Below are positions 1 to 64,000 of a stretch of 64,000 bases of DNA, piece after piece. The notes below the pieces were generated by a model. That model worked only from the letters and a program-made list of their open reading frames with translations, searched no databases and was not told where the DNA came from. A program made the position numbers and the translations under genes. The stretch is from Christiangramia forsetii KT0803 (GTDB lineage Bacteria; Bacteroidota; Bacteroidia; Flavobacteriales; Flavobacteriaceae). Every line of letters starts with the position of its first letter. The first letter of the stretch is position 1. The DNA is taken from positions 806,001-870,000 of the forward strand of contig NC_008571.1 of NCBI RefSeq assembly GCF_000060345.1, in the 5' to 3' direction.

Positions 1-572
1 AGAATCCACAAGAAAATCAGCTTGAAATTGAAGATCTTGACGCCGGTCTTTCTAGTATCGAAACAAGGAGTGAAGGCTTGTTGAAATTTGCCAAAACCTA
101 TCGTAGTCTGAATAAAGTCACTAATTTGAACCTGGAACTGGTACTCTTAAAAGATCTGTTCAGCAATATAAAACACCTCATGCAACCACTTCTCAATGGT
201 AAAAACGCTGAACTGAGTTTCTATTTACAAAATGAAGAACTGGAAGTTGAAATTGATTCTTACCTGATGGAACAGGTGCTGATAAATCTTATTTTAAATG
301 CTGTAGAATCTTGCGAAGATAATACACGTGCGAAGGTTCAAATTTCAGCAGAAAAAAAACTGGACGGTAGAATATTTATAAGGGTATCTGATAATGGAAC
401 AGGTATTCCCGAGGAAATTATGGAAGATATTTTTGTGCCATTTTACACCACAAAAAAGGAGGGAAGCGGGATAGGATTGAGTTTATCTAAGCAAATTATG
501 ACGCTGCATGGTGGAAAGATTCAGGTTAATAACAACTTAGAAGGAGGCACCATTATAAGCCTGAATTTTTAG
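1..572 (+). CDS. Sensor histidine kinase, C-terminal part (5' end outside window)
   Basis: The frame is already open at the left edge (codons in phase with base 3), so the gene begins upstream; the TTG at 78 is just an internal leucine. The roughly 190 visible residues are the end of the dimerisation region (SSIETRSEGLLKF) and a complete HATPase_c domain with an N box (LINLILNAVESC), G1 box (DNGTGIP), F box (PFYTTK) and G2 box (GSGIGLSLS). The phosphoaccepting histidine lies outside the window. The style resembles NtrB/NtrY-like kinases of Bacteroidota that pair with sigma-54 activators; that pairing is inference, since the partner is not visible. No regulator gene follows it on this strand. 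Confidence 0.85.
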   Translation, partial: NPQENQLEIEDLDAGLSSIETRSEGLLKFAKTYRSLNKVTNLNLELVLLKDLFSNIKHLMQPLLNGKNAELSFYLQNEELEVEIDSYLMEQVLINLILNAVESCEDNTRAKVQISAEKKLDGRIFIRVSDNGTGIPEEIMEDIFVPFYTTKKEGSGIGLSLSKQIMTLHGGKIQVNNNLEGGTIISLNF

Positions 573-726
573 TTTGAATGCTCTTTCTCAATAATGCTAA
601 AAGGAACTTGTATAGTGTAGATTTTATTTTATTTGTTTCGCAGAGTCCTTGATGTCCTAATTATCAAATCAAGATTTTTGGTATAAACACGATATTTTAA
701 GATAGCTGAGATCGATAGAAAAAGAC

Positions 727-1473
727 TTACTCTTCCCAGTTTTTAAGTCGGTCAAGGTATAAGTAAGATTCTACAAATTTTCTATGTTCAGCACTGGTCA
801 TTATCTCCACTAAGTTTAATGCTGAGATGTAACTCGCTAAATTTCCATTTGACGACAGGAATTTTCCATCTTTCACGTAGGTCACTAAACTATCGTTTTG
901 AACTTTCAATTCTGGATACGTCTTTTGAAGTTCTTCTCCACCACCTATCCAGGTCACAATTTTATGACCATCTGCAATCCCAGATTTTCCAATTAATTGC
1001 GCGCCTGCACAATTGCTTACGGTATATTTAGTTTCTTTATTCTTTTCTCTAATAAAATTGATGATATTATCATTATGTACCTGAGCATACATGTCATAGG
1101 CACTTGGAACGAAAAGGGCTTCTAATTCCGGACAATTTTCAAAGGTGTAATCAGGTACAATTTTTATTCCTTCTTCAGTTATTATGGGATTTTCCGTTTC
1201 GGCAATGGTAATCACATTAAAAATTTGTTTTTCATCTTCTGTCGGTTTTGCGAATACATCAGAGGTAGCTATCACTTCACTTTGTAGAACTCCATTATAC
1301 ATTAAAAGACCAATGGTGGGTAATTCTTTTTTGAACGGTTTTAAATGCTTTGTCAGCGTATCAGATTTAATTTCTTTTTCGCGATTATTTTGATTTTCAG
1401 GTTTTGATTTATCTGTTTTACAACCTATTAAGGTTATAAAAACCATAATTATAGTAAAACCTATATTTCTCAT
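727..1473 (-). CDS. DJ-1/PfpI family lipoprotein
   Basis: 248 residues. An N-terminal hydrophobic stretch ends in a lipobox with Cys18 (TLIGC), so the protein is predicted to be an exported lipoprotein. After a charged linker the DJ-1/PfpI fold starts near residue 52 (PTIGLLMYNGV) and carries the nucleophile-elbow cysteine at about Cys155 (VSNCAGA). The closest known pattern is the amidase-like domain found in front of some AraC regulators and in stand-alone isocyanide-hydratase-like proteins; here no DNA-binding domain follows. The substrate is unknown. It stands alone: its upstream neighbour (the ClC gene) ends 190 bp away on the same strand. Family assignment is firm, activity is not. Confidence 0.8.
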   Translation of the reverse strand: MRNIGFTIIMVFITLIGCKTDKSKPENQNNREKEIKSDTLTKHLKPFKKELPTIGLLMYNGVLQSEVIATSDVFAKPTEDEKQIFNVITIAETENPIITEEGIKIVPDYTFENCPELEALFVPSAYDMYAQVHNDNIINFIREKNKETKYTVSNCAGAQLIGKSGIADGHKIVTWIGGGEELQKTYPELKVQNDSLVTYVKDGKFLSSNGNLASYISALNLVEIMTSAEHRKFVESYLYLDRLKNWEE

Positions 1474-1663
1474 TTTTCCAATTTTTTAATGAATATGAAT
1501 TTTTCAGCTTGCAGGTGACTCTTTATATCAAATATACTTTTTTAATAGAAGGTTTCAGAATAGATCGGGGTTATAGTGGGAGATTTTTGTATAAGGATAA
1601 ATGAAAAAATTTGAAAAATTCTTAGTATCAATTGTATGAAAATGGGTTAGAGGAGCTCATTTA

Positions 1664-2737
1664 TTATTCTGTTCTTCTAATCTGACTATGGATAAATGGT
1701 ATTTTGGGAGCGAAAAAATATCCAACCAAACTTGCAAATAGAATAGGGATGAAATAATCAAAACCAGTAAGTGTGGCAAGTAAAATGGTTGTACTCATAG
1801 GAGTCCTGGTAACACAGGAATTAATAGCAGCCATAGACGCCACAATAGCCAAAGATAAATTGGTTTCAGGAAAAAGATTATTTATAATTAACCCTAAAGT
1901 GGCACCGACGAAAAATAAGGGTATGATAAAGCCACCTCTCCATCCTGATGTTACTGTAACTGCGATTGCCAAAATTTTGAACATTAGAATTGCAAATAGC
2001 ATCATGAGTTGATAATTGTTACCAAGAAGTTCATTGATTTCATGATGGCCAAAATATCTTGTGATCGGGAAATAATAGGAGATAACCCCTAAAAGCAGAC
2101 CACCAATTAGCGTCTTAAAATAGATTTTTAATTCAACCGCTTCAAATATCTTTTTCAAAAATTTAGTGCAAAATATAAACAGCCAGGCTATGGCTGTTCC
2201 GGCTACTCCATATACTAAGGCGTAAGCAAAATCGAATTGATTGGTAAAAGAATACGTAGGTAAATCCCAAATAGGTCCAATGCCCAGATGGATTATAAAT
2301 GCGAAAATAATATAGCTAAAAGAACTGGCGACAAAGGCAGGTATAATGGCTTTATAATATTCAACAGCATGTTTATGATGGAGAATTTCCAGAGAAAAAA
2401 GACTTCCGCCTAAAGGTGCGCCAAACAAAGCTGTAAATCCCGATGCCATACCTGCGATACTAAGAGAGCGTAATTCTTCTCCTTTTAATCTTAAGATTTT
2501 CCCCATCCATGTACCTGTAGAACCTGTAACCTGTACTAGCGGAGCTTCAGGACCCAAACTTCCTCCGGATGCTACGCAAAGCAAGGAAGATAAGATCATT
2601 GAGGGATTGTTTCGTGGATCTAATTTCCCTTTATTGAAACGTATATTATTTACTATAAGATGAATTTCACCGGGATCGCCGATAAAATGTATGACCAGTC
2701 CGGCTAGAAGTCCCGAAATTGCCATTACCGGGATCAC
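1664..2737 (-). CDS. ClC-type voltage-gated chloride channel/antiporter
   Basis: Membrane protein of the ClC family with the selectivity-filter motifs: GSLGPEAP near residue 60, whose Glu corresponds to the gating glutamate of the GREGP motif, and GGFIIP in the C-terminal half. No CBS domains follow. ClC proteins of this size exchange or conduct chloride across the inner membrane. The first usable start is the GTG at 2737, giving 357 residues, but the frame stays open to 2881 and the extra 48 codons encode what looks like the missing first membrane helix. The start is therefore doubtful; see the separate entry for 2738-2881. Family call is secure; whether the gene makes a full protein is not. 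Confidence 0.8.
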   Translation of the reverse strand: MIPVMAISGLLAGLVIHFIGDPGEIHLIVNNIRFNKGKLDPRNNPSMILSSLLCVASGGSLGPEAPLVQVTGSTGTWMGKILRLKGEELRSLSIAGMASGFTALFGAPLGGSLFSLEILHHKHAVEYYKAIIPAFVASSFSYIIFAFIIHLGIGPIWDLPTYSFTNQFDFAYALVYGVAGTAIAWLFIFCTKFLKKIFEAVELKIYFKTLIGGLLLGVISYYFPITRYFGHHEINELLGNNYQLMMLFAILMFKILAIAVTVTSGWRGGFIIPLFFVGATLGLIINNLFPETNLSLAIVASMAAINSCVTRTPMSTTILLATLTGFDYFIPILFASLVGYFFAPKIPFIHSQIRRTE

Positions 2738-2881
2738 CCATATTCCTTCAAAAATGGCTAGAATATGAGTAAAATGTTCAAGAATAATCCAGTAAAAACT
2801 TGAAATTAATCCTCCTAAAATTCCAAGAAGTGCCCATAAAAAGAAGGTTCGGCTGAATACAAAAGGATTGATCTTTAAAGG
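2738..2881 (-). other. Coding-like N-terminal extension of the ClC gene without a standard start codon
   Basis: Reading upstream from the GTG at 2737 in the same frame gives residues such as FLWALLGILGGLISSFYW and EHFTHILAIFEGIW, a hydrophobic helix of the kind that opens ClC proteins (helix B), up to an in-frame TAA at 2882-2884. There is no ATG, GTG or TTG in this extension; the first isoleucine codon (ATC at 2870-2872) would be the only start-like option near the expected end. Either a rare start codon is used or the start was lost by mutation. Confidence 0.6.
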
Positions 2882-3074
2882 TTAATCCAGTATATTTAAA
2901 TAAGTGATTAACCGCCTTTTATTTTTTATTTTCAAAATGATTGGACTTATATTATGGCTAACTTGATTGTATTGGCAAAATATGAAATCTGCTAATTTAA
3001 TTACTATATGTGAAAAATCAATTTTTCGAAAATTGCCAAAAAATTAATCAATTTGAAACAAGAAAAAGCGAACT

Positions 3075-3428
3075 ATGAAAAGTATCAGAATAAAACGAAT
3101 ATATGAGGAAGCCTACGATCAGGATGGTCATAGAATTTTAATTGACCGGTTATGGCCTCGTGGTGTTTCCAAGGAAGATGCAAAACTGGACGATTGGAAT
3201 AAAGATATTGCACCCAGTGAAGAGCTTAGAAAATGGTTTGATCATGATCCTGATAAGTTTGAGGAGTTCTCTAAAAGATATAAGGACGAATTAAAAGATA
3301 AAAAGGATAAAGTAAAAGCCATTAGAGAAATTGCGGAAGAACACCGTCTAAGCTTATTATATGCTGCCAGGGACAAAGAACATAATCACGCCATTGTATT
3401 GAAGAATGTGCTGGAAAGCAAAAAATAA
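3075..3428 (+). CDS. DUF488 family protein
   Basis: 117 residues, full length for the short YeaO-like DUF488 proteins. The family signature is clear: an N-terminal IKRIYE strand, then RILIDRLWPRGVSK around residues 21-34, and WFDHDP followed by F..RY near residue 54. The biochemical role of DUF488 is not established; such genes often sit with stress and redox genes, as here. It starts at an ATG with no Shine-Dalgarno sequence and is monocistronic. A dispersed palindromic repeat lies just downstream. Confidence 0.85.
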   Translation: MKSIRIKRIYEEAYDQDGHRILIDRLWPRGVSKEDAKLDDWNKDIAPSEELRKWFDHDPDKFEEFSKRYKDELKDKKDKVKAIREIAEEHRLSLLYAARDKEHNHAIVLKNVLESKK

Positions 3429-3449
3429 GAATAAATATGATCGTTTAGA

Positions 3450-3612
3450 TGTATATCCGTTATCCATCCTAATCGTTCTTTCGTTACCCTGAAATTATTT
3501 CAGAGTCTCAATACCCCATTGATTTATATTAAACTGAGATTCTGAAACAATCCAGATAGTTATCGGGACAGAATGATGCCATTCTTCAGTTTAGGATGCT
3601 TTACGGACAAAG
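3450..3612. repeat. Dispersed palindromic repeat, copy 1
   Basis: About 160 bp with two facing arms: CCTGAAATTATTTCAGAGTC on the left and GAGATTCTGAAACAA followed by GATAGTTATCGGGACAGAATGA on the right. The ends are degenerate inverted repeats (gtatatccg at the left, ttacggac at the right). It matches the full copy at 42668-42820 and the half copy near 61188. It lies between the converging ends of the DUF488 gene and a small membrane protein gene. Confidence 0.75.
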
Positions 3613-3618
3613 AATCGT

Positions 3619-3816
3619 TTATTTGTCTTTTACTTTCTCGAAATTTTGAAATCTGATTACCATTACTATAAGCGCCAAAAATATTAAACCTAAAAAGATG
3701 ATCTTCAGTTGATTTTCAAACCAAATATTAGCGTAAAATTCCTGGTGCATATACAAGGATCTACTAATAATTACTGCGGCTAATATTCCAAGACTTTTGT
3801 AAATATTATTTTCCAT
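3619..3816 (-). CDS. Small two-helix membrane protein, unknown function
   Basis: 65 residues if started at the ATG at 3816 (MENNIYKSL); a start at 3873 would add 19 polar residues (MRVKFQQKL...) that do not look like part of the membrane protein, so the shorter form is preferred. Two hydrophobic segments are visible: residues 7-18 (LGILAAVIIS) and 39-55 (IIFLGLIFLALIVMVI), followed by a charged tail. I do not recognise a family. It stands alone between a dispersed repeat and the gdh row on the same strand. Confidence 0.45.
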   Translation of the reverse strand: MENNIYKSLGILAAVIISRSLYMHQEFYANIWFENQLKIIFLGLIFLALIVMVIRFQNFEKVKDK

Positions 3817-3934
3817 GATTTCTAAATTAAAAACCGGATAGCTAGACAGTTTTTGCTGAAACTTAACCCTCAATAAACCATCTTAGAGATAGTATAGTCT
3901 GAACTATCCGGTTGAATTAATAAATGCTTTTGTA

Positions 3935-4357
3935 TTATTTAATAAATTTTTCTATACCATCCTTCAGGTAAATAAAAGCTGATTGTTTGATATCCCTAAC
4001 TTCAATTATATGTTTTTCAATTTTTGAACGTAACAGGAGGTGAGCCGTTATAAATGCATGATCACACTCAATTTGATCACATTCATTTTGCCCCATTAAT
4101 TGATGCTGAAAACCTTCACAACTTTTCAGGTGCAGATCATTCGTTTCTTGCAAGTCGAAAAATTGATTTGAAAGATAATTAGCATCAATATAGTTTGCAT
4201 TTGTTTTAAGAATTAGAGAAGAATTTAATAGGTCTAAATAAAATTTAATCTCCTGCGATATAAATGCTAATTCTCCTTTCCAGTAAACAACCTCACTTTG
4301 AAACCTAACTAGTTGAATTTCCTCTTCGTTATGATGTTCTTGAATGTTTGTGATCAT
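3935..4357 (-). CDS. Hypothetical helical protein
   Basis: 140 residues, predicted mostly helical and soluble, rich in Glu, His and Asn, with a Cys cluster (C..HQLMGQNECDQIEC) in the middle. No family recognised. Its start overlaps the end of the GreA/Rnk-like gene by 29 nt, so it is probably translated from the same message as the fourth gene of the row that begins with the 53-residue Cys protein and gdh. The overlap and the intact frame argue for a real gene. Confidence 0.6.
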   Translation of the reverse strand: MITNIQEHHNEEEIQLVRFQSEVVYWKGELAFISQEIKFYLDLLNSSLILKTNANYIDANYLSNQFFDLQETNDLHLKSCEGFQHQLMGQNECDQIECDHAFITAHLLLRSKIEKHIIEVRDIKQSAFIYLKDGIEKFIK

Positions 4358-4769
4358 ATTTCATTTTCATTATTTCTGTTTCAATTTGTTTTACCTCTTT
4401 AATTTTTATGTAGCTTTCGCCTAGTGGAAATGTCCATGTGATATTATCTCCCTGAGCATAGCCAAATAATGCCAATCCCATAGGAGCGAGGACTGAAATC
4501 TTATTTTTCCGAATATCTCCTTTTTCCGGCGTGACGATTTGATAAGTCCTTTCAACGGCATAAGGTGTTTCTATGGTCACCAGGGAATTCAATCTTATCA
4601 CATCTAAAGGCATTTCACTATTGGTTAAAATCCTAGCATCCTTTAATTCTTCATTCAGTTTATAAATGGAGGCTTTATAAGAAGTGTCTTTGTGATATTT
4701 TGCCAGCGACATAATTTGCTTTAAAAAATCATATTCCTTTTTTTCTATAATTAATTCTCCGTATCTCAT
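4329..4769 (-). CDS. GreA/GreB-family C-terminal domain protein (Rnk-like)
   Basis: 146 residues. The C-terminal half has the FKBP-like fold signature of GreA/GreB and Rnk (RLNSLVTIET, SVLAPMGLALFGYAQGD, IKIKEV), while the N-terminal half is a short helical segment and not the full coiled coil of GreA that reaches into the RNA polymerase channel. Relatives bind RNA polymerase through the secondary channel or influence nucleoside diphosphate kinase activity (Rnk). A transcript-cleavage role is therefore unlikely; a polymerase-binding modulator is the better guess. It lies 26 nt downstream of gdh and overlaps the next gene, pointing to one operon. Confidence 0.75.
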   Translation of the reverse strand: MRYGELIIEKKEYDFLKQIMSLAKYHKDTSYKASIYKLNEELKDARILTNSEMPLDVIRLNSLVTIETPYAVERTYQIVTPEKGDIRKNKISVLAPMGLALFGYAQGDNITWTFPLGESYIKIKEVKQIETEIMKMKYDHKHSRTS

Positions 4770-4795
4770 TTCAATTTTCTTTAATTCAACAATAA

Positions 4796-6076
4796 CTATG
4801 GAAAAATTCCTCTTTGTTTGTAGGCGGTCTCCACTCTGGATATGGCTAGAATAAAAGCCGCTGTTCTCCAGTCTACGTCCCGCTTATTTACTTCAGCATG
4901 AATTTTATGGAAGTTCTCGGTAAGTTTCTTCTGAATTTTCGCCATGACTTCATCCAACTGCCATAATTCACCATTTCTATTCTGTAACCATTCAAAATAA
5001 CTTCCAATCACCCCTCCGGAGTTGCAGAATATATCAGGAATAATTGTCACTCCGTTTTCCAGAAGCATTTGCTCTCCTTCTTTATCTGTAGGTCCGTTGG
5101 CACCTTCAGCAACCACAGTAGCTTTAATTTTAAATGCATTTTCTGCAGTTATTTGATTTCCTAAAGCTGCAGGGATTACTATATCGCAGTCCAAACCGAA
5201 AAATTCATCGGCATTCATTTCAGTTGCACCATCAAACCCCTGAATTGAACCTTTTCTTGGCTCGCAATGTTGTACCAGAGCTTCAGTGTCTATACCCTTA
5301 GCATTGTATAATGAGGCATGAGCATCCTGCACTGCAATTAACTTCGCGCCATCTTGAGTTAAAAAGTGAGATGCCCAATACCCAACATTACCAAAGCCCT
5401 GGACTATAAATTTTTTATCTTTTAAAGTTTGATTTCTTGTCTCTAATAACAGTTTGATACTGAGGTAAACTCCAAATCCTGTTGCCCGATCTCTTCCTTC
5501 CAAACCTCCGGTTCCTACTGGTTTTCCAGTTACTACATGCTGATTATGAGAACGTTCTGATGAGGATATAGTAGACATAAAAGTGTCTACAATCCAAGCC
5601 ATCGTCTGCGGATTGGTATTTACATCTGGAGCTGGAATATCATGCTCAGGACCTATATTTTCTCCCAAAGCATAGGTGAAACGTCTGGTGATACGTTCCA
5701 ATTCTGAATCGGAAAATTTTCGAGGATCTATCTTGATTCCACCTTTTGCACCCCCAAAAGGCAGCCCCGCCAGGGAGGTTTTCCAGGTCATCCACATAGC
5801 TAGCGCCTTAGCAGCGTCTATATCTACGGTGTCATGATAACGTAAACCGCCTTTGTACGGTCCTAAAGCGTTATTATGTTGCACGCGGTAGCCTGTAAAA
5901 ACCTCTACGTTACCATTATCCATTTTCACAGGAAAATGAACGATGATTTCATTATTTGTAATCCCTAGTATTTTTCTAATATTAGGATTTAGATCTATGA
6001 TATCGGCCGTATTATTGAACTGGTTCATTACGGTTTCATACATAGACTGCTTAATTACTTTTTTTGTATTTATCAT
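4796..6076 (-). CDS. gdhA: Glutamate dehydrogenase (Glu/Leu/Phe/Val dehydrogenase family)
   Basis: 426 residues, the usual length of hexameric bacterial glutamate dehydrogenases. It interconverts glutamate with 2-oxoglutarate and ammonium in the cytoplasm. The substrate-binding motif PFGGAKGG with catalytic Lys111 is at 106-113, and the dinucleotide-binding GFGNVG at 227-232. The ATG at 6076 follows the small Cys-rich gene by only 5 nt. Whether it uses NAD or NADP cannot be decided by eye. With the neighbouring cyanophycin genes about 17 kb away it fits a cell that manages amino acid nitrogen actively; that link is inference. Confidence 0.93.
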   Translation of the reverse strand: MINTKKVIKQSMYETVMNQFNNTADIIDLNPNIRKILGITNNEIIVHFPVKMDNGNVEVFTGYRVQHNNALGPYKGGLRYHDTVDIDAAKALAMWMTWKTSLAGLPFGGAKGGIKIDPRKFSDSELERITRRFTYALGENIGPEHDIPAPDVNTNPQTMAWIVDTFMSTISSSERSHNQHVVTGKPVGTGGLEGRDRATGFGVYLSIKLLLETRNQTLKDKKFIVQGFGNVGYWASHFLTQDGAKLIAVQDAHASLYNAKGIDTEALVQHCEPRKGSIQGFDGATEMNADEFFGLDCDIVIPAALGNQITAENAFKIKATVVAEGANGPTDKEGEQMLLENGVTIIPDIFCNSGGVIGSYFEWLQNRNGELWQLDEVMAKIQKKLTENFHKIHAEVNKRDVDWRTAAFILAISRVETAYKQRGIFP

Positions 6077-6081
6077 TATTT

Positions 6082-6243
6082 TTATTGAAAGTGTTCACAA
6101 AGTGCTTTTCTGTCCTCCTTCCAGGTACAGATTTTGCGATGGTCGCAGTTAAAACATAGGCCTTTAAGCATCTCCTGGGTTACACCGTTGTGATGCTTTT
6201 TATTTGGAATGCTAACTTTTGCCTTTTCTTTAATCGAATTCAT
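6082..6243 (-). CDS. Small cysteine-rich protein (53 aa) leading the gdh row
   Basis: A short frame with ATG at 6243 and TAA at 6082: 53 residues, basic N-terminal half (MNSIKEKAKVSIPNKKHHNG) and a compact C-terminal half with Cys30, Cys33, His35, Cys39, Cys49 and His51 (GLCFNCDHRKICTW). The Cys-x2-Cys-x5-Cys-x9-Cys spacing suggests a metal site, zinc or iron-sulfur. Its stop is 5 nt before the gdh start, so the two are almost certainly cotranscribed. I recall similar short proteins in flavobacterial genomes but know no function. Composition and context support a real gene despite the length. Confidence 0.65.
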   Translation of the reverse strand: MNSIKEKAKVSIPNKKHHNGVTQEMLKGLCFNCDHRKICTWKEDRKALCEHFQ

Positions 6244-6319
6244 CTTTTCATAGATTTATATTTTCTTACCTATAGAAAGTCAAATGCTATGCCTGAGATT
6301 GATAAAATTCAAGAATTGG

Positions 6320-6352
6320 AATTTAAAACATTGATTATAAATGTTTTAAATT
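6320..6352. repeat. AT-rich perfect inverted repeat
   Basis: aatttaaaacatt at 6320-6332 faces its exact complement at 6340-6352 across a 7-nt loop. It lies 77 bp upstream of the small Cys protein start and downstream of the NtrC-type gene. It could be an operator for the gdh row or a weak terminator; the sequence alone does not decide. Confidence 0.5.
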
Positions 6353-6381
6353 TTAAATAATTTTAAAGTTTAGTTTTTGTG

Positions 6382-6400
6382 CCGGGGAGAAATGCCCCGG
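6382..6400. terminator. GC-rich hairpin after the NtrC-type regulator gene
   Basis: ccgggg at 6382-6387 pairs with ccccgg at 6395-6400 (loop agaaatg), followed on the plus strand by aaggggag. On the minus strand it lies 33 bp after the regulator stop codon and is followed by an A-rich rather than T-rich run, so it is a poor intrinsic terminator; a processing or end-protecting hairpin is possible. Its GC content stands out from the surrounding AT-rich DNA. Confidence 0.4.
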
Positions 6401-6433
6401 AAGGGGAGAAAAGTACCGTTACAAAAAATTCAA

Positions 6434-7756
6434 TTATTGCAGCTTTTTACGAAGTGTTTTTCGATCAATTTGAAGAATTTCCGCAGCCTTGGTCTTATTA
6501 TTATCTACACTGGACATAATTTTTAAAATATGCTCTTTCTCTACCTGCTGCAAAGTCTTAAAAGTAGCATTTTTGCTGGGTGTTGGAAATTTTAGATAAT
6601 CAGGTATTTGTTGAATATCTATGGTGTGTTCACTCATTATAATGGCACGTTGAACGGCATTTTCCAATTCCCGTACATTCCCGGGCCACTCATAGCGTTT
6701 TAAGATTTCCAGCGCTTTTGGAGTAAATCCAATTTTGGGTTTAGCATATTCTGCTGCATATTTCTTCAGGAAGTTCTCTGCCAGCAATGGAATATCATCT
6801 TTACGTTCCCGCAGAGGTGGTGTGTTAATATTAACTACATTAAGTCGGTAATAAAGGTCTTCCCGAAAACTACCCTTTTCTATCATCTGTAGTAGATCGC
6901 TATTAGTAGCAGCAATGATGCGAATTTCTATTTTCTGAGCTTTTTGTTCTCCTATGCGTCGCACTTCTTTTTCCTGAAGCACTCTTAACAACCTGGTTTG
7001 TACCGTTAGTGGAGCTGTGCCAATTTCATCTAAAAAAATAGTCCCGCCTGCTGCAGCCTGAAAGAAACCTTGTCGATTTTCATTTGCACCGGTAAAAGCT
7101 CCTTTTCTATATCCAAATAATTCAGACTCCAGAAGTTCTTCTGGAATTGCACCACAATTAACTGCGATAAAAGGATTTGCGGCGAAAGATCCTTTATAGT
7201 GAATGGCCCGAGCCACCAATTCTTTTCCTGTACCGCTTTCACCCTGAATTAGCACGGTTGCCCGATTATTCTTTAGCCTTTCAATGAGATCAATTAACTC
7301 ATCAATTTTTTCAGATTGGCCAACAATGCCGGCATATACCATCGGCTTATCGCCTCGTGAAATTTTATTTTCTAAGCCTTGGAATTTATCTGGAAGTGAT
7401 TTTTCAACAGAATTTTTGAGCTCTTCTGCGGTAAAGGGCTTTACCAGGTAATCCAGTACACCAGATTTCATGGCATTTAGAGCACCATCTACAGAAGGAT
7501 ATCCGGTGATTACTAATTTAGGAACTTTAGGAAAATGTTCATCTACGTATTTGATGAGCTCCATCCCACTAATTCCAGGCATTTGAAGATCTGTAATGAG
7601 TAAATCTACAGCATTAAATTTTAAAATATTGATAGCTTCTACAACCGAAGCGGCCTTATAAGAATGGAAATTTTGTTCCTGAAGCTGACGCTGCACTAAT
7701 TCAAGCATATCATAATCATCATCAACAATGAGAATATTTGCTTTGTTGAGCGCCAT
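6434..7756 (-). CDS. Sigma-54-dependent response regulator (NtrC family)
   Basis: 440 residues. Receiver domain 1-120 with phosphoacceptor Asp56 (LLITDLQMP) and Lys106; AAA+ domain with Walker A GESGTGKE at 172-179, the sigma-54 contact loop GAFTGA at 219-224 and Walker B FLDEIG near 241-246; C-terminal Fis-type helix-turn-helix (TKAAEILQIDRKTLRKKL). All parts needed for phosphorylation-controlled activation of sigma-54 promoters are present. It follows its kinase gene by 3 nt, so the two form a classic pair. The target genes are not named by the sequence; I saw no clear TGGCAC-N5-TTGC site nearby. Confidence 0.95.
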   Translation of the reverse strand: MALNKANILIVDDDYDMLELVQRQLQEQNFHSYKAASVVEAINILKFNAVDLLITDLQMPGISGMELIKYVDEHFPKVPKLVITGYPSVDGALNAMKSGVLDYLVKPFTAEELKNSVEKSLPDKFQGLENKISRGDKPMVYAGIVGQSEKIDELIDLIERLKNNRATVLIQGESGTGKELVARAIHYKGSFAANPFIAVNCGAIPEELLESELFGYRKGAFTGANENRQGFFQAAAGGTIFLDEIGTAPLTVQTRLLRVLQEKEVRRIGEQKAQKIEIRIIAATNSDLLQMIEKGSFREDLYYRLNVVNINTPPLRERKDDIPLLAENFLKKYAAEYAKPKIGFTPKALEILKRYEWPGNVRELENAVQRAIIMSEHTIDIQQIPDYLKFPTPSKNATFKTLQQVEKEHILKIMSSVDNNKTKAAEILQIDRKTLRKKLQ

Positions 7757-7759
7757 AGG

Positions 7760-8854
7760 TTACATTTTTAAAGGTAATTTAATCTGAAATACCGTGCCTG
7801 TAGGTTTATTATCAAAAGTAATAATTTCTCCACGATGGCTTTTAATTATACCATGAACTACACTTAGTCCTAAACCCGAACCTTCGCCAACAGGTTTAGT
7901 TGTAAAGAAGGGTTCGAATATTTTAGATTTTAAATCTGCCGGAATGCCTGAACCTTCATCTTTTATTTCCAGAATAAAATGAGTTTCAAAACTAGAAACC
8001 TCTAAGGATATCTGACTTTTTTCAGGTGAAATATAAATGGCATTTATCAAGAGATTGAATAATACCTGTGTAAATTGTATGGTATCTATCTGTGGTTCAA
8101 TATCTGGATTGTCTATCTCGAAATTATAGCGGACATTGGCTTTTTGAAAATTTTGAGATAATAAATTAAGCGTCTGATCTATTATAGGCTTGATCTTTAT
8201 AAATTCTTTGTGTTGCGGCATTTCACAAGCAAAAAACATTAACTTCTTGACAATTTCCCGCGAATAGATCGCTGCCTTTATTATTTTATTAGTGTCTTTT
8301 TTAGTTTGATTTTCTTTAGTACTGGACTTTATCAGTTCAGCAAAACCAAGAATGTTACCTAGGGGCGTATTAAGTTCATGAGCTATTCCCGCTGTGATTT
8401 CCCCTAGAATTGAGAGTCGGTCATTTCGCTCAGCGCTCCTTTTAAGAAGTTTCTCTTTTCTTAAAATTTCCCTGCGTTCAAAAAATTCGCTTATTTCAAT
8501 TGCGATTTTATCCAGAAGTTTCTGTTCTTCATTCAGGAAATAAGCATTGTCTAATTGCGTGATATCGTAATAAACTTTTATAAAGCCTTTATTTTCATTG
8601 AAAAGCTGAATATCGCTCCCTTGAAAAATATTCTTTTCTGGCAGGTCTGAAGTTAGAATACTGTAATCTTCAAGTTTTAACTGTACGACAGCGCTATGCG
8701 GGAACAGCCAAGCTTGTTGGGTAATCCTGCATATTTCTTCAAGAGTAAAGGAAATAGAATCTGAATGTTTGCGAATGGCCGAAGACACCTCGTAAAGACA
8801 GGAAAGCTCTTTTACTCGCTCTTCCAGCTTTTTAGATATCGAGATTTCATCCAT
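7760..8854 (-). CDS. Cytoplasmic sensor histidine kinase with GAF-like input domain
   Basis: 364 residues without membrane helices. Residues 1-125 look like a GAF-type sensory domain (ELSCLYEVSSAI start), followed by a short coiled coil, the H box with His159 (GEITAGIAHELNTPLG), and an HATPase domain with N box (LFNLLINAIY), G1 (DEGSGIP), F (FFTTKP) and G2 (GSGLGLSVV). It should phosphorylate the NtrC-type regulator encoded 3 nt downstream. A soluble kinase with a GAF input points to an internal signal such as a small ligand or redox state; the ligand cannot be read from the sequence. The small gene at 8880-9086 lies 25 nt upstream on the same strand. Confidence 0.92.
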   Translation of the reverse strand: MDEISISKKLEERVKELSCLYEVSSAIRKHSDSISFTLEEICRITQQAWLFPHSAVVQLKLEDYSILTSDLPEKNIFQGSDIQLFNENKGFIKVYYDITQLDNAYFLNEEQKLLDKIAIEISEFFERREILRKEKLLKRSAERNDRLSILGEITAGIAHELNTPLGNILGFAELIKSSTKENQTKKDTNKIIKAAIYSREIVKKLMFFACEMPQHKEFIKIKPIIDQTLNLLSQNFQKANVRYNFEIDNPDIEPQIDTIQFTQVLFNLLINAIYISPEKSQISLEVSSFETHFILEIKDEGSGIPADLKSKIFEPFFTTKPVGEGSGLGLSVVHGIIKSHRGEIITFDNKPTGTVFQIKLPLKM

Positions 8855-8879
8855 TGGCCATTAAAAAACTATTGTCAAA

Positions 8880-9086
8880 CTAAAGGTCTGGAATTTCCAT
8901 CATTTTTCCGTTTTTAGATTTACCTAAAACTACAACATCCTTACTTTCTTTATATTCTTCAATAGCAAGTAGGAGTTGTTCCTTGGTATCTCTACGGATT
9001 TTAACACCAGTTTTCTTATTTTTATTTCTGACTTCTATATAATATCCGTCTCTTAGGTCTTTTGGTTTGGTGGAAGGTCTTCCCAT
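8880..9086 (-). CDS. Small conserved basic protein upstream of the two-component pair
   Basis: 68 residues, rich in Lys, starting MGRPSTKPKDLRDGYYIEV. The GRP start resembles an AT-hook-like DNA minor-groove motif, and the rest alternates beta-strand and helix (IRRDTKEQLLLAIEEYK). I believe homologues occur in other flavobacteria but know no function. It precedes the kinase gene by 25 nt and most likely shares its transcript. A near-consensus -7 box (TATCTTTA, read on the minus strand at 9103-9110) lies 17-24 bp upstream of its ATG. Confidence 0.6.
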   Translation of the reverse strand: MGRPSTKPKDLRDGYYIEVRNKNKKTGVKIRRDTKEQLLLAIEEYKESKDVVVLGKSKNGKMMEIPDL

Positions 9087-9102
9087 GATTAAAATTTTGG
9101 GT

Positions 9103-9110
9103 TAAAGATA
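9103..9110 (-). promoter_or_regulatory. Putative -7 box for the three-gene two-component row
   Basis: Read on the minus strand this is TATCTTTA, one base from the Bacteroidota -7 consensus TAnnTTTG. A GTTT sits about 20 bp further upstream as a poor -33 element. The 293-bp gap 9087-9379 otherwise holds only the terminator of the next gene. Confidence 0.35.
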
Positions 9111-9329
9111 ATATAGCTTGTTACTATAAACATATGAAAAGAATAATTTAATTCTATCATTCCATAAATATTTCAATTTTATGCTAATTGAAATATGAAA
9201 ATTTACCAGGTTTGATAGAGGAAATTCTTTTTAGCTGTTTATTTAATTCGAATTGTAAAATTAATCCAATATAACGCAAAGATTTGTATAATCGAAATTC
9301 AATTTGTTACACTTTCTCTAATAATTATA

Positions 9330-9356
9330 AAAAGCACCACAAATTGCAGTGCTTTT
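9330..9356 (-). terminator. Intrinsic terminator of the DJ-1/Hsp31-like gene
   Basis: aaaagcac at 9330-9337 pairs with gtgctttt at 9349-9356. On the minus strand the stem ends in a T run and lies 24 bp after the stop codon at 9380. Confidence 0.75.
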
Positions 9357-9379
9357 TATAGTTAATAGAAATAAGCTTA

Positions 9380-10057
9380 TTATTTAAGCATCTCAAATAA
9401 TTTTTGAGCTACCATCCCTGAAGAGGCAGGATTTTGACCTGTTATCAAATTCCCGTCTACAATAGCATATTCCTCCCAATCACCAGCTTTGGAATAAATT
9501 CCGCCATTTTCTTTTAACATATCTTCTACTAGAAATGGAACAACCTCGGTTAGCTGAACAGCTTCTTCTTCAGTATTTGTAAAACCTGTAACCTTTTTAT
9601 CTTTTACCAAAGGCTCGCCATTTTCTGCTTTTACATTCTTTAAAGCAGCTGGAGCGTGGCATACAAAACCAATTGGTTTCTTAGCTTTATTAAAAGTTTC
9701 GATGAGCTTGATAGAATCTTCATCTTTCGAAAGATCCCATAGAGGACCGTGACCACCAGGATAGAACACCGCGTCAAAATCTTTCGGATTCATTTTTGAT
9801 AATACTTCCGTGTTATTTATCACCTTTTGTGCTGCATCATCCTTTTTAAAACGTACAGTATCTTCAGTTTGTGTATCTTCCGTATCACTGCTAGGATCTA
9901 TTGGAGCTTTTCCGCCTTTTGGAGTGGCTACAGTAATATCAACATTCTTATCTAACAATTTATAATATGGATTCGCAAATTCTTCTATCCAGAAACCCGT
10001 CTTGTTTCCCGTATTTCCAAGTTCGTCGTGAGACGTAAGTACAAATAAAATCTTCAT
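9380..10057 (-). CDS. DJ-1/PfpI family protein, Hsp31/glyoxalase III-like
   Basis: 225 residues, cytoplasmic (no signal peptide). The pattern matches the Hsp31-like type 1 glutamine amidotransferase group: Glu26 in GFWIEE, YPGGHGP at 100-105, and the nucleophile Cys133-His134 in FVCHAPAAL. Relatives convert methylglyoxal to lactate without glutathione or act as deglycases/chaperones, so protection against reactive carbonyls is likely. It is monocistronic with its own terminator downstream. The 501-bp region upstream contains a TPP riboswitch on the opposite strand. It is the second DJ-1 family protein of the window; the other one is an exported lipoprotein. Confidence 0.85.
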   Translation of the reverse strand: MKILFVLTSHDELGNTGNKTGFWIEEFANPYYKLLDKNVDITVATPKGGKAPIDPSSDTEDTQTEDTVRFKKDDAAQKVINNTEVLSKMNPKDFDAVFYPGGHGPLWDLSKDEDSIKLIETFNKAKKPIGFVCHAPAALKNVKAENGEPLVKDKKVTGFTNTEEEAVQLTEVVPFLVEDMLKENGGIYSKAGDWEEYAIVDGNLITGQNPASSGMVAQKLFEMLK

Positions 10058-10388
10058 AGCTTTATTTTTTAATTATTGATAATTCCGAAGAGCATTTGCA
10101 AATCCGGAATGACATTCATTATTTTAATTTTTATTACTACAAATTTAAAGCTTCACGGCTAAATATAACTTGATATAGGTTAACCTGGAGAATAAGAATT
10201 TGTTAAATCTACAAGTAAATTAAGCAATTTTTCAGGTTTTTGTATAAATGTCTCCAGAGAGATTTTAAGGCAAGTTATTATATTTAAATTGAATTTTGGA
10301 TTGAAATTAATAATTAGGAACCTACCCATTCATTAAACAAATATGGAGGTATAATAATATTTTTTTAACCAAAAAAAGTATCTATTAA

Positions 10389-10421
10389 ATTGAAAATCAA
10401 CAAATTAATTTAGTATCTTTA
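10389..10421 (+). promoter_or_regulatory. Promoter of the orphan TPP riboswitch RNA
   Basis: ATTG at 10389-10392 and TATCTTTA at 10414-10421, separated by 21 bp, fit the Bacteroidota -33/-7 pattern with one mismatch each. Transcription would begin close to 10427, exactly at the 5' side of riboswitch helix P1. Confidence 0.55.
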
Positions 10422-10425
10422 AAAA

Positions 10426-10508
10426 GTCGTTCAGGGTGCTATCTTTAATTAGAGCTGAGATTATACCTGTTGATTATTCAGATAATGCTGAATGAAGATT
10501 ATGACGAT
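10426..10508 (+). ncRNA. TPP (THI-box) riboswitch aptamer, apparently without a downstream gene
   Basis: The conserved TPP aptamer elements appear in order: P1 gtcgt/acgat (10426-10430 with 10504-10508); cagggtgct leading into P2 and P3; gct/agc closing P3; the pyrimidine-sensing ctgagattatacc at 10454-10466; and a perfect P5 ttcag/ctgaa around gataatgc. P4 is weak (gttgat and aagatt instead of cctgat and aaggga), so affinity may be reduced. TPP riboswitches normally precede thiamine synthesis or uptake genes, but the DNA after this one on the plus strand is the antisense of the universal stress protein gene. The next plus-strand gene is 1.4 kb away. Confidence 0.65.
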
Positions 10509-10509
10509 G

Positions 10510-10561
10510 CAAAGGGAGCAGTTAATGTGAAATATTCATTTATGTTCCCTTTGTTTTTTTA
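10510..10561 (+). terminator. Rho-independent terminator following the TPP aptamer
   Basis: caaagggagca at 10510-10520 pairs with tgttccctttg at 10543-10553 (one G.U pair; an inner aatg/catt pair shortens the loop) and is followed by eight T residues. It begins 2 nt after the aptamer, so it is well placed as the expression platform. It overlaps the stop region of the oppositely oriented usp gene (10559). Confidence 0.8.
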
Positions 10562-11407
10562 TTTTACTTCTTTTAAGATCAACACAGGTAATTTTGGATC
10601 AAATGCGATTTCGCTAACTACAGATTTTGAAAAAAGTCTGGAAAAGAACCCCTGCTTTCTTTGATATAATGCCAGGAAATTACTTTCCCGACTTTCTATA
10701 AATAAATGTACCCCAGTTGCAGCCGTAGTTTGTGTTAACATATGGAAGCTATGGTAAACCCCTGTTAAATGATGTTCTAACTCCTCCTTATTTTCTTCCT
10801 GTTCTGGACTAAGCTTTTTATTTTCAGTATTAATGTATAGTACCCGAACGGTCGCTCCCATACTTCTTGCGAAATCTATTAGCGCGAGTAATTCTTTTTG
10901 TTTAAAGGGAATGCGGAGATTGGTCGGAAAAACGATCTCTGTATTTGTAAGGGCTTTCCACTCATAGACTTCAGGAATCACCAGGATTGGACATTGTTCC
11001 ACATCTTCGGTAATTTTTGAAATATCTTCCGAAGAATTTATATGAACTGAATCACCGCGGGATCCCAGAATAATAAGATCTACACCAAATTTATCTGCAT
11101 TCTCCTGAATACCTTCCACCAGATTTCCCTGGAAAGAAATAGTTTCGAAATTATGATTCGGATTTTCTTTTCTGAAACTAAGTCCCTGCATGATCCTTTC
11201 CAGACCTTTTTCTGAAGCCTCTTTTCCTGTAGGCTCCTCATCATTATTTTTATTTAACGGAATAGCCTCGCTTAAAAACCTCTGTGAATGGTAAACATTG
11301 ATCAAATAGAATGTACAGGAATATTTTTTAAAAAGGTTCATTGAAAAAATGAGCGCATTCCAGGAATGTTTGGAGAAATTGGTAGGGATCAGGATCTTTT
11401 TTTCCAT
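10559..11407 (-). CDS. Universal stress protein, double UspA domain
   Basis: 282 residues, two UspA-like units. The first (about 1-147) is typical: MEKKILIPTNFSKHSWNAL, then DLIILGSRGDS with part of the ATP-binding glycine motif, and CPILVIPE. The second unit (from about residue 155, NTEIVFPTNL) is degenerate and lacks the glycine motif, so only one nucleotide site is expected. Tandem Usp proteins of this size are common in Bacteroidota and are induced by starvation and other stress; the exact role is unknown. Its 3' end faces the orphan TPP riboswitch transcript. Confidence 0.85.
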   Translation of the reverse strand: MEKKILIPTNFSKHSWNALIFSMNLFKKYSCTFYLINVYHSQRFLSEAIPLNKNNDEEPTGKEASEKGLERIMQGLSFRKENPNHNFETISFQGNLVEGIQENADKFGVDLIILGSRGDSVHINSSEDISKITEDVEQCPILVIPEVYEWKALTNTEIVFPTNLRIPFKQKELLALIDFARSMGATVRVLYINTENKKLSPEQEENKEELEHHLTGVYHSFHMLTQTTAATGVHLFIESRESNFLALYQRKQGFFSRLFSKSVVSEIAFDPKLPVLILKEVK

Positions 11408-11636
11408 AGGTGGTTTATTGAGATTATAAATATACTAAAGAGAAGCTGTGAAAGAAGTGTTTCCAACAAAACAATATTTATTTCAGAAATAAAATCATCT
11501 GTTTTTAGATGCTCTAAGTTTAAAATATTCATTAATACGGTGAAAATAATGTGATTACGTTAATTATTTAATGAATAGAGTTCTTTTCTGAAAAACTGTG
11601 GAATATGTTTTGACGTATATATATAAAAGAAAAAAA

Positions 11637-11666
11637 GGAGGTATGCTTGGAAAAATAAAGCTTTAA
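11637..11666 (+). other. Seven-codon ORF with a strong Shine-Dalgarno sequence
   Basis: ggaggt at 11637-11642 directly abuts ATG; the frame reads MLGKIKL and stops at 11664-11666. Strong Shine-Dalgarno sequences are rare in this phylum. It could be a leader peptide, part of a small RNA, or chance. No gene follows before the terminator at 11712. Confidence 0.25.
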
Positions 11667-11711
11667 AAAACTATTTGTTCAATAATTAATTTTTAATCAT
11701 TGAATTAGCCC

Positions 11712-11749
11712 AAACAAAAAGTCGGATACAGATCCGGCTTTTTTTGTTT
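11712..11749. terminator. Bidirectional intrinsic terminator
   Basis: agtcggat (11720-11727) pairs with atccggct (11732-11739, one G.U pair), loop acag; flanked by A-rich and T-rich runs (caaacaaaaa, tttttttgttt) so it works on either strand. No annotated gene ends just before it on the plus strand, which suggests an unannotated short transcript. Confidence 0.7.
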
Positions 11750-11826
11750 AAAATAATTTGAATTCATTTTATAAACTTTATGCAAAAATAGCTCTCAATA
11801 TGATCTAAATTTTCGGAATCGGAGAT

Positions 11827-11858
11827 TTTGAAGCCATTTATTGCAAATTGTATAATTG
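11827..11858 (+). promoter_or_regulatory. Promoter of the serA-gapN unit
   Basis: TTTG at 11827-11830 and TATAATTG at 11851-11858 with a 20-bp spacer; the -7 element differs from TAnnTTTG at one base. The start codon of serA is 87 bp downstream. Confidence 0.5.
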
Positions 11859-11944
11859 AATGTTTTTAGGCATAAAACACTGTTTTTTAATGATTCAAAA
11901 AGCTTTAGTTTTACTAATTCATTTTTAGAATTTTCAACAGGAGT

Positions 11945-13837
11945 ATGGAAAATAAAAGGCATTTTGTAATTGATTTCGACAGTACTTTTACTCAGGTAGA
12001 AGCGCTGGATGTACTCGGAGAGATATCTCTGGCGAATAACCCTAAAAAAAAGGAAAAGCTGCAGGAACTAAAGGACCTCACAGATCTTGCAATGGGAGGA
12101 AAACTCGCATTTAGAGAATCCCTGGAAAAGAGATTGGAGATTCTGGAAGCAAATAAAAATGCTCTTCCAGAGCTTGTTGAAAAGCTGAAAAATATGGTCT
12201 CAGTTTCCTTTGTTAGGAATGAAGAGTTTTTTAAAGAACACAGGGATAACATTTATATTATTTCTAACGGCTTTAAAGAGGTTATAGTTCCTATTGTAAG
12301 TGAACTGGGAGTGAAAGAAACCAATGTGTATGCCAATACCTTTTCTTTTGATAAAGATGGGAATATTACCGGTTTTGATCAGGATAACGTGCTTTCTTCT
12401 AATAATGGGAAAGTGGAGCTTCTAAAACAAATGGGCTTGAAGGGTGATGTTTACGTTATTGGTGACGGCTATAATGATTACGAAATAAAAGCAGCGGGAT
12501 TGGCAAATAAGTTCTACGCTTTTACTGAAAATATAGAGCGGGATAATGTTCTTGATAAAGCAGACCATATCACGCCAAGTCTTGATGAATTCTTATACCT
12601 TCATAAAATGAACAAAGCTATTTCTTATCCAAAAAACCGAATAAAAGTTCTTTTATTAGAAAATGTGCATGCAGATGCCGTGGCCATTATGAAAAATGAA
12701 GGCTATAATGTGTCTACGATTTCTGGTGCCTTAGATGAAGATGAACTTGCTGAAAAGATTAAAGATGTATCAGTTTTAGGAATTCGATCTAAAACCAATC
12801 TAACGGCAAAGGTTCTTGAGAATGCAAACCGACTTATTGCCGTAGGAGCTTTTTGTATTGGTACCAATCAAATAGATCTTGAAACCTGTCTTAAAAAAGG
12901 AGTTGCGGTTTTCAATGCTCCCTTCAGTAACACAAGATCTGTGGTTGAACTGGCCATTGGTGAGATCATTTTATTAATGAGAAACCTACCAGACCGTATT
13001 GCAGAGATGCATAATGGGGAATGGAACAAATCTGCCAAAGGAAGTTATGAGATTAGAGGTAAAAAACTCGGAATTGTAGGTTATGGTAATATCGGCGCAC
13101 AACTTTCTGTGGTGGCCGAAGCGGTAGGTTTTGATGTTTATTATTACGATTTGGTTGAGAAACTCGCACTGGGAAACGCAACCAAATGTAGTAGCCTTCA
13201 GGAATTATTTGAGAAAGTTGATATTGTTACCCTTCATGTGGATGGAAGGGATGAAAACAAGAACATGATAGGTGATAAGGAATTTGGTTGGATGAAGGAA
13301 GGCTCTATATTCCTGAATCTTGCCAGGGGTCAGGTAGTAGATGTTGATGCGTTAAGAAAACACATGGAATCTGGTAAAATTACCGGAGCGGGAGTGGATG
13401 TATTCCCAAAAGAGCCAAAGACCAATCAGGATGAATTTGAGTCTACTTTAAGAGGTTTGCCAAATCTTATTCTCACTCCACACATAGGTGGAAGCACTGA
13501 AGAGGCACAGGTAAATATTGGTAATTTTGTTCCGGGTAAGATTATTAATTATATCAATACAGGTGGAACTACCAACTCGGTAAACTTCCCGAATTTGCAG
13601 TTACCTATACTGGAGAACGCACATAGACTCATTCATATTCACCACAATAAACCAGGAATCATTGCACATATTAATAAAATTCTGGCTGCACACGATATTA
13701 ATATCGTTGGGCAATATCTTAAAACCAATGAAACTGTAGGATACGTGATCACAGATATAGACAAGGCATATGATGCTGATGTGATCAAGGAACTAAAAGG
13801 AATTCAGGGGACCATTAGGTTTAGAGTTTTGTATTAG
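11945..13837 (+). CDS. serA: Fusion of phosphoserine phosphatase-like HAD domain and D-3-phosphoglycerate dehydrogenase
   Basis: 630 residues, two enzymes of serine synthesis in one chain. Residues 1-220 form a SerB-like HAD phosphatase: motif I DFDST (Asp10, Asp12), SNG near 107-109, and GDGYNDYE at 173-180. Residues 230-540 form a SerA dehydrogenase: GYGNIG at 379-384, catalytic Arg461 in LARGQ, Glu490 region and His513 in TPHIGGS. An ACT domain (about 562-630) ends the chain and probably allows feedback by serine. So 3-phosphoglycerate oxidation and phosphoserine hydrolysis are linked; the aminotransferase (SerC) is encoded elsewhere. gapN follows after 69 bp on the same strand. This fusion is known in flavobacteria. 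Confidence 0.9.
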   Translation: MENKRHFVIDFDSTFTQVEALDVLGEISLANNPKKKEKLQELKDLTDLAMGGKLAFRESLEKRLEILEANKNALPELVEKLKNMVSVSFVRNEEFFKEHRDNIYIISNGFKEVIVPIVSELGVKETNVYANTFSFDKDGNITGFDQDNVLSSNNGKVELLKQMGLKGDVYVIGDGYNDYEIKAAGLANKFYAFTENIERDNVLDKADHITPSLDEFLYLHKMNKAISYPKNRIKVLLLENVHADAVAIMKNEGYNVSTISGALDEDELAEKIKDVSVLGIRSKTNLTAKVLENANRLIAVGAFCIGTNQIDLETCLKKGVAVFNAPFSNTRSVVELAIGEIILLMRNLPDRIAEMHNGEWNKSAKGSYEIRGKKLGIVGYGNIGAQLSVVAEAVGFDVYYYDLVEKLALGNATKCSSLQELFEKVDIVTLHVDGRDENKNMIGDKEFGWMKEGSIFLNLARGQVVDVDALRKHMESGKITGAGVDVFPKEPKTNQDEFESTLRGLPNLILTPHIGGSTEEAQVNIGNFVPGKIINYINTGGTTNSVNFPNLQLPILENAHRLIHIHHNKPGIIAHINKILAAHDINIVGQYLKTNETVGYVITDIDKAYDADVIKELKGIQGTIRFRVLY

Positions 13838-13906
13838 TATTTACATGAACCTGACGAAGGGCGAAAATCCCTGCCAGGAAAAAATAAACCCACCAAAAAG
13901 AACATT

Positions 13907-15490
13907 ATGAATATTCAGATTCCACAAGAATTTCAAATAACCGATCAATTAAACCAGGAAACCTATCTCTCCAATGGTGAGTTGATTAAATGGAAAGGTA
14001 AGACCGATGAGGTTTATTCCACAATATCTTCTACAGATGATTATAAGCCAACGCTATTGGGAACTGTTCCGCATATGGATGAGAAGACAGCTCTTGAGGT
14101 GTTGAATTCGGCGTGTGATGCTTATGCCAAAGGACAGGGAGACTGGCCAACGATGAAAGTGGCAGACAGGATCTCCTGTATGGAGGATTTTGTGGAACAA
14201 ATGAAAACCAAACGTGAGAAAGTTGTAAAATATCTTATGTGGGAAATAGGTAAATCCCTCCCTGATTCTCAGAAGGAATTTGACCGTACCGTTGAGTATA
14301 TTAAAGATACTATTGAAGATTATAAAAAACTTGATCGTGATAGCGCTAAATTCCATGAAAAGGATGGGGTTTATGCACATATTAGACGAGGTCCTCTTGG
14401 AGTAGTTTTATGTCTTGGTCCTTACAACTATCCTTTAAATGAAACCTTTGCGTTATTGATCCCGGCTTTGATCATGGGGAATACGGTGGTTTTTAAACCC
14501 GCTAAACATGGGGTATTGTTGTTGTCTCCATTATTAGAAGCGTTCCAAAGTTCATTTCCAAAAGGAGTAGTGAATGTAATTTATGGTAGGGGTAGAGTAG
14601 TGGCAGCTCCAATTATGCAAACCGGTAGAATTGATGTTCTTGCGTTGATAGGAAACAGTAAATCGGCAATCGCTTTACAGGATCAGCATCCTTATAAAAA
14701 CAGACTTAGGCTGGTTCTGGGACTGGAAGCTAAGAATCCGGGAATTATTTTACCAGATGCAGATCTTGATCTGGCAATAGAAGAATGCATTTCGGGAACA
14801 CTTTCCTTTAATGGACAGCGATGTACGGCTTTAAAGATTTTATATGTTCATGAAGAAGTGCAGGAAGAATTCAACAAGAGATTTGCGAAACGAGTAGATG
14901 AATTAAAGTTTGGGAATCCGTGGAATGAAAATGTGATGCTTACACCACTTCCAGAACCCGATAAACCTAAATATATCCAGGAATTAATAGACGATGCGCA
15001 GAAAAAAGGAGCTAAAATATTGAATGAACGAGGTGGAGCAACGTCAGAAAATTATATTTTCCCCGCTGTTCTTTATCCGGTGACCGAAGATATGCAGGTT
15101 TATAAAGAGGAACAATTTGGTCCGGTAATTCCGATAAAGCCATTCAATTCTATTGAAAAATTACTGGATGAAATTTCCGATTCTAATTACGGTCAGCAGG
15201 TGAGTCTCTTCGGAACAGGAATAGATAAGATTGCTCCGTTAATTGATACATTAGTGAACCTGGTGTGCAGAGTTAACTTAAATAGCTCCTGCCAGAGAGG
15301 ACCGGATGTATTTCCATTTACAGGAAGAAAGGATTCTGCTGTGGGAACGCTAAGTGTTCATGATGCTTTAAGATCTTTTTCTATAAGAACCTTTGTTGCC
15401 AGTAAGGATAAAAAGTATAATAATGAAATTCTGAGAAAATTACTCGATAGTAAAAGTTCAAATTTCGTGAGTACAGATTATATTCTGTAA
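13907..15490 (+). CDS. gapN: NADP-dependent non-phosphorylating glyceraldehyde-3-phosphate dehydrogenase
   Basis: 527 residues, aldehyde dehydrogenase superfamily. Catalytic Cys306 (FNGQRCTA), general base Glu274 (LGLEAKNPG) and Asn174 (GPYNYP) are all present. The overall pattern, including the C-terminal NSSCQRGPD segment that binds the substrate phosphate, matches GapN rather than a generic aldehyde dehydrogenase. GapN oxidises glyceraldehyde 3-phosphate straight to 3-phosphoglycerate, making NADPH and skipping ATP formation. Its product is the substrate of the SerA domain encoded just upstream, so the two genes form a plausible route from triose phosphate to serine plus reducing power. 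Confidence 0.87.
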
Positions 15491-15690
15491 GAGGCATAAT
15501 ATGGAAGAAACTTTTCAGGGAGATCGTTTTCAGAATTTCTAAACTAGAAGCTGGCAACACATTTATAGTTCTCCCCGTTTTTTGAGGAATTTTTAATATT
15601 TAATTAGGAAATTTTGGCTTTCACTTAACTCAAGATATGAAAATATCTAACTATATTTATCTTGTAATTATTGGTTAAACAATGATTGCG

Positions 15691-15738
15691 AAGGCTAACT
15701 GGAAAATGGTTTAAATATTTTAGTTAGCCTTTTTTTTG
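15691..15738 (+). terminator. Intrinsic terminator after gapN
   Basis: aaggctaact (15691-15700) pairs exactly with agttagcctt (15722-15731), followed by a T run. It lies 200 bp after the gapN stop; the long 3' region between them has no gene I can support. Confidence 0.75.
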
Positions 15739-15774
15739 TCCTTTTTTTACCTAGCTGAAGAATGAAATATTTCT

Positions 15775-17145
15775 TTAAATTATAAGTAGACCTCCAATAT
15801 AAACGAATATTCCCAATAGCATTAACATCAAGGTGTATGGAAGAATTTCCCGGGCTTTCAATTTTGTGATCGCCAATAGGGGTAATGCCCAAAATGGTTG
15901 AAGCATATTTGTAATTTGATCGCCATAGGCAAAAGCCATAATAGCTTTGTTAAGCGGAACACCCAGTTTTAAAGCACTTTCAATAACAATTGGTCCCTGT
16001 ACCGCCCACTGGCCACCTCCACTAGGTACAAATATATTCACGAGACCTGCACTAAAAAATGTATAGACAGGTAAGCTAATATCTGTAGCGATACTTGAGA
16101 AAAAACCTGCAATATCACCCACAACTCCTGTTTCTTTCATAATACCCATAATTCCGAAATAGAGAGGGAATTGAATTAAAATAGCGGCCGCTCCACCAAT
16201 GGCTTCGTCCAGGGCATTGAGAAATGAAACAAATGAACCATGAAGTAAGACTCAAAGGCCTAACATAAAAAAGTTTAGCATGTTAGGTGTAAGGTTTCCG
16301 GCGAGAAGGTTGGAACCATAACTAAACAAAAAAGCAGTTATTAGTAGAATCCCAAATATCAGGCTTAAGTATTTAGAATGATCAAGTTTTTCTGCACCTT
16401 CTATAATTGAGTTTCTTTTAATTTCTTTTTCAGCTAGTAACTCAACGTATGATGTTTCAGTTTTTTTGCTAACCACCCAGAGTAGCATAGGAACCAGAAC
16501 AAGTAGAACTCCAAAAAGGATTAGGTTCCAATCGGCAAAAATGGTGGTTTCTGTTGGGATACTATCAGGCAATTGTTGGACAAGATTCTCACTTCCCTTT
16601 CCTGAAAATAATGATTTAATATGCCCGCTTTCCGCAGCTTTTAAAGGAGCGCTCCCGCTAATTCCACCGTGCCATACCATAAGACCCACATATCCAGCAG
16701 CGCCAACCAAAGGATAGTTGATTTTAAACCCACGGTCTCTGGCGGCTTCTCCAACTTTTCTCGCCATAATTGCTCCAAAAATAAGTCCCAGACCCCAATT
16801 AAAGAAAGCTACAAGCATAGTAGACACCGAAACCATAACAACCGCGCTGGCATTGTCTTTTACGATACTGGTTAATTTTTCAGTGATCCATGAAACAGGC
16901 CTTGTAAGTACCAGAACATGTCCTAATACCAGGATCAGCATCATTTGAACTGCAAATACAAGGAGTGCAGGATCCCACATTCCGTTCTGCCAGAATTTAA
17001 GAATATTTATCATGGACTCGCCATTGGTCTTACCGGTGAATAGAAAAGCCATGGCGATAGTAAATAAAGTGAGAAGAACTGCAAGAGTAAAAGGTGCAGG
17101 TATTAATTTTTTAAAAGCTAATTCTATATATCGAGTAGTTCTCAT
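15775..17145 (-). pseudogene. atoE: Short-chain fatty acid transporter (AtoE-like), interrupted by an in-frame TGA
   Basis: The frame from ATG at 17145 to the final stop at 15775 would give a membrane protein of about 456 residues, the normal size of AtoE-type transporters, with many hydrophobic helices. It is cut by a TGA at 16252-16254 after FFMLGL; the same frame then continues without shift with VLLHGSFVSFL and IQFPLYFGIMGIM, both typical of the family. One base (GGA to TGA) explains the break, since Gly is expected there. Outcome: a recent nonsense pseudogene, read-through, or a sequencing error. The two parts are 297 residues (17145-16252) and a downstream piece whose first internal ATG is at 16149. 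Confidence 0.8.
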
Positions 17146-17491
17146 AATTGGGTTTAGAAATCTTTTAAAAATGGAAAATTCTCAGGAAAGATATAAAAAC
17201 ATTTACGAAGGTATTGAAAGCCAATAATACAGGTAGACTGATTTAATATGATGGTTAAAAACGGTGAATAACCTCTTAGAAGCGGTAAGTGCCTAAAACC
17301 AGAAAAATTTAAGCTGTAGTCATTTTAATTTGGGTTAAAATCTATTATTGAGCATCTGGATACTATAGTTCAGCTACTGAAATCATTCTACTAAGATACA
17401 GGGTAATCTACTGTAAATTAGCATTATAATTATTTCATTAATCAATTAATTGACAGTTAGAAAATCATTATTCATTTAAAAAACATTCATC
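17146..17491. other. Divergent promoter region without recognisable features
   Basis: 346 bp between the transporter pseudogene and the exported protein gene. I see no gene, hairpin with a T run or repeat. A TATCTTTC near the left end, read on the minus strand, could be a -7 element for the transporter. Confidence 0.5.
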
Positions 17492-18055
17492 ATGAGAACA
17501 TTAATTTTTTCTTTATTATTAGTTGCTGTGACCGTTGTAGGACACGCACAAGAACAGAAGATTACTCAACTGGAAGAAGCCAAAGTAGGATTTGCACCAC
17601 TTGACGCCAAGATTACACAAATTGGAGATAGTTTCTCCTATAAAGTAGAAGAAGCATACGCAGGAGAATTCACCAAAGATGCTATCGGATTTATGAAAGC
17701 TAATTTTGACATCAATAATTTCATCACCGAATTTGAAGGAGATAAATACACATCTTACCTGGTAACATTTAGAAGTAAAAAAGGGCATTTATCTGCCAAC
17801 TTCAATCAAGAAGGGGAATTGGTTAAAACCTATCAAAAATTTAAGGATATCGTTTTACCACTTGATGTAAGGAGAGAAGTATATATGACTAACAAAGGTT
17901 GGACCATGACTTCAAATAAATACATCGCCTCAGGTAGAGGAGACCTTGTTGAGAAAGAAGTTTACAAAATAAAGCTTGATAATGGCAATCAAAAACGAAG
18001 CATCAAACTGAATCCAAGATCTGTTTCCAGAAATTCAGTAGCAGTTAATAATTAG
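17492..18055 (+). CDS. Exported protein of unknown function
   Basis: 187 residues with a clear signal peptide (MRTLIFSLLLVAVTVVGHAQ, cleavage after AQ near residue 20). The mature part is mixed alpha/beta with repeated F/Y-rich strands (GDKYTSYLVTFRSKKGHL, EGELVKTYQKFKD), reminiscent of PepSY-like periplasmic proteins, but the similarity is too weak to name it. It has its own terminator and is followed by a LytTR-type two-component pair on the same strand, 204 bp away; it may be a target of that system, which is only a guess from position. Confidence 0.65.
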   Translation: MRTLIFSLLLVAVTVVGHAQEQKITQLEEAKVGFAPLDAKITQIGDSFSYKVEEAYAGEFTKDAIGFMKANFDINNFITEFEGDKYTSYLVTFRSKKGHLSANFNQEGELVKTYQKFKDIVLPLDVRREVYMTNKGWTMTSNKYIASGRGDLVEKEVYKIKLDNGNQKRSIKLNPRSVSRNSVAVNN

Positions 18056-18095
18056 TATTGCATTTTTAAATTTAGTTGTTTGAGTTTTATGCAGG

Positions 18096-18128
18096 GGCTA
18101 TCAAAATCTCAATTTTGATAGCCTTTTA
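18096..18128 (+). terminator. Intrinsic terminator after the exported protein gene
   Basis: ggctatcaaaa pairs with ttttgatagcc, loop of 6 nt, followed by ttttatt. It lies about 40 bp after the stop codon. Confidence 0.8.
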
Positions 18129-18259
18129 TTTCAAATTAAGTAATGAAATTTTATGATAAAAACTAAGTAACTCTATTGATGAATTAACGAAAATGAGAAA
18201 TTTTCAGTAAAGAAGTTCAAATAGTTTTAAATTGTATTTATCAAACTATTGTGTAAAGC

Positions 18260-19024
18260 ATGAAAGCACTTGTAATTGACGACGAAGAACTGGCCAGAAG
18301 GAGAGTTCTAAATCTACTGGAAGATGTAGAGAAAATAGAAGTTATTGGTGAATGTTCCAATGGACGCACCGCTATTGAAAGAATAAATACAGATAAGCCA
18401 GATCTCGTTTTCCTTGATATCAATATGAAAGATATGAATGGATTTGAAGTGCTGAAGCAAGTTGAAATTTCACCTAAACCCATTGTTATTTTTGTAACAG
18501 CCTATGATAATTACGCTTTGAAGGCTTTTGATGCGGAAGCATTTGACTTCCTATTAAAACCATTTAAAGATCAGCGATTTTTTAAAACCATCAATAAAGT
18601 GCTTGAAACTACGAAAACAGAAGCAAATGTTACTTTTGAAAAACGTCTGGTAGAATTTTTTCATGAATATTCTAAGGGCGGACTTCAACTTAATTCAGTA
18701 CAAAAAATACCGGTAAAACAAGGTAATAAGACAGCTCTGGTAGACCCTAACCATATTTTATACATCCAGGCTTCAGGTTATTACGCCGAGATCTTTGTAG
18801 ATTCAAAAAAATATGTGCTGCGGGAATCTTTAAATAATCTCTCGGAAATACTCGATAGCAATACCTTCGTGAGAATACATAGATCTACTATCGCGAACCT
18901 TAAGTATGTAAATGAAATTATACATTCAGATTATTCTGAAATAGACGCAAAAATGACCGATGGTAAACTATTACACGTCAGTAAGTCCCACAAAAAGGAG
19001 TTTCTGGAAAAAATAGGAATTTAA
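18260..19024 (+). CDS. LytTR-family response regulator
   Basis: 254 residues: receiver domain with Asp53 (LVFLDINMKD) and Lys at the end of strand 5 (LLKPF), then a LytTR DNA-binding domain from about residue 150 (IPVKQGNKTALVDPNHILYIQA ... RIHRSTIANLKYV). LytTR regulators bind direct repeats upstream of targets. The kinase gene follows after one base, so the two are translated together. The signal and regulon are unknown; in Bacteroidota such pairs often control surface or exported proteins. Confidence 0.92.
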   Translation: MKALVIDDEELARRRVLNLLEDVEKIEVIGECSNGRTAIERINTDKPDLVFLDINMKDMNGFEVLKQVEISPKPIVIFVTAYDNYALKAFDAEAFDFLLKPFKDQRFFKTINKVLETTKTEANVTFEKRLVEFFHEYSKGGLQLNSVQKIPVKQGNKTALVDPNHILYIQASGYYAEIFVDSKKYVLRESLNNLSEILDSNTFVRIHRSTIANLKYVNEIIHSDYSEIDAKMTDGKLLHVSKSHKKEFLEKIGI

Positions 19025-19025
19025 G

Positions 19026-20138
19026 ATGAGCCTCTCAACACTCAAAAAGAAGTACATAGATTTCAAACTGGTTTTATTACTGGCAGGATTCTATTTGATG
19101 TTTGACCTGGTATTAATTGTGAAGGTCGCCTATATGCGGACCTATATGAAGTCGCCAGAGGGAGTAGAAAATTTTATGTGGTCAGAATTCTTAGTACATA
19201 ATCTACTTTTTGATTATGTGATTGTGGTGAGTTATATGACGCTTATAGCCATTAGCACCAAACGATTTCTAAACAAAAATTACCCCTGGGTTAAGATCAT
19301 CTCTATTCACACGCTCTTTTCAATTCTTATAGGCCTGATCATTCGACTTATTTTCGACTTTTATTCTATTATCGCCGGACATATTGAAATAGCTGATTTC
19401 AATCTAAGAAAAAGTATCAATGCTTTTATTTATGTGATAGATCTAAACTTTCTGATCTATTTTGCGATGATTTTTATCATTTACACGTATTATTATTTGA
19501 GACAGGTTAAAGAAGCAGAAAAGCAACATTCTAAACTGGAATCGCAATTGGTGAATACGAGAATGAAAATGTTATCCTCCCAATTGCAGCCACATTTTCT
19601 CTTTAATACACTTAACTCTATCGCAGTCTTAACAGATATGGATGCAAACAAAGCGAAAGACACGATTGCAGATTTAAGTGACTTTTTACGAGAAATACTT
19701 TATAACAGTGACCGTAACAGGATTACTTTGGATGAAGAATTGAGAATTCTGGAATATTATTTAAACATTGTAAACGTCAGGTTTTCAGATCACCTAACTA
19801 TCACGAAAGATATTGACGAATCTTTAATGCTGAAGAAAGTACCTGCAATGCTACTTCAACCGGTGATAGAAAATTCAATCAAGCATGGATATTCTTACGA
19901 TCATACAGATTTAAATATTAATGTATTTATATACCAGGAAGATAAAATGCTGGTCGTAAAAGTAGAAAATGACGGTGCTCCGGTATCAGAAACCCATAGC
20001 CAGTTAATGCAGAAAGGGGTGGGCTTAAAGAATATAGATGACAGGCTACACAATCTTTATAAAACAAATTACTTTTTCGAAATTAGAAATAAGGAAGATG
20101 GAAAAGGGGTAGAAACGATTATTAAGATTCCAGAATAG
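19026..20138 (+). CDS. LytS-like membrane sensor histidine kinase
   Basis: 370 residues with four predicted membrane helices in the first 155 residues and no large extracellular domain, then a coiled coil (EAEKQHSKLESQL), the His_kinase motif with His190 (LSSQLQPHFLFNTLNS) and an HATPase domain (N box LLQPVIENSIKHG). It belongs to the group that pairs with LytTR regulators. The gene starts one base after its regulator. The membrane-embedded sensor suggests that a lipophilic or envelope signal is detected. Confidence 0.92.
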   Translation: MSLSTLKKKYIDFKLVLLLAGFYLMFDLVLIVKVAYMRTYMKSPEGVENFMWSEFLVHNLLFDYVIVVSYMTLIAISTKRFLNKNYPWVKIISIHTLFSILIGLIIRLIFDFYSIIAGHIEIADFNLRKSINAFIYVIDLNFLIYFAMIFIIYTYYYLRQVKEAEKQHSKLESQLVNTRMKMLSSQLQPHFLFNTLNSIAVLTDMDANKAKDTIADLSDFLREILYNSDRNRITLDEELRILEYYLNIVNVRFSDHLTITKDIDESLMLKKVPAMLLQPVIENSIKHGYSYDHTDLNINVFIYQEDKMLVVKVENDGAPVSETHSQLMQKGVGLKNIDDRLHNLYKTNYFFEIRNKEDGKGVETIIKIPE

Positions 20139-20275
20139 GGTTTTATATAGAACCACTTTTTTGTATCATAAAATAAAATTTATTTCCCTCCATATAATTA
20201 ACTAAGTTTTTAAAATTGTTCTATTGTAAAGAATCTAATTTTCAATTAAATTAAAGTTACATTTCTAATTGAAAA

Positions 20276-20941
20276 ATGGGCAAGATTAAAAAGCCGAAAT
20301 ATTATCCTCCCAAAGAAGAAAAACTAAATATCCTATCACATGGAATTGGGTTTATTTTGAGTATTGTAGCTCTGGTAATGCTCATTCTCAAAGCTCTGGA
20401 AATAGGGGAACATATACACCTAATCAGCTTTATTATTTTTGGAGCAAGTATGGTTTTAGTATACGCTGCATCTACTTTTTATCATAGTGCTAAAACACAT
20501 CGACTCCGAATGAAACTGAACATTCTGGATCATGCGGCTATCTATATTCTTATTGCAGGTACTTATACCCCTTTTGCCTTGATTACGTTGAATGGAACTA
20601 CGGGATGGATCATATTATGGGTGGTATGGCTTATGGCACTGGTAGGGGTAATTTTAAAATTATTTTACGCAGGACGTTATCAATTACTATCAACCATTAT
20701 GTATGTAGCTATGGGTTGGCTTATAATTTTTGCATTAAATCCTTTGATTGAAAATTTATCGACTCCTGGATTGCAGTGGCTTTTTGCCGGAGGTATTTCA
20801 TATACAATTGGAGCGGTATTTTTTATGCTGAATAAAATTTCATTTAATCACGCTATTTTTCACATTTTCGTACTTCTGGGAACCTTCGCCCATTTTGTAA
20901 GTATTTATTTCTATATCTTACCAGCAGTAGAATCTGTATAA
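20276..20941 (+). CDS. trhA: Hemolysin III family (PAQR-like) membrane protein
   Basis: 221 residues, seven predicted membrane helices. The family signatures are visible: LSHGIGF near residue 24, ASTFYHSAKTHR near 65, LDHAAIYILIAGTYTP near 84, and the C-terminal HAIFHIFVLLGTFAHF. The conserved His and Asp residues form a zinc site in the related adiponectin receptors. The bacterial protein TrhA is tied to membrane fluidity; the old name hemolysin is misleading. The gene stands alone. Confidence 0.88.
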   Translation: MGKIKKPKYYPPKEEKLNILSHGIGFILSIVALVMLILKALEIGEHIHLISFIIFGASMVLVYAASTFYHSAKTHRLRMKLNILDHAAIYILIAGTYTPFALITLNGTTGWIILWVVWLMALVGVILKLFYAGRYQLLSTIMYVAMGWLIIFALNPLIENLSTPGLQWLFAGGISYTIGAVFFMLNKISFNHAIFHIFVLLGTFAHFVSIYFYILPAVESV

Positions 20942-21012
20942 TACTTATTTTGAAGTTTTAAGAAGCATTTATAGTAAAATCTTTTCAGAGTTCATAAATA
21001 CCAGTTTATTAA

Positions 21013-22260
21013 ATGGAATATTTTTTAATTACTACCATACTTGTTTGCCTGGCTTCCATATTTGGCTTCATCAATGTTAAGTTCTTAAAACTACCTAATA
21101 GCATAGGCTTAATGCTTATAACCATAGTTTTTAGTTTAATCGTTCTAGGAATAAGTGCCTTTGACGATACCTTGCTAAATGCCGAAAAAGAGATCATTAC
21201 CAGTATAGACTTTCAAACAGTATTATTGGATGTTATGTTGAGCTTTTTACTATTTGCAGGTGCTCTACATACTAATTTCGAGCAATTAAAGATTCAGAGG
21301 TGGCCCGTTTTAGTTTTTTCTACTATTGGTGTGTTGGTATCAACCTTTCTAGTTGGTACGCTTATGTTCTTTATTCTACAATTAGTATCCATGCAGGTTG
21401 ATTTTATATACTGTTTACTTTTTGGAGCCTTAATATCCCCCACAGATCCTATTGCGGTATTGGGAATTCTGAAAAAGGCCGGTGCCCCGAAACGATTGGA
21501 AACAAAAATCGTGGGAGAATCTCTTTTTAATGATGGAGTAGGAGTGGTAGTATTTTTAACGATTTTCAAAATAGCCTCGTCCAGTTCAGGAGAAATAGAA
21601 ATTGGTGAGATCCTAGAATTATTCGGGATGGAGGTAATAGGCGGAATAGCTATAGGCGGAGTATTAGGTTATATAACCTACAGACTTATGAAATCTATAG
21701 ATGATTACGACATCGAGGTAATTATTACACTCGCCGCCGTAATGGGTGGCACTGCAGTGGCACATCATTTTCATTTTTCAGCACCTTTAGCTATGGTAAC
21801 CGCAGGATTAATTGTTGGAAACGATACAGTAAGATTGAGTACCATGTCTGAGATTACGGAAACTTATGTAGATAAATTCTGGGAGCTGATAGATATTTTG
21901 CTAAATACGATCCTCTTTGTTTTGATTGGTATGGAAATGCTGGTATTGACTTTTGAAGAAAATTATATTTTAGCCGGACTTCTCGCAATCCCTGTAGTGC
22001 TTATATGTAGATATGCTTCCTTACTTGTGCCAATTCAATTTTTTAAGCGAAAGCTGAATTTTGTCCGAAATACTAATTTGATTATGACCTGGGGCGGTCT
22101 TCGAGGAGGGATTTCCATTGCTCTTGCATTGAGCCTTACTGTAGAGATGCATCGTGAACTTTTTCTTACCATAACTTATTTTATCGTAGTATTCTCAATA
22201 TTAGTACAGGGATTGAGTGTAGGAAAAATTATTGAAAAATTGGGAGTGAAGGATTCATAG
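21013..22260 (+). CDS. Na+/H+ antiporter, CPA1 (NhaP) family
   Basis: 415 residues with 12 or so predicted membrane helices. The ion-binding motifs of CPA1 antiporters are present: [11 protein letters not shown] (Asp of helix 5) and [12 protein letters not shown] (Asn-Asp of helix 6), plus [16 protein letters not shown] near the end. No cytoplasmic C-terminal domain follows, so it is the short bacterial form. It exchanges sodium (or potassium) for protons at the inner membrane, useful in a marine cell. It is 71 bp from the hemolysin III family gene on the same strand. Confidence 0.9.
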
Positions 22261-22308
22261 TCCTGTATAGAGTTTTAAAATATTGATTCTGTTTTATTTT
22301 ACCAATAA

Positions 22309-22340
22309 TACCTACAAGGTCTTTTTAGACCTTGTAGGTA
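22309..22340. repeat. Perfect hairpin repeat of the ACCTACAAGGTC type
   Basis: tacctacaaggtct (22309-22322) faces its exact complement agaccttgtaggta (22327-22340) across tttt. A degenerate relative (atacctgtaaggttt ... aagcttgcaggaat) sits at about 22367-22400. The type resembles short repeats scattered in many flavobacterial genomes. It may also terminate the antiporter transcript, 48 bp upstream. Confidence 0.65.
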
Positions 22341-22438
22341 TCGTTTTAGAAATCGGTTGATCATTTATACCTGTAAGGTTTGGTAAAGCTTGCAGGAATT
22401 AAGAAACCCGTCCGCTACAATGACGTAGAAAAAATATA

Positions 22439-22466
22439 ATCCTCACTGAAAAATTTCAATGAGGAT
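22439..22466 (-). terminator. Intrinsic terminator of the DUF892 gene
   Basis: atcctca (22439-22445) pairs with tgaggat (22460-22466); the loop is partly self-complementary (tgaaa/tttca). It lies 29 bp after the stop codon on the minus strand and is followed there by tatattttt. Confidence 0.6.
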
Positions 22467-22495
22467 TGCTAAATATCTAAAATTACACTTTTGTA

Positions 22496-22981
22496 CTATG
22501 CCTTCGCTTTTTTGATGATTTTCTTTTTTGCCAGTTTTTTCAGTTTCTTCTCGGTCTTTTTTTCTTCCTTAAGCGTTTTCTTTAAAAGTTTACGAACAGA
22601 TTTTAATTTTAGTGCTTTAGCATAGCGGTATGCTGTATCATATCCGGCAATTTCATAATGCTCTACTCTCCTGGCGCAAGCAATAAGACCTGCATCCATA
22701 ACAGCGTCATTGCTTTTTTCATTTAATAGTCCCTGGCATTCCTCAATTAGACCCGCCATTGCGTTGCACTTAGTACTTCCGGGGTTTATATCCATTTCTT
22801 TACATACTTCCTGAATTCGTTCAAGATGTCTTTCGGTTTCCTTTAAATGCTTGGTAAAACCTTTTTTTAGCTTTTCGTTGGTTGCTGCTTTGATCATTTC
22901 TGGTAGAGCCTCCAGTAACTGCTTTTCTGCGGAATAAAGGTCTTTTATTTCATGTTCTAGTAATTCTGTTAGATTCTTCAT
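22496..22981 (-). CDS. DUF892 (YciE/YciF-like) ferritin-like protein
   Basis: 161 residues forming a four-helix bundle: LLEHEIKDLYSAEKQLLEAL, then HLKETERHLERIQEVC and ARRVEHYEIAGYDTAYRYAKAL, with the Glu and His residues of a di-metal site (E..H motifs). The tail is very rich in lysine. YciE/YciF proteins of enterobacteria are induced by stress; function is unproven. The basic tail is longer than in E. coli and might bind nucleic acid or a polyanion. It lies next to the cyanophycin genes on the same strand as cphA, 122 bp from its end. Confidence 0.85.
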   Translation of the reverse strand: MKNLTELLEHEIKDLYSAEKQLLEALPEMIKAATNEKLKKGFTKHLKETERHLERIQEVCKEMDINPGSTKCNAMAGLIEECQGLLNEKSNDAVMDAGLIACARRVEHYEIAGYDTAYRYAKALKLKSVRKLLKKTLKEEKKTEKKLKKLAKKKIIKKAKA

Positions 22982-23103
22982 TGTAATTTTTTGGTTGATT
23001 AGAATTTATTGACAGACTGATTTTCAGTATCAAGCCTTTAAAATATAGGACATAGTTTAATAAACCAGCTATCTGCTATTATAAAATCTGGTTAAAGTTG
23101 TGC

Positions 23104-25791
23104 TTAGGTAATTTTGGATTTTGGATTTACCCGAAATTTATATTTCCGTTTCTGAGCCTTAACCTCATGCATCTTCTCTTTTTCCTCGTTTGCTTTTAGT
23201 TCTTTTAAAAGTTCCAGGGATGCCACGATAGAATCACTACATAAAATTATAAGTGAATTTTTTGGTGCCTTCTGCGTAGCCTGTTTAATCGCATCAGTTT
23301 CAGAAGGGATTAAGCTTACCACCTTCAGCGGATCAATTTTTTGAATGCCTTCCTTTATAAGCTGTATGAGATGATCTGCCGATTTTCCTCTCAAATCCCT
23401 GTCGTTTCGAATAATGATTTCATCAAACATTTCTGCAGCAATACTTCCAATCTTTACCGTATCCCTTTCGAGTCGGTCACCAATTCCCGCGATAATTCCA
23501 ATTTTATAGGACTCAGTGAAAGTGTCTGTAAACTTTTGAAGTGCTTTCATTCCAGAAGGATTATGGGCATAATCTAGCAGAAAGCTGAATTTTCTAAATT
23601 TGAAAAAATTCAATCTGCCCGGGGTTTGACTGTCTGAAGGGATAAAACTTTGCAACGCCGCCTTCATATCCTGTATGCTAATGCCTTTAAGGTGAACCGC
23701 CAGTATTGCCGGTAGGATATTCTGGATCATAAAGTGTGCTCTGGCCTCAAAAGTAAGTGGAATTTCTTCGGCTTTCATCACCCTCATTTTCCAGACTCCA
23801 CTGGTAATGGTGACATAACCCTCTTCGTAAATTGCCGTAATTCCCCCTTCTTCCTGAAATCTTTTAATTCTGGGATTGTTCTCATCCATAGAAAAGAGTG
23901 CCAGTTTGCAACGAAGTTCGTGTCGCATGTCATAAACCAGATCATCATCTGCATTCAAAATAGCATAACCGTCGGGTTTCACTGTTTCAGGAATTACAGA
24001 TTTTAACCTGGCCAACTGGTCTATAGTATGAATACCGCCAAGTCCCAGGTGGTCACCTTCCACATTGGTAACAATGCCAATATCAGATTCCTGGAAAGCC
24101 AGTCCGGAACGAAGTAGTCCGCCGCGCGCACATTCCAGCACGGCAAAATTAATAGTTGGATCCCTTAAGACCAATTCGGTACTTTTTGGTCCTGTACAAT
24201 CGCCCGACATTACCATCCGGTTTTGGATATAGACCCCATCAGAGGTAGTATAGCCTACCAGTTTTCCACTCAGTTTAGCTATATGAGCTATAAGCCTTGT
24301 GGTAGTGGTTTTACCATTGGTTCCGGTAATGGCGATTAGTGGAATTCTTCCTGTATCGTTTTTCCCCGGAAACAACGCGTCCAGTACCGGGGCCGCTACA
24401 TTTCTTGGAAGTCCCAGGGTGGGGGCCAAGTGCATCCTAAAACCCGGTCCCGCATTCACTTCAATTACAGCGCCACCGGTTTCATCTATGGGTTTGCTAA
24501 TATCGCTGGTGATGATGTCTATCCCGCAAATATCGAGGTCTATAAGTCGGGCGATCCTTTCTGCCATAAAGATATTGGAAGAATGAACAATGGTTGTCAC
24601 ATCTTCTGCAGTTCCTCCCGTGCTAAGATTCGCCGTATCTTTTAGAAGAAGTACCTCTCCTTTTGACAAAACTGAATGTAGGTCGTATCCTTTTTTCTTT
24701 ATCAACTGAAGGCTAATTGTATTTAAATCTATTCTGGTAAGCACTTTTTCGTGCCGGTAACCTCTACGGGGATCACTATTCACTTCATCTACCAGTTCCT
24801 GAATAGTTGATTTTCCATCTCCCGTGATACTGGCCGGTGTGCGTTTGGCTGCCGCAACCAGTTTAAAGTTAACCACGAGTAAGCGGTAATCTGCACCCGA
24901 AATATGCTTTTCTACCAGAATGTTATTGGAGATTTTTTCAGCATTATGAAAAGCGCTAATAGCTTCTTCCATGTTTTGAATACCTGACGTAATTCCCCTG
25001 CCATGATTTCCATCGGTTGGTTTTATGGCCAGCGGAAAACCTAAACTGTTCACAGCGCTTTTTAATTCTTCCACATTTCTTACGCTTTCACCTTCCGGAA
25101 CCTTAATAGCTGCCTGTTGCAATAAATATTTAGTTTCTTCTTTATTACAGGCAATTTCAACGGCAATATTACTGGTTTTGCTGGTTACGGTTGCTTGAAT
25201 TCGTTGCTGGCAGGCTCCATATCCCAACTGGCAAAATGAACTTTCGTTTAGCCTGATCCATGGAATTCCTCGTTTTTCGGCTTCTCTAATAATAGATTCG
25301 GTGCTAGGACCCAAGCGTCCATCTTCCCTTAATTCTCTTAATTCCTGAATATCTTTATCTAAGTCGTAATCTTTTCCTTCAATTAAAGCTTCGCAAATAG
25401 CTACTGCAGCCTTGGCAGCATAAAAACCTGCATTTTCCTCAACATATGAAAAAACAACATGGTAAACCCCTTTTTCACCATAATCCCGGGTCCTTCCAAA
25501 ACCCGTGTCCATTTCTGCCATGGTTTGGATTTCTAAGGCTACGTGTTCAATAACGTGGCCCATCCAGGTTCCTAATTCCAGACGTGTGATAAAACCTCCG
25601 GGCCTGTTCTCAGAACAATAATGTTCTTTTAAACCTGGTAATAAATTAATGATCCGTTCATTGAATCCGGGGATTTTATTGGTTGGATAATTTTCCATTT
25701 CTTCAAGATCCAGCACCATTACGATGAGTTGATGCCGGTTTACCGACCAGTAATTTGGCCCCCTCATCGCCCTAATTTTTCTAATTTTCAT
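23104..25791 (-). CDS. cphA: Cyanophycin synthetase
   Basis: 895 residues, the size of CphA1 enzymes. The N-terminal domain has MRGPNYWSVNRHQLIVM and GHVIEHVALE, which closely follow the cyanobacterial sequence. An ATP-grasp domain (about 215-485; EVNAGPG at 444-450) adds aspartate, and a Mur-ligase-like domain with GTNGKT at 490-495 adds arginine, making the multi-L-arginyl-poly-aspartate storage polymer. The chain ends in a basic tail after residue 870. All three parts appear intact. cphB is divergent, 88 bp away, and the dipeptide-cleaving enzyme lies beyond it, so synthesis and breakdown are both encoded. Confidence 0.95.
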   Translation of the reverse strand: MKIRKIRAMRGPNYWSVNRHQLIVMVLDLEEMENYPTNKIPGFNERIINLLPGLKEHYCSENRPGGFITRLELGTWMGHVIEHVALEIQTMAEMDTGFGRTRDYGEKGVYHVVFSYVEENAGFYAAKAAVAICEALIEGKDYDLDKDIQELRELREDGRLGPSTESIIREAEKRGIPWIRLNESSFCQLGYGACQQRIQATVTSKTSNIAVEIACNKEETKYLLQQAAIKVPEGESVRNVEELKSAVNSLGFPLAIKPTDGNHGRGITSGIQNMEEAISAFHNAEKISNNILVEKHISGADYRLLVVNFKLVAAAKRTPASITGDGKSTIQELVDEVNSDPRRGYRHEKVLTRIDLNTISLQLIKKKGYDLHSVLSKGEVLLLKDTANLSTGGTAEDVTTIVHSSNIFMAERIARLIDLDICGIDIITSDISKPIDETGGAVIEVNAGPGFRMHLAPTLGLPRNVAAPVLDALFPGKNDTGRIPLIAITGTNGKTTTTRLIAHIAKLSGKLVGYTTSDGVYIQNRMVMSGDCTGPKSTELVLRDPTINFAVLECARGGLLRSGLAFQESDIGIVTNVEGDHLGLGGIHTIDQLARLKSVIPETVKPDGYAILNADDDLVYDMRHELRCKLALFSMDENNPRIKRFQEEGGITAIYEEGYVTITSGVWKMRVMKAEEIPLTFEARAHFMIQNILPAILAVHLKGISIQDMKAALQSFIPSDSQTPGRLNFFKFRKFSFLLDYAHNPSGMKALQKFTDTFTESYKIGIIAGIGDRLERDTVKIGSIAAEMFDEIIIRNDRDLRGKSADHLIQLIKEGIQKIDPLKVVSLIPSETDAIKQATQKAPKNSLIILCSDSIVASLELLKELKANEEKEKMHEVKAQKRKYKFRVNPKSKIT

Positions 25792-25879
25792 CTGTATAGC
25801 AAATTGATATGTAATGATTTAAATAAAATTAGACTATTTAAGGCAACAAGCGTATTTTAGTATTCTCAATTTTACGTTA

Positions 25880-26740
25880 ATGAATTCTAAAGGAACCTTA
25901 ATTCCTATTGGTGGAAATGAAAATAAGGGTATTGGAACCAATGAAAAATACCATACCGAATATATTGAAGACAGTATTCTTTCCCGTGTGGTGTTGGAAA
26001 GTGGCGGGCCACAGGCCTCTATCGTGGTTATTCCCACTGCTTCCAGTATTCCTACTGAAGTTTGGGAGAATTACCGGGAAGCTTTTAAGAAATTAGGCTG
26101 TACAAATGTACAGGTCGCAGATATAAGAGAGCGTAGCCAGGCAGAGAGCCATGAATATATAGAAATGGTTCGCAATGCTCAATGTGTAATGTTTTCAGGC
26201 GGTAACCAATCTGAAATCACCCAGAAAATTTTGGGAACACGTCTACATATGATCTTAACTGAAAAACATCTGGACGGCTCTATTGTGATAGCAGGAACCA
26301 GCGCTGGAGCTATGTGTATGTCTAAGGAAATGATTATTGGAGGAAAGAAAAAAGAGGCTTTCGTAAAAGGTGCTGTAGGAATGAGTAAGGGAATGGGTTT
26401 CTTACCGAATGTAATTATAGATTCTCATTTCATCCGTCGAGGAAGATTTGGAAGACTTGCTGAAGCGGTGGCGAAATTTCCCCATCTCGTAGGAATAGGA
26501 CTTGCAGAAAACACAGGACTTGTGATTAAAGATTGTAATTATGTAGAAGTCGTAGGATCCGGAATGGTAATTATCTTCGATCCCGGGGAATTGGAACATA
26601 ATAATGAAAGTTTTGTCGCCAAAGGAGAGGTGATGTCGCTCACCAATTTAAAGACTCATATTCTCGCTTATGGTGATAAATTCAATATTCTAAAACATGA
26701 GGTGAGAATTCTGCATGTAGAAACTCCGGTTTCAGAATAG
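25880..26740 (+). CDS. cphB: Cyanophycinase
   Basis: 286 residues, S51 peptidase family. The nucleophile Ser141 lies in IAGTSAGAM and the binding motif FSGGNQ is at 105-110; a conserved IDSHFIRRGR segment follows near residue 190. It cleaves cyanophycin to beta-Asp-Arg dipeptides. No signal peptide, so it acts on internal polymer rather than on external material, unlike the exported CphE enzymes of some consumers. It is divergent from cphA and its stop codon directly abuts the end of the converging iaaA gene. Confidence 0.94.
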   Translation: MNSKGTLIPIGGNENKGIGTNEKYHTEYIEDSILSRVVLESGGPQASIVVIPTASSIPTEVWENYREAFKKLGCTNVQVADIRERSQAESHEYIEMVRNAQCVMFSGGNQSEITQKILGTRLHMILTEKHLDGSIVIAGTSAGAMCMSKEMIIGGKKKEAFVKGAVGMSKGMGFLPNVIIDSHFIRRGRFGRLAEAVAKFPHLVGIGLAENTGLVIKDCNYVEVVGSGMVIIFDPGELEHNNESFVAKGEVMSLTNLKTHILAYGDKFNILKHEVRILHVETPVSE

Positions 26741-27676
26741 TTAGTTGCTATATATCGCCACATAACTGTCATTGTAGGCTGTTTTTTTTCCTCTGTACAT
26801 TCCTTCCGTATTAAATGGCATGGCGATATTTCCCCTGGCATCTATCGCAATAAGCCCTCCATCACCTTTCAATTTTGGGAGTCTGTGGTGAATTACTTCA
26901 TCAGCAGCCTCCTTAAGACTGAGGTTTTTATATTCCATTAAACAGGAAACATCGTATGCCACAACCCCACGCATAAAGTATTCCCCACTACCGGTACAAC
27001 TTACGGCGCAAGTGTTATTATTAGCGTAATTACCCACTCCTATAATTGGACTGTCGCCAATGCGTCCCCAGTTTTTATTAGTCATACCGCCGGTTGAGGT
27101 GGCCGCTGCAACGTCCCCATTTATATCGCAGGCAACTGCACCTACGGTTCCAAATTTTGAATCTTTTTCTTGACTATGATCCAGCTGAAACCTCGTAGTG
27201 TCCTTAAGCTCCTGCCACTGCTGGTATCTGAATTCGTCATAGAAATAATCTTCATTTTCCAGTTCATAACCATGCAGCCTGGCAAAATCCATAGCCCCTT
27301 TACCGGCCAGTAAAACATGCGGACTCTTTTCCATCACCATTTTTGCGAGAGAAATGGGATTTTTAATCCCGGTAATTAAACTTACCGCACCAGCATTCCG
27401 GGTTTTTCCTTCCATAATAGCCGCATCCATTTCGTGGGTGCCGTCTGCCGTAAATACACTTCCTTTTCCGGCATTGAAAAGGGGGGAGTCTTCCATGATT
27501 ATTACCGCTTTCTCTACCGCTTCTATGGCGGAGCCTTTATTCTGAAGAATCTTAAAACTTTCATCTAAAGCCAATTGCAGGATATTTCTATATTCCTTTT
27601 CCTTATCTGGTGTCATTTTTCCTTTTATAAGTGTACCTGCACCACCATGGATTGCAATTGAGTAATTCGCTTTCAT
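26741..27676 (-). CDS. iaaA: Isoaspartyl peptidase / plant-type L-asparaginase
   Basis: 311 residues, N-terminal nucleophile hydrolase family. The precursor is cut before Thr177 (KFGTVGAVA), which becomes the catalytic residue; NAGKGSVFT at 68-76 and the GRIGDSPIIG and CTGSGEYF segments complete the active site. Cytoplasmic. The enzyme splits beta-aspartyl dipeptides, including the beta-Asp-Arg product of cyanophycinase, to free Asp and Arg. Its gene converges on cphB with no spacer, completing a three-gene cyanophycin cycle. Confidence 0.92.
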   Translation of the reverse strand: MKANYSIAIHGGAGTLIKGKMTPDKEKEYRNILQLALDESFKILQNKGSAIEAVEKAVIIMEDSPLFNAGKGSVFTADGTHEMDAAIMEGKTRNAGAVSLITGIKNPISLAKMVMEKSPHVLLAGKGAMDFARLHGYELENEDYFYDEFRYQQWQELKDTTRFQLDHSQEKDSKFGTVGAVACDINGDVAAATSTGGMTNKNWGRIGDSPIIGVGNYANNNTCAVSCTGSGEYFMRGVVAYDVSCLMEYKNLSLKEAADEVIHHRLPKLKGDGGLIAIDARGNIAMPFNTEGMYRGKKTAYNDSYVAIYSN

Positions 27677-27756
27677 TTTTCAACAATTGTATATAATATT
27701 AAGGTACTGAAAATTATGATTGAAATATTCCAAACCGAGGTAAATGGATTTCATTT

Positions 27757-28314
27757 TTAATATGCCAACTTAAACGTTCTTATAATATCCCAGGTTTTTC
27801 CATTATGTTTTAGAAGAACCAGATTCCCAGACATAAAAGAATTTTTATATTCCCTATGTTCAAATTCATTCCAGATAGGATGAAAATTGCTTCGTTTTAA
27901 GTCCCTTACCGCGATCGTTATATGAGGATGGATTTTGGATGGTATTTCATGACTTTTCAGATTAATAAAAGATCTAATTGTTTTTTGTAGCTCAGAATGA
28001 AGCTGAATAAAAGGTTCATGATCTTTAAGTTTTATAAAAATTACATTTTTAGCGAATCTTCCAAAATCCTCCAGATCAATTTTAAAAGGAGCTATTTCTT
28101 CTGAAAATGCAGCAAGTTTCTGAAATAATACAGCCTCCTGTTCTTTTGAAGCTCTAAAAGGTATTTGAAGCGTAATATGTGCCGGAAGTTTTAAGGCATG
28201 TTCAACCTGAAATTTTTCTTTGATCGTGACCTTAAAATTTTCAATTTCAGCCCTGATATTTTCAGGGGGAAGGAGAGCGATAAAATAAAGTGGATTTTGA
28301 TGTTTTTTTGACAT
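27757..28314 (-). CDS. thpR: 2'-5' RNA ligase family protein (2H phosphoesterase)
   Basis: 185 residues with the two His-x-Thr motifs of the 2H superfamily: HITLQIPF near residue 46 and HPHITIAV near residue 126. Relatives are ThpR/LigT RNA 2',3'-cyclic phosphodiesterases. It lies between iaaA (80 bp) and lysA (134 bp) on the same strand. A role in RNA end metabolism is likely; a link to the neighbouring amino acid genes is not apparent. Confidence 0.85.
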   Translation of the reverse strand: MSKKHQNPLYFIALLPPENIRAEIENFKVTIKEKFQVEHALKLPAHITLQIPFRASKEQEAVLFQKLAAFSEEIAPFKIDLEDFGRFAKNVIFIKLKDHEPFIQLHSELQKTIRSFINLKSHEIPSKIHPHITIAVRDLKRSNFHPIWNEFEHREYKNSFMSGNLVLLKHNGKTWDIIRTFKLAY

Positions 28315-28448
28315 TAATGTAGTTTACTTAAATAGCACTCTGGATTTATACAATATTATGATGAATAAGGGAAATTCTGTAAATACTATAAAATCTTAAT
28401 ATTCAAAAGATTAAAAGCAGACAAACAGCTACTCTTAATACTTATAAA

Positions 28449-29684
28449 CTACTCTTTATCTACCAATTGTTTGGGGGAGGAATCGAAATTTATTTCAACC
28501 TGATGCCTGGTAAGATCCTCAAAAGTTTCGCGTTCTCTTATTAAATGAGCTTTCCCATTGTACCACATAACTTCAGGTGGACGGTACCTTGAATTAAAAT
28601 TACTGGCCATGGAAAAGCAGTAAGCACCGGCATTACTAAAACTTAAAATATCTCCTTCCCGTATTTCGGAAATCCGGCGATTGTTCCCGAAAGTATCGGT
28701 CTCACAAATGTAACCCACTACGCTATAAAAACGAGGTTTTGCATTTGGATTTGAAATATTGGTGATGTCATGATGCGATCCATAGAACATTGGTCTAATT
28801 AAATGATTAAAACCAGAATCTATTCCCGCAAAGACAGTAGATGTAGTTTGTTTGATCACATTTACCTTAGCCAGGAATTTCCCTGATTCACTAACCAGGA
28901 ATTTCCCGGGTTCAAAAGCCAAAGCCAGTTCTCTCCCATATTCCTTGCAGAATTTTTTAAATTTTTGCGTTAATTGTACACCTAGATCTTCAATGTCGGT
29001 TTCAATATCTCCTTCTCTGTACGGAACTTTAAAACCACTTCCAAAGTCTATAAATTCTAATTCTTTAAAATTTTTGGCCGCTTCAAAAAGAATTTCAGAA
29101 GCATATAGAAATACTCCAATGTCCAGGATGTCACTACCGGTATGCATATGAATCCCGTTAATATGCATTTCTGTATTTTCAACAATTCTAAGTAAATGTG
29201 GCATCTGGTGAATACTAATTCCGAACTTAGAATCTATATGGCCTACAGATATTTTCGAATTTCCACCCGCCATAACATGGGGATTGATCCTGATACAAAC
29301 AGGAATTTTGGGATGCTTCGTGCCAAATTGTTCTAATACTGAAAGGTTATCAATATTGATCTGGACTCCTAATTGAACAACTTCCTCGATCTCTTCCAAA
29401 GAAACTCCATTTGGAGTGTATATAATTTTAGAAGGATCTACACCAGCTTTTAGACCTAGTCTAACTTCCTGGACAGATACCGTATCTAATCCACACCCAA
29501 GAGAACCTAGAAGTTTAAGAATGGAGATGTTAGATAATGCTTTTACTGCATAATGAATACGAAGCTCATTAACTTTAAAAGCATCGGTTAATCTTTGATA
29601 TTGAGATATAATCTTATCGGCGTCATAAACATAAACCGGACTACTAAATTCTTTAGTTATGGAAAGGAGATCTTTCTGAGTCAT
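28449..29684 (-). CDS. lysA: Diaminopimelate decarboxylase
   Basis: 411 residues, fold type III PLP decarboxylase. The PLP lysine is Lys48 (HYAVKALSN); HMHTGSDI near residue 180, GSGFKVPY near 213 and EPGKFLV near 257 bind cofactor and substrate, and CETDTFGN with the C-terminal GAYCFSMASNFN completes the site. It makes lysine from meso-diaminopimelate, the last lysine step. The neighbours consume or release aspartate, the precursor of the same pathway, which may or may not be meaningful. Confidence 0.9.
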   Translation of the reverse strand: MTQKDLLSITKEFSSPVYVYDADKIISQYQRLTDAFKVNELRIHYAVKALSNISILKLLGSLGCGLDTVSVQEVRLGLKAGVDPSKIIYTPNGVSLEEIEEVVQLGVQINIDNLSVLEQFGTKHPKIPVCIRINPHVMAGGNSKISVGHIDSKFGISIHQMPHLLRIVENTEMHINGIHMHTGSDILDIGVFLYASEILFEAAKNFKELEFIDFGSGFKVPYREGDIETDIEDLGVQLTQKFKKFCKEYGRELALAFEPGKFLVSESGKFLAKVNVIKQTTSTVFAGIDSGFNHLIRPMFYGSHHDITNISNPNAKPRFYSVVGYICETDTFGNNRRISEIREGDILSFSNAGAYCFSMASNFNSRYRPPEVMWYNGKAHLIRERETFEDLTRHQVEINFDSSPKQLVDKE

Positions 29685-29792
29685 TTTTTATTAAATATTT
29701 TGAGCAAAAATAATTTTCTTCAGCAAGGACAAATAAGCCTTATATCAAATATAACCGATTTATACATTCTGTTATTTCTGAAAGTGATTAAT

Positions 29793-30968
29793 TTAAGAAT
29801 TACTTAATTCCAGTTGTGCTGCCTGATGTCTTCTAATCATGATCACACCCAATCCAATAAAAATACCTATTCCCGCCATTGCAGCACCAACATATTGAGC
29901 AGAAACGATTCCGTATCCATATGCAATAGGTAATCCCGCAAGATAAGCACCGCTGGCATTTCCCATATTAAAAGCACTTTGGTTTAGAGAAGAGCCCAGC
30001 ATTTCAGAACCTTTAGCTGAATTGATCACTGCCATTTGAATAGGTGTGGCAATACAAAATGCAATGAGAGGTAAAATAAAGGTCATTATTAAAACACCAA
30101 TTTGATCATAAGCCAGGAAGGTATTTGAAATCAATGCTATAACCATACAGACTAGGGCAATAATAACAGCATAAATAGGCCTGAACATTTCAGCAAGTTT
30201 TGCTCCTATAAAATTTCCTGCAACCATGCCTAAACCAGCCAAAATCATGGCATAGCTCACAATATTTTCTTCGTGCCCTGCAACATCTGTAATTAAAGGG
30301 GCAATATAACTGTACCAAGCAAAGAAACCTCCAGTACCAATTGTGGTTAGAAGAATCACCATCCATAATTCAGGTTTTTTAAGAACTTTAATATCTTTCT
30401 TAAAGCCATTAGATTTAGTTTTCGGCAATTCTGGCATCCAAAATTTGACACTTAATATTGCCAGAATTCCAACGACTCCAACCGCGAGAAAAGCTACTCC
30501 CCATTCAAAATTTTGTCCCAACCAGGTTCCCAAAGGAACACCAATAACATTTGCAACGGTGAGTCCTGTGAACATCATGGCAATTGCCTGGGCATCTTTA
30601 CCCGGTTTTGCAAGTTTACCAGCTACCACGGCACCAATGCCGAAAAATGCACCATGTGGTAAGCCTGATAAAAACCTGGTTATTAATAAAAGCGTGTATG
30701 AGTTTGAAAATGCTGATAACGTATTAAATATTGTAAACCAGATCATTAAAGCCATTAAGACCTTATGCGGAGGCCATTTATTTCCGAAAGCGGTAAGTAA
30801 AGGCGCTCCCACCACTACACCCAGGGCATATGCCGAAATAAAATGTCCGGCTTGCGGAATAGTGATACTTAGCGCTTCAGCTACTTCAGGCAAAATCCCC
30901 ATAATTACGAATTCTGTCATTCCAATTCCAAATCCACCAATCGCCAATGCTAACAAGGCTTTTTTCAT
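29793..30968 (-). CDS. MFS transporter, DHA1 type (AraJ-like)
   Basis: 391 residues, 12 predicted membrane helices. It starts KALLALAIGGFGIGMTEFV, typical of the AraJ/YdhP drug-and-sugar efflux group, with the DHA1 motif RFLSGLPHGAFFGIGA in helix 4-5 and a second half starting near residue 200 (KKPELWMVILLTTIG). Substrate unknown; proton-driven export is the family rule. It is divergent from sucC with 226 bp between. Confidence 0.85.
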   Translation of the reverse strand: MKKALLALAIGGFGIGMTEFVIMGILPEVAEALSITIPQAGHFISAYALGVVVGAPLLTAFGNKWPPHKVLMALMIWFTIFNTLSAFSNSYTLLLITRFLSGLPHGAFFGIGAVVAGKLAKPGKDAQAIAMMFTGLTVANVIGVPLGTWLGQNFEWGVAFLAVGVVGILAILSVKFWMPELPKTKSNGFKKDIKVLKKPELWMVILLTTIGTGGFFAWYSYIAPLITDVAGHEENIVSYAMILAGLGMVAGNFIGAKLAEMFRPIYAVIIALVCMVIALISNTFLAYDQIGVLIMTFILPLIAFCIATPIQMAVINSAKGSEMLGSSLNQSAFNMGNASGAYLAGLPIAYGYGIVSAQYVGAAMAGIGIFIGLGVIMIRRHQAAQLELSNS

Positions 30969-31128
30969 AAAAAAAAATTAAACAACGAATTTAATAGAGA
31001 ATGTACTCTACATCTAGGAATATCAAAGTTTTCTACTATAACCTTTTCGCAAAAAAAGCCCCATTTTGCAAAGCCTTCGCGAATATTGGATTTCGCCAAT
31101 TTATCAAGCGTTAAGAAGCTCAAAAAAG

Positions 31129-31160
31129 ATTGGTACAATAGTATGTATTTGTTACTTTTG
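31129..31160 (+). promoter_or_regulatory. Promoter of sucC
   Basis: ATTG at 31129-31132 and a perfect TACTTTTG (TAnnTTTG) at 31153-31160 with a 20-bp spacer. The sucC start codon is 35 bp downstream. Confidence 0.75.
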
Positions 31161-31194
31161 CCTTCCATAATTAATACAGAAGAAATAGCTGATT

Positions 31195-32391
31195 ATGAAT
31201 ATACACGAATATCAAGGAAAAGAGATTTTAAACAGCTTCGGAGTCCGCATTCAACGCGGAACCGTGGCAAGAAATGCCAAAGAAGCAGTGGAAGCTGCTA
31301 AAGAACTAACTGAAAAGACTGGAACTGGCTGGCATGTGATTAAAGCACAGGTTCATGCCGGGGGACGTGGTAAAGGTGGAGGTGTAAAACTTGCCAAAAA
31401 CCTTAAGGAAGTTGAAGAAATAGCTGGAGAGATCATTGGGATGAACCTTGTTACTCCTCAAACTTCTGCTGAGGGGAAGAAAGTTCATCAGGTTCTTGTA
31501 ACCGAAGATGTTTATTATCCTGGAGATAATGAGCCGGAAGAGTACTACATGTCTGTATTGCTTAATCGTGCTACCGGTCGTAACATGATCATGTATTCTA
31601 CTGAAGGAGGTATGGATATAGAAACTGTTGCTGAAGAAACTCCAGAACTTATATTCACAGAAGAAATTGATCCTGCAACCGGATTACTTGGTTTCCAGGC
31701 ACGTCGTATCGCTTTTAATCTTGGACTCAGTGGAAAAGGTTTCAAAGAAATGACAAAATTCGTAATGTCTCTATACGAAGCTTTTGAAAAGTCTGATTCC
31801 TCTTTATTTGAGATCAATCCTGTATTGAAAACCAGTGATGATCTTATCATGGCTGTAGATGCAAAGGTGACTTTAGATGATAATGCACTTTTTCGTCATA
31901 AAGATTATGCAGAGATGCGTGATGTTCGTGAAGAGAACGCAACAGAAGTTGAAGCTAGGGAAGTAGGTCTTAACTACGTAGATCTTGACGGGAACGTTGG
32001 ATGTATGGTTAATGGTGCCGGACTTGCAATGGCAACAATGGATCTTATTAAACAAGCCGGTGGTGAACCAGCTAACTTTCTTGATGTAGGAGGTACAGCA
32101 GATGCTAAACGTGTTGAAGAAGCTTTTAGACTAATCCTTAAGGATGATAAAGTAGAAGCTATTCTTGTAAATATCTTTGGAGGTATCGTACGTTGTGATC
32201 GTGTAGCACAGGGAATTGTAGATGCATCCAAAAATATGGGTGACGCTATGAATGTTCCAATTATTGTTCGATTACAGGGAACCAATGCAGATATCGCAAA
32301 AGAATTAATAGATAACAGTGGACTAAAAGTATCAAGTGCTATACAATTTCAGGAAGCTGCAGATAAAGTACAGGAAGTACTTTCAAAGTAA
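31195..32391 (+). CDS. sucC: Succinyl-CoA synthetase (ADP-forming) beta subunit
   Basis: 398 residues, full length. ATP-grasp domain at the N-terminus (MNIHEYQGKEIL, VKAQVHAGGRGKGGGVKLAK) and CoA-ligase domain from about residue 250 with GCMVNGAGLAMATMD, NFLDVGGTA and FGGIVRCD. With the alpha subunit (SucD, not in this window) it converts succinyl-CoA to succinate with ATP formation in the TCA cycle. A promoter with perfect -7 box precedes it and a terminator follows directly, so it is transcribed alone, unlike the sucCD operons of many bacteria. Confidence 0.97.
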   Translation: MNIHEYQGKEILNSFGVRIQRGTVARNAKEAVEAAKELTEKTGTGWHVIKAQVHAGGRGKGGGVKLAKNLKEVEEIAGEIIGMNLVTPQTSAEGKKVHQVLVTEDVYYPGDNEPEEYYMSVLLNRATGRNMIMYSTEGGMDIETVAEETPELIFTEEIDPATGLLGFQARRIAFNLGLSGKGFKEMTKFVMSLYEAFEKSDSSLFEINPVLKTSDDLIMAVDAKVTLDDNALFRHKDYAEMRDVREENATEVEAREVGLNYVDLDGNVGCMVNGAGLAMATMDLIKQAGGEPANFLDVGGTADAKRVEEAFRLILKDDKVEAILVNIFGGIVRCDRVAQGIVDASKNMGDAMNVPIIVRLQGTNADIAKELIDNSGLKVSSAIQFQEAADKVQEVLSK

Positions 32392-32413
32392 TTTATTAAA
32401 ATAAATAAATAGT

Positions 32414-32441
32414 ACCCTGGCATTTTTGTCAGGGTTTTTTT
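32414..32441 (+). terminator. Intrinsic terminator of sucC
   Basis: accctg (32414-32419) pairs with cagggt (32430-32435), followed by a T run; 22 bp after the stop codon. Confidence 0.85.
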
Positions 32442-32570
32442 ATGCAATTATATTTCCTTCTCTTCGTTTTTATAGATATATATCTAGTAGTCAAAATGTT
32501 AAAAACAAACATTTTCTGTAACGATTTATATTTTGGATCGTCTTTTAAATAGAACAACTAAAGAATTATC

Positions 32571-32795
32571 ATGAAAAAGGTTCATCTCTTTCTCTTCGTC
32601 ATCATTTTTTTATCAATCATCGCAAAGGTAAGTTTAAGATCAGATAATGAACTTAAATACACAGCATTATCTATAGACACTAAAGCAGAACAGGTAGATT
32701 ATTTCTTTGAATATAAAGTGAATCATTTACAATTTGATAGTACCTATAAAAGTATGAACTGTGAAATCAAATCACCGGTATGTTGTCATGTTTGA
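32571..32795 (+). CDS. Short exported or membrane-anchored hypothetical protein
   Basis: 74 residues with a hydrophobic N-terminus (KKVHLFLFVIIFLSIIAKV) that looks like a signal anchor, then a polar stretch ending CEIKSPVCCHV. No family recognised. It may be the surviving 5' end of a longer gene, because the DNA right after it (32796-33125) is full of repeat fragments. Codon use looks natural, but support is limited to one open frame. Confidence 0.35.
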   Translation: MKKVHLFLFVIIFLSIIAKVSLRSDNELKYTALSIDTKAEQVDYFFEYKVNHLQFDSTYKSMNCEIKSPVCCHV

Positions 32796-32830
32796 AGTCA
32801 GGATATCCCCATGCTCAAAAGGAATGATAG

Positions 32831-32870
32831 CAGCATAGAAAGACAGCATAGAAAGACAGCATAGAAATGA
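32831..32870. repeat. 13-bp tandem repeat, three units
   Basis: cagcatagaaaga occurs at 32831-32843 and 32844-32856, with a third, slightly altered unit from 32857. Each junction creates the sequence agaaagacagc that also forms the inverted repeats at 33008-33114. Confidence 0.75.
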
Positions 32871-33007
32871 TATTATGCTTAAATTTTCATAAGTTTATAA
32901 TTGATAAAAAATTATAAAAATCTGATAATTAGTAAATTATCTTACTATTTTTTTGTTAAATGTCTGTATAATATATATCTTTAAGTAGATTTTACTGAAA
33001 ATATCAA

Positions 33008-33114
33008 AAGCTGTCTTTCTAAATAAAGCATTTGCGTTGACATACTGTTAAATTTGAATTAGCCAACATAAGAATTTTGCAACTCTTCGTATAGAAAATT
33101 AAGAAAGACAGCTT
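33008..33114. repeat. 107-bp segment with 13-bp terminal inverted repeats
   Basis: aagctgtctttct at 33008-33020 and its exact complement agaaagacagctt at 33102-33114. The interior is AT-rich and non-coding. The form is that of a miniature inverted-repeat element or a solo remnant of an insertion sequence. Confidence 0.55.
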
Positions 33115-33125
33115 CTTTAATAGAA

Positions 33126-33935
33126 CTAAGATTTATTATTATCAGGATACCATTCCATTAGTTCAACCTGTATGTTTTGATTCCCTTCGTTTACCAATTT
33201 TTTGAATTCTTCTATATCTGAAAAACCATCTTTTCCTCTGTAGTGATAAGGGATCACTTTTTTTGGTTTAAAAGCCAGAACCCCATCTGCAGCCTGATCT
33301 ACAGGCATCGTGTAAGGAAGATTCATAGATACCAGTGCTACATCAATATTTTCCAGATTTCGCATTTCAGGAATATCTTCTGTATCACCAGATATATAGA
33401 GCCTTTTATTATTCATTTCTAGCACATATCCATTGCCGCGACCTTTTTCATGCATCGCATCTTTGCTTTGAGGAAGGTTATACATAGGTACTGCTTCAAT
33501 TCTGAAACCCATAACCTCTTTTGAATCTCCATTATTCATAACAATGAGATTTGATTGCAGGGCTTCCGGTAATTTCTTTTGCACAGCGGCAGGAACTATG
33601 ATCTTGGTGTTTTCAAGCTCAAGGGCTTGAAGAGTTTCTGCATTCATGTGATCACCATGTATATCGGTAATTAAAATAAAGTCTGGTTTGGATTCTCCTT
33701 CAAAAACTTCAGCTCCGCCAACTGGATCGGTATAGAAAACACTTTCACCCCATTTAAAAACAGCGGTCGCATGAGAAATAGGGGTTATTTCTATTTCGCT
33801 GGAATCAGATTGCATTTTATTAGAAGAATTGCTTTCGGCTACTTCTGTCTTCGCCTCATTCTCTTCAGATTTTTTGTCATTTTTACAGCCAATTAGCATT
33901 ATGCTAATAGCCATTAAGGCAGCTATACTTCTCAT
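33126..33935 (-). CDS. MBL-fold (UlaG-like) lipoprotein
   Basis: 269 residues. Lipobox Cys17 (ISIMLIGC) marks an exported lipoprotein. After a Ser/Glu-rich linker the metallo-beta-lactamase fold begins near residue 50 (ITPISHATAVFKWG). The metal motif reads TDIHGDHM, i.e. the first His of HxHxDH is replaced by Asp; YISGDTED and the closing VIPYHYRG supply other ligands. Relatives are UlaG-like hydrolases of unknown substrate. It stands alone, converging on the repeat-rich region. Confidence 0.8.
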   Translation of the reverse strand: MRSIAALMAISIMLIGCKNDKKSEENEAKTEVAESNSSNKMQSDSSEIEITPISHATAVFKWGESVFYTDPVGGAEVFEGESKPDFILITDIHGDHMNAETLQALELENTKIIVPAAVQKKLPEALQSNLIVMNNGDSKEVMGFRIEAVPMYNLPQSKDAMHEKGRGNGYVLEMNNKRLYISGDTEDIPEMRNLENIDVALVSMNLPYTMPVDQAADGVLAFKPKKVIPYHYRGKDGFSDIEEFKKLVNEGNQNIQVELMEWYPDNNKS

Positions 33936-33997
33936 TTTTAAAATTTTACATAAAGCTAAAAAACACTAGATGGAGTCAGTTCCCAATTAATAAAGTT

Positions 33998-34459
33998 TTA
34001 AGAAAGCTTTAGTTGCATTTTAATATCGCCACGGGAATAAGGATTATTTTCCTCTATTGGAATTTCTTCAAAGCCATATTTCCTATAGAGATGGATAGCG
34101 TTTTCCAGTTTCCTGTTGCTATATATAATCAATTTATTCCACCCACTCTGTTTTGCAAAATCGAGTGTATATTTCATAAGCTCATGGCCAATTTTCTTCC
34201 CTCGATGATCTGGCTTTACCGCCATTTTGGTTAGTTCAAAAATATTATCATCAATTTTCATTAATGCGACGCATCCAATAATACTATCTTTATTTTCTTT
34301 CATGAAGAATATCATTCCTCCAGGTTTGATAATATATTTTTCAGGATTTCCAAGAACATCTTCATCATGGGGTTCTACCCAGAAAAATTCTTTTAGCCAG
34401 TGCAGGTTCATATTTTTAAACTCTTCGGAATATTTGTATTGCCAGGAGACTATTTGCAT
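33998..34459 (-). CDS. GNAT family N-acetyltransferase
   Basis: 153 residues, single GNAT domain. The acetyl-CoA-binding segment is visible (LTKMAVKPDHRGKKIGHELM) with the Q/RxxGxG/A motif as HRGKKIG, and the closing beta-strand with LYRKYGFEEIP. Acceptor substrate unknown. Divergent from the trehalase gene (103 bp). Confidence 0.85.
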   Translation of the reverse strand: MQIVSWQYKYSEEFKNMNLHWLKEFFWVEPHDEDVLGNPEKYIIKPGGMIFFMKENKDSIIGCVALMKIDDNIFELTKMAVKPDHRGKKIGHELMKYTLDFAKQSGWNKLIIYSNRKLENAIHLYRKYGFEEIPIEENNPYSRGDIKMQLKLS

Positions 34460-34562
34460 TTCTTATTATTTTGAATTCAAAATTATTAAATCTTACGAAA
34501 TAATAGTCCCACAAAATGAATCTTTAAAATCACTTATATTTATAGGATATTAAAATGAAACT

Positions 34563-36188
34563 ATGAACAAACATTTTCCTGTATACATAAATTATTTATT
34601 GGTAATCTTTCTTTTTTTATCCTGTAAAATAGGTCCGAATCCTGAGCAGGAACTGGAGAAAATTGAAAGTAAAGTTGATATACTCCCTCCGGGAGAATTA
34701 TACGGAGACTTGTTTTATGACGTACAAACGAATACGATCTTTAGTGATAGTAAAACCTTTGTTGATGCAAAGCCTCAATACAATGTGGGTCTTATAAGGC
34801 AGCGATATAATATGCTGGAGGATACAACAAAAGAAGGAATTTCAGATTTTGTGAAGCAGCATTTTGAATTACCGGGGAGTGATTTTGAATTAGAAATAGA
34901 TTCTTCCTCAATTAAATCTCACATCAGTAAATTATGGAATGTCTTGAAAAGGCCTTCAGATGAAAGAAAGTCGGGAACTCTTATACCTTTACCTAAGCCA
35001 TATATAGTTCCCGGTGGTCGCTTCAGAGAAATTTATTACTGGGATAGTTATTTTACGATGCTGGGATTACAGGAAGATAGGGAAGTTGAAACCATTCAGA
35101 ATATGGTTGACAACTTCGCTTTCTTGATCAATGAATATGGTTTTATACCAAACGGTAACAGAACTTATTATTTGGGAAGATCTCAACCTCCATTTTTCGC
35201 GATGATGGTTAAAGTACTTTCTGAAATTAGGGGAGAGCAAGTGCTTGCAAAATACCTTCCGGAACTTGAACGAGAGTATAATTTCTGGATGGACGGCAGT
35301 GAAACTTTCCAGAACAATAACGCGGTCCGGAGAGTTGTTAAAATGAAAGACGGTGAAATCTTAAACCGCTACTGGGATGATAATGCTACCCCGAGGCCTG
35401 AGAGTTATCGCGAAGATGTAAAAACTGCTGAAGATGCCATAGCTGAAAATCCAGCCCTTACAAAAGAAGAAGTGTATAGGAATTTAAGAGCAGGTGCTGA
35501 ATCTGGATGGGATTTCTCTAGTAGATGGCTTCATAAAAATGAAAATGGACAATATGATCTATCAACTATTCATACAACAGACATCGTTCCTGTAGATCTT
35601 AATTCTTTACTGTATAATCTTGAAATGACGATTTCTGAAGCTGCCAGAATTTCCGGCAATCAGGAAAAATCAAAAGCATTTAGCTTAAAAGCAGAAAATA
35701 GAAAACAGGCAATCCTTAAATATAATTGGGATTCAGAGGCAGGTTTTTTTAAAGATTATAATTTCAAAAATGAAAAAGTTACAGGACAATATTCTCTTGC
35801 GGGCGTCTATCCGTTATTTTTTGAAATTGCAACAAAAAAACAAGCTGAAAGTGTTGCCAACAAGATCGAAAAAACTTTTTTAAAACCAGGTGGGCTGGTC
35901 ACCACTCCTTATAATACTGGTGAACAATGGGATGCTCCAAATGGATGGCCCCCTCTGCAATGGTTAAGTATTAAAGGATTGAAAAATTATAATCAAAACC
36001 AACTTGCAATGGAGATTAGATCAAGATGGTTGAAGTTAAATAAGGATGTTTATAACCGCACATTTAAAATGCTTGAAAAGTATAATGTGGAAGATTTAAC
36101 TAAAGAGAGTGGAGGAGGAGAGTATCCTACCCAGGATGGTTTTGGATGGACCAATGGAGTATATCAAAAGCTATCTTCGGAAAATTGA
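34563..36188 (+). CDS. treA: Trehalase (GH37), lipoprotein
   Basis: 541 residues. An N-terminal signal peptide with lipobox (FLFLSCK, Cys near residue 21) predicts membrane anchoring in the periplasm or at the cell surface. Both trehalase signatures are present: PGGRFREIYYWDSYF near residue 150 and QWDAPNGWPPLQW near 460, with the catalytic acid Asp in the AGAESGWDFSSRW segment. It hydrolyses trehalose to two glucose. The DUF1622 gene starts 2 nt after its stop. A surface trehalase suits a marine polysaccharide degrader. Confidence 0.93.
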   Translation: MNKHFPVYINYLLVIFLFLSCKIGPNPEQELEKIESKVDILPPGELYGDLFYDVQTNTIFSDSKTFVDAKPQYNVGLIRQRYNMLEDTTKEGISDFVKQHFELPGSDFELEIDSSSIKSHISKLWNVLKRPSDERKSGTLIPLPKPYIVPGGRFREIYYWDSYFTMLGLQEDREVETIQNMVDNFAFLINEYGFIPNGNRTYYLGRSQPPFFAMMVKVLSEIRGEQVLAKYLPELEREYNFWMDGSETFQNNNAVRRVVKMKDGEILNRYWDDNATPRPESYREDVKTAEDAIAENPALTKEEVYRNLRAGAESGWDFSSRWLHKNENGQYDLSTIHTTDIVPVDLNSLLYNLEMTISEAARISGNQEKSKAFSLKAENRKQAILKYNWDSEAGFFKDYNFKNEKVTGQYSLAGVYPLFFEIATKKQAESVANKIEKTFLKPGGLVTTPYNTGEQWDAPNGWPPLQWLSIKGLKNYNQNQLAMEIRSRWLKLNKDVYNRTFKMLEKYNVEDLTKESGGGEYPTQDGFGWTNGVYQKLSSEN

Positions 36189-36190
36189 AC

Positions 36191-36559
36191 ATGGAAAATA
36201 TTAAGTTTTATATTGAGTATGTCGCCCGGATCATCGAAGTAGGTGGTGTACTTACCATATTGGTCGGGACATTATTGGCACTGGGAAAATTTCTTTTTGC
36301 ACAACAGAAAGCCAAAAAAAGATCTTATAAACTGTTGCGTCAGGAATTAGGGAAAGGAATTTTATTAGGCCTGGAGATCCTTGTTGCGGCAGATATTATA
36401 GCAACAGTGGTCACAGAACCAACAATGGACAAAGTTCTTACCCTTGGGGTCATTGTATTAATAAGGACTTTTTTAAGCTTATCTATAGAATTGGAAATAG
36501 AAGGAAAGTTTCCCTGGCAACGAGAACCATCAGACAAACATCTTGATCAGGACTTATAA
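36191..36559 (+). CDS. DUF1622 family membrane protein
   Basis: 122 residues with three hydrophobic segments (GGVLTILVGTLLALG, ILLGLEILVAADIIATVV, LTLGVIVLIRTFLSLSIELEIEG). The ATG at 36191, 2 nt after the trehalase stop, is preferred; an earlier in-frame ATG at 36146 would overlap trehalase by 43 nt and add a non-conserved stretch. The family has no assigned function. It may be cotranscribed with trehalase, and its end lies 4 nt from the converging hutG gene. Confidence 0.8.
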   Translation: MENIKFYIEYVARIIEVGGVLTILVGTLLALGKFLFAQQKAKKRSYKLLRQELGKGILLGLEILVAADIIATVVTEPTMDKVLTLGVIVLIRTFLSLSIELEIEGKFPWQREPSDKHLDQDL

Positions 36560-36563
36560 TTAA

Positions 36564-37556
36564 TTAGTTTAAAAAGTCTGAAACAAAATAGGCCAGTGCT
36601 TTCCCTACCTGAGTATCGTTTTGTTCATTCGGAGAAGCTTCACAAATATGGAAATAGCAGCAATTCTCATTTTCAGAAGAAATCTTTATAAAGCTCCTAA
36701 TGTTATTTACTGAAAAACCTACAGGTGATTTAGCACTACTCGGAAAATCTGAAATTGAATCACAGTCGAGTTCCAGCCCGAATTTGGACTGACCTATGCT
36801 TTCCAGGCTTTGCTGAAATTTATTATTCACTTCCTGCGGATTTTTTAGAATATCTTCAGCAATGTGATATTGGAAATTTTCAGAAGCATTCATTTCTTCG
36901 AAAATATATTCAGGAGTATAATTTTTATGTAATCCGAAGACCGTATATTTTCGTAAATACTGTCCCTCTATGGCGTAGCTAAACCCATTCCCGCTATGTC
37001 TATGTTCCAGTTGCCGAAGATCTGTATGCGCATCGATATTCACTACATTAATTGGGTCATTCAACGCCTTAGAAGAACCTTTTATATTTCCGTAGGCATT
37101 GTTGTGTCCACCCCCAATAACGATGGGAATTTTATTTGTAGAAATGATCTTTTCAATAATATTGGCTAGTAATTGATCAATTTGTTTTACCAGATCGCCT
37201 AGTTTAGGGTAATAATTAGGATCTGCCTTATCAATATTTGAGGCTTTAGCCATTAGGTCTTCACAATTCAATTCACCGAGAAGAATTAAATTTTCGGGAT
37301 TATTAAATTTATTTACCTGAATATTGACCAAAGCTTTTAAAGCCGCATTCCATGCCCTGGAGGTTCCTGAATTTCCGTAATTGGCTCGAACGCCAATATC
37401 CTCCTGAATACCCAATAAAACATAATTGGCTGAACTTTTGTCAAGCTCATCAATACTCTTTACGAATTTCAGATTTTCACCAAACTTCACCTCTCCATGT
37501 CTTGTAGAGATCAATTTCTCGATATCCGCAGGTTTATAAATTTTTAATCCGTTCAT
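36564..37556 (-). CDS. hutG: Formimidoylglutamase (arginase family)
   Basis: 330 residues of the ureohydrolase fold. The manganese motifs are present: GGGHNNAYG near residue 138, NIDAHTDLR near 172 and LDCDSISD near 265. Its place 1 nt downstream of hutI identifies it as HutG rather than arginase or agmatinase; it converts N-formimidoyl-L-glutamate to glutamate and formamide. hutH and hutU are not in this window. Confidence 0.88.
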   Translation of the reverse strand: MNGLKIYKPADIEKLISTRHGEVKFGENLKFVKSIDELDKSSANYVLLGIQEDIGVRANYGNSGTSRAWNAALKALVNIQVNKFNNPENLILLGELNCEDLMAKASNIDKADPNYYPKLGDLVKQIDQLLANIIEKIISTNKIPIVIGGGHNNAYGNIKGSSKALNDPINVVNIDAHTDLRQLEHRHSGNGFSYAIEGQYLRKYTVFGLHKNYTPEYIFEEMNASENFQYHIAEDILKNPQEVNNKFQQSLESIGQSKFGLELDCDSISDFPSSAKSPVGFSVNNIRSFIKISSENENCCYFHICEASPNEQNDTQVGKALAYFVSDFLN

Positions 37557-37557
37557 A

Positions 37558-38793
37558 TTATATCAGTTTTCCATTAATATAAACAGAATCAATAGAGTTG
37601 GTGCCAAAGGCGTATGGCAGAAAAGTAAAGGATGGGATTTCCTTAGTAATCATGAAATTAGCCATTTTTCCTTTAGTAATGCTACCATGGGTTTCGCTTA
37701 AGTCCATGGCATAAGCTCCATTAATAGTGGCAGCATTGATGGCTTCTTCCGGAGTCATTTTCATTTTTATACAAGCCAGGGAAACCACAAGGTTCATATT
37801 TCCGCTGGGTGTACTTCCCGGGTTAAAATCTGTTGCTAGTGCCAATGGAAGTTCAGCATCTAATATTTTTCTGGCGGGTGTATAGGGAATACTCAGAAAT
37901 AGAGAACAGGAGGGAAGTGCTACTGGCATTGTTCTGGTACCTTTTAGAACTTCTATATCCTCATCATTCATCACCTCTAAATGATCTACACTTAGCGCTT
38001 CATGCTCAACGCCGACTTTTACACCTCCAATGGAATTAAACTGATTTACATGAATTTTAGGTTTTAAGCCATGTTCCTTTGCAGCAGAAAGCAATCTGTG
38101 AGTATCTTTTATACTGAAATAACCTTTTTCACAAAAGATATCTATGTATTCAGCAAGACCTTCTTTTGCAACTTTTGGAAGGATCTCATTAATTACAAGA
38201 TCCATATAGGCATCAGGGTCGTTCTTATATTCTTTCGGAATTGCATGAGCTCCTAAAAATGTAGATTTTACAGGTAAATCATAATTCTCGCGGAGCTTCT
38301 TAATTACCCGAAGCATTTTTAATTCTGCTTTTTCGGTAAGTCCGTAACCAGATTTTATCTCTACCGCTCCGGTTCCCAGTTTCATGACTTCTTTCAGCCT
38401 TTTTGCTGATTGTTCATAGACCTCCTCTTCAGATGTATCCTGAAGGGTTTTTACACTATTCAGAATTCCGCCACCACGATTTGCGATCTCTTCATAACTC
38501 AATCCATTGATTCTGTCAGCAAACTCCTGTTCCCGGTTTCCGGCATAAACAATATGCGTATGAGAATCACACCAGGTTGGTAGTACGATCTTTCCGGTAG
38601 CATCTATGGTTTGATCAGCGGTTATTTTAGGCATGTTTTTCATAGTGCCAAAATCAGCAATCTTATCATTTTCAATAAGCAACCAGGCATTTTTTATCGT
38701 GGGAAGTTCTTTCATTTCACTTCCTGAAACTTTAAGGATATTTTGTTCCCTAACCTGAAGTAATTCTTTGATATTGGTTACTAATAGAGTCAT
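37558..38793 (-). CDS. hutI: Imidazolonepropionase
   Basis: The ATG at 38793 (MTLLVTNIKELLQV) is chosen over one at 38820, since the extra nine residues are unlike the family and the promoter lies just upstream. 411 residues, amidohydrolase superfamily: metal-binding HTHIVYAG near 78, KSGYGLT, HVNQFNSIGG near 240, and DFNPGSTPSGNM near 320. It opens the ring of imidazolone propionate in histidine breakdown. hutG follows after 1 nt, so the two are cotranscribed. Confidence 0.92.
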   Translation of the reverse strand: MTLLVTNIKELLQVREQNILKVSGSEMKELPTIKNAWLLIENDKIADFGTMKNMPKITADQTIDATGKIVLPTWCDSHTHIVYAGNREQEFADRINGLSYEEIANRGGGILNSVKTLQDTSEEEVYEQSAKRLKEVMKLGTGAVEIKSGYGLTEKAELKMLRVIKKLRENYDLPVKSTFLGAHAIPKEYKNDPDAYMDLVINEILPKVAKEGLAEYIDIFCEKGYFSIKDTHRLLSAAKEHGLKPKIHVNQFNSIGGVKVGVEHEALSVDHLEVMNDEDIEVLKGTRTMPVALPSCSLFLSIPYTPARKILDAELPLALATDFNPGSTPSGNMNLVVSLACIKMKMTPEEAINAATINGAYAMDLSETHGSITKGKMANFMITKEIPSFTFLPYAFGTNSIDSVYINGKLI

Positions 38794-38829
38794 ATATTTT
38801 CTGGATTGATCGTTCAACAAATGCTAAAA

Positions 38830-38857
38830 CAAAGATATAAACTCAGTTTAGAAAAAT
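38830..38857 (-). promoter_or_regulatory. Promoter of the hutIG unit
   Basis: On the minus strand TATCTTTG (perfect TAnnTTTG) at 38830-38837, with a T-rich -33 region (TTTTTC) about 15-20 bp upstream. It lies 37 bp before the hutI start at 38793. Confidence 0.55.
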
Positions 38858-38883
38858 GTGTTCTTAATATATCTTTAAATAAA

Positions 38884-38918
38884 AAGCCACTTATCTTTTA
38901 ATTAGAGATAAGTGGCTT
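38884..38918 (-). terminator. Intrinsic terminator after the PH-domain gene
   Basis: aagccacttatct (38884-38896) is the exact complement of agataagtggctt (38906-38918), with T residues following on the minus strand. It separates the adh-PH pair from the hut genes. Confidence 0.85.
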
Positions 38919-38966
38919 CAAGAATTTATTGAGATGCTGAAACAAGTTCAGTATAACTTTTATTAA

Positions 38967-39344
38967 CTAGAGTGTGAACTCCGCTAATAACTTCTGAACT
39001 TCATAAATATCTACTTTCTTATTAAAACGCTTGGAAATAGAGGGTGTTTGCTCCCCAGAGATCCAGATTTTCAATTCAGCATCTAAATCAAAACTTCCTG
39101 CAGTTTCTACACTAAACCTGGTGATACTTTTATATAAAACAGAAAAGTATTCGATTTTACTTCCGGTAAGTCCCTGAACATCTACCAGAATAAGACGTTT
39201 ATTCGTGAAAATAAAAGTATCACGAATAATCTTGAATCCTGCTTCAATCTCTTCAGAAGGAATCAGCAATTTTCCATATTTCTCCTGGAGTTTATCCTTT
39301 TCTATTGCTCCTGCGTTTCCTAATAAAGAAGAAAGAATACTCAT
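38967..39344 (-). CDS. PH domain-containing protein (bPH family)
   Basis: 125 residues, a single bacterial pleckstrin-homology-like domain: GFKIIRDTFIFTNKRLILVDVQG followed by SKIEYFSVLYKSITRFSVETAG and the closing helix. Soluble; function unknown, often an oligomerising scaffold. It starts 1 nt after the alcohol dehydrogenase stop and likely shares its message. Confidence 0.85.
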   Translation of the reverse strand: MSILSSLLGNAGAIEKDKLQEKYGKLLIPSEEIEAGFKIIRDTFIFTNKRLILVDVQGLTGSKIEYFSVLYKSITRFSVETAGSFDLDAELKIWISGEQTPSISKRFNKKVDIYEVQKLLAEFTL

Positions 39345-39345
39345 A

Positions 39346-40392
39346 TTAGTTCTTTATAGATTTCATGTCGATTACAAACCTGTACTTTACGTCAGACTTT
39401 ACCACTCTGTCAAAAGCATCATTGATATTCTGAATATCGATCATTTCAATATCAGATACGATATCATGTTCTCCACAGAAATCAAGCATTTCCTGAGTTT
39501 CCTTGATTCCTCCAATCAATGAACCGGCAAGTCTTTTTCTCCCCATGATCAATCCGCCACCATGAATATCAACTTCATCAATAGCTCCTACAAGGGTCAT
39601 TGTCGCATCACGTTTTAGTAAACCAACATATGGATTTGTATCATGACCAACAGGAACAGTATTCAGAATAAAGTCGAAAGTTCCCTGATGCTTTTTCATA
39701 TCATCATCGTTCTTGGAAATAAGAACTTCGTCTGCACCCAATTTTTTAGCATCTTCAGCTTTTCCTGGAGATGTGGTAATCATTACTACATGAGCTCCAA
39801 GGGCACTGGCAAACTTCACTCCCATATGGCCAAGACCTCCAAGACCTACAACACCCACTTTATCTCCTTTTTTTACATTCCATTGTCTTAATGGTGACCA
39901 GGTAGTAATACCAGCACAAAGTAATGGAGCAACGGCTTTGGTATCCAGGTTTTCCGGAACCTTTAAGACAAATTTCTCTTTAACTACAATTAATTCAGAA
40001 TAACCTCCAAAAGTATGACCTCCCAGATGTTTATCTTTACTATTGTAAGTAGCCGTCATTCCGTTCTCACAATATTGCTCCAGATCATCTTTACAGGATT
40101 GGCATTCCTGGCAGGAATCTACCATACAACCAACACCAACAAGATCTCCTTCTTTATAGTTCTTAACGTCTTTTCCAACTTCGGTAACACGGCCTATAAT
40201 TTCATGTCCCGGTACTACAGGATAATTACTATTTCCCCAGTCGTTTCTTACCTGATGGATATCACTATGGCAAACTCCGCAATAATCTATTTCGATCTTT
40301 ACATCGTCGGCTAAAATTTCTCTTCTTTCGATATCAAATGGCTCTAAATTGGCATCATTTGACTTCGCTGCATATGCATTTACATTCTTCAT
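39346..40392 (-). CDS. Zinc-dependent alcohol dehydrogenase (CAD/YahK-like)
   Basis: 348 residues, medium-chain dehydrogenase. Catalytic zinc: CGVCHSDIH and GHEIIGRV; structural zinc: the four Cys in CQECQSCKDDLEQYC; cofactor loop GLGGLGHMGVK near residue 180. The sequence is closest to the NADPH-preferring YahK/cinnamyl alcohol dehydrogenase branch, which reduces many aldehydes. A detoxifying aldehyde reductase is likely. Upstream, a hairpin with accttggc/gctaaggt at 40442-40463 lies in its leader or that of the divergent gene. Confidence 0.9.
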   Translation of the reverse strand: MKNVNAYAAKSNDANLEPFDIERREILADDVKIEIDYCGVCHSDIHQVRNDWGNSNYPVVPGHEIIGRVTEVGKDVKNYKEGDLVGVGCMVDSCQECQSCKDDLEQYCENGMTATYNSKDKHLGGHTFGGYSELIVVKEKFVLKVPENLDTKAVAPLLCAGITTWSPLRQWNVKKGDKVGVVGLGGLGHMGVKFASALGAHVVMITTSPGKAEDAKKLGADEVLISKNDDDMKKHQGTFDFILNTVPVGHDTNPYVGLLKRDATMTLVGAIDEVDIHGGGLIMGRKRLAGSLIGGIKETQEMLDFCGEHDIVSDIEMIDIQNINDAFDRVVKSDVKYRFVIDMKSIKN

Positions 40393-40570
40393 TTGTTCAA
40401 TTTTTTATTTAAATCGAAAGTTACCGAAAATAGAGGCCAATACCTTGGCAGGTGGCTAAGGTTTAACTTTAATTAACGTCTGTCTTAATTCATAGCAACG
40501 CAATTAGGACAGTAGGCGCTTTTAGCAGAATTCTTAGTACATTAGGGCTCAAATTTTTTAAAAATAATTT

Positions 40571-41719
40571 ATGAGTAAGAGCAAAGGGATCAACACGATT
40601 TGTACACATGTTGGAGAATTGGAAGACAAAGAATTTAAAGGAGCGGTTTCTCCATTGTATATGTCCACCTCTTATGCCTTTGAAGATGTAGAGACCAAGC
40701 GATATCCCAGATATTTTAATACCCCTAACCAGGTAGCTTTGGCTAAAAAGATGGCGGCATTAGAACACGGAGAGGCATCATTGATCTTCGGAAGCGGAAT
40801 GGCTGCGGTAAGTACTTCTTTAATGGCTTTTCTAAAGTCTGGAGATCATGTAGTTTTTCAGGATTCGCTTTATGGAGGAACCAGTAATCTGGCAACTGAG
40901 GAATTTGATAAGTTCGGAATAGAATATTCATTTGCAAAAGATGCCAAAGCCAATTCTCTGAAAGCTGAAATTAAGAAAAATACAAAGGTGATCTATATAG
41001 AAACACCATCCAATCCATTGCTCCGGATCACAGATATGGAAGCAGTTGGGAAATTGGCTAAAGAGCATGGACTGGTTAGTATGATAGATAATACGTTTGC
41101 TTCACCCGTGAATCAGAATCCTATAGACTTCGGAATTGATGTGGTAATACACTCGGCAACTAAATATATGGGAGGTCACAGTGATATACTGGCGGGCACT
41201 GTAATTTCTTCTGAAGAAAACATTGAAAGGATCTTTCAAATGGCTAAGAATTTTGGAGGAAGCCTGAGTGATTATACCGTTTGGTTATTGGAGCGAAGTA
41301 TAAAAACGATGGGCATTAGAGTGAAAGCCCAAAATGAAAATGCCATGAAACTCGCAGAATTTTTAAATTCTCATGGCAGTGTTTTAAATGTTTTTTATCC
41401 TGGCTTGAAAGATCATCCAGATCACGAGTTGGCTAAAAAGCAAATGAAAGGATTTGGCGGCATGCTTTCTTTTGAATTAAATGAGAATATCAATGCTTCA
41501 AAATTCATGAAAAGCCTCAATCTTATAAAGCCATCTATGAGCCTTGCCGGGGTTGAAAGTACCATCTTACTGCCTTCGCAAACTTCTCACGGTTTGTTAA
41601 GTGAAGAAGACAGACTAAAACAGGGAATTAAAGATAATTTAATGAGGTTTTCAGTAGGTATTGAAGAGATTGAAGACCTGATTGAAGATCTGTCTCAGGC
41701 AATTGAGAAGACCAAATAG
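40571..41719 (+). CDS. Trans-sulfuration PLP enzyme (cystathionine gamma-synthase/lyase family)
   Basis: 382 residues, Cys/Met metabolism PLP family. PLP lysine Lys198 (HSATKYMGGHSD), FGSGMAAVS near 73-81, YIETPSNPLL near 142 and MIDNTFASP near 171. The family includes cystathionine gamma-synthase, cystathionine gamma-lyase, O-acetylhomoserine sulfhydrylase and methionine gamma-lyase; these cannot be separated by eye. bshB1 follows after 19 nt; as bacillithiol uses cysteine, a role in cysteine supply would fit. Confidence 0.85.
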   Translation: MSKSKGINTICTHVGELEDKEFKGAVSPLYMSTSYAFEDVETKRYPRYFNTPNQVALAKKMAALEHGEASLIFGSGMAAVSTSLMAFLKSGDHVVFQDSLYGGTSNLATEEFDKFGIEYSFAKDAKANSLKAEIKKNTKVIYIETPSNPLLRITDMEAVGKLAKEHGLVSMIDNTFASPVNQNPIDFGIDVVIHSATKYMGGHSDILAGTVISSEENIERIFQMAKNFGGSLSDYTVWLLERSIKTMGIRVKAQNENAMKLAEFLNSHGSVLNVFYPGLKDHPDHELAKKQMKGFGGMLSFELNENINASKFMKSLNLIKPSMSLAGVESTILLPSQTSHGLLSEEDRLKQGIKDNLMRFSVGIEEIEDLIEDLSQAIEKTK

Positions 41720-41738
41720 AAATTAGAATATAGACTTT

Positions 41739-42455
41739 ATGAAATTAGATATACTGGCAGTAGGAGCACATCCCGATGATGTAGAACTAAGCTGTTCAGG
41801 GACTATAGCGAAAGAAGTAGACCGCGGAAAGAAAGTCGGGATACTAGATCTTACCAGAGGCGAACTCGGTACAAGAGGATCGGCAGAGATCAGGGATGAT
41901 GAAGCTAAAGCTGCTGCTGAAATTTTAGGGGTTAAAATGCGCCATAATTTGGAATTTAGCGATGCTTTTTTTGAAAATAATACTGCGCATAAACTCGAGA
42001 TTATAAAAATCATAAGAAAATATAAACCTGAAATCGTTCTTTGTAATGCGGTTGAAGATCGTCACATAGACCACGGAAAAGGAGCTAAGCTGGTTAGTGA
42101 TGCCTGCTTTTTAAGCGGATTGAGAAAGATCGAAACTATTATGAACGGTAATAAACAGACGGCCTGGAGGCCTAAACATGTATTTCACTATATTCAGTGG
42201 AAAAACCTTCAGCCTGATTTTGTAGTAGATATTTCAGGATATTTAGATAAAAAATTAGAATCTGTTTTGGCGTATCGATCACAGTTTTTTGATGAGAACA
42301 GCCAGGAGCCCCAAACCCCCATTTCAAGTAGTAACTTCCTGGATAGCATTACTTACCGCGCGCAGGATATGGGAAGATTAATTAATACAGAACATGCAGA
42401 AGGTTTTAATGTAGAGCGTAATGTTGCAGTAGATTCTATATTTGACCTAATTTAA
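41739..42455 (+). CDS. bshB1: Bacillithiol biosynthesis deacetylase BshB1
   Basis: 238 residues, PIG-L/LmbE deacetylase family. The zinc motif AHPDDVELSCSGT is at 11-23 and the second His ligand lies in DRHIDHGKGAKLV near 108; the sequence pattern fits BshB1, which removes the acetyl group from N-acetylglucosaminyl malate on the way to bacillithiol. This suggests the organism uses bacillithiol as a low-molecular-weight thiol, as many Bacteroidota do. bshA and bshC are not in the window. Likely cotranscribed with the PLP enzyme. Confidence 0.88.
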   Translation: MKLDILAVGAHPDDVELSCSGTIAKEVDRGKKVGILDLTRGELGTRGSAEIRDDEAKAAAEILGVKMRHNLEFSDAFFENNTAHKLEIIKIIRKYKPEIVLCNAVEDRHIDHGKGAKLVSDACFLSGLRKIETIMNGNKQTAWRPKHVFHYIQWKNLQPDFVVDISGYLDKKLESVLAYRSQFFDENSQEPQTPISSSNFLDSITYRAQDMGRLINTEHAEGFNVERNVAVDSIFDLI

Positions 42456-42468
42456 TTGAAATTTTTTC

Positions 42469-42499
42469 TTTGCGAAATTGTACAAATAACTTACATTTG
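42469..42499 (+). promoter_or_regulatory. Promoter of tRNA-His
   Basis: TTTG at 42469-42472 and TACATTTG at 42492-42499 with a 19-bp spacer: a perfect Bacteroidota promoter. Transcription would start about 10 bp before the tRNA. Confidence 0.8.
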
Positions 42500-42515
42500 C
42501 AACCGCTAATCAAAT

Positions 42516-42590
42516 GGTGGTTGTAGCTCAGCTGGTTAGAGTGCCTGATTGTGGTTCAGGAGGTCGCCGGTTCGAACCCGGTCTTCCACC
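42516..42590 (+). tRNA. tRNA-His (anticodon GTG)
   Basis: Cloverleaf: G-1 at 42516, acceptor GTGGTTG (42517-42523), D arm gctc...gagt, anticodon arm cctga-ttGTGgt-tcagg, T arm gccgg-ttcgaac-ccggt, acceptor 3' side cttccac and discriminator C at 42590. The encoded G-1 and C73 are identity elements of tRNA-His. CCA is not encoded. Positions 5:68 and 6:67 of the acceptor are both T.T, so two adjacent U.U mismatches are predicted. Followed by a terminator. Confidence 0.95.
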
Positions 42591-42598
42591 CTTAAGCA

Positions 42599-42628
42599 AA
42601 GCTTCTCAGAAATGGGAAGCTTTTTTTG
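42599..42628 (+). terminator. Intrinsic terminator of tRNA-His
   Basis: aagcttc pairs with ggaagctt around 42599-42622, followed by seven T residues. Confidence 0.85.
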
Positions 42629-42667
42629 TGTAATAAATTCAAATTCCCACTTTCGAAATCCTATGTT

Positions 42668-42820
42668 TGTATATCCGGTTATGATGCAATGGTTGTTTCG
42701 TCACCCTGAATTTATTTCAGGGTCTCAAGTTCCCTTATTATAGATTCTTAGTTTTATGAGATTCTGAAACAAGTTCAGAATGACGCTATTTATAATTTTA
42801 TGATACTTTGCGGATATACA
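42668..42820. repeat. Dispersed palindromic repeat, copy 2
   Basis: 153 bp with exact 10-bp terminal inverted repeats (TGTATATCCG ... CGGATATACA). Inside, the arms CACCCTGAATTTATTTCAGG and TTCTGAAACAAGTTCAGAAT with GTCTCA/TGAGA at their inner edges are imperfect complements of each other. It matches copy 1 at 3450-3612 over its length. It separates tRNA-His from mazG. Confidence 0.8.
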
Positions 42821-42849
42821 ATCCTATTTTTACCAAAATTATATTCAGC

Positions 42850-43623
42850 ATGAATTCACGTAAAGATCAACTAAAAGCATTTGATAGATTATTGACTATA
42901 ATGGATGAGCTCAGGGAGCAATGTCCCTGGGATAGAAAACAAACCATGGAGTCTTTGAGGCATCTTACCATTGAAGAGACCTACGAACTCGGTGATGCGA
43001 TTCTGGATAAGGATATGGAAGAGATCAAGAAGGAATTAGGAGATGTACTTTTACACTTGGTATTTTATTCCAAAATAGGAAGTGAGACGAATGATTTTGA
43101 TATTGCAGATGTAGCTAACTCAATTTGTGATAAGTTGATCGATAGGCATCCACATATTTACGGAGATGTTGAGGTGGCTAATGAAGAAGACGTAAAGCGC
43201 AATTGGGAAAATCTTAAGCTAAAAGAAGGAAAAAAGAGTGTTTTGGAAGGTGTACCCAGATCTTTGCCTTCAATCGTTAAAGCTAACCGAATTCAGGATA
43301 AAGTTGCAGGAGTTGGTTTTGATTGGGAAGAACCACAACAAGTATTTGAAAAACTTCAGGAAGAACTGGAGGAGCTTCAACATGAAGTAAATGAAGATAA
43401 TCAAGACGAAATAGAAGCTGAATTTGGCGATGTGCTCTTCTCAATGGTGAATTATGCCAGATTTTTGAAAGTAAACCCTGAGAATGCTCTGGAACGAACT
43501 AATAAAAAATTCATCAAGCGGTTTCAATACCTGGAAGAAAAAGCAAAAGAAAACAACAAAGCTTTGAAGGATATGACCCTGGCAGAAATGGATATTTTCT
43601 GGAACGAGGCTAAAAAGAAATGA
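42850..43623 (+). CDS. mazG: Nucleoside triphosphate pyrophosphohydrolase MazG
   Basis: 257 residues from the ATG at 42850 (MNSRKDQLKAFDRLL). A start at 42808 would lie within the end of the dispersed repeat and is rejected. Two MazG domains: the first with CPWDRKQTMESLRHLTIEETYELGDAI split across residues 22-48 and ELGDVLLHLVFYS, the second with EELEELQHEV and EAEFGDVLFSMVNY. The E..E...D motifs bind magnesium. It hydrolyses NTPs to NMP and pyrophosphate and can clear damaged nucleotides or limit (p)ppGpp effects. It ends with no spacer against the converging methyltransferase gene. Confidence 0.93.
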   Translation: MNSRKDQLKAFDRLLTIMDELREQCPWDRKQTMESLRHLTIEETYELGDAILDKDMEEIKKELGDVLLHLVFYSKIGSETNDFDIADVANSICDKLIDRHPHIYGDVEVANEEDVKRNWENLKLKEGKKSVLEGVPRSLPSIVKANRIQDKVAGVGFDWEEPQQVFEKLQEELEELQHEVNEDNQDEIEAEFGDVLFSMVNYARFLKVNPENALERTNKKFIKRFQYLEEKAKENNKALKDMTLAEMDIFWNEAKKK

Positions 43624-44250
43624 TCACACAGAGAAAATGACGAATTCTTTACAAATTTCTAAAGATGAAAAATTCAGGTTTTCTTTTATCCAACGCAGAG
43701 TTTCCCTGTCGTAGAAAATCACATGCGTTTTATCATTTTTATAGTGCCAGTTAGAAAAATCTATTGCATCCTTCCATATTTCAGTTTTGCAATATAATTT
43801 TCCGTTAGGTTTTAATAGAGTGCGCAGTAATTGAAATTCTTTAAGTGGATTTTGAAAATGTTCCATCACTTCACAGCAAATAATAAAATCAAAAGTAGTC
43901 TTCAGCACCTTTTTATCGGGCTTAAAATAAGGGTCGTAAAGTTCAATTTTAAAGCTTGATTTTTTCAATTTTGAAGTGATCACCGGGCCGGTGCCACAGC
44001 CAAAATCAAGTCCGTTTGAATTAGAGCTGAAATCAGATCTAATTTTTTCAATAACAGGTTGTACAAACCTGATATAACCGGCGTCATTTACATCGTTATT
44101 GTGAAGAATATACCTGGATTTTTCTGCTTGCGGAGAAAGGTGATGCTCTGGAGAAAGTAAAATTGCCTTGCAACCCATACATTGCACATATTCCCGATCT
44201 TGAATGACTTCGAAAATTCGGGTGGCGCAATTGCATAAATTGCAAAGCAT
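43624..44250 (-). CDS. Class I SAM-dependent methyltransferase with N-terminal zinc knuckle
   Basis: 208 residues. Cys3-x2-Cys6 and Cys24-x2-Cys27 form a small zinc ribbon, followed by a Rossmann methyltransferase domain with LDFGCGTGP near residue 81 and CCEVMEHF near 118. The arrangement resembles methyltransferases acting on small molecules or lipids linked to a zinc-finger head; substrate unknown. It follows the DUF349 gene by 10 nt and closes the minus-strand block that begins at 53894. Confidence 0.8.
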   Translation of the reverse strand: MLCNLCNCATRIFEVIQDREYVQCMGCKAILLSPEHHLSPQAEKSRYILHNNDVNDAGYIRFVQPVIEKIRSDFSSNSNGLDFGCGTGPVITSKLKKSSFKIELYDPYFKPDKKVLKTTFDFIICCEVMEHFQNPLKEFQLLRTLLKPNGKLYCKTEIWKDAIDFSNWHYKNDKTHVIFYDRETLRWIKENLNFSSLEICKEFVIFSV

Positions 44251-44260
44251 GATTTCCTAT

Positions 44261-46582
44261 TTAATAAAGCGACTTGATCTTTTCAAGTTTCTCTTTCCAG
44301 ACTTCAAGATCTGCTTTATGGTTTGCAATATTTTTATGTACCTCCTTCACCAAAGGATTGTCGTCATCAACATTTGAAAAGAACTGCAGGTTATTTTCTA
44401 ACTGGTTTATTTCAGCTTTGGTTTCCTGGATCTTTTTGGTCAGGAAATAGTGCTCATTTCTGATTCTTTTATCATCATCTGCATCATCTAAGGCTTGTAC
44501 CTTATTCTCATATTTCATCATTTCAGCTTTGGTGTTATCAATATCCATTTTCTTGAATATTTGATCCAAAGCTTTATTGAATTTCCCTTCGATAAAACGT
44601 TTGTTATAAGGCACTTTCCCAATCTCTTTCCAGGCATTGATCTGTTCCTTTATTCGGGCAAGATCCTCTTTTTTAGTGCCGCTGAGTTCTATAGCTTTTA
44701 CTTTATCAAGAATTTCCTTCTTCTTGTCGAAAGCCTCATTTTCCTCTTTATTATCTTCATTTTTTTGAGCATGAAGTTTGTCGAAATAGTCGTTACAGGC
44801 TTTTTTGAATTGCTTCCAGACCTTGTCACTATCCTTCCTTGGAACGTGACCAATCTTTTTCCAGTCGGCCTGAATTTTCTTCATTAAAGGAGTGACCGTC
44901 TTAAAGTCGTCACTATCCTTATTATCTTCAGCTATCTTAATAAGTTCCTTTTTCTTCTCCAGGTTATCGTACTGGGCCTTTTTCAGGTTCTTGTAAAAAG
45001 CATTTTTCTTACGATTAAAACTGCGAACATTTTCTTTAAAGGCATTCCAGGTATCCTGATTTTTATTTCTCGGGACTTTTCCCGCATTAAAAAATTCTTC
45101 GCGCAAAGCCTCGATCTCCCTGATCTTTTGTTGCCACTTATTATGGCTGTCAAAATCCTGACCTGCTATTTCCTTGATTTTCTCAATAATCTCCTGCTTG
45201 CGCTCCCAATTTTTCTCATAATGCTCGTCAAGGTTATTGAAATATTCCTGTCTTTTATCATGAATATTTTTAGTGGCAGTGCTAAACCTTTCCCAAATAT
45301 CCTCACGATACTCTTTTGCTACCGGGCCAAGTTCTTCTTTCCACATTTTATGAAGCATCTGTAATTCGCGGAAAGAACGATTTACATCCTTTTCCTGAAC
45401 CAGTTCTTCAGCACGATCTATAACCTTTAATTTTTGTTCCAGGTTATGCTTAAAATCCATATCCCTGAATTCCCTGTTTAGGTGAAGAAAATCATAGAAA
45501 TTTTCTACATGGTGGTGATAGGTATTCCATACATTGTTATATCTATCTCTGGGAATTGGGCCAGCCGTACGCCATTTATCCTGGATTTCCTTAAAGTGAT
45601 TATAGGTTGTATTAATATTTTCTTCAACATCTAATAAACCTTTCAACTCTTCAATAAGTTCCAGTCGTTTATTGAGATTCTCGTTGAGGTCTTTCTTAAG
45701 ACGTTTATAATAATTATTTCTTTGTTCTTTATAGTCAAAGTAAAGGGAATTAAAACGCTTTTTTAGTGGAGTAGAGTAGTGGAAGTCAATGATATTGCCA
45801 CCATCTGCAATAAAATCTTCTTTTTTCTCTTCCATTTCCTCATCAAACTTGGCATTGAATTCTGTACGAATTTCTGAAACATGCTCATTGATGGCCTGTA
45901 TTTTTTCATTTTTTAGAAGCTTTTCCAGCTCATCTGCCAGGGCTTCTTTGTTCATCGAATGATAATCTTTCTTTTCGATATCGTGGCGGGCATTGGCACT
46001 TTCGTCCTCGCTGTCTTCAGCCACCGCGCTGTCCATATCTTCTTCGTGGTTTCCCGAAGTTTTTTTGGTTTCACCCACCTGGGCATCTCCAATATCACTA
46101 TCGGTATCTTCATCTTCTACCTCTTCAGTTCTCTTCGCCTTAGAGGTAGATTCAGAGACCATAGCGTCTTCGTGATCTGTAGAATCTGATACTTTTGGCT
46201 CAGCCTTTTCTTTCTTTTCAGATTTTTCACCTTTTATTTCAGGCTCCTTGAAAAATGGATTTTCAACATCTTCGGTTTCTTCCATATGGGTATATGGATC
46301 TTCATCTGGATTTTTCTTTTCCCTGGAAATTTTATCTGAAGTTTGTTTACCGGTAGCCGACTCATGAAGCATTGCCTCTTCATGATCTGTAGATTCTTTT
46401 TCTGATTTATCAGAAGAGCTTTCTTTTGAATCTTCTGGTTTTTGTTCACCCACAGGCTTATCAATACTTCCCTCACTACTTTCCGCCGAAGTCTTCTCTT
46501 CTGAAGTCTTCTTATTCTCCTTCTTTTCTAGCTCTTCAGGCGAAAGCTTATTCTTTGTGTTTTCATTTTCTTGCTGTGACAT
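44261..46582 (-). CDS. Large coiled-coil protein with DUF349 repeats
   Basis: 773 residues from the ATG at 46582 (MSQQENENTKNK); an upstream ATG at 46633 adds a stretch unlike the rest and is rejected. The first 220 residues are acidic and low-complexity, with a loosely repeated DHEEAMLHES / DHEDAMVSES / NHEEDMDSAV element. The rest is a series of DUF349 repeats, each a long helix pair with the form W+xxGxVPR (KWRTAGPIPRDRYNNVWN, DWKKIGHVPRKDSDKVW, WKEIGKVPYNKRF). DUF349 proteins have no firmly known role. Soluble, probably an extended rod. Confidence 0.85.
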   Translation of the reverse strand: MSQQENENTKNKLSPEELEKKENKKTSEEKTSAESSEGSIDKPVGEQKPEDSKESSSDKSEKESTDHEEAMLHESATGKQTSDKISREKKNPDEDPYTHMEETEDVENPFFKEPEIKGEKSEKKEKAEPKVSDSTDHEDAMVSESTSKAKRTEEVEDEDTDSDIGDAQVGETKKTSGNHEEDMDSAVAEDSEDESANARHDIEKKDYHSMNKEALADELEKLLKNEKIQAINEHVSEIRTEFNAKFDEEMEEKKEDFIADGGNIIDFHYSTPLKKRFNSLYFDYKEQRNNYYKRLKKDLNENLNKRLELIEELKGLLDVEENINTTYNHFKEIQDKWRTAGPIPRDRYNNVWNTYHHHVENFYDFLHLNREFRDMDFKHNLEQKLKVIDRAEELVQEKDVNRSFRELQMLHKMWKEELGPVAKEYREDIWERFSTATKNIHDKRQEYFNNLDEHYEKNWERKQEIIEKIKEIAGQDFDSHNKWQQKIREIEALREEFFNAGKVPRNKNQDTWNAFKENVRSFNRKKNAFYKNLKKAQYDNLEKKKELIKIAEDNKDSDDFKTVTPLMKKIQADWKKIGHVPRKDSDKVWKQFKKACNDYFDKLHAQKNEDNKEENEAFDKKKEILDKVKAIELSGTKKEDLARIKEQINAWKEIGKVPYNKRFIEGKFNKALDQIFKKMDIDNTKAEMMKYENKVQALDDADDDKRIRNEHYFLTKKIQETKAEINQLENNLQFFSNVDDDNPLVKEVHKNIANHKADLEVWKEKLEKIKSLY

Positions 46583-46701
46583 ATCTTTCAATGTTAAGGT
46601 TCCTCGTAATCTATTAATTCTGAAAGATAACAACTCCCCTAAAATTGAACAAGGGATTGGTTTTATTTATGAGTACAGAATTTGGTATTTATAGATCTGA
46701 A

Positions 46702-47430
46702 TTAGGAATTCCAGATACTCCAGGCTTTTTCTGCCTGCAGCTTTAACATCTCCAATCCGTTTGTAGTTTTGGCTCCTTTTTCAGCAGCAAGTTGCATGAA
46801 TTTTGTTTCTGAAGGATTGTAAATCAGGTCGTAGATAAGATGTTTTTCAGAAATAAATTCAAATGGAATTTCCGGGGAACTTTCAATATCAGGATAAGTG
46901 CCCAGGGGTGTACAATTGATGATAAGGCTGTGGGAGCCAATAATCTTGCTGTCTAATTCGTGATACGAAAATTGATCTTCTTCAGGGTTTCTTGATACAA
47001 ACTTAAAATCTATTTCTAATAAGCTCAAAGCATAGGCAATTCCTTTAGATGCTCCTCCAGTTCCCAGTATAAGAGCCTTTGAATGGTGTGGTTCCAGGTG
47101 AGGTTTTAAAGATTCCAGAAAGCCCCAGTAATCTGTATTATAACCGCAGAGGCTTCCGTCTTTCTCAAATTTGATCGTATTTACCGCTTTAATTTTTTCA
47201 GCATTGGAGTCCAGGTGATCTAAATAAGGAATAATAGCTTCCTTATAAGGAATAGTAACATTAAGCCCTGATATGATATTATCTTTAATAACATCAGTAA
47301 ATTTTTCAATAGAGGAAAGATCAAAATTCCTGTATTCCGCATCTATATTTTCGTTGCTGAATTTATCAGAAAAATAATTTCGTGAGAAAGAATAATCTAT
47401 ATTTTTTCCGAGTAGGCCAAAAGTTCTCAT
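46702..47430 (-). CDS. aroE: Shikimate dehydrogenase
   Basis: 242 residues, somewhat shorter than E. coli AroE but normal for Bacteroidota. Catalytic Lys63 (NVTIPYKEAI), substrate Asp in NTDYWGF near residue 100, NADP-binding GTGGASKGIAYAL near 122, and C-terminal GLEMLKLQAEKAW. It reduces 3-dehydroshikimate in aromatic amino acid synthesis. Its start overlaps the end of the upstream DUF368 gene by 4 nt, so translation is coupled. Confidence 0.92.
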   Translation of the reverse strand: MRTFGLLGKNIDYSFSRNYFSDKFSNENIDAEYRNFDLSSIEKFTDVIKDNIISGLNVTIPYKEAIIPYLDHLDSNAEKIKAVNTIKFEKDGSLCGYNTDYWGFLESLKPHLEPHHSKALILGTGGASKGIAYALSLLEIDFKFVSRNPEEDQFSYHELDSKIIGSHSLIINCTPLGTYPDIESSPEIPFEFISEKHLIYDLIYNPSETKFMQLAAEKGAKTTNGLEMLKLQAEKAWSIWNS

Positions 47431-48443
47431 ATGTTAGATTTTCTATTTTCATACCATGCCAGGCCCAATACAATAAATATCCCTACGATAATAAAAAAGA
47501 TGGCGAGCCAGGTTTCTGTAGTCTCGAATGTAGGCCAATATCTGTCGTAATTGTCAATTACCTTATTTCCTTCCCGGTCTATGATGACTTCTCCCAGTTT
47601 GTTAGCTTTGAAAATTTTTTCTTTCCAGGGCCACACTACGCCTAAAGAACCTGTGATAAATCCTATGATAACTGCGAATGTTTCTTTTTTTCTCTTTTTA
47701 AGAACATAACCAAGAAGATGGGATAAAGAAACCAGCCCTGCCAGGGAGCCAAGGGCAAATACAATTAAAACCTGAAGCATCCGAATTCTTTCGGCGTCAC
47801 CAATGAAACCAAAATCCAGCATAATAATTTCGGCTATAGTATCATATAGCGCATTTACTGAATCTACCAGTAACAGCACGTAATTACCGAGAAGTATAAG
47901 AATGAAACTTCCGGAAAGTCCTGGCAATGTCATTCCCGAAACACTTATCATTCCGCAGACAAAAACGAACCATAAATTATCATTTTCTCTCGCCGGTTCC
48001 AGAAAACTGATCGCGATCCCGCCAATGATTCCAAAAATGGCAAAAAGGATGGAGTTTCTATCCCATTCATCAAAATCCTTGCTTATATAATAAATGGAAC
48101 CTATGATCATGCCGAAGAAAGCCGACCAAACGTAAAGTTCAAAATGCACAATGAGGTAGTCCAGTACTTTGGAAACACTGAAATAACTTATAAGCATACC
48201 TAAAATAAGCAGGCTTAAGAATTTCCCGTTTATATACTGATAGAAACTGCTGAACCTCCCCGAAATAAGGAGTTTAAATGCTTTTAGATTTACTTTTTGA
48301 AGGGAATAAATAAATTCTTCATAAAATCCTGCAACAAACGCAACCACACCACCAGAGACTCCCGGAACTTTATTCGCGGCTCCCATGGCAAGACCCTTCA
48401 AAACCAAAAGGATCTTATCGGTAAACGTTCTAGTTTGCTGCAT
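47427..48443 (-). CDS. DUF368 membrane protein, first paralogue
   Basis: 338 residues with about eight to ten membrane helices. It opens LKGLAMGAANKVPGVSGGVVAF, the hallmark of DUF368, repeated in the middle as GMTLPGLSGSFILILLGNY: an internal duplication typical of transporters. Recent work links DUF368 proteins to recycling of undecaprenyl phosphate across the membrane; I rely on memory for that. It overlaps its paralogue by 14 nt and aroE by 4 nt. Confidence 0.88.
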   Translation of the reverse strand: MQQTRTFTDKILLVLKGLAMGAANKVPGVSGGVVAFVAGFYEEFIYSLQKVNLKAFKLLISGRFSSFYQYINGKFLSLLILGMLISYFSVSKVLDYLIVHFELYVWSAFFGMIIGSIYYISKDFDEWDRNSILFAIFGIIGGIAISFLEPARENDNLWFVFVCGMISVSGMTLPGLSGSFILILLGNYVLLLVDSVNALYDTIAEIIMLDFGFIGDAERIRMLQVLIVFALGSLAGLVSLSHLLGYVLKKRKKETFAVIIGFITGSLGVVWPWKEKIFKANKLGEVIIDREGNKVIDNYDRYWPTFETTETWLAIFFIIVGIFIVLGLAWYENRKSNI

Positions 48444-49368
48444 CGGCAGATTCTGGATTTTGATTAGCTACCAATTCTAACACAATAATAAGTAAAAACC
48501 CGGCAAGCATTAAAAGGATAGCCCATAATGTCTGGGGATCCCCACTGAAATTCCATGGCAAAACCGAAGCTTCTTTTAAAACAACTTCTTTATCACCGTA
48601 TATTGCGGTTTCAAGAATTTCTTTCCATGGCCAAATCTTATTTAATGATCCCGCGATAAATCCTGTAAGCACAGCTAAAGTAATATTGCTATAATGAACA
48701 AAAAGCCATTTTAAAACTCTTGAAAAAGTAAGCAATCCGAATATCGCTCCAACTCCTACAATCGCTAATGTCTTAATATCGAAATCATGCGCTGCTTCTG
48801 TAATCGATTTATAGGCACCTAATAGAACCAAAATGAATGCTCCTGAAATTCCCGGTAAAATCATTGCGCAAACAGCTATAGCTCCGGCAAAGAATAGAAA
48901 TAATGAACTGGAATTGGCAGAAAGCGGTGGGAGGCTTACTATGTAAAAAGCAACCGCAGCCCCCAGAATTAAGGCGATAAATAATTTATAATTCCATTTT
49001 GGGATTTGCTTAGCCACAAACCAGATGCTTGCGAGAACAAGTCCGAAGAAAAATGACCAGATTAATACAGGGTGTGTTTCCAGTAAATAATTGGCCAGGC
49101 GCATTAAACTGAAAAGACTAATTAGAATTCCGGCGAAAAGGGCAAGGATGAAATTTCCATTCAGCTCTTTCCACATCTCAGAAAAACCATCATTCTTCCA
49201 GGTAGATAACAAGGATGGTTTTATGCCACTTATGGTGGAAATTAATTCTTCGTAAATTCCTGAAATAAAAGCGATAGTTCCCCCGGAAACTCCCGGTACT
49301 ACGTCTGCGGCTCCCATGGCCATTCCTTTTAGAGTAACCTTAAGGTAATCCAAAAAACTTCGCTGCAT
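48430..49368 (-). CDS. DUF368 membrane protein, second paralogue
   Basis: 312 residues, same architecture as its neighbour: LKGMAMGAADVVPGVSGGTIAF at the start and AMILPGISGAFILVLLGAY in the second half. The two are clearly paralogues from a tandem duplication but have diverged widely outside the signature loops. Two neighbouring copies imply either two substrates or a heterodimer. The gene is followed by the first paralogue with a 14-nt overlap; a TPR protein gene lies 39 nt upstream. Confidence 0.88.
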   Translation of the reverse strand: MQRSFLDYLKVTLKGMAMGAADVVPGVSGGTIAFISGIYEELISTISGIKPSLLSTWKNDGFSEMWKELNGNFILALFAGILISLFSLMRLANYLLETHPVLIWSFFFGLVLASIWFVAKQIPKWNYKLFIALILGAAVAFYIVSLPPLSANSSSLFLFFAGAIAVCAMILPGISGAFILVLLGAYKSITEAAHDFDIKTLAIVGVGAIFGLLTFSRVLKWLFVHYSNITLAVLTGFIAGSLNKIWPWKEILETAIYGDKEVVLKEASVLPWNFSGDPQTLWAILLMLAGFLLIIVLELVANQNPESADAAN

Positions 49369-49407
49369 CTTAACTTTTTATGAATTTGCCCAAAGGTAGC
49401 AAAATAA

Positions 49408-50805
49408 CTAAGAGAGCTTAACGTAGGAATTTATAATTTGTTTGACGCTTTTTCTATCAAAAATATTCGGAAAAAGTTCTTCTATAATTATGTAATATTC
49501 TGAATCAATTTTAAGGGCATTATTAAGGTGAAAATAACCCTTTTCTCCTCTGTTTGTACAAAAGAACAATCCGGAAAGGCGATATTCAATTTCCGCAGAA
49601 CCAGGATAAAATTCCAATGCCTGAAGCATGCAAGTGATGGCTGTTTCATATTCGCCAAGTCCAATAAGAATATCACTACGTCTTATCCAGGTCTCTAACT
49701 CATAATTACCTAATTCCAGACTCTTTTTATATCCCTGTTCAGCTTCTTCGTAAAAATTGAGCCTGCTGTTGATCTTGGCATATCGCTTCCAATAAAGCAC
49801 ATTCTCCTCGTCAATATTAATAGCTTTATTAATATAGTAAAGAGCTTTCTGGTAATTCCGTTTTTTAATATAAAAATCGGTAATCGCGATCCAGCCTTTG
49901 TCTAATAGCGGATCTTCATGAACGGTTTGTTTATAGTTTTTGAGCGCAAAATCGTCACAACCTAGTTTTTCAAAACATTTGCCAATTCTTAAGTAAGCAA
50001 ATGAAGTAGGATCTTCCAGTTCAAGGGTGATATTATAATTTTCAATAGCTTCATTAAAACGTTTCAGTTTTTCAAGCACTTTACCCTTCTCAAGGTAAGC
50101 ACCAATAAACCGGTCGTCACTAATAATTGCAAAATCAAAGGCCGCAAGTGCCTTGTTGTATTCCTTTAAATCAAAATATTGTTTTCCTACCTGATGCCAT
50201 GCAACTTCACAATAAGGATGCTTATTTAGGTAAAGATTTAAATATTCTATAGCTTCTGTCTTCTGATCTAAAAAATCGAAGCAATACATTACATTATACA
50301 GCGCAGAATAGTCTTCTTCATCTGCTTCTAAACACTTCATAAAACTATACTTGGCATTTTCGAAATCCTCAAGAAAAAGATATTCCATCCCTATTAATGA
50401 AAAGATCTCAGCATCTTCCAGAGTGATTTCAAGCGCAGCCTGAAGCATTTTTATAGCATCACTATGCATATCTCTTTTAGAATAAATCTGCGCTTTTTGA
50501 ATATATATTTCTTCGTTGGAAGACTCCAGTTCCTTCAGCTCATTTAAGATACCATCTGCCAGATCAAGTTTGTCTTCAAACACCAATATCTCTACCTTGA
50601 ACAGCTTTAAATTCACTGAAGTAGGATGCTGGGCAAGACTCATCTTTACTGCCTTTTTGGCAAGTGAAATCTTACCATTTTCAAGATAATGATGGATAAT
50701 ATTTTCAAACTCGTTTGAATCGAAAAACAAAATATCATTTGTTTTAAGCATAGATTCAAAGCGATCAAGTGAGAAATTATCTTCTTCGTTATGGCTTAGC
50801 TGCAT
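49408..50805 (-). CDS. Tetratricopeptide repeat protein
   Basis: 465 residues made of about a dozen TPR units (for example ALAAFDFAIISDDRFIGAYL and AIENYNITLELEDPTSFAYL), no signal peptide and no catalytic domain. A cytoplasmic scaffold. The gene sits between the aminotransferase (107 bp) and the DUF368 pair (39 bp) in the minus-strand block; its partner is unknown. Confidence 0.85.
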   Translation of the reverse strand: MQLSHNEEDNFSLDRFESMLKTNDILFFDSNEFENIIHHYLENGKISLAKKAVKMSLAQHPTSVNLKLFKVEILVFEDKLDLADGILNELKELESSNEEIYIQKAQIYSKRDMHSDAIKMLQAALEITLEDAEIFSLIGMEYLFLEDFENAKYSFMKCLEADEEDYSALYNVMYCFDFLDQKTEAIEYLNLYLNKHPYCEVAWHQVGKQYFDLKEYNKALAAFDFAIISDDRFIGAYLEKGKVLEKLKRFNEAIENYNITLELEDPTSFAYLRIGKCFEKLGCDDFALKNYKQTVHEDPLLDKGWIAITDFYIKKRNYQKALYYINKAINIDEENVLYWKRYAKINSRLNFYEEAEQGYKKSLELGNYELETWIRRSDILIGLGEYETAITCMLQALEFYPGSAEIEYRLSGLFFCTNRGEKGYFHLNNALKIDSEYYIIIEELFPNIFDRKSVKQIINSYVKLS

Positions 50806-50912
50806 AAGAGAGTGATTAAGGGATTTCTACTGTACTAAAGTTATAAATGATTAAAGGTGTTTTTTGAAAAACTTTACATTGTTGTTAACAAATTAATTAA
50901 CACCCGGAAACC

Positions 50913-52094
50913 TCAATTTTCTATTTCTCTGAGTATGTCAACAATAATGCCACATCCTTTCATGATTTCTTCATTAGAAATTGTGAGTGGGGGAGTAAGG
51001 CGTACTGCACGTTTTTCGAATAGTAGCCAAAATAGAATAAGTTGTTTTTCTTTTGCCTTTAGAATAAGTTGATCGGTAATTTCGGCAGATTCAAATATTA
51101 ACGCCAGCATTAATCCCTTACCTCTAATTTCTTTAATTAGAGGATGTTGCAAATGTTTTCTGAATAATTCTTCCTTTTCGAGACTCTTTTCAATGAGATT
51201 AGATTCAGTGATCTCTTTCAAGGTAGCTAAGGCGGCAGATGCAATCAGGGGGTTTCCGCCAAAAGTTGTGATGTGTCCAAGTTTTGGGTTATCACTAAGG
51301 AGATCCATTAACTCATTAGAAGCTGAAAATGCTCCAATAGGCAGTCCTCCGCCCATTCCTTTTCCGAGTGCAACTATGTCAGGCACTACATCAAAATTTT
51401 CAAATCCGAAAAGTTTACCGGTACGTCCAAATCCCGGCTGAATTTCATCTAAAATTAAGAGCGCTCCAACTTCTTTACAACGAGTTTTTACTTTTTTAAG
51501 ATAATCGTCCTCTGGCATTATAAAACCGGCACCTCCCTGAATAGTTTCCAATACGACCCCTGCAGTTCTGGAAGTGATATTATTTAGGTCTGCTACTTTG
51601 TTAAATTCAATAAATGAAATATCACCTAAAAGAGGTCTAAAAGGTTCTACCCTTTCTTCAAGATCCATCAGACTTAGTGAGCCCATGGTATTTCCATGAT
51701 AAGCATTTTTGGCGGCGATAATTTCAGTTCTGCCTGTGGCTCTTCTGGCAAGCTTCATGGCGCCTTCAATAGCTTCGGTGCCTGAATTTACGAGATAGGT
51801 TTTATTTAAAGGATCTGGTAAATGCGCTGCTAGGAGTTTTGCCAGATCTACGGCTGGTTTTTGTGCATATTCTCCATAAACCATAACGTGAAGATATTTT
51901 TCAGCTTGCTTCTGAATAGCTGAAACTATTTTAGGATGTGAATGTCCAAGGCTACAGGCTGAGACTCCCGCAACAAAATCCAGATGGTCTTTTCCGTCTG
52001 TGGTGGTTATATAGCTTCCCCTGGCGTGAGAAATCTCCAGGGCAAGTGGGTGAGGAGTGGTTTGTGCCTGATATTTTATAAAATCTTCTTTCAA
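50913..52094 (-). CDS. Class III aminotransferase (acetylornithine aminotransferase-like)
   Basis: 393 residues, PLP fold type I. PLP lysine Lys245 (ALGKGMGGGLPIGA), Asp216 in LILDEIQPGFGRTG, phosphate-binding NSGTEAIEGAM near 103-113. The family transfers the omega-amino group of ornithine, acetylornithine, 4-aminobutyrate and others; the exact substrate is open. Its ATG is directly next to the stop of the OstA-like gene, an arrangement I associate with flavobacteria generally. Confidence 0.87.
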   Translation of the reverse strand: MKEDFIKYQAQTTPHPLALEISHARGSYITTTDGKDHLDFVAGVSACSLGHSHPKIVSAIQKQAEKYLHVMVYGEYAQKPAVDLAKLLAAHLPDPLNKTYLVNSGTEAIEGAMKLARRATGRTEIIAAKNAYHGNTMGSLSLMDLEERVEPFRPLLGDISFIEFNKVADLNNITSRTAGVVLETIQGGAGFIMPEDDYLKKVKTRCKEVGALLILDEIQPGFGRTGKLFGFENFDVVPDIVALGKGMGGGLPIGAFSASNELMDLLSDNPKLGHITTFGGNPLIASAALATLKEITESNLIEKSLEKEELFRKHLQHPLIKEIRGKGLMLALIFESAEITDQLILKAKEKQLILFWLLFEKRAVRLTPPLTISNEEIMKGCGIIVDILREIEN

Positions 52095-53894
52095 TTAATT
52101 CTCCTTTATTATGTCTTGTTCTGTTCTTAAAGAATCCACTTTTTTAGGAGTTTCAACTTTTAAAGAATCCGGGAGTTCTTTCGTTTTGAATTTTAACGTG
52201 TCCATTTTTCTGTTCTTTAATACTTCTGGATTTAGTCTCGAATTTTTATCAAGCAACAAATCATCTTCTTCCCTTTCATCAAAGAATTCATCTGGTTCAT
52301 CGGGTAACGGAATACCTTTTATCTTGGTTAGTTCTGGTTCAGGTTGTCCTTTAAATAAGCCTTCCTTGCTAAGGATCCTGTCTTCTCCCCGCCAGTTGAA
52401 ACCCTGTAACTGTCTTGCGTTAGGAGGAAAGTCGGCTTCAGGGGTAAGATTTCCATCTACCTGGTTATAATAATAAATATCTTGAATTTGCTGATTTTCG
52501 AATAATATCTTAATTGAACTTGCCAGTGTCTTATTAATACCTATTAGTTCATTCTCGCTATTACGCATATAATTTAAAGTTTCGGTATTTTTATCAATCA
52601 CTACTTCGTGGAGTTGGTTATCCTTGAAATAACCCGTGAGTATTTTTCCTTTTAATTGGTTATAGCCTTCAATACTATCTTTCTGAATTAAAAATGCATT
52701 GTCAAAAACTAATAAAGAGTCCAGTTGCTCGGTTTTAGGATTGCTTTGAAGATGAATACTGTCTCCCGTCATTTGATTTTCACCCGACCATAGAACCGGT
52801 TTTCCATTACCTCGGCTAGTTAAATTAATAAGTTTGGTTAAACCAGATTGCTGATCAGAATATATGGAGTCACTTCTTCCACTCATAGTATTCTCCCCGG
52901 TTTGGTCTTCTTTAAAGATCCTGGCATCGTAAAAACCTCTTATAACGCGATTTTCGGGTTTTCCGGTAATCATTATGGTATCACTATGAATAAATAATGT
53001 GTCCCTTTCCTGGAGACTTGCAGCAAGGGCTTTTTTAGTTATAAAAACTGAATCTTTATCCCTGTAAACTTCGGCGTAATGACCACTAACCCTACTGTTA
53101 TTTATGGTGTCAATAACTCTGATATTATTAGTAGCAGAAGCAAAACTGTTTTTTCTGTTAAAATAAAGACTATCACCTTTAAGGATTCTATTGTCATAAT
53201 TGATCTGGGAATTCTTTACGAAATAACCATTATCTGCCCTGGTGTCGTAGAAGCCTCTTTCGCAATAAACAGTACTGGTTTCGCTTTCTATAGTTGAAGG
53301 TCCATACAAGTAGGCGTGACCACTATTAGAATAGAAATCAAGTTGTTCTGAATTTATTTTATATTCTGGGTTTGTAACTACAACACTGTCTACAAAACTA
53401 TATTTATCCTCCTCCATAAAGTACCTTCCAATAGTACTGGTAAGCACACTAGCGGTATCGGTTACTTTCCCTCCACTTCTATAATAAGCCTGTTGTTTAA
53501 TTCGGTCAAAAAACAAGCTATCAGTTTCCAATGTAGTTTGGGGTCTTTTCATTTTTACTTTACCACTGGCAAAGGCAAATTCAGTATCACCATTATATTC
53601 GGCGTAATTACTGGTCATGCTCACACTATCTCCCTGCTGCATACGAATATTACCATAAGCTTTGAAGAAATTAGCCTCCTTATAGAAAACTGCATTGTCG
53701 CACCAAACTTCAATCCCATCATGATCAAAATAAACCTGGTTGTCTACTTTACTTAATATAAGTGCACCGGGATATCTTTGTTCATTTTTTAAGGTTCTAT
53801 CAGAATCATAATTTATTTCCTGACTCGTTTGGGCATTCGCCAAAACCGAAATAAGTAAGACTATAAATAATATAGGAATAGAGGAAGTTTTCAA
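52095..53894 (-). CDS. OstA-like protein (LPS transport-related)
   Basis: 599 residues with a signal peptide (IPILFIVLLISVLANAQ, cleavage near residue 21). The mature protein has many short beta-strand repeats of the OstA/LptA jelly-roll type (YFDHDGIEVWCDNAVFY, GNIRMQQGDSVSMTSNYAEY, KGDSLYFNRKNSFASATN). LptA-like proteins bridge lipopolysaccharide from the inner to the outer membrane; this long Bacteroidota form is probably a periplasmic bridge with extra units. The last 80 residues are charged and disordered. Confidence 0.8.
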   Translation of the reverse strand: MKTSSIPILFIVLLISVLANAQTSQEINYDSDRTLKNEQRYPGALILSKVDNQVYFDHDGIEVWCDNAVFYKEANFFKAYGNIRMQQGDSVSMTSNYAEYNGDTEFAFASGKVKMKRPQTTLETDSLFFDRIKQQAYYRSGGKVTDTASVLTSTIGRYFMEEDKYSFVDSVVVTNPEYKINSEQLDFYSNSGHAYLYGPSTIESETSTVYCERGFYDTRADNGYFVKNSQINYDNRILKGDSLYFNRKNSFASATNNIRVIDTINNSRVSGHYAEVYRDKDSVFITKKALAASLQERDTLFIHSDTIMITGKPENRVIRGFYDARIFKEDQTGENTMSGRSDSIYSDQQSGLTKLINLTSRGNGKPVLWSGENQMTGDSIHLQSNPKTEQLDSLLVFDNAFLIQKDSIEGYNQLKGKILTGYFKDNQLHEVVIDKNTETLNYMRNSENELIGINKTLASSIKILFENQQIQDIYYYNQVDGNLTPEADFPPNARQLQGFNWRGEDRILSKEGLFKGQPEPELTKIKGIPLPDEPDEFFDEREEDDLLLDKNSRLNPEVLKNRKMDTLKFKTKELPDSLKVETPKKVDSLRTEQDIIKEN

Positions 53895-54119
53895 TCTTAT
53901 TTTTTTTCAAAAGTAATTAAATTCGACGGATTGTATTTCGGGAATAAAACCTAGTTGAAAATAGCGGACACTAAAAATTAACTTAATATGGGCACGTTTA
54001 TTAGCCTCAAATCCTAAAGATTTCTAAATTTTTTACGTTTTAAGATAACCTTAACTCTTAAAGCTAAACCAAAGCAGCTTTCTCTTCGTAAGTTTCGGTA
54101 GAAAACTAAATATTTAATT

Positions 54120-54965
54120 ATGAAAAAACCCTTAGTCAAGGTAGATGTGGTTGACGCATCTTCCAAAAATTCGAAAAATAACTCGCGAAGGAAGTTCATT
54201 AAGTTGAGCGGACTTGGTATAGCAGGATCCAGTTTTTTATTATATGGATGTAGCGAAGATGATATGTTTGATCCTGGTGCACCTACCGGAAGTCCTGATC
54301 CTATGGAACCAGAGGAGCCGGAAGAGCCAGAAAATCCAGAGCCAGAAGTATTTGATTTAGGACCTGGAAATTTAGGTATCCTTAACTATGCTTATGCATT
54401 AGAGCAGCTTGAAGCGGCATTTTACACAGAAATGACTGAAGGTGCTTATTATCAAGGATTGGCAGATGATTCTGAGGAAAAACAAATACTTGAAGATACA
54501 TGGTATCATGAGGTAATTCATAGGGAATTCTTTAGGTCAGCTATAGGTACTGCAACTGAAGCTACTCCAGAAGCAATGCTTCCTGATATAGAGTTTGATT
54601 TTTCTAGTGTAGATTTTGATAGTAGAGATGCGGTTTTAGGAACTGCTCTTGTTCTTGAAGATACAGGTGTTTCTGCCTATAACGGCGCTGGTAATTTAAT
54701 TGATGTGGATGCCGAATTAGGTGATGTTTATTTAGGACTTGCTGGTAAAATTGTATCGGTTGAAGCAAGACACGCTTCTGCATTTGCTGATCTTATTAAT
54801 CCAGATACCGATGCATTTGCTAGAGATGAAGTATTAGTTTCCATTGATGGAGTTGGTCCAGCATTCGATAAAGCTACAGATCCTGCAGATGTTTTAACTG
54901 CAGTGGTAGGCACTGGATTTGTAGTAACTGAGTTTACTGCAACTGAACTACCAATGGAGCAATAG
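54120..54965 (+). CDS. Exported ferritin-like protein, lipoprotein form
   Basis: 281 residues. The N-terminus has a twin-arginine-like motif (NSRRKFIKLSG) before a hydrophobic segment ending in a lipobox (SSFLLYGC), so Tat export and lipid anchoring are predicted. A Pro/Glu linker follows (residues 63-81), then a Ferritin_2-type four-helix bundle with ALEQLEAAFYTEM, YHEVIHREFFR, LEDTGVSAYNG and SVEARHASAFADL: the Glu and His residues expected for a di-iron site. Role unknown. The second gene starts 29 nt downstream. Confidence 0.82.
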   Translation: MKKPLVKVDVVDASSKNSKNNSRRKFIKLSGLGIAGSSFLLYGCSEDDMFDPGAPTGSPDPMEPEEPEEPENPEPEVFDLGPGNLGILNYAYALEQLEAAFYTEMTEGAYYQGLADDSEEKQILEDTWYHEVIHREFFRSAIGTATEATPEAMLPDIEFDFSSVDFDSRDAVLGTALVLEDTGVSAYNGAGNLIDVDAELGDVYLGLAGKIVSVEARHASAFADLINPDTDAFARDEVLVSIDGVGPAFDKATDPADVLTAVVGTGFVVTEFTATELPMEQ

Positions 54966-54994
54966 ATTAATCTTTAATAAAAAAAACTAATAAT

Positions 54995-55834
54995 ATGAGT
55001 CTTATAAAATTTTTAGATAATATATCTAATACAAATTCGATGAATGCTAAAGGTTCCCGAAGGGATGCTTTTAAGCAGTTCAAAACTTTTGGAAAAGGTG
55101 CTGCCATAGCTTCTATCCCATTTGGATTGGCAGCGAGTAGTACTAAATCAAAAGCAGCTGGATTTTCTATGGCCAGTGCGGCCATGCAAGCTTCACCAAC
55201 AGATGTATTGAACTTTGCCTTAACTTTGGAATATCTGGAAGCAGAATTCTATAACATGGGATTAGAATCAGGTATTATTGCTGATGAAAACATGACTGTT
55301 TTTGAAACCATTTCAAAACACGAAGATGATCACGTGGAATTTTTAGTGAATGCGCTTGGTGAAAATGCAATTGCAAAACCAACTTTCGATTTCACAGCAG
55401 GGGGCCTTGTAGACCCTTTTGGGAATTATGATGACTTTCTAGCACTTGCGCAGGGATTTGAAGATACTGGTGTACGTGCTTATAAAGGACAAGCAGTAGC
55501 ATTGGCAGGTGATGATACCCTTCTGGAGTATGCTTTACAGATTCATTCTGTAGAAGCTAGACATGCTTCCAAGGTGAGAAGAATACGCGGTGAAAAAGGT
55601 TGGGTAACCGGAGGTGATGCGGCTAGTAATGGTATTCCATTGACGCAATTCGATGCTATTTATGCAGGTGAAGCAAATACCATGCAAGGAGGTGTAGAAC
55701 TTGCTACGCTATTTGATGAATTTGGAGGAGCTCAGGCTGTACAGGAAGCCTTTGATGAGCCATTAACTATGGATGAAGTACTTGCTATTGGTGGTCTCTT
55801 TATAGTATCTGAAGAAGATGGTAGTGACGGATAG
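54995..55834 (+). CDS. Exported ferritin-like protein, second paralogue
   Basis: 279 residues, Ferritin_2 family. Tat-like N-terminus (GSRRDAFKQFKTFGKGAA) without lipobox, so a soluble periplasmic protein or uncleaved anchor. Metal-site helices: LTLEYLEAEFYNMG, ISKHEDDHVEFLV, GFEDTGVRAYKGQ and IHSVEARHASKVRR. It is clearly related to the preceding gene (same VEARHAS and EDTGV.AY motifs) and shares its operon; a bidirectional terminator closes the unit. The two may assemble together, one giving membrane attachment. Confidence 0.82.
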   Translation: MSLIKFLDNISNTNSMNAKGSRRDAFKQFKTFGKGAAIASIPFGLAASSTKSKAAGFSMASAAMQASPTDVLNFALTLEYLEAEFYNMGLESGIIADENMTVFETISKHEDDHVEFLVNALGENAIAKPTFDFTAGGLVDPFGNYDDFLALAQGFEDTGVRAYKGQAVALAGDDTLLEYALQIHSVEARHASKVRRIRGEKGWVTGGDAASNGIPLTQFDAIYAGEANTMQGGVELATLFDEFGGAQAVQEAFDEPLTMDEVLAIGGLFIVSEEDGSDG

Positions 55835-55856
55835 AAATTATCCTGATTATATAAAT

Positions 55857-55887
55857 AAAAACGGCTACCAATTGGTAGCCGTTTTTT
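55857..55887. terminator. Bidirectional intrinsic terminator between ferritin-like genes and purA
   Basis: aaaacggctacca is followed directly by its complement tggtagccgtttt with only a few unpaired bases (aatt), flanked by A and T runs. It serves both converging units. Confidence 0.9.
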
Positions 55888-55908
55888 ATACTTGGAATTT
55901 TATAAAAC

Positions 55909-57180
55909 CTATCGCGTGATAGTTTGCTTTCTATCAGGACCCACTGAAACAATGGTAATAGGCGTTTCAAGTTCCTTTTCCAGAAAATCTACATATTCAT
56001 TAAACTCTTTTGGTAATGAAGAAGCATCAGTCATTTTTGTAAGGTCTTCTTCCCAGCCTTTTACTTCCGTATATACAGGTTCTATATTTCCTGATTCAAT
56101 ATTAAAAGGAAGATGCGTAATCTCTTTACCTTTATACTTATAAGCGGTACAAACCTTTAGGGTATCAAAACCGCTAAGTACATCACCTTTCATCATTATA
56201 AGCTGGGTAATACCATTTACCTGAACAGCATATTTTAAAGCTACAAGATCCAACCACCCACATCGTCTCTTTCTGCCAGTGGTAGCTCCAAATTCATTTC
56301 CAACTTTACCCATTCGTTCTCCTACTTCATCAAAAAGTTCAGTAGGGAAAGGGCCGCTACCCACTCTTGTGGTATAGGCTTTAAAAATACCAAATGCTTC
56401 TCCAATTTCTCTTGGAGCAACACCAAGTCCGGTACATGCGCCAGCAGCTGTAGTATTAGATGAAGTTACAAAAGGGTAGGTTCCAAAATCAATATCGAGA
56501 AGAGATCCCTGGGCTCCTTCAGCCAGAATACTTTTACCAGACTTCATTGCCTGGTGAAGATATTCTTCACTGTCAATAAAAGTTAGTTCTTTTAAAGTAT
56601 CTACAGCGGTACAGAATTCTTTTTCTAATTCTTTAAGATCGTACTGAACATCTACATCGTAGAAAGCGATCATTTTTTCATGCTTATCAGCAAGAGCGCG
56701 ATATCTGTCTTTCCAGTCTTCTAATTCCAGATCTCCCACACGCAAGCCGTTTCTACCTGTTTTGTCCATATAGGTAGGCCCAATTCCTTTAAGAGTTGAA
56801 CCTATCTTCGCTTTTCCTTTTGAAGCTTCAGAAGCGGCATCCAGCAAACGATGGGTTGGTAGAATTAAATGGGCTTTTCTTGATATTACAAGTTTAGATT
56901 TATAATCTATTTTGTGTTTAGCAAGATTATCCAGTTCTCGTTTAAAGATAACCGGATCTATTACTACACCATTACCTACAAGATTGATGCTGTCATCATG
57001 AAATATACCCGAGGGGATGGTATGTAAAACGTGTTTTTGACCATCGAATTCTAAAGTGTGCCCTGCATTTGGGCCGCCTTGAAAACGTGCAATAATATCG
57101 TATTTGGAGGTTAGGACGTCAACTATTTTTCCTTTTCCTTCATCACCCCATTGAAGACCTAGTAGTAAATCTACTGCCAT
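55909..57180 (-). CDS. purA: Adenylosuccinate synthetase
   Basis: 423 residues, full length. GTP-binding loop GLQWGDEGKGK at the N-terminus (catalytic Asp13 in WGDEGKGK), FQGGPNAGHT near residue 34, KGIGPTYMDKTGRNG near 127, and the TTGRKRRCGWLD segment near 300. First committed step from IMP to AMP: IMP + Asp + GTP. It is the last gene of the relA/spoT-fur-purA row (12 nt after fur). purA is a known target of stringent control through ppGpp, which fits its place here. Confidence 0.97.
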   Translation of the reverse strand: MAVDLLLGLQWGDEGKGKIVDVLTSKYDIIARFQGGPNAGHTLEFDGQKHVLHTIPSGIFHDDSINLVGNGVVIDPVIFKRELDNLAKHKIDYKSKLVISRKAHLILPTHRLLDAASEASKGKAKIGSTLKGIGPTYMDKTGRNGLRVGDLELEDWKDRYRALADKHEKMIAFYDVDVQYDLKELEKEFCTAVDTLKELTFIDSEEYLHQAMKSGKSILAEGAQGSLLDIDFGTYPFVTSSNTTAAGACTGLGVAPREIGEAFGIFKAYTTRVGSGPFPTELFDEVGERMGKVGNEFGATTGRKRRCGWLDLVALKYAVQVNGITQLIMMKGDVLSGFDTLKVCTAYKYKGKEITHLPFNIESGNIEPVYTEVKGWEEDLTKMTDASSLPKEFNEYVDFLEKELETPITIVSVGPDRKQTITR

Positions 57181-57192
57181 GAATTTCTAAAC

Positions 57193-57648
57193 TTAATTGG
57201 TTGATTTTTTGTTTCCGTAGAAGTATAGAGAATGCTTATTGATCTCAATATCAAAAACTTCTTCTATTGTTTGTTTGATGCTCTGTATCCTTGGATCGCA
57301 GAATTCAATAACTTCCCCGGTATCTGTAAGTATTATATGATCGTGCTGGCGGTCAAAATATGATTTTTCATATTGTGACTGGTTCTGACCAAACTGATGT
57401 TTTCTAACTAAGCCACACTCCAATAATAATTCAATAGTATTATATAAAGTGGCACGGCTCACACGATATTTCTTGTTCTTCATTTTAATATAAAGAGATT
57501 CAATATCGAAATGATCTTCAGCATTATAAATCTCCTGAAGAATAGCAAAACGCTCCGGTGTCTTCCGGTGCCCCTTGTCTTCAAGATACTTGGTGAAAAC
57601 GTTTTTAACGACCGCCTGATCGTTTTTATTTACGACTTTTTTACTCAT
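57193..57648 (-). CDS. fur: Fur family transcriptional regulator
   Basis: 151 residues: N-terminal winged helix ([28 protein letters not shown] ... [19 protein letters not shown], here shortened) and a C-terminal dimerisation domain with [18 protein letters not shown] that holds the regulatory His/Glu metal ligands. The CxxC pairs of structural-zinc Fur proteins are not seen. It may sense iron, peroxide (PerR-like) or zinc; the ligand set does not decide. It follows relA/spoT by 23 nt and precedes purA by 12 nt. Confidence 0.88.
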
Positions 57649-57671
57649 AATTGCTTTGCAAAGGTAAAAGT

Positions 57672-59882
57672 TTATTCACGGCTAACCTTGTCTATCCCGT
57701 TAATTTTTTTCAACCTCTGGATGATGGTATTCAGGATATTATTATTTTTTACAACAAGTGTAATACGGCCACTGAATACCCCATCTGAACTGTCAAAATT
57801 CAGATTTTGCATATTCACATGCATATTGCTGGAAATCTCCTGGGTAATCTCACTTACAAGACCAAGATTATCTATTCCCTGAAGTTTGATAACCGCCTTA
57901 AAGTCCTGTTGAGAACTATCTATCCATTTTGCCTGGATAATCCTGTAGGCATAATTACTCTGGAGTTGAAGGGCATTAGGGCAGTCTTTTTTATGGACTT
58001 TGATCCCATCATTAACCGAAATAAATCCAAATACAGTATCACCCGGAATAGGGTTGCAACAATTAGATAATTTATATTCCAGTTTTTCCTCTTCTTTTCC
58101 AAAAACTAACTGATCGTACTTCGCCGTGATCTCATCTTTATTAAGATCTGATGCTACCTGAGGTTTCTTGATCTTGCTTTTAAAATAACTCACAATAGAG
58201 TTGCTCCTGGAAGATGCAAAGTCTTTTAGCAACTGGTTGTCAATCTTGCCAATACCTACACGATAGAAAAGGTCCAGACTGGTTTTGAGATTGAAAAAAA
58301 CGACCAGTTCATTTATAGATTTTTCGTTGAATTGAATCTTCTGTGCCTTTAGCTTTCTGGCAAGCACCGCTTTTCCTTCTTCTGCAATTTCCTTCTTTTC
58401 ATCTTTTAAAGAAGATTTGATCTTTGCTCTTGCCCTGGCGGTGTTTGCATAATCCAGCCAGTTAATATTTGGTTTGGCATTATCTGAAGTGATAATTTCA
58501 ACCTGGTCTCCGCTCTTTAGCTCATGGCTTAATGGCACCAGCTTATTGTTAACCCGTGAGCCACGTGTGTGTATGCCAATTTCAGTATGAATGCTAAAAG
58601 CAAAATCTAATGGTGTAGAACCTTTTGGAAGTGATTTTAAATCACCCTGGGGAGTAAAAACAAAAATTTCTTTTGAATAGAGGTTCAGTTTGAATTGTTC
58701 TACAAAATCAATAGCACTAACATCTGAACTTTCCAGCGCTTCCTGTAAACGAGAGACCCATTCTTCAAAACCTCTTTCTTCTTTATTATTTTCTCCCTGT
58801 TTATATTTGTAGTGAGCAGCATAACCTTTTTCAGCAATCTCATTCATACGCTCGCTTCTTATCTGAACTTCTACCCAACGCCCTTTTGGTCCCATTACTG
58901 TTATATGCAATGCTTCGTAGCCGGTAGACTTTGGGGAAGAGATCCAGTCTCTTAATCGGGTAGGATTAGGTCTAAAGTGATCTGTAACGATAGAATATAT
59001 TTTCCAGGCTAGAAATTTCTCCTGTCCGGGTTCTCCTTTATAAATGATACGAATCGCAAATTTGTCATAGATCTCATCAAAACTAATATTCTGAGCTTTG
59101 ATCTTTTTATTGATGGAATAAATAGATTTAGGTCTTCCCTTAATCTCATAGTCCAGTTCTTCCTGATCCAGGGAATCCTGAATGATTTTACTGAATTCCT
59201 TGATATAAAGATCCTGTTCCTCTTTACTTTCCTTGATTTTTGTAAGAATATCACTATAAACCTCCGGCTCCGTGTATTTTAGACCCAGGTCTTCAAGTTC
59301 AGTTTTAATATTGTATAAACCTATTCTATGGGCGAGGGGAGCGTATATATAAAGTGTTTCTGAAGCGATCTTAATTTGCTTATCAGGCCGCATCGCATCC
59401 ATAGTTTGCATATTATGCAACCGGTCTGCAATTTTAATGATGATCACCCTTACGTCATCATTTAAAGTAAGTAGCATCTTTCTGAAATTTTCAGCCTGAA
59501 GGGATACATCCTTATCTTTTTTTAGACTGGAAATCTTGGTGAGACCGTCTACAATTTTGGCAACAGTTTTTCCAAATGTTTTTTGCAGATCTTCAAGAGT
59601 ATATTTGGTGTCTTCAACCACATCGTGGAGCAGGGCAGCGGCAATGGAAGTCCCATCCAGACCAATCTCTGAAGCTACGATCTTTGCTACTGCAATAGGA
59701 TGAAATATATAGGCTTCGCCAGATTTTCTTCGCTGGTCTTTATGGGCATCCACAGCCATATCAAAGGCTGTCCGGATGAGCTTTTTATCATCGTCGGTAA
59801 GCGTTTGATAACTTATACGCAGCAATTCTTTATACTGCCGTGCAATTTGTTTGTTTTCTTTTACGATAGCCTCCTCTGTCAT
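57672..59882 (-). CDS. relA: (p)ppGpp synthetase/hydrolase, RelA/SpoT family
   Basis: 736 residues with all four domains of a Rel enzyme: HD hydrolase ([21 protein letters not shown] near residue 88), synthetase ([39 protein letters not shown]), TGS ([22 protein letters not shown] near 395) and a C-terminal ACT domain after the conserved CCNPIPGD. The HD His-Asp pair and the synthetase motifs are intact, so both making and breaking of the alarmone are expected. First gene of the row with fur and purA. Confidence 0.96.
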
Positions 59883-59917
59883 AGGTTAAAAATACAATTA
59901 AGATTAAAAGGAAACAA

Positions 59918-61156
59918 CTAAATACCAGCCTTCAAATTGCGATATCGCTGTAGGAGACTGGGATGCGAGAAATGTACAAAAATATAAGCTTTATGTGGAG
60001 TTAAATTGCTTAATGTATTTTTTGATAATTTCTTCAGACTTGAAATCAGGAAACTGCCATCGTACGTGTTTTTTGCAAAATTATCTGCCTGATATTCAAA
60101 TTTTCTGGATATATAATTCATAATAAGCCCTGTGATTTCTGAAATTGGACTATATAGAATCCCAAAGGCTACCAGGCCAATATGAAAACTGGGTTCAGCA
60201 ACACCCAAAGCCTGTGATAACAAAGGATTTCCAACAAAAAGGGATAGTAACCAAAGCGTAAAACCAGTCGTTAAAATGGAAGCGGTCAGGTTAACAATAA
60301 TATGATTCTTTTTATAGTGTCCTACCTCATGGGCGAGTACGGCCACAATCTCTTCTTCTTCCAGGTCGTTGATTAAAGTATCATAAAGGGTGATTCTTTT
60401 TTCACTTCCAAAACCTGAAAAATAGGCGTTGGCTTTGGTACTTCTTTTTGAACCGTCGATCACAAAAATGTTATCAAGTTTGAATCCTACATTTTTGGCA
60501 TATGCTTCAATCTTGGATCTCAAAGAACCATCATTTAACGGTGTTTGTTTATTGAATAACGGCACAATGAGTTTTGCGTAGAACATATTCATAAATACTG
60601 AAAAAACCGCTACTAATATCCAGGCATACCACCAAAAATCATCACCGGCGAATTGATAGAACCATACTATTAGAGCGAGAATCCCACCACCTACTATAAC
60701 CGTCATAGCGAGTCCTTTTATTTTATCAAGAAAGAAAGTTCCTTTTGTAGTTTTATTGAAGCCATATTTTTCTTCTATACTAAAAGTACTATACCAGGAG
60801 AAAGGTGTCATTAAAATATCACTCCCCAGCATGATGATTCCGAAGAAGATTAAAGCAATTAAAATAGCATTGTCACTTATACTTCTGGCTATTTCATCTA
60901 CATAGGCAAAACCATCAAAAACGATAAATCCCAGCGTTAGCAATACAGAAAATGTAGAAGTGATGATCCCAAATTTGAATCTTTCCTTTTTATAACGCTG
61001 AGATTTTTCGTATTCCTCTGTATCGTAAACGTCTTCTAACTCATTTGGAATCGGATCGTTGAAATGTTTTGCATTAAGCGCATCAAGTATTTTGTCAAAT
61101 ATAAAATCGATCACAATAATTCCGATGATGATATAAAATAGGGTTTCTGAATTCAA
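59918..61156 (-). CDS. M48 family Ste24-type metallopeptidase
   Basis: 412 residues, several membrane helices and the zinc motif HEVGHYKKNH near residue 275, with the third ligand in EYQADNFAK (KFEYQADNFA) further on. This is the layout of CAAX prenyl protease 1 (Ste24) relatives; in bacteria they take part in quality control of membrane proteins. It lies 35 nt upstream of relA/spoT on the same strand. Confidence 0.9.
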   Translation of the reverse strand: MNSETLFYIIIGIIVIDFIFDKILDALNAKHFNDPIPNELEDVYDTEEYEKSQRYKKERFKFGIITSTFSVLLTLGFIVFDGFAYVDEIARSISDNAILIALIFFGIIMLGSDILMTPFSWYSTFSIEEKYGFNKTTKGTFFLDKIKGLAMTVIVGGGILALIVWFYQFAGDDFWWYAWILVAVFSVFMNMFYAKLIVPLFNKQTPLNDGSLRSKIEAYAKNVGFKLDNIFVIDGSKRSTKANAYFSGFGSEKRITLYDTLINDLEEEEIVAVLAHEVGHYKKNHIIVNLTASILTTGFTLWLLSLFVGNPLLSQALGVAEPSFHIGLVAFGILYSPISEITGLIMNYISRKFEYQADNFAKNTYDGSFLISSLKKLSKNTLSNLTPHKAYIFVHFSHPSLLQRYRNLKAGI

Positions 61157-61187
61157 GTTCTGTAATTTGAGATTTATAATTTTATGT

Positions 61188-61257
61188 GATCCTGAAACAA
61201 TCCCGATAGTTATCGGGACAGAATGACGTCCTTCACTTTATGACACTTTTAGTACAG
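61188..61257. repeat. Dispersed palindromic repeat, half copy (copy 3)
   Basis: The right arm only: CCTGAAACAATCCCGATAGT then TATCGGGACAGAATGACG, followed by a short remnant of the end. Copy 1 at 3450-3612 has the same TCC.GATAGTTATCGGGA insert. It lies between the M48 gene and the RNA methyltransferase gene. Confidence 0.7.
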
Positions 61258-61281
61258 CATTTTATTAATTAATGCCTATTG

Positions 61282-62103
61282 TTAATGCAAGCTGTTTTCG
61301 ACTAACCTTTGTCTTTTCGCTTCAAAAATAAGAATTCCAGCTGCGACAGAAACATTCATCGAATCTATTTTACCGTGCATTGGAATTATGATATTCTGAG
61401 TTGAATTTTCCAGCCATTCGTTACTTAATCCCGTAGCTTCGGTTCCCATTATTATTGCGGAAGCTTCTTTAAAATTTATATCGGAATAAGGTTTTGATGC
61501 CTGCAAGGCCGCGGCATAAATATGAATTTTTTGTGCTTGTAGAAATTGAATGATTTCGGAAGTTGTTCCCGTAGCGATCTTATTCGTAAATAAACTGCCA
61601 ACACTACTTCTTATAATATTTGGATTATAGAGATCTGTTTTTGGATTAGCGATGATCACAGCATCTACAGCTGCGGCATCCGCAGTTCTTAAAATAGCTC
61701 CGATATTTCCGGGTTTTTCAGGTGCTTCTGCTACTAAGATCAGTGGGAAAGGATGCTCAAAACTTAAATTTTCAACTGGATGTTCAATATTTCTGAAAAC
61801 TGCTAAAAGGCCTTCCGTACTTCCGCGGTAAGCTATTTTATCATACACTTCCTTGTTTATCTCCGTGATTTCAGCAGCTTCATGCTCGTTTGCCTTAGCC
61901 ATTTCTAGCACTTCCTGGAAGTCGATCAATTCAGGAACAAAATAAAGATGAAGCGGCAAATACCCACCTTTTAGAGCAAGGTTCACCTCTCTTTTTCCTT
62001 CTACAATGAAAGAGTTTTCTTTTCTGCGATTACGCGATTTTTCCTGTAACTGGAGTAGCCATTTTATTTCTTTATTTTGCTGACTTGTGATCTTCTTGAG
62101 CAT
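61282..62103 (-). CDS. TrmH/SpoU family RNA 2'-O-methyltransferase
   Basis: 273 residues: N-terminal substrate-binding domain (SQQNKEIKWLLQLQEKSRNR) and a SPOUT domain with the three knot motifs AEAPEKPGNIGAILRTADA, IIMGTEATGLS and IPMHGKIDSMNVSVAAGIL. Methylates ribose of rRNA or tRNA; the target nucleotide is not evident. Monocistronic. Confidence 0.92.
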   Translation of the reverse strand: MLKKITSQQNKEIKWLLQLQEKSRNRRKENSFIVEGKREVNLALKGGYLPLHLYFVPELIDFQEVLEMAKANEHEAAEITEINKEVYDKIAYRGSTEGLLAVFRNIEHPVENLSFEHPFPLILVAEAPEKPGNIGAILRTADAAAVDAVIIANPKTDLYNPNIIRSSVGSLFTNKIATGTTSEIIQFLQAQKIHIYAAALQASKPYSDINFKEASAIIMGTEATGLSNEWLENSTQNIIIPMHGKIDSMNVSVAAGILIFEAKRQRLVENSLH

Positions 62104-62257
62104 AACCGTAAAAATATGGAATACTGATTAGAACTAAGATATTTAGTTTTTAGAATGTTCTAGTATGGGGATTTGTAAGATATCCAATATCATTTCGACC
62201 ATTTTATGGTCTCTTTATAGACAAACTGAACAATTCAACAAAATTAAACCACTAACC

Positions 62258-63073
62258 ATGAAAAAAGTACTATTATTTATTGCAGCTCTTGCTTTAGTCA
62301 CAGCTTGTAAAAACGATTCTAAGGAATCAAAACAAAAACAAATTGCGTCCTCCACCGAAGAAAAATCTGAGTCTTCAATGAATTATCCCGACGAGTTACA
62401 AGAAGTACTCACAGCTCATGGCGGAATAGTGCAATGGAATAAAATGAATACTTTGAAGTATAGCATTCCCAAGTCTGAAGAAAATATGGAGTATCAGACT
62501 GTAGACTTGAAAAACCGGTATACTTTAGTTGAAAATGAAAACGTTTCCATGGGATACAACGGAGAAGATATTTGGGTGAAAGAAGGAGCGACAGAGTATA
62601 AGGGAAATGCCGGTTTCTATCACAATCTTATGTTCTATTTTTATGCTATGCCTTTTGTATTTGGTGATGATGGCCTTAATTACGAAAATGCTGAAGCATT
62701 AAATTATAAAGATACCTCGTATCCTGGAATTAAGATTTCTTTTAATAATGGAGTAGGAGCTTCACCAAAAGATGAATATTATCTTTATTATGACCCTCAA
62801 ACTAAAAAGATGGCGTGGTTAGGATATACCGTAACCTACCAAACCGGAGAATCCAGCGATAAGGTGAATCTTATAAAATATGCTGAATGGCAGAAAACAA
62901 ATGGTCTGCTATTACCTAAAAAGATCGCATGGTATAATTATGAAGCTGGAACAATTGGCGAAATGCAAAATGAAGTAAGTTTTAATAATCCAAGCATTAC
63001 TCAAAATAAGATGGATGTTGAAACTTTTAAAATGCCGGAGGGCGCCAGGGTTTTTGAAGCTTCAGAAGAATAG
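62258..63073 (+). CDS. Lipoprotein of unknown function
   Basis: 271 residues from the ATG at 62258 (MKKVLLFIAALALVTAC), which gives a perfect lipoprotein signal with Cys17; an upstream in-frame ATG at 62165 has no such signal and is rejected. The mature part has about ten short beta-strands with Trp/Tyr-rich motifs (GGIVQWNKMNTLKYSI, GEDIWVKEGATEYKGNA, KKMAWLGYTVTYQTGESS). It resembles the DUF6503 group of outer-membrane-attached proteins in flavobacteria; identity is from memory. Own terminator downstream. Confidence 0.7.
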   Translation: MKKVLLFIAALALVTACKNDSKESKQKQIASSTEEKSESSMNYPDELQEVLTAHGGIVQWNKMNTLKYSIPKSEENMEYQTVDLKNRYTLVENENVSMGYNGEDIWVKEGATEYKGNAGFYHNLMFYFYAMPFVFGDDGLNYENAEALNYKDTSYPGIKISFNNGVGASPKDEYYLYYDPQTKKMAWLGYTVTYQTGESSDKVNLIKYAEWQKTNGLLLPKKIAWYNYEAGTIGEMQNEVSFNNPSITQNKMDVETFKMPEGARVFEASEE

Positions 63074-63090
63074 TTGAATCTAGTTCGAAA

Positions 63091-63128
63091 AAAAGACCTC
63101 CCAGATTGCAAAATCTGGGAGGTCTTTT
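63091..63128. terminator. Bidirectional intrinsic terminator
   Basis: aaaagacctcccagat pairs exactly with atctgggaggtctttt (16 bp) across a 6-nt loop, with A and T runs on both sides. It serves the lipoprotein gene and the converging amidohydrolase gene. Confidence 0.92.
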
Positions 63129-63147
63129 TTTATGAGTCTAAATAAAA

Positions 63148-64000
63148 TTACTTTCCTTCCTGGTTTTTATATTTATTAGAATATCGCTTCCAAAGTTCGG
63201 TTTGATGGGTTTCCAGGCTAACTTCTCTGCCATCGATAAATGCATGCGAAAGAATATTAGTTCTCATATCCAGCGCATCGCCTTCAGAAATAAAAAGGGT
63301 AGCCGACTTTCCTTTTTCCAGAGTTCCAAATTTTTCATCAACTCCTAAGATTTTTGCTGTATTGGAAGTAACAAGCTTAAGTGCATCTTCTTTTTGCATT
63401 CCAAAAGCTGCAACCGTACCTGCATAGAAAGGCAAATTTCTGCTATTCATTCTTTCCATTTGTCCACTGCCTTCAATTGCTACCAAAACTCCTTCATCCT
63501 GAAGTAATTTTGCTAATTTATAAGGATAGTCGTAATCTTCATGGTCTCTATTTGGGGTGCTATGCGGTCTATTTACAAGTACCGGAATATTATTAGATTT
63601 TAAATCATTAGCTACACCCAAGGCATCGTAGCCTCCAACGATCACAACACCATCAAGATTATTTTCTTTTTTGAATTGAATAACATCCATAATCTCTTTT
63701 TCACCATCAACATGCACAAAAACTTTTTTATCTCCGTTAAAAACAGACTCCATAGCTAAATACGGAAGGTTCTTATAATCTCTATTTCCTGCAAGATAGG
63801 CCTTAGATGATGCAAAGAAATCTGAAAGTTTTTGAACCTCATCGGTATATTCTTTATTAGATTTTATGCCTGGATCTTCATCTCTCCACCAGCGACCTCT
63901 TCTAAAAGCATCCGGCCAGTTAATGTGTAGTCCGTCATTTTCTTTTACTACAGCGTCTTCCCAATTCCAGGCATCAAACTGTACAATGGAAGAAGTTCCC
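63148..64000 (-). CDS. Amidohydrolase family protein (5' end outside window)
   Basis: The frame is open from the stop at 63148 to the right edge, so the ATG at 63753 is internal and the true start lies beyond 64000. About 284 residues are visible: GTSSIVQFDAWNWEDAVV near the edge, then VVIVGGYDALGVANDL and the C-terminal AAFGMQKEDALKLVTSNTAKILG with GTLEKGKSATLFISEGD, the closing beta-sandwich of imidazolonepropionase-like amidohydrolases. The metal-binding HxH strand would be upstream. Relatives in Bacteroidota are usually exported and occur in pairs of neighbouring genes. Confidence 0.85.
   Translation of the reverse strand, partial: GTSSIVQFDAWNWEDAVVKENDGLHINWPDAFRRGRWWRDEDPGIKSNKEYTDEVQKLSDFFASSKAYLAGNRDYKNLPYLAMESVFNGDKKVFVHVDGEKEIMDVIQFKKENNLDGVVIVGGYDALGVANDLKSNNIPVLVNRPHSTPNRDHEDYDYPYKLAKLLQDEGVLVAIEGSGQMERMNSRNLPFYAGTVAAFGMQKEDALKLVTSNTAKILGVDEKFGTLEKGKSATLFISEGDALDMRTNILSHAFIDGREVSLETHQTELWKRYSNKYKNQEGK

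Follow-up and report, generated by a model that had tools for sequence, protein, structure and literature searches.

A Probable Family of TPP-Aptamer-Derived Stand-Alone Small RNAs, Likely Trans-Acting, in Flavobacteriaceae

Christiangramia forsetii KT0803 holds a TPP-riboswitch-like RNA of 133 nt which, with reasonable confidence, is best explained as a member of a family of stand-alone small RNAs, derived from the TPP aptamer, present in Flavobacteriaceae and likely to act in trans. The element lies in a stretch of 64,000 nucleotides (NC_008571.1, positions 806,001 to 870,000 of the forward strand; hereafter, the window), and its parts are collected in Table 1. In nearly all copies of the family, a -7 promoter box is located just upstream, the RNA starts at P1 and folds into P1, P2, P3, and P4-P5, and a predicted terminator follows soon after P1. 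The same free-standing RNA has been kept across many related bacteria, so the window RNA probably still functions as a regulator and is no fossil. A first-pass annotation of this DNA had described an orphan TPP riboswitch with its own promoter and terminator, antisense to a universal stress protein (usp) gene, and had proposed either a small or antisense RNA or the relic of a lost thiamine operon.

Table 1. Features of the RNA locus and its context, in window coordinates.
Feature	Position	Strand	Details
Promoter, presumably of flavobacterial type	10390..10420	+	TTG 10390-10392, 21-nt spacer, -7 box TATCTTT 10414-10420
Putative TPP-aptamer-derived stand-alone small RNA (model span)	10426..10558	+	RF00059, family models R1 and R2
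P1 5' strand	10426..10430	+	pairs with 10501-10505; compensatory changes in relatives
P2 5' strand	10432..10435	+	pairs with 10466-10469; compensatory changes
P3 5' strand, short	10438..10440	+	pairs with 10453-10455; alignments of relatives
CTGAGA, pyrimidine-sensor motif J3/2	10455..10460	+	conserved in relatives
Fused P4/P5 hairpin, L5 ATAATG	10474..10495	+	strands 10474-10481/10488-10495; fold and relatives
P1 3' strand	10501..10505	+	compensatory changes in relatives
Intrinsic terminator (predicted)	10510..10560	+	CAAAGGGAGCA/TGTTCCCTTTG stem 10510-10520/10543-10553; T run 10554-10560
Universal stress protein gene (PF00582), context only	10559..11407	-	convergent; stop codon touches T run

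The derivation from the TPP aptamer is supported by the Rfam model RF00059, which matches the plus strand of the window from 10422 to 10516 over all of its 105 positions, with a score of 35.9 bits (E = 9.3e-6 in a 251-nt stretch and 3.3e-5 in the whole 3.8-Mb genome). The gathering score of this model is 54.3, so a default Rfam scan misses the window RNA. The first-pass annotation had suggested a search with this model, and had regarded a sub-threshold score combined with a lack of compensatory pairing in relatives as fatal to its proposal; the full length of the model is matched, the threshold is not reached, and compensatory pairing is present in relatives. Another 20 copies drawn from 97 loci were compared with RF00059, and all of them match (34–65 bits), which upholds the ancestry that had been claimed. 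Seven of these 20 exceed the gathering score, so that the family grades from near-TPP members into strongly altered ones.

Folded alone, the window RNA is more stable than its shuffles (z -3.39; 1 of 200 shuffles as stable), and its minimum-energy structure contains P1, P2, the hairpin, and the terminator. P3 is absent from this single-sequence fold, where ATCTT is instead paired to GAGAT at the CTGAGA box. A single 8-bp helix occupies the place of P4, J4/5, and P5, without the canonical J4/5 internal loop. The P4 that had been called weak is indeed altered, not by mere weakening but by its fusion with P5 into this one hairpin. The terminator begins 3–4 nt after P1, instead of the 2 nt given previously, and the -7 box ends 5 nt ahead of P1.

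The distribution of the family was established with covariance models, exact patterns, and BLAST, with stricter filters in searches over more than 40 genomes. The model R1, built from 17 genus copies, and a further model, R2, give the window copy 137.4 and 102.5 bits, respectively, this copy being included in both. Within the genus (Christiangramia/Gramella), R1 detects the RNA 19 times with at least 82 bits, the next match scoring 35.8; these copies belong to 12 of 24 genomes, and the other 12 have none. Among 397 genomes of Flavobacteriaceae, 35 carry the RNA at 57.9 bits or more (next match, 38.8), and by our own count these copies fall in 24 genera. Strong BLAST matches in 59 genomes are confined to the genus, the best one outside being a short match with an E value of 1.5e-4. 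Searching named genomes with an exact pattern yielded 58 loci, in genera that include Christiangramia, Aequorivita, Gelidibacter, Arenibacter, Altibacter, Formosa, Marinirhabdus, Robertkochia, and Confluentibacter, which we take to be members of Flavobacteriaceae; all record titles naming a group point to this family except for one MAG, "Bacteroidia bacterium", and no record among the 58 is titled Flavobacterium. This pattern demands both CTGAGA and the terminator stem, whose conservation in these 58 loci is thus by construction. R2 was run on an order-wide and a phylum-wide sample of 395 genomes each, which overlap in genomes, and found five and three genomes, respectively, at 89 bits or more, all from the same family. 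It also matches ordinary TPP switches with up to 64 bits: wherever their sequence was printed, the matches at or below this score resemble ordinary switches, and the AAAGGGA..TCCCTTT hairpin is absent from the weaker matches with printed sequence (L201–L241).

By model, the family RNAs measure 121–140 nt, and some genomes hold two to four copies. On one contig (L152), two copies (937-1062 and 3892-4016) lie about 3 kb apart. The set of copies used below was obtained by putting in 97 loci, with L140 and seven repeat genus loci omitted, and comprises 98 matches, 84 of them distinct.

The fold of this RNA is under selection. Compensatory changes affect 14 of 36 pairs among the 17 genus copies. 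In alignment A5 (63 representatives under 93% identity, aligned with MAFFT, with the structure placed by hand), 91.9% of the cells are paired and 25 of 32 pairs show changes on both sides; all 500 shuffles score lower on each of the five measures, and sliding the partner strands leaves 40–51% paired. P4 and P5 pair less well (76.6% and 85.3% of cells), since they are not in the same register in all genera. RNAalifold predicts 21 pairs on A5, recovering P2, P3, part of P5, and the terminator, and does not predict P1 and P4; in copies folded singly, P2 in its modelled register has a median probability of 0.20.

As for the promoter, the -7 box of the window, which we take to be of the flavobacterial type, belongs to a conserved pattern: TAnnTTn occurs in the final 20 nt before the RNA in 82 of the 84 distinct copies, against 30.2 expected from mononucleotide shuffles. 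A sigma-70 scan also lists the window promoter; it returns nine sites of this kind where 9.9 are expected, which is the level of chance, and the support for this promoter therefore comes from its conservation in the copies and not from the scan.

On the other side of the aptamer, the terminator stem is predicted with a probability of at least 0.9 in 82 of 84 copies. Together with the conserved box, this bears out the earlier proposal that the element has its own promoter and terminator, and the small RNA envisaged there as the likely product is consistent with both predictions. The window terminator is not listed by the promoter/terminator scan tool, probably because its loop exceeds the limit of the tool. 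In transcripts cut before the 3' strand of the terminator, antiterminator pairing has a median probability of 0.05 and surpasses 0.5 in 4 of 63 representatives. High stem probability and low antiterminator pairing suggest that termination is constitutive and that the product is a short RNA, the terminator being predicted to work without a conserved antiterminator.

The sequence of the stem is conserved as well. Nine of ten columns of its 5' strand show 92–100% identity among the 63 representatives, with a variable loop, and this conservation goes beyond the needs of a terminator, though it stems in part from the way the loci were selected. In the 28 loci found by R1 (L111–L138), a model itself built on copies having the stem, CAAAGGGA is present in 20. 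A family member at 89 bits (L200) carries a different terminator stem that retains a GGGAA/TTCCC core. The hairpin pattern occurs once in the window genome. The possibility that this hairpin spreads alone was also considered and rejected, given that its exact pattern occurs in the 24 genus genomes solely at copies of the RNA. The fixed stem is a candidate protein site or other possible contact.

The two halves of the sensing pocket have followed different paths. Both the pyrimidine and the pyrophosphate sensors are described as separate helices of the TPP aptamer (PMC4112796). The pyrimidine half is retained, with P2, P3, and a CTGAGA box that is 97–100% identical per column in the 63 representatives (by construction in pattern-found copies) and present in 27 of the 28 model-found loci and in 73 of 76 distinct cut-outs. 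L5 TAAT is conserved to the same degree (97–100% per column). The columns of J2/4-P4 and J4/5 mostly range from 8 to 78%, with two at 92 and 98%, and those of J4/5 alone from 8 to 46% of 63 rows, gaps counting against identity. With regard to the pyrophosphate half (P4-J4/5-P5), the canonical CCTG strand of P4 is found in none of 76 family cut-outs, versus 52 of 56 ordinary TPP aptamers, and a looser motif of the 3' strand (CG-N-AGG) in 10 of 76 versus 41 of 56. The 76 cut-outs come from the set of copies described above, from which duplicates of this region and unparsed sequences dropped out; on the ordinary side, 70 loci gave the 56 aptamers. P4 and P5 form one uninterrupted helix in 23 of 63 representatives, including 13 of the 15 from the genus. 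Part of the motif loss may be a harmless pair swap, as CCTG is replaced by CTTG in some genera. With one half of the pocket kept and the other rebuilt, a thiamine response of the kind proposed in the first-pass annotation is possible: the near-TPP members of the family could bind TPP, and those of the genus probably do not bind it in the usual way.

The RNA is mostly not a leader, and the genes around it are unrelated to one another. Mechanical ORF calls of at least 80 aa gave a downstream gene for 82 copies. This gene is convergent in 57 of them, and in 44 of these 57 its end lies no more than 62 nt from the RNA; in the other 25 it is co-directional and starts at least 77 nt away. The 162 neighbouring genes form 83 families, the commonest being a peptide-chain release factor (presumably prfB), an upstream 597-aa protein without Pfam match, usp, an M28 peptidase, a TolC-like protein, and tra-like proteins. 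A release factor lies downstream of 14 copies and a TolC-like gene of 5 among the 82. The end of the RNA is located 0–2 nt from the convergent release-factor gene in three Aequorivita/Altibacter-type loci (L123, L126, and L129). Pfam found no thiamine family in 30 proteins (29 of the 83 family representatives plus the window usp), 8 of which had no match at all, in agreement with the earlier statement that no thiamine gene follows the element, whose downstream neighbour is usp (PF00582). However, the antisense control of usp does not hold as a general function, nor is the arrangement of riboswitch and usp general in relatives, where its conservation had been proposed as a check: usp is the convergent gene in 5 of 82 copies, and other genes take its place elsewhere. 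Collision or 3' overlap may influence the convergent genes, yet the shared function cannot lie there, because these genes differ between genera.

Some neighbourhoods deserve a separate mention. Four Gelidibacter-type copies (L157, L177, L178, and L194) are followed at 77–87 nt by a co-directional nicotinate phosphoribosyltransferase gene, before which a local cis role is possible. On contig C26 of genome G017 (locus L044, 6000-15000), the copy at 9873-10001 (+) adjoins a Trm112p-like gene, followed by a TMP-TENI gene at 10440-10982 (-); the cluster that the RNA faces convergently resembles one for thiamine salvage and has an ordinary TPP switch (12843-12935) at its head, and this is the sole copy found beside a thiamine gene among the neighbourhoods examined. 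Copies at L098–L100, L104, and L109, in genomes G002, G011, G015, and G017, lie 179–236 nt before genes of conjugative elements that we take to be traE/traF/traG-like, so the RNA may be mobile. Pfam assigned no family to the first tra-like gene, a plasmid search with one conjugative-type copy gave no match, and no viral contig carried the exact RNA pattern.

Considering these features as a whole, the element should be filed as a TPP-aptamer derivative and not as a TPP riboswitch. It has the pyrimidine sensor of the class, but neither the canonical pyrophosphate sensor nor, among the neighbour families run on Pfam, the linkage of a thiamine leader. Its promoter, its terminator, and the lack of any fixed gene linkage are, by prediction and conservation, those of an intergenic small RNA, and the relaxed constraint, broken pairs, and lack of recurrence of a degenerate relic were not observed.

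The window genome (G000) gave no match to ThiC or to TMP-TENI, so it probably imports thiamine, and on this gene content the organism is a probable thiamine auxotroph. In the genus, ThiC is found in 2 of 24 genomes (22 without it) and TMP-TENI in 5. Of the 12 RNA-bearing genomes, none has ThiC and three have TMP-TENI (G014, G017, and G021); hence, the presence of the RNA does not track thiamine synthesis, and a link between both was discarded, as the distribution of these genes in the 24 genomes does not follow that of the RNA. A thiamine-linked signal would still be useful to an importer. TPP aptamers of the genus generally have low scores: RF00059 matches at an E value of 0.1 or better occur in all 24 genus genomes and exceed the threshold in seven, one of which (G002) qualifies through its stand-alone copy. 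The ordinary TPP switch of the window genome, upstream of a gene that by our own reading of the sequence is TonB-dependent-receptor-like, scores 47.5 bits and is also under the gathering score. An unusual P4/J4-5, ACCTGGGC[AG]GG..GC[TC]GCCAAGGGA, is common to the ordinary switches of this group (among them L001, L057, L059, L060, L062, L063, L065–L069, L073, L074, L077, and L080); nearly all of them stay under the gathering score, and L057 just reaches 54.3.

In the proposed mechanism, the small-RNA family would have arisen from a TPP riboswitch aptamer within Flavobacteriaceae. After transcription, the RNA would be set free as a complete small molecule and would act in trans through a bound protein or a partner RNA, for which the conserved terminator stem may serve as a contact. 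A response to a thiamine compound may persist in those genera where it is less altered; in Christiangramia, with a pyrophosphate loop that is mostly a plain helix, it would probably be independent of TPP or have another ligand. A more detailed scenario, with a new class of riboswitch-derived regulator, is put forward tentatively, as one possibility: in the ancestor of some Flavobacteriaceae, the TPP aptamer would have become separated from its operon and acquired a promoter of its own, now fixed, together with a terminator of conserved sequence. As a free small RNA, it would then have come to relay a thiamine-related signal in trans, perhaps without the pyrophosphate, while also riding on conjugative elements and persisting in genomes that probably no longer make thiamine.

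Several other explanations have been weighed. A small RNA with a rebuilt aptamer that senses another ligand, such as unphosphorylated thiamine, HMP, or other pyrimidine, is unlikely. The retained pyrimidine sensor, the absence of CCTG from all the family cut-outs, and the treatment of both sensors as separate helices in PMC4112796 agree with it, but the low identity of J4/5 reveals no consistent new loop, which fits a loss of recognition better than the gain of one new ligand, and the swap to CTTG may be harmless. It is doubtful that the element works as an orphan cis switch, where TPP would gate the terminator to allow an antisense transcript to the convergent gene (usp in the window) or co-directional read-through. 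Although the architecture of aptamer plus terminator, the contact between the usp stop codon and the T run, and the co-directional genes after some copies would suit such a switch, and PMC2258182 deals with antisense arrangements as well as orphan aptamers, both convergent and co-directional genes change between the hosts of the copies; the antiterminator sought in truncated transcripts does not exceed 0.5 in 59 of the 63 representatives, with terminator probabilities near 1.

That the terminator is a boundary between convergent genes, with the aptamer as a passenger, is very unlikely. In the window, no strand but that of the RNA has the T run, the aptamer helices covary and keep CTGAGA and L5, a promoter box precedes nearly every distinct copy, and the confinement of the exact hairpin to RNA copies in the genus applies here too; these facts outweigh the tail-to-tail position of 44 of the 82 copies and the unusual conservation of the stem sequence. 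Finally, a relic of a lost thiamine operon is hardly credible. The sub-threshold score, the altered P4, and the missing ThiC and TMP-TENI matches are what a relic might leave behind, but structure and sequence have been held across many genera (24 in the family sample) with compensatory changes, the promoter box and the terminator are conserved, and extra copies occur at conjugative-element-like loci. The relic reading of the first-pass annotation was abandoned on account of the covariation in both the 17 genus copies and the 63 representatives.

The stand-alone small RNA family, therefore, remains the preferred explanation, and it has some implications. Riboswitches are usually taught as parts of messages, and a selected, stand-alone TPP family would show how a sensor becomes an independent RNA gene. 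Moreover, the family constitutes a natural series, from copies over the Rfam TPP threshold to copies without the pyrophosphate half. Copies over the threshold would receive the annotation of an ordinary TPP riboswitch, which could mislead attempts to reconstruct how marine Bacteroidota regulate thiamine. In the titles and abstract openings of the open-access literature, no description of a stand-alone TPP small RNA was found, and as far as these searches show, this is the first coherent orphan-aptamer family for TPP.

Compared with known systems, the family resembles the RF00059 aptamer in the P1-P5 plan, GGGGTG, CTGAGA, and L5 TAAT, and differs from it in the altered P4/J4-5 and the loss of CCTG. 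Unlike TPP riboswitches, it has no downstream thiamine gene as a family, and it has its own promoter box and an immediate terminator, predicted to be constitutive. SroA from E. coli and Salmonella is also a short TPP-aptamer RNA, but it is a fragment of the leader of a thiamine transporter, whereas the family described here is predicted to come from a free-standing gene. Barrick and Breaker (2007) reported a handful of good aptamers located away from cognate genes, suggested to produce trans-acting RNAs or to be orphans (PMC2258182); in contrast to that handful of matches, a single coherent family with a shared terminator is found here. The small RNAs of Flavobacterium psychrophilum, such as the Rfp RNA Rfp18, are independent flavobacterial small RNAs too (PMC9723704), and are set beside the window RNA by description and not by sequence; the term "TPP" is absent from the main text of that article. 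Parallels in the type of regulation are EutX from Enterococcus and Rli55 from Listeria, in which, as described in PMC7602753, a cobalamin aptamer controls a small RNA with a protein-binding site. As in these systems, a riboswitch aptamer would be tied to a trans-acting small RNA, trans action being proposed in our case; unlike in them, the window terminator follows so closely after P1 that no separate small RNA body is left.
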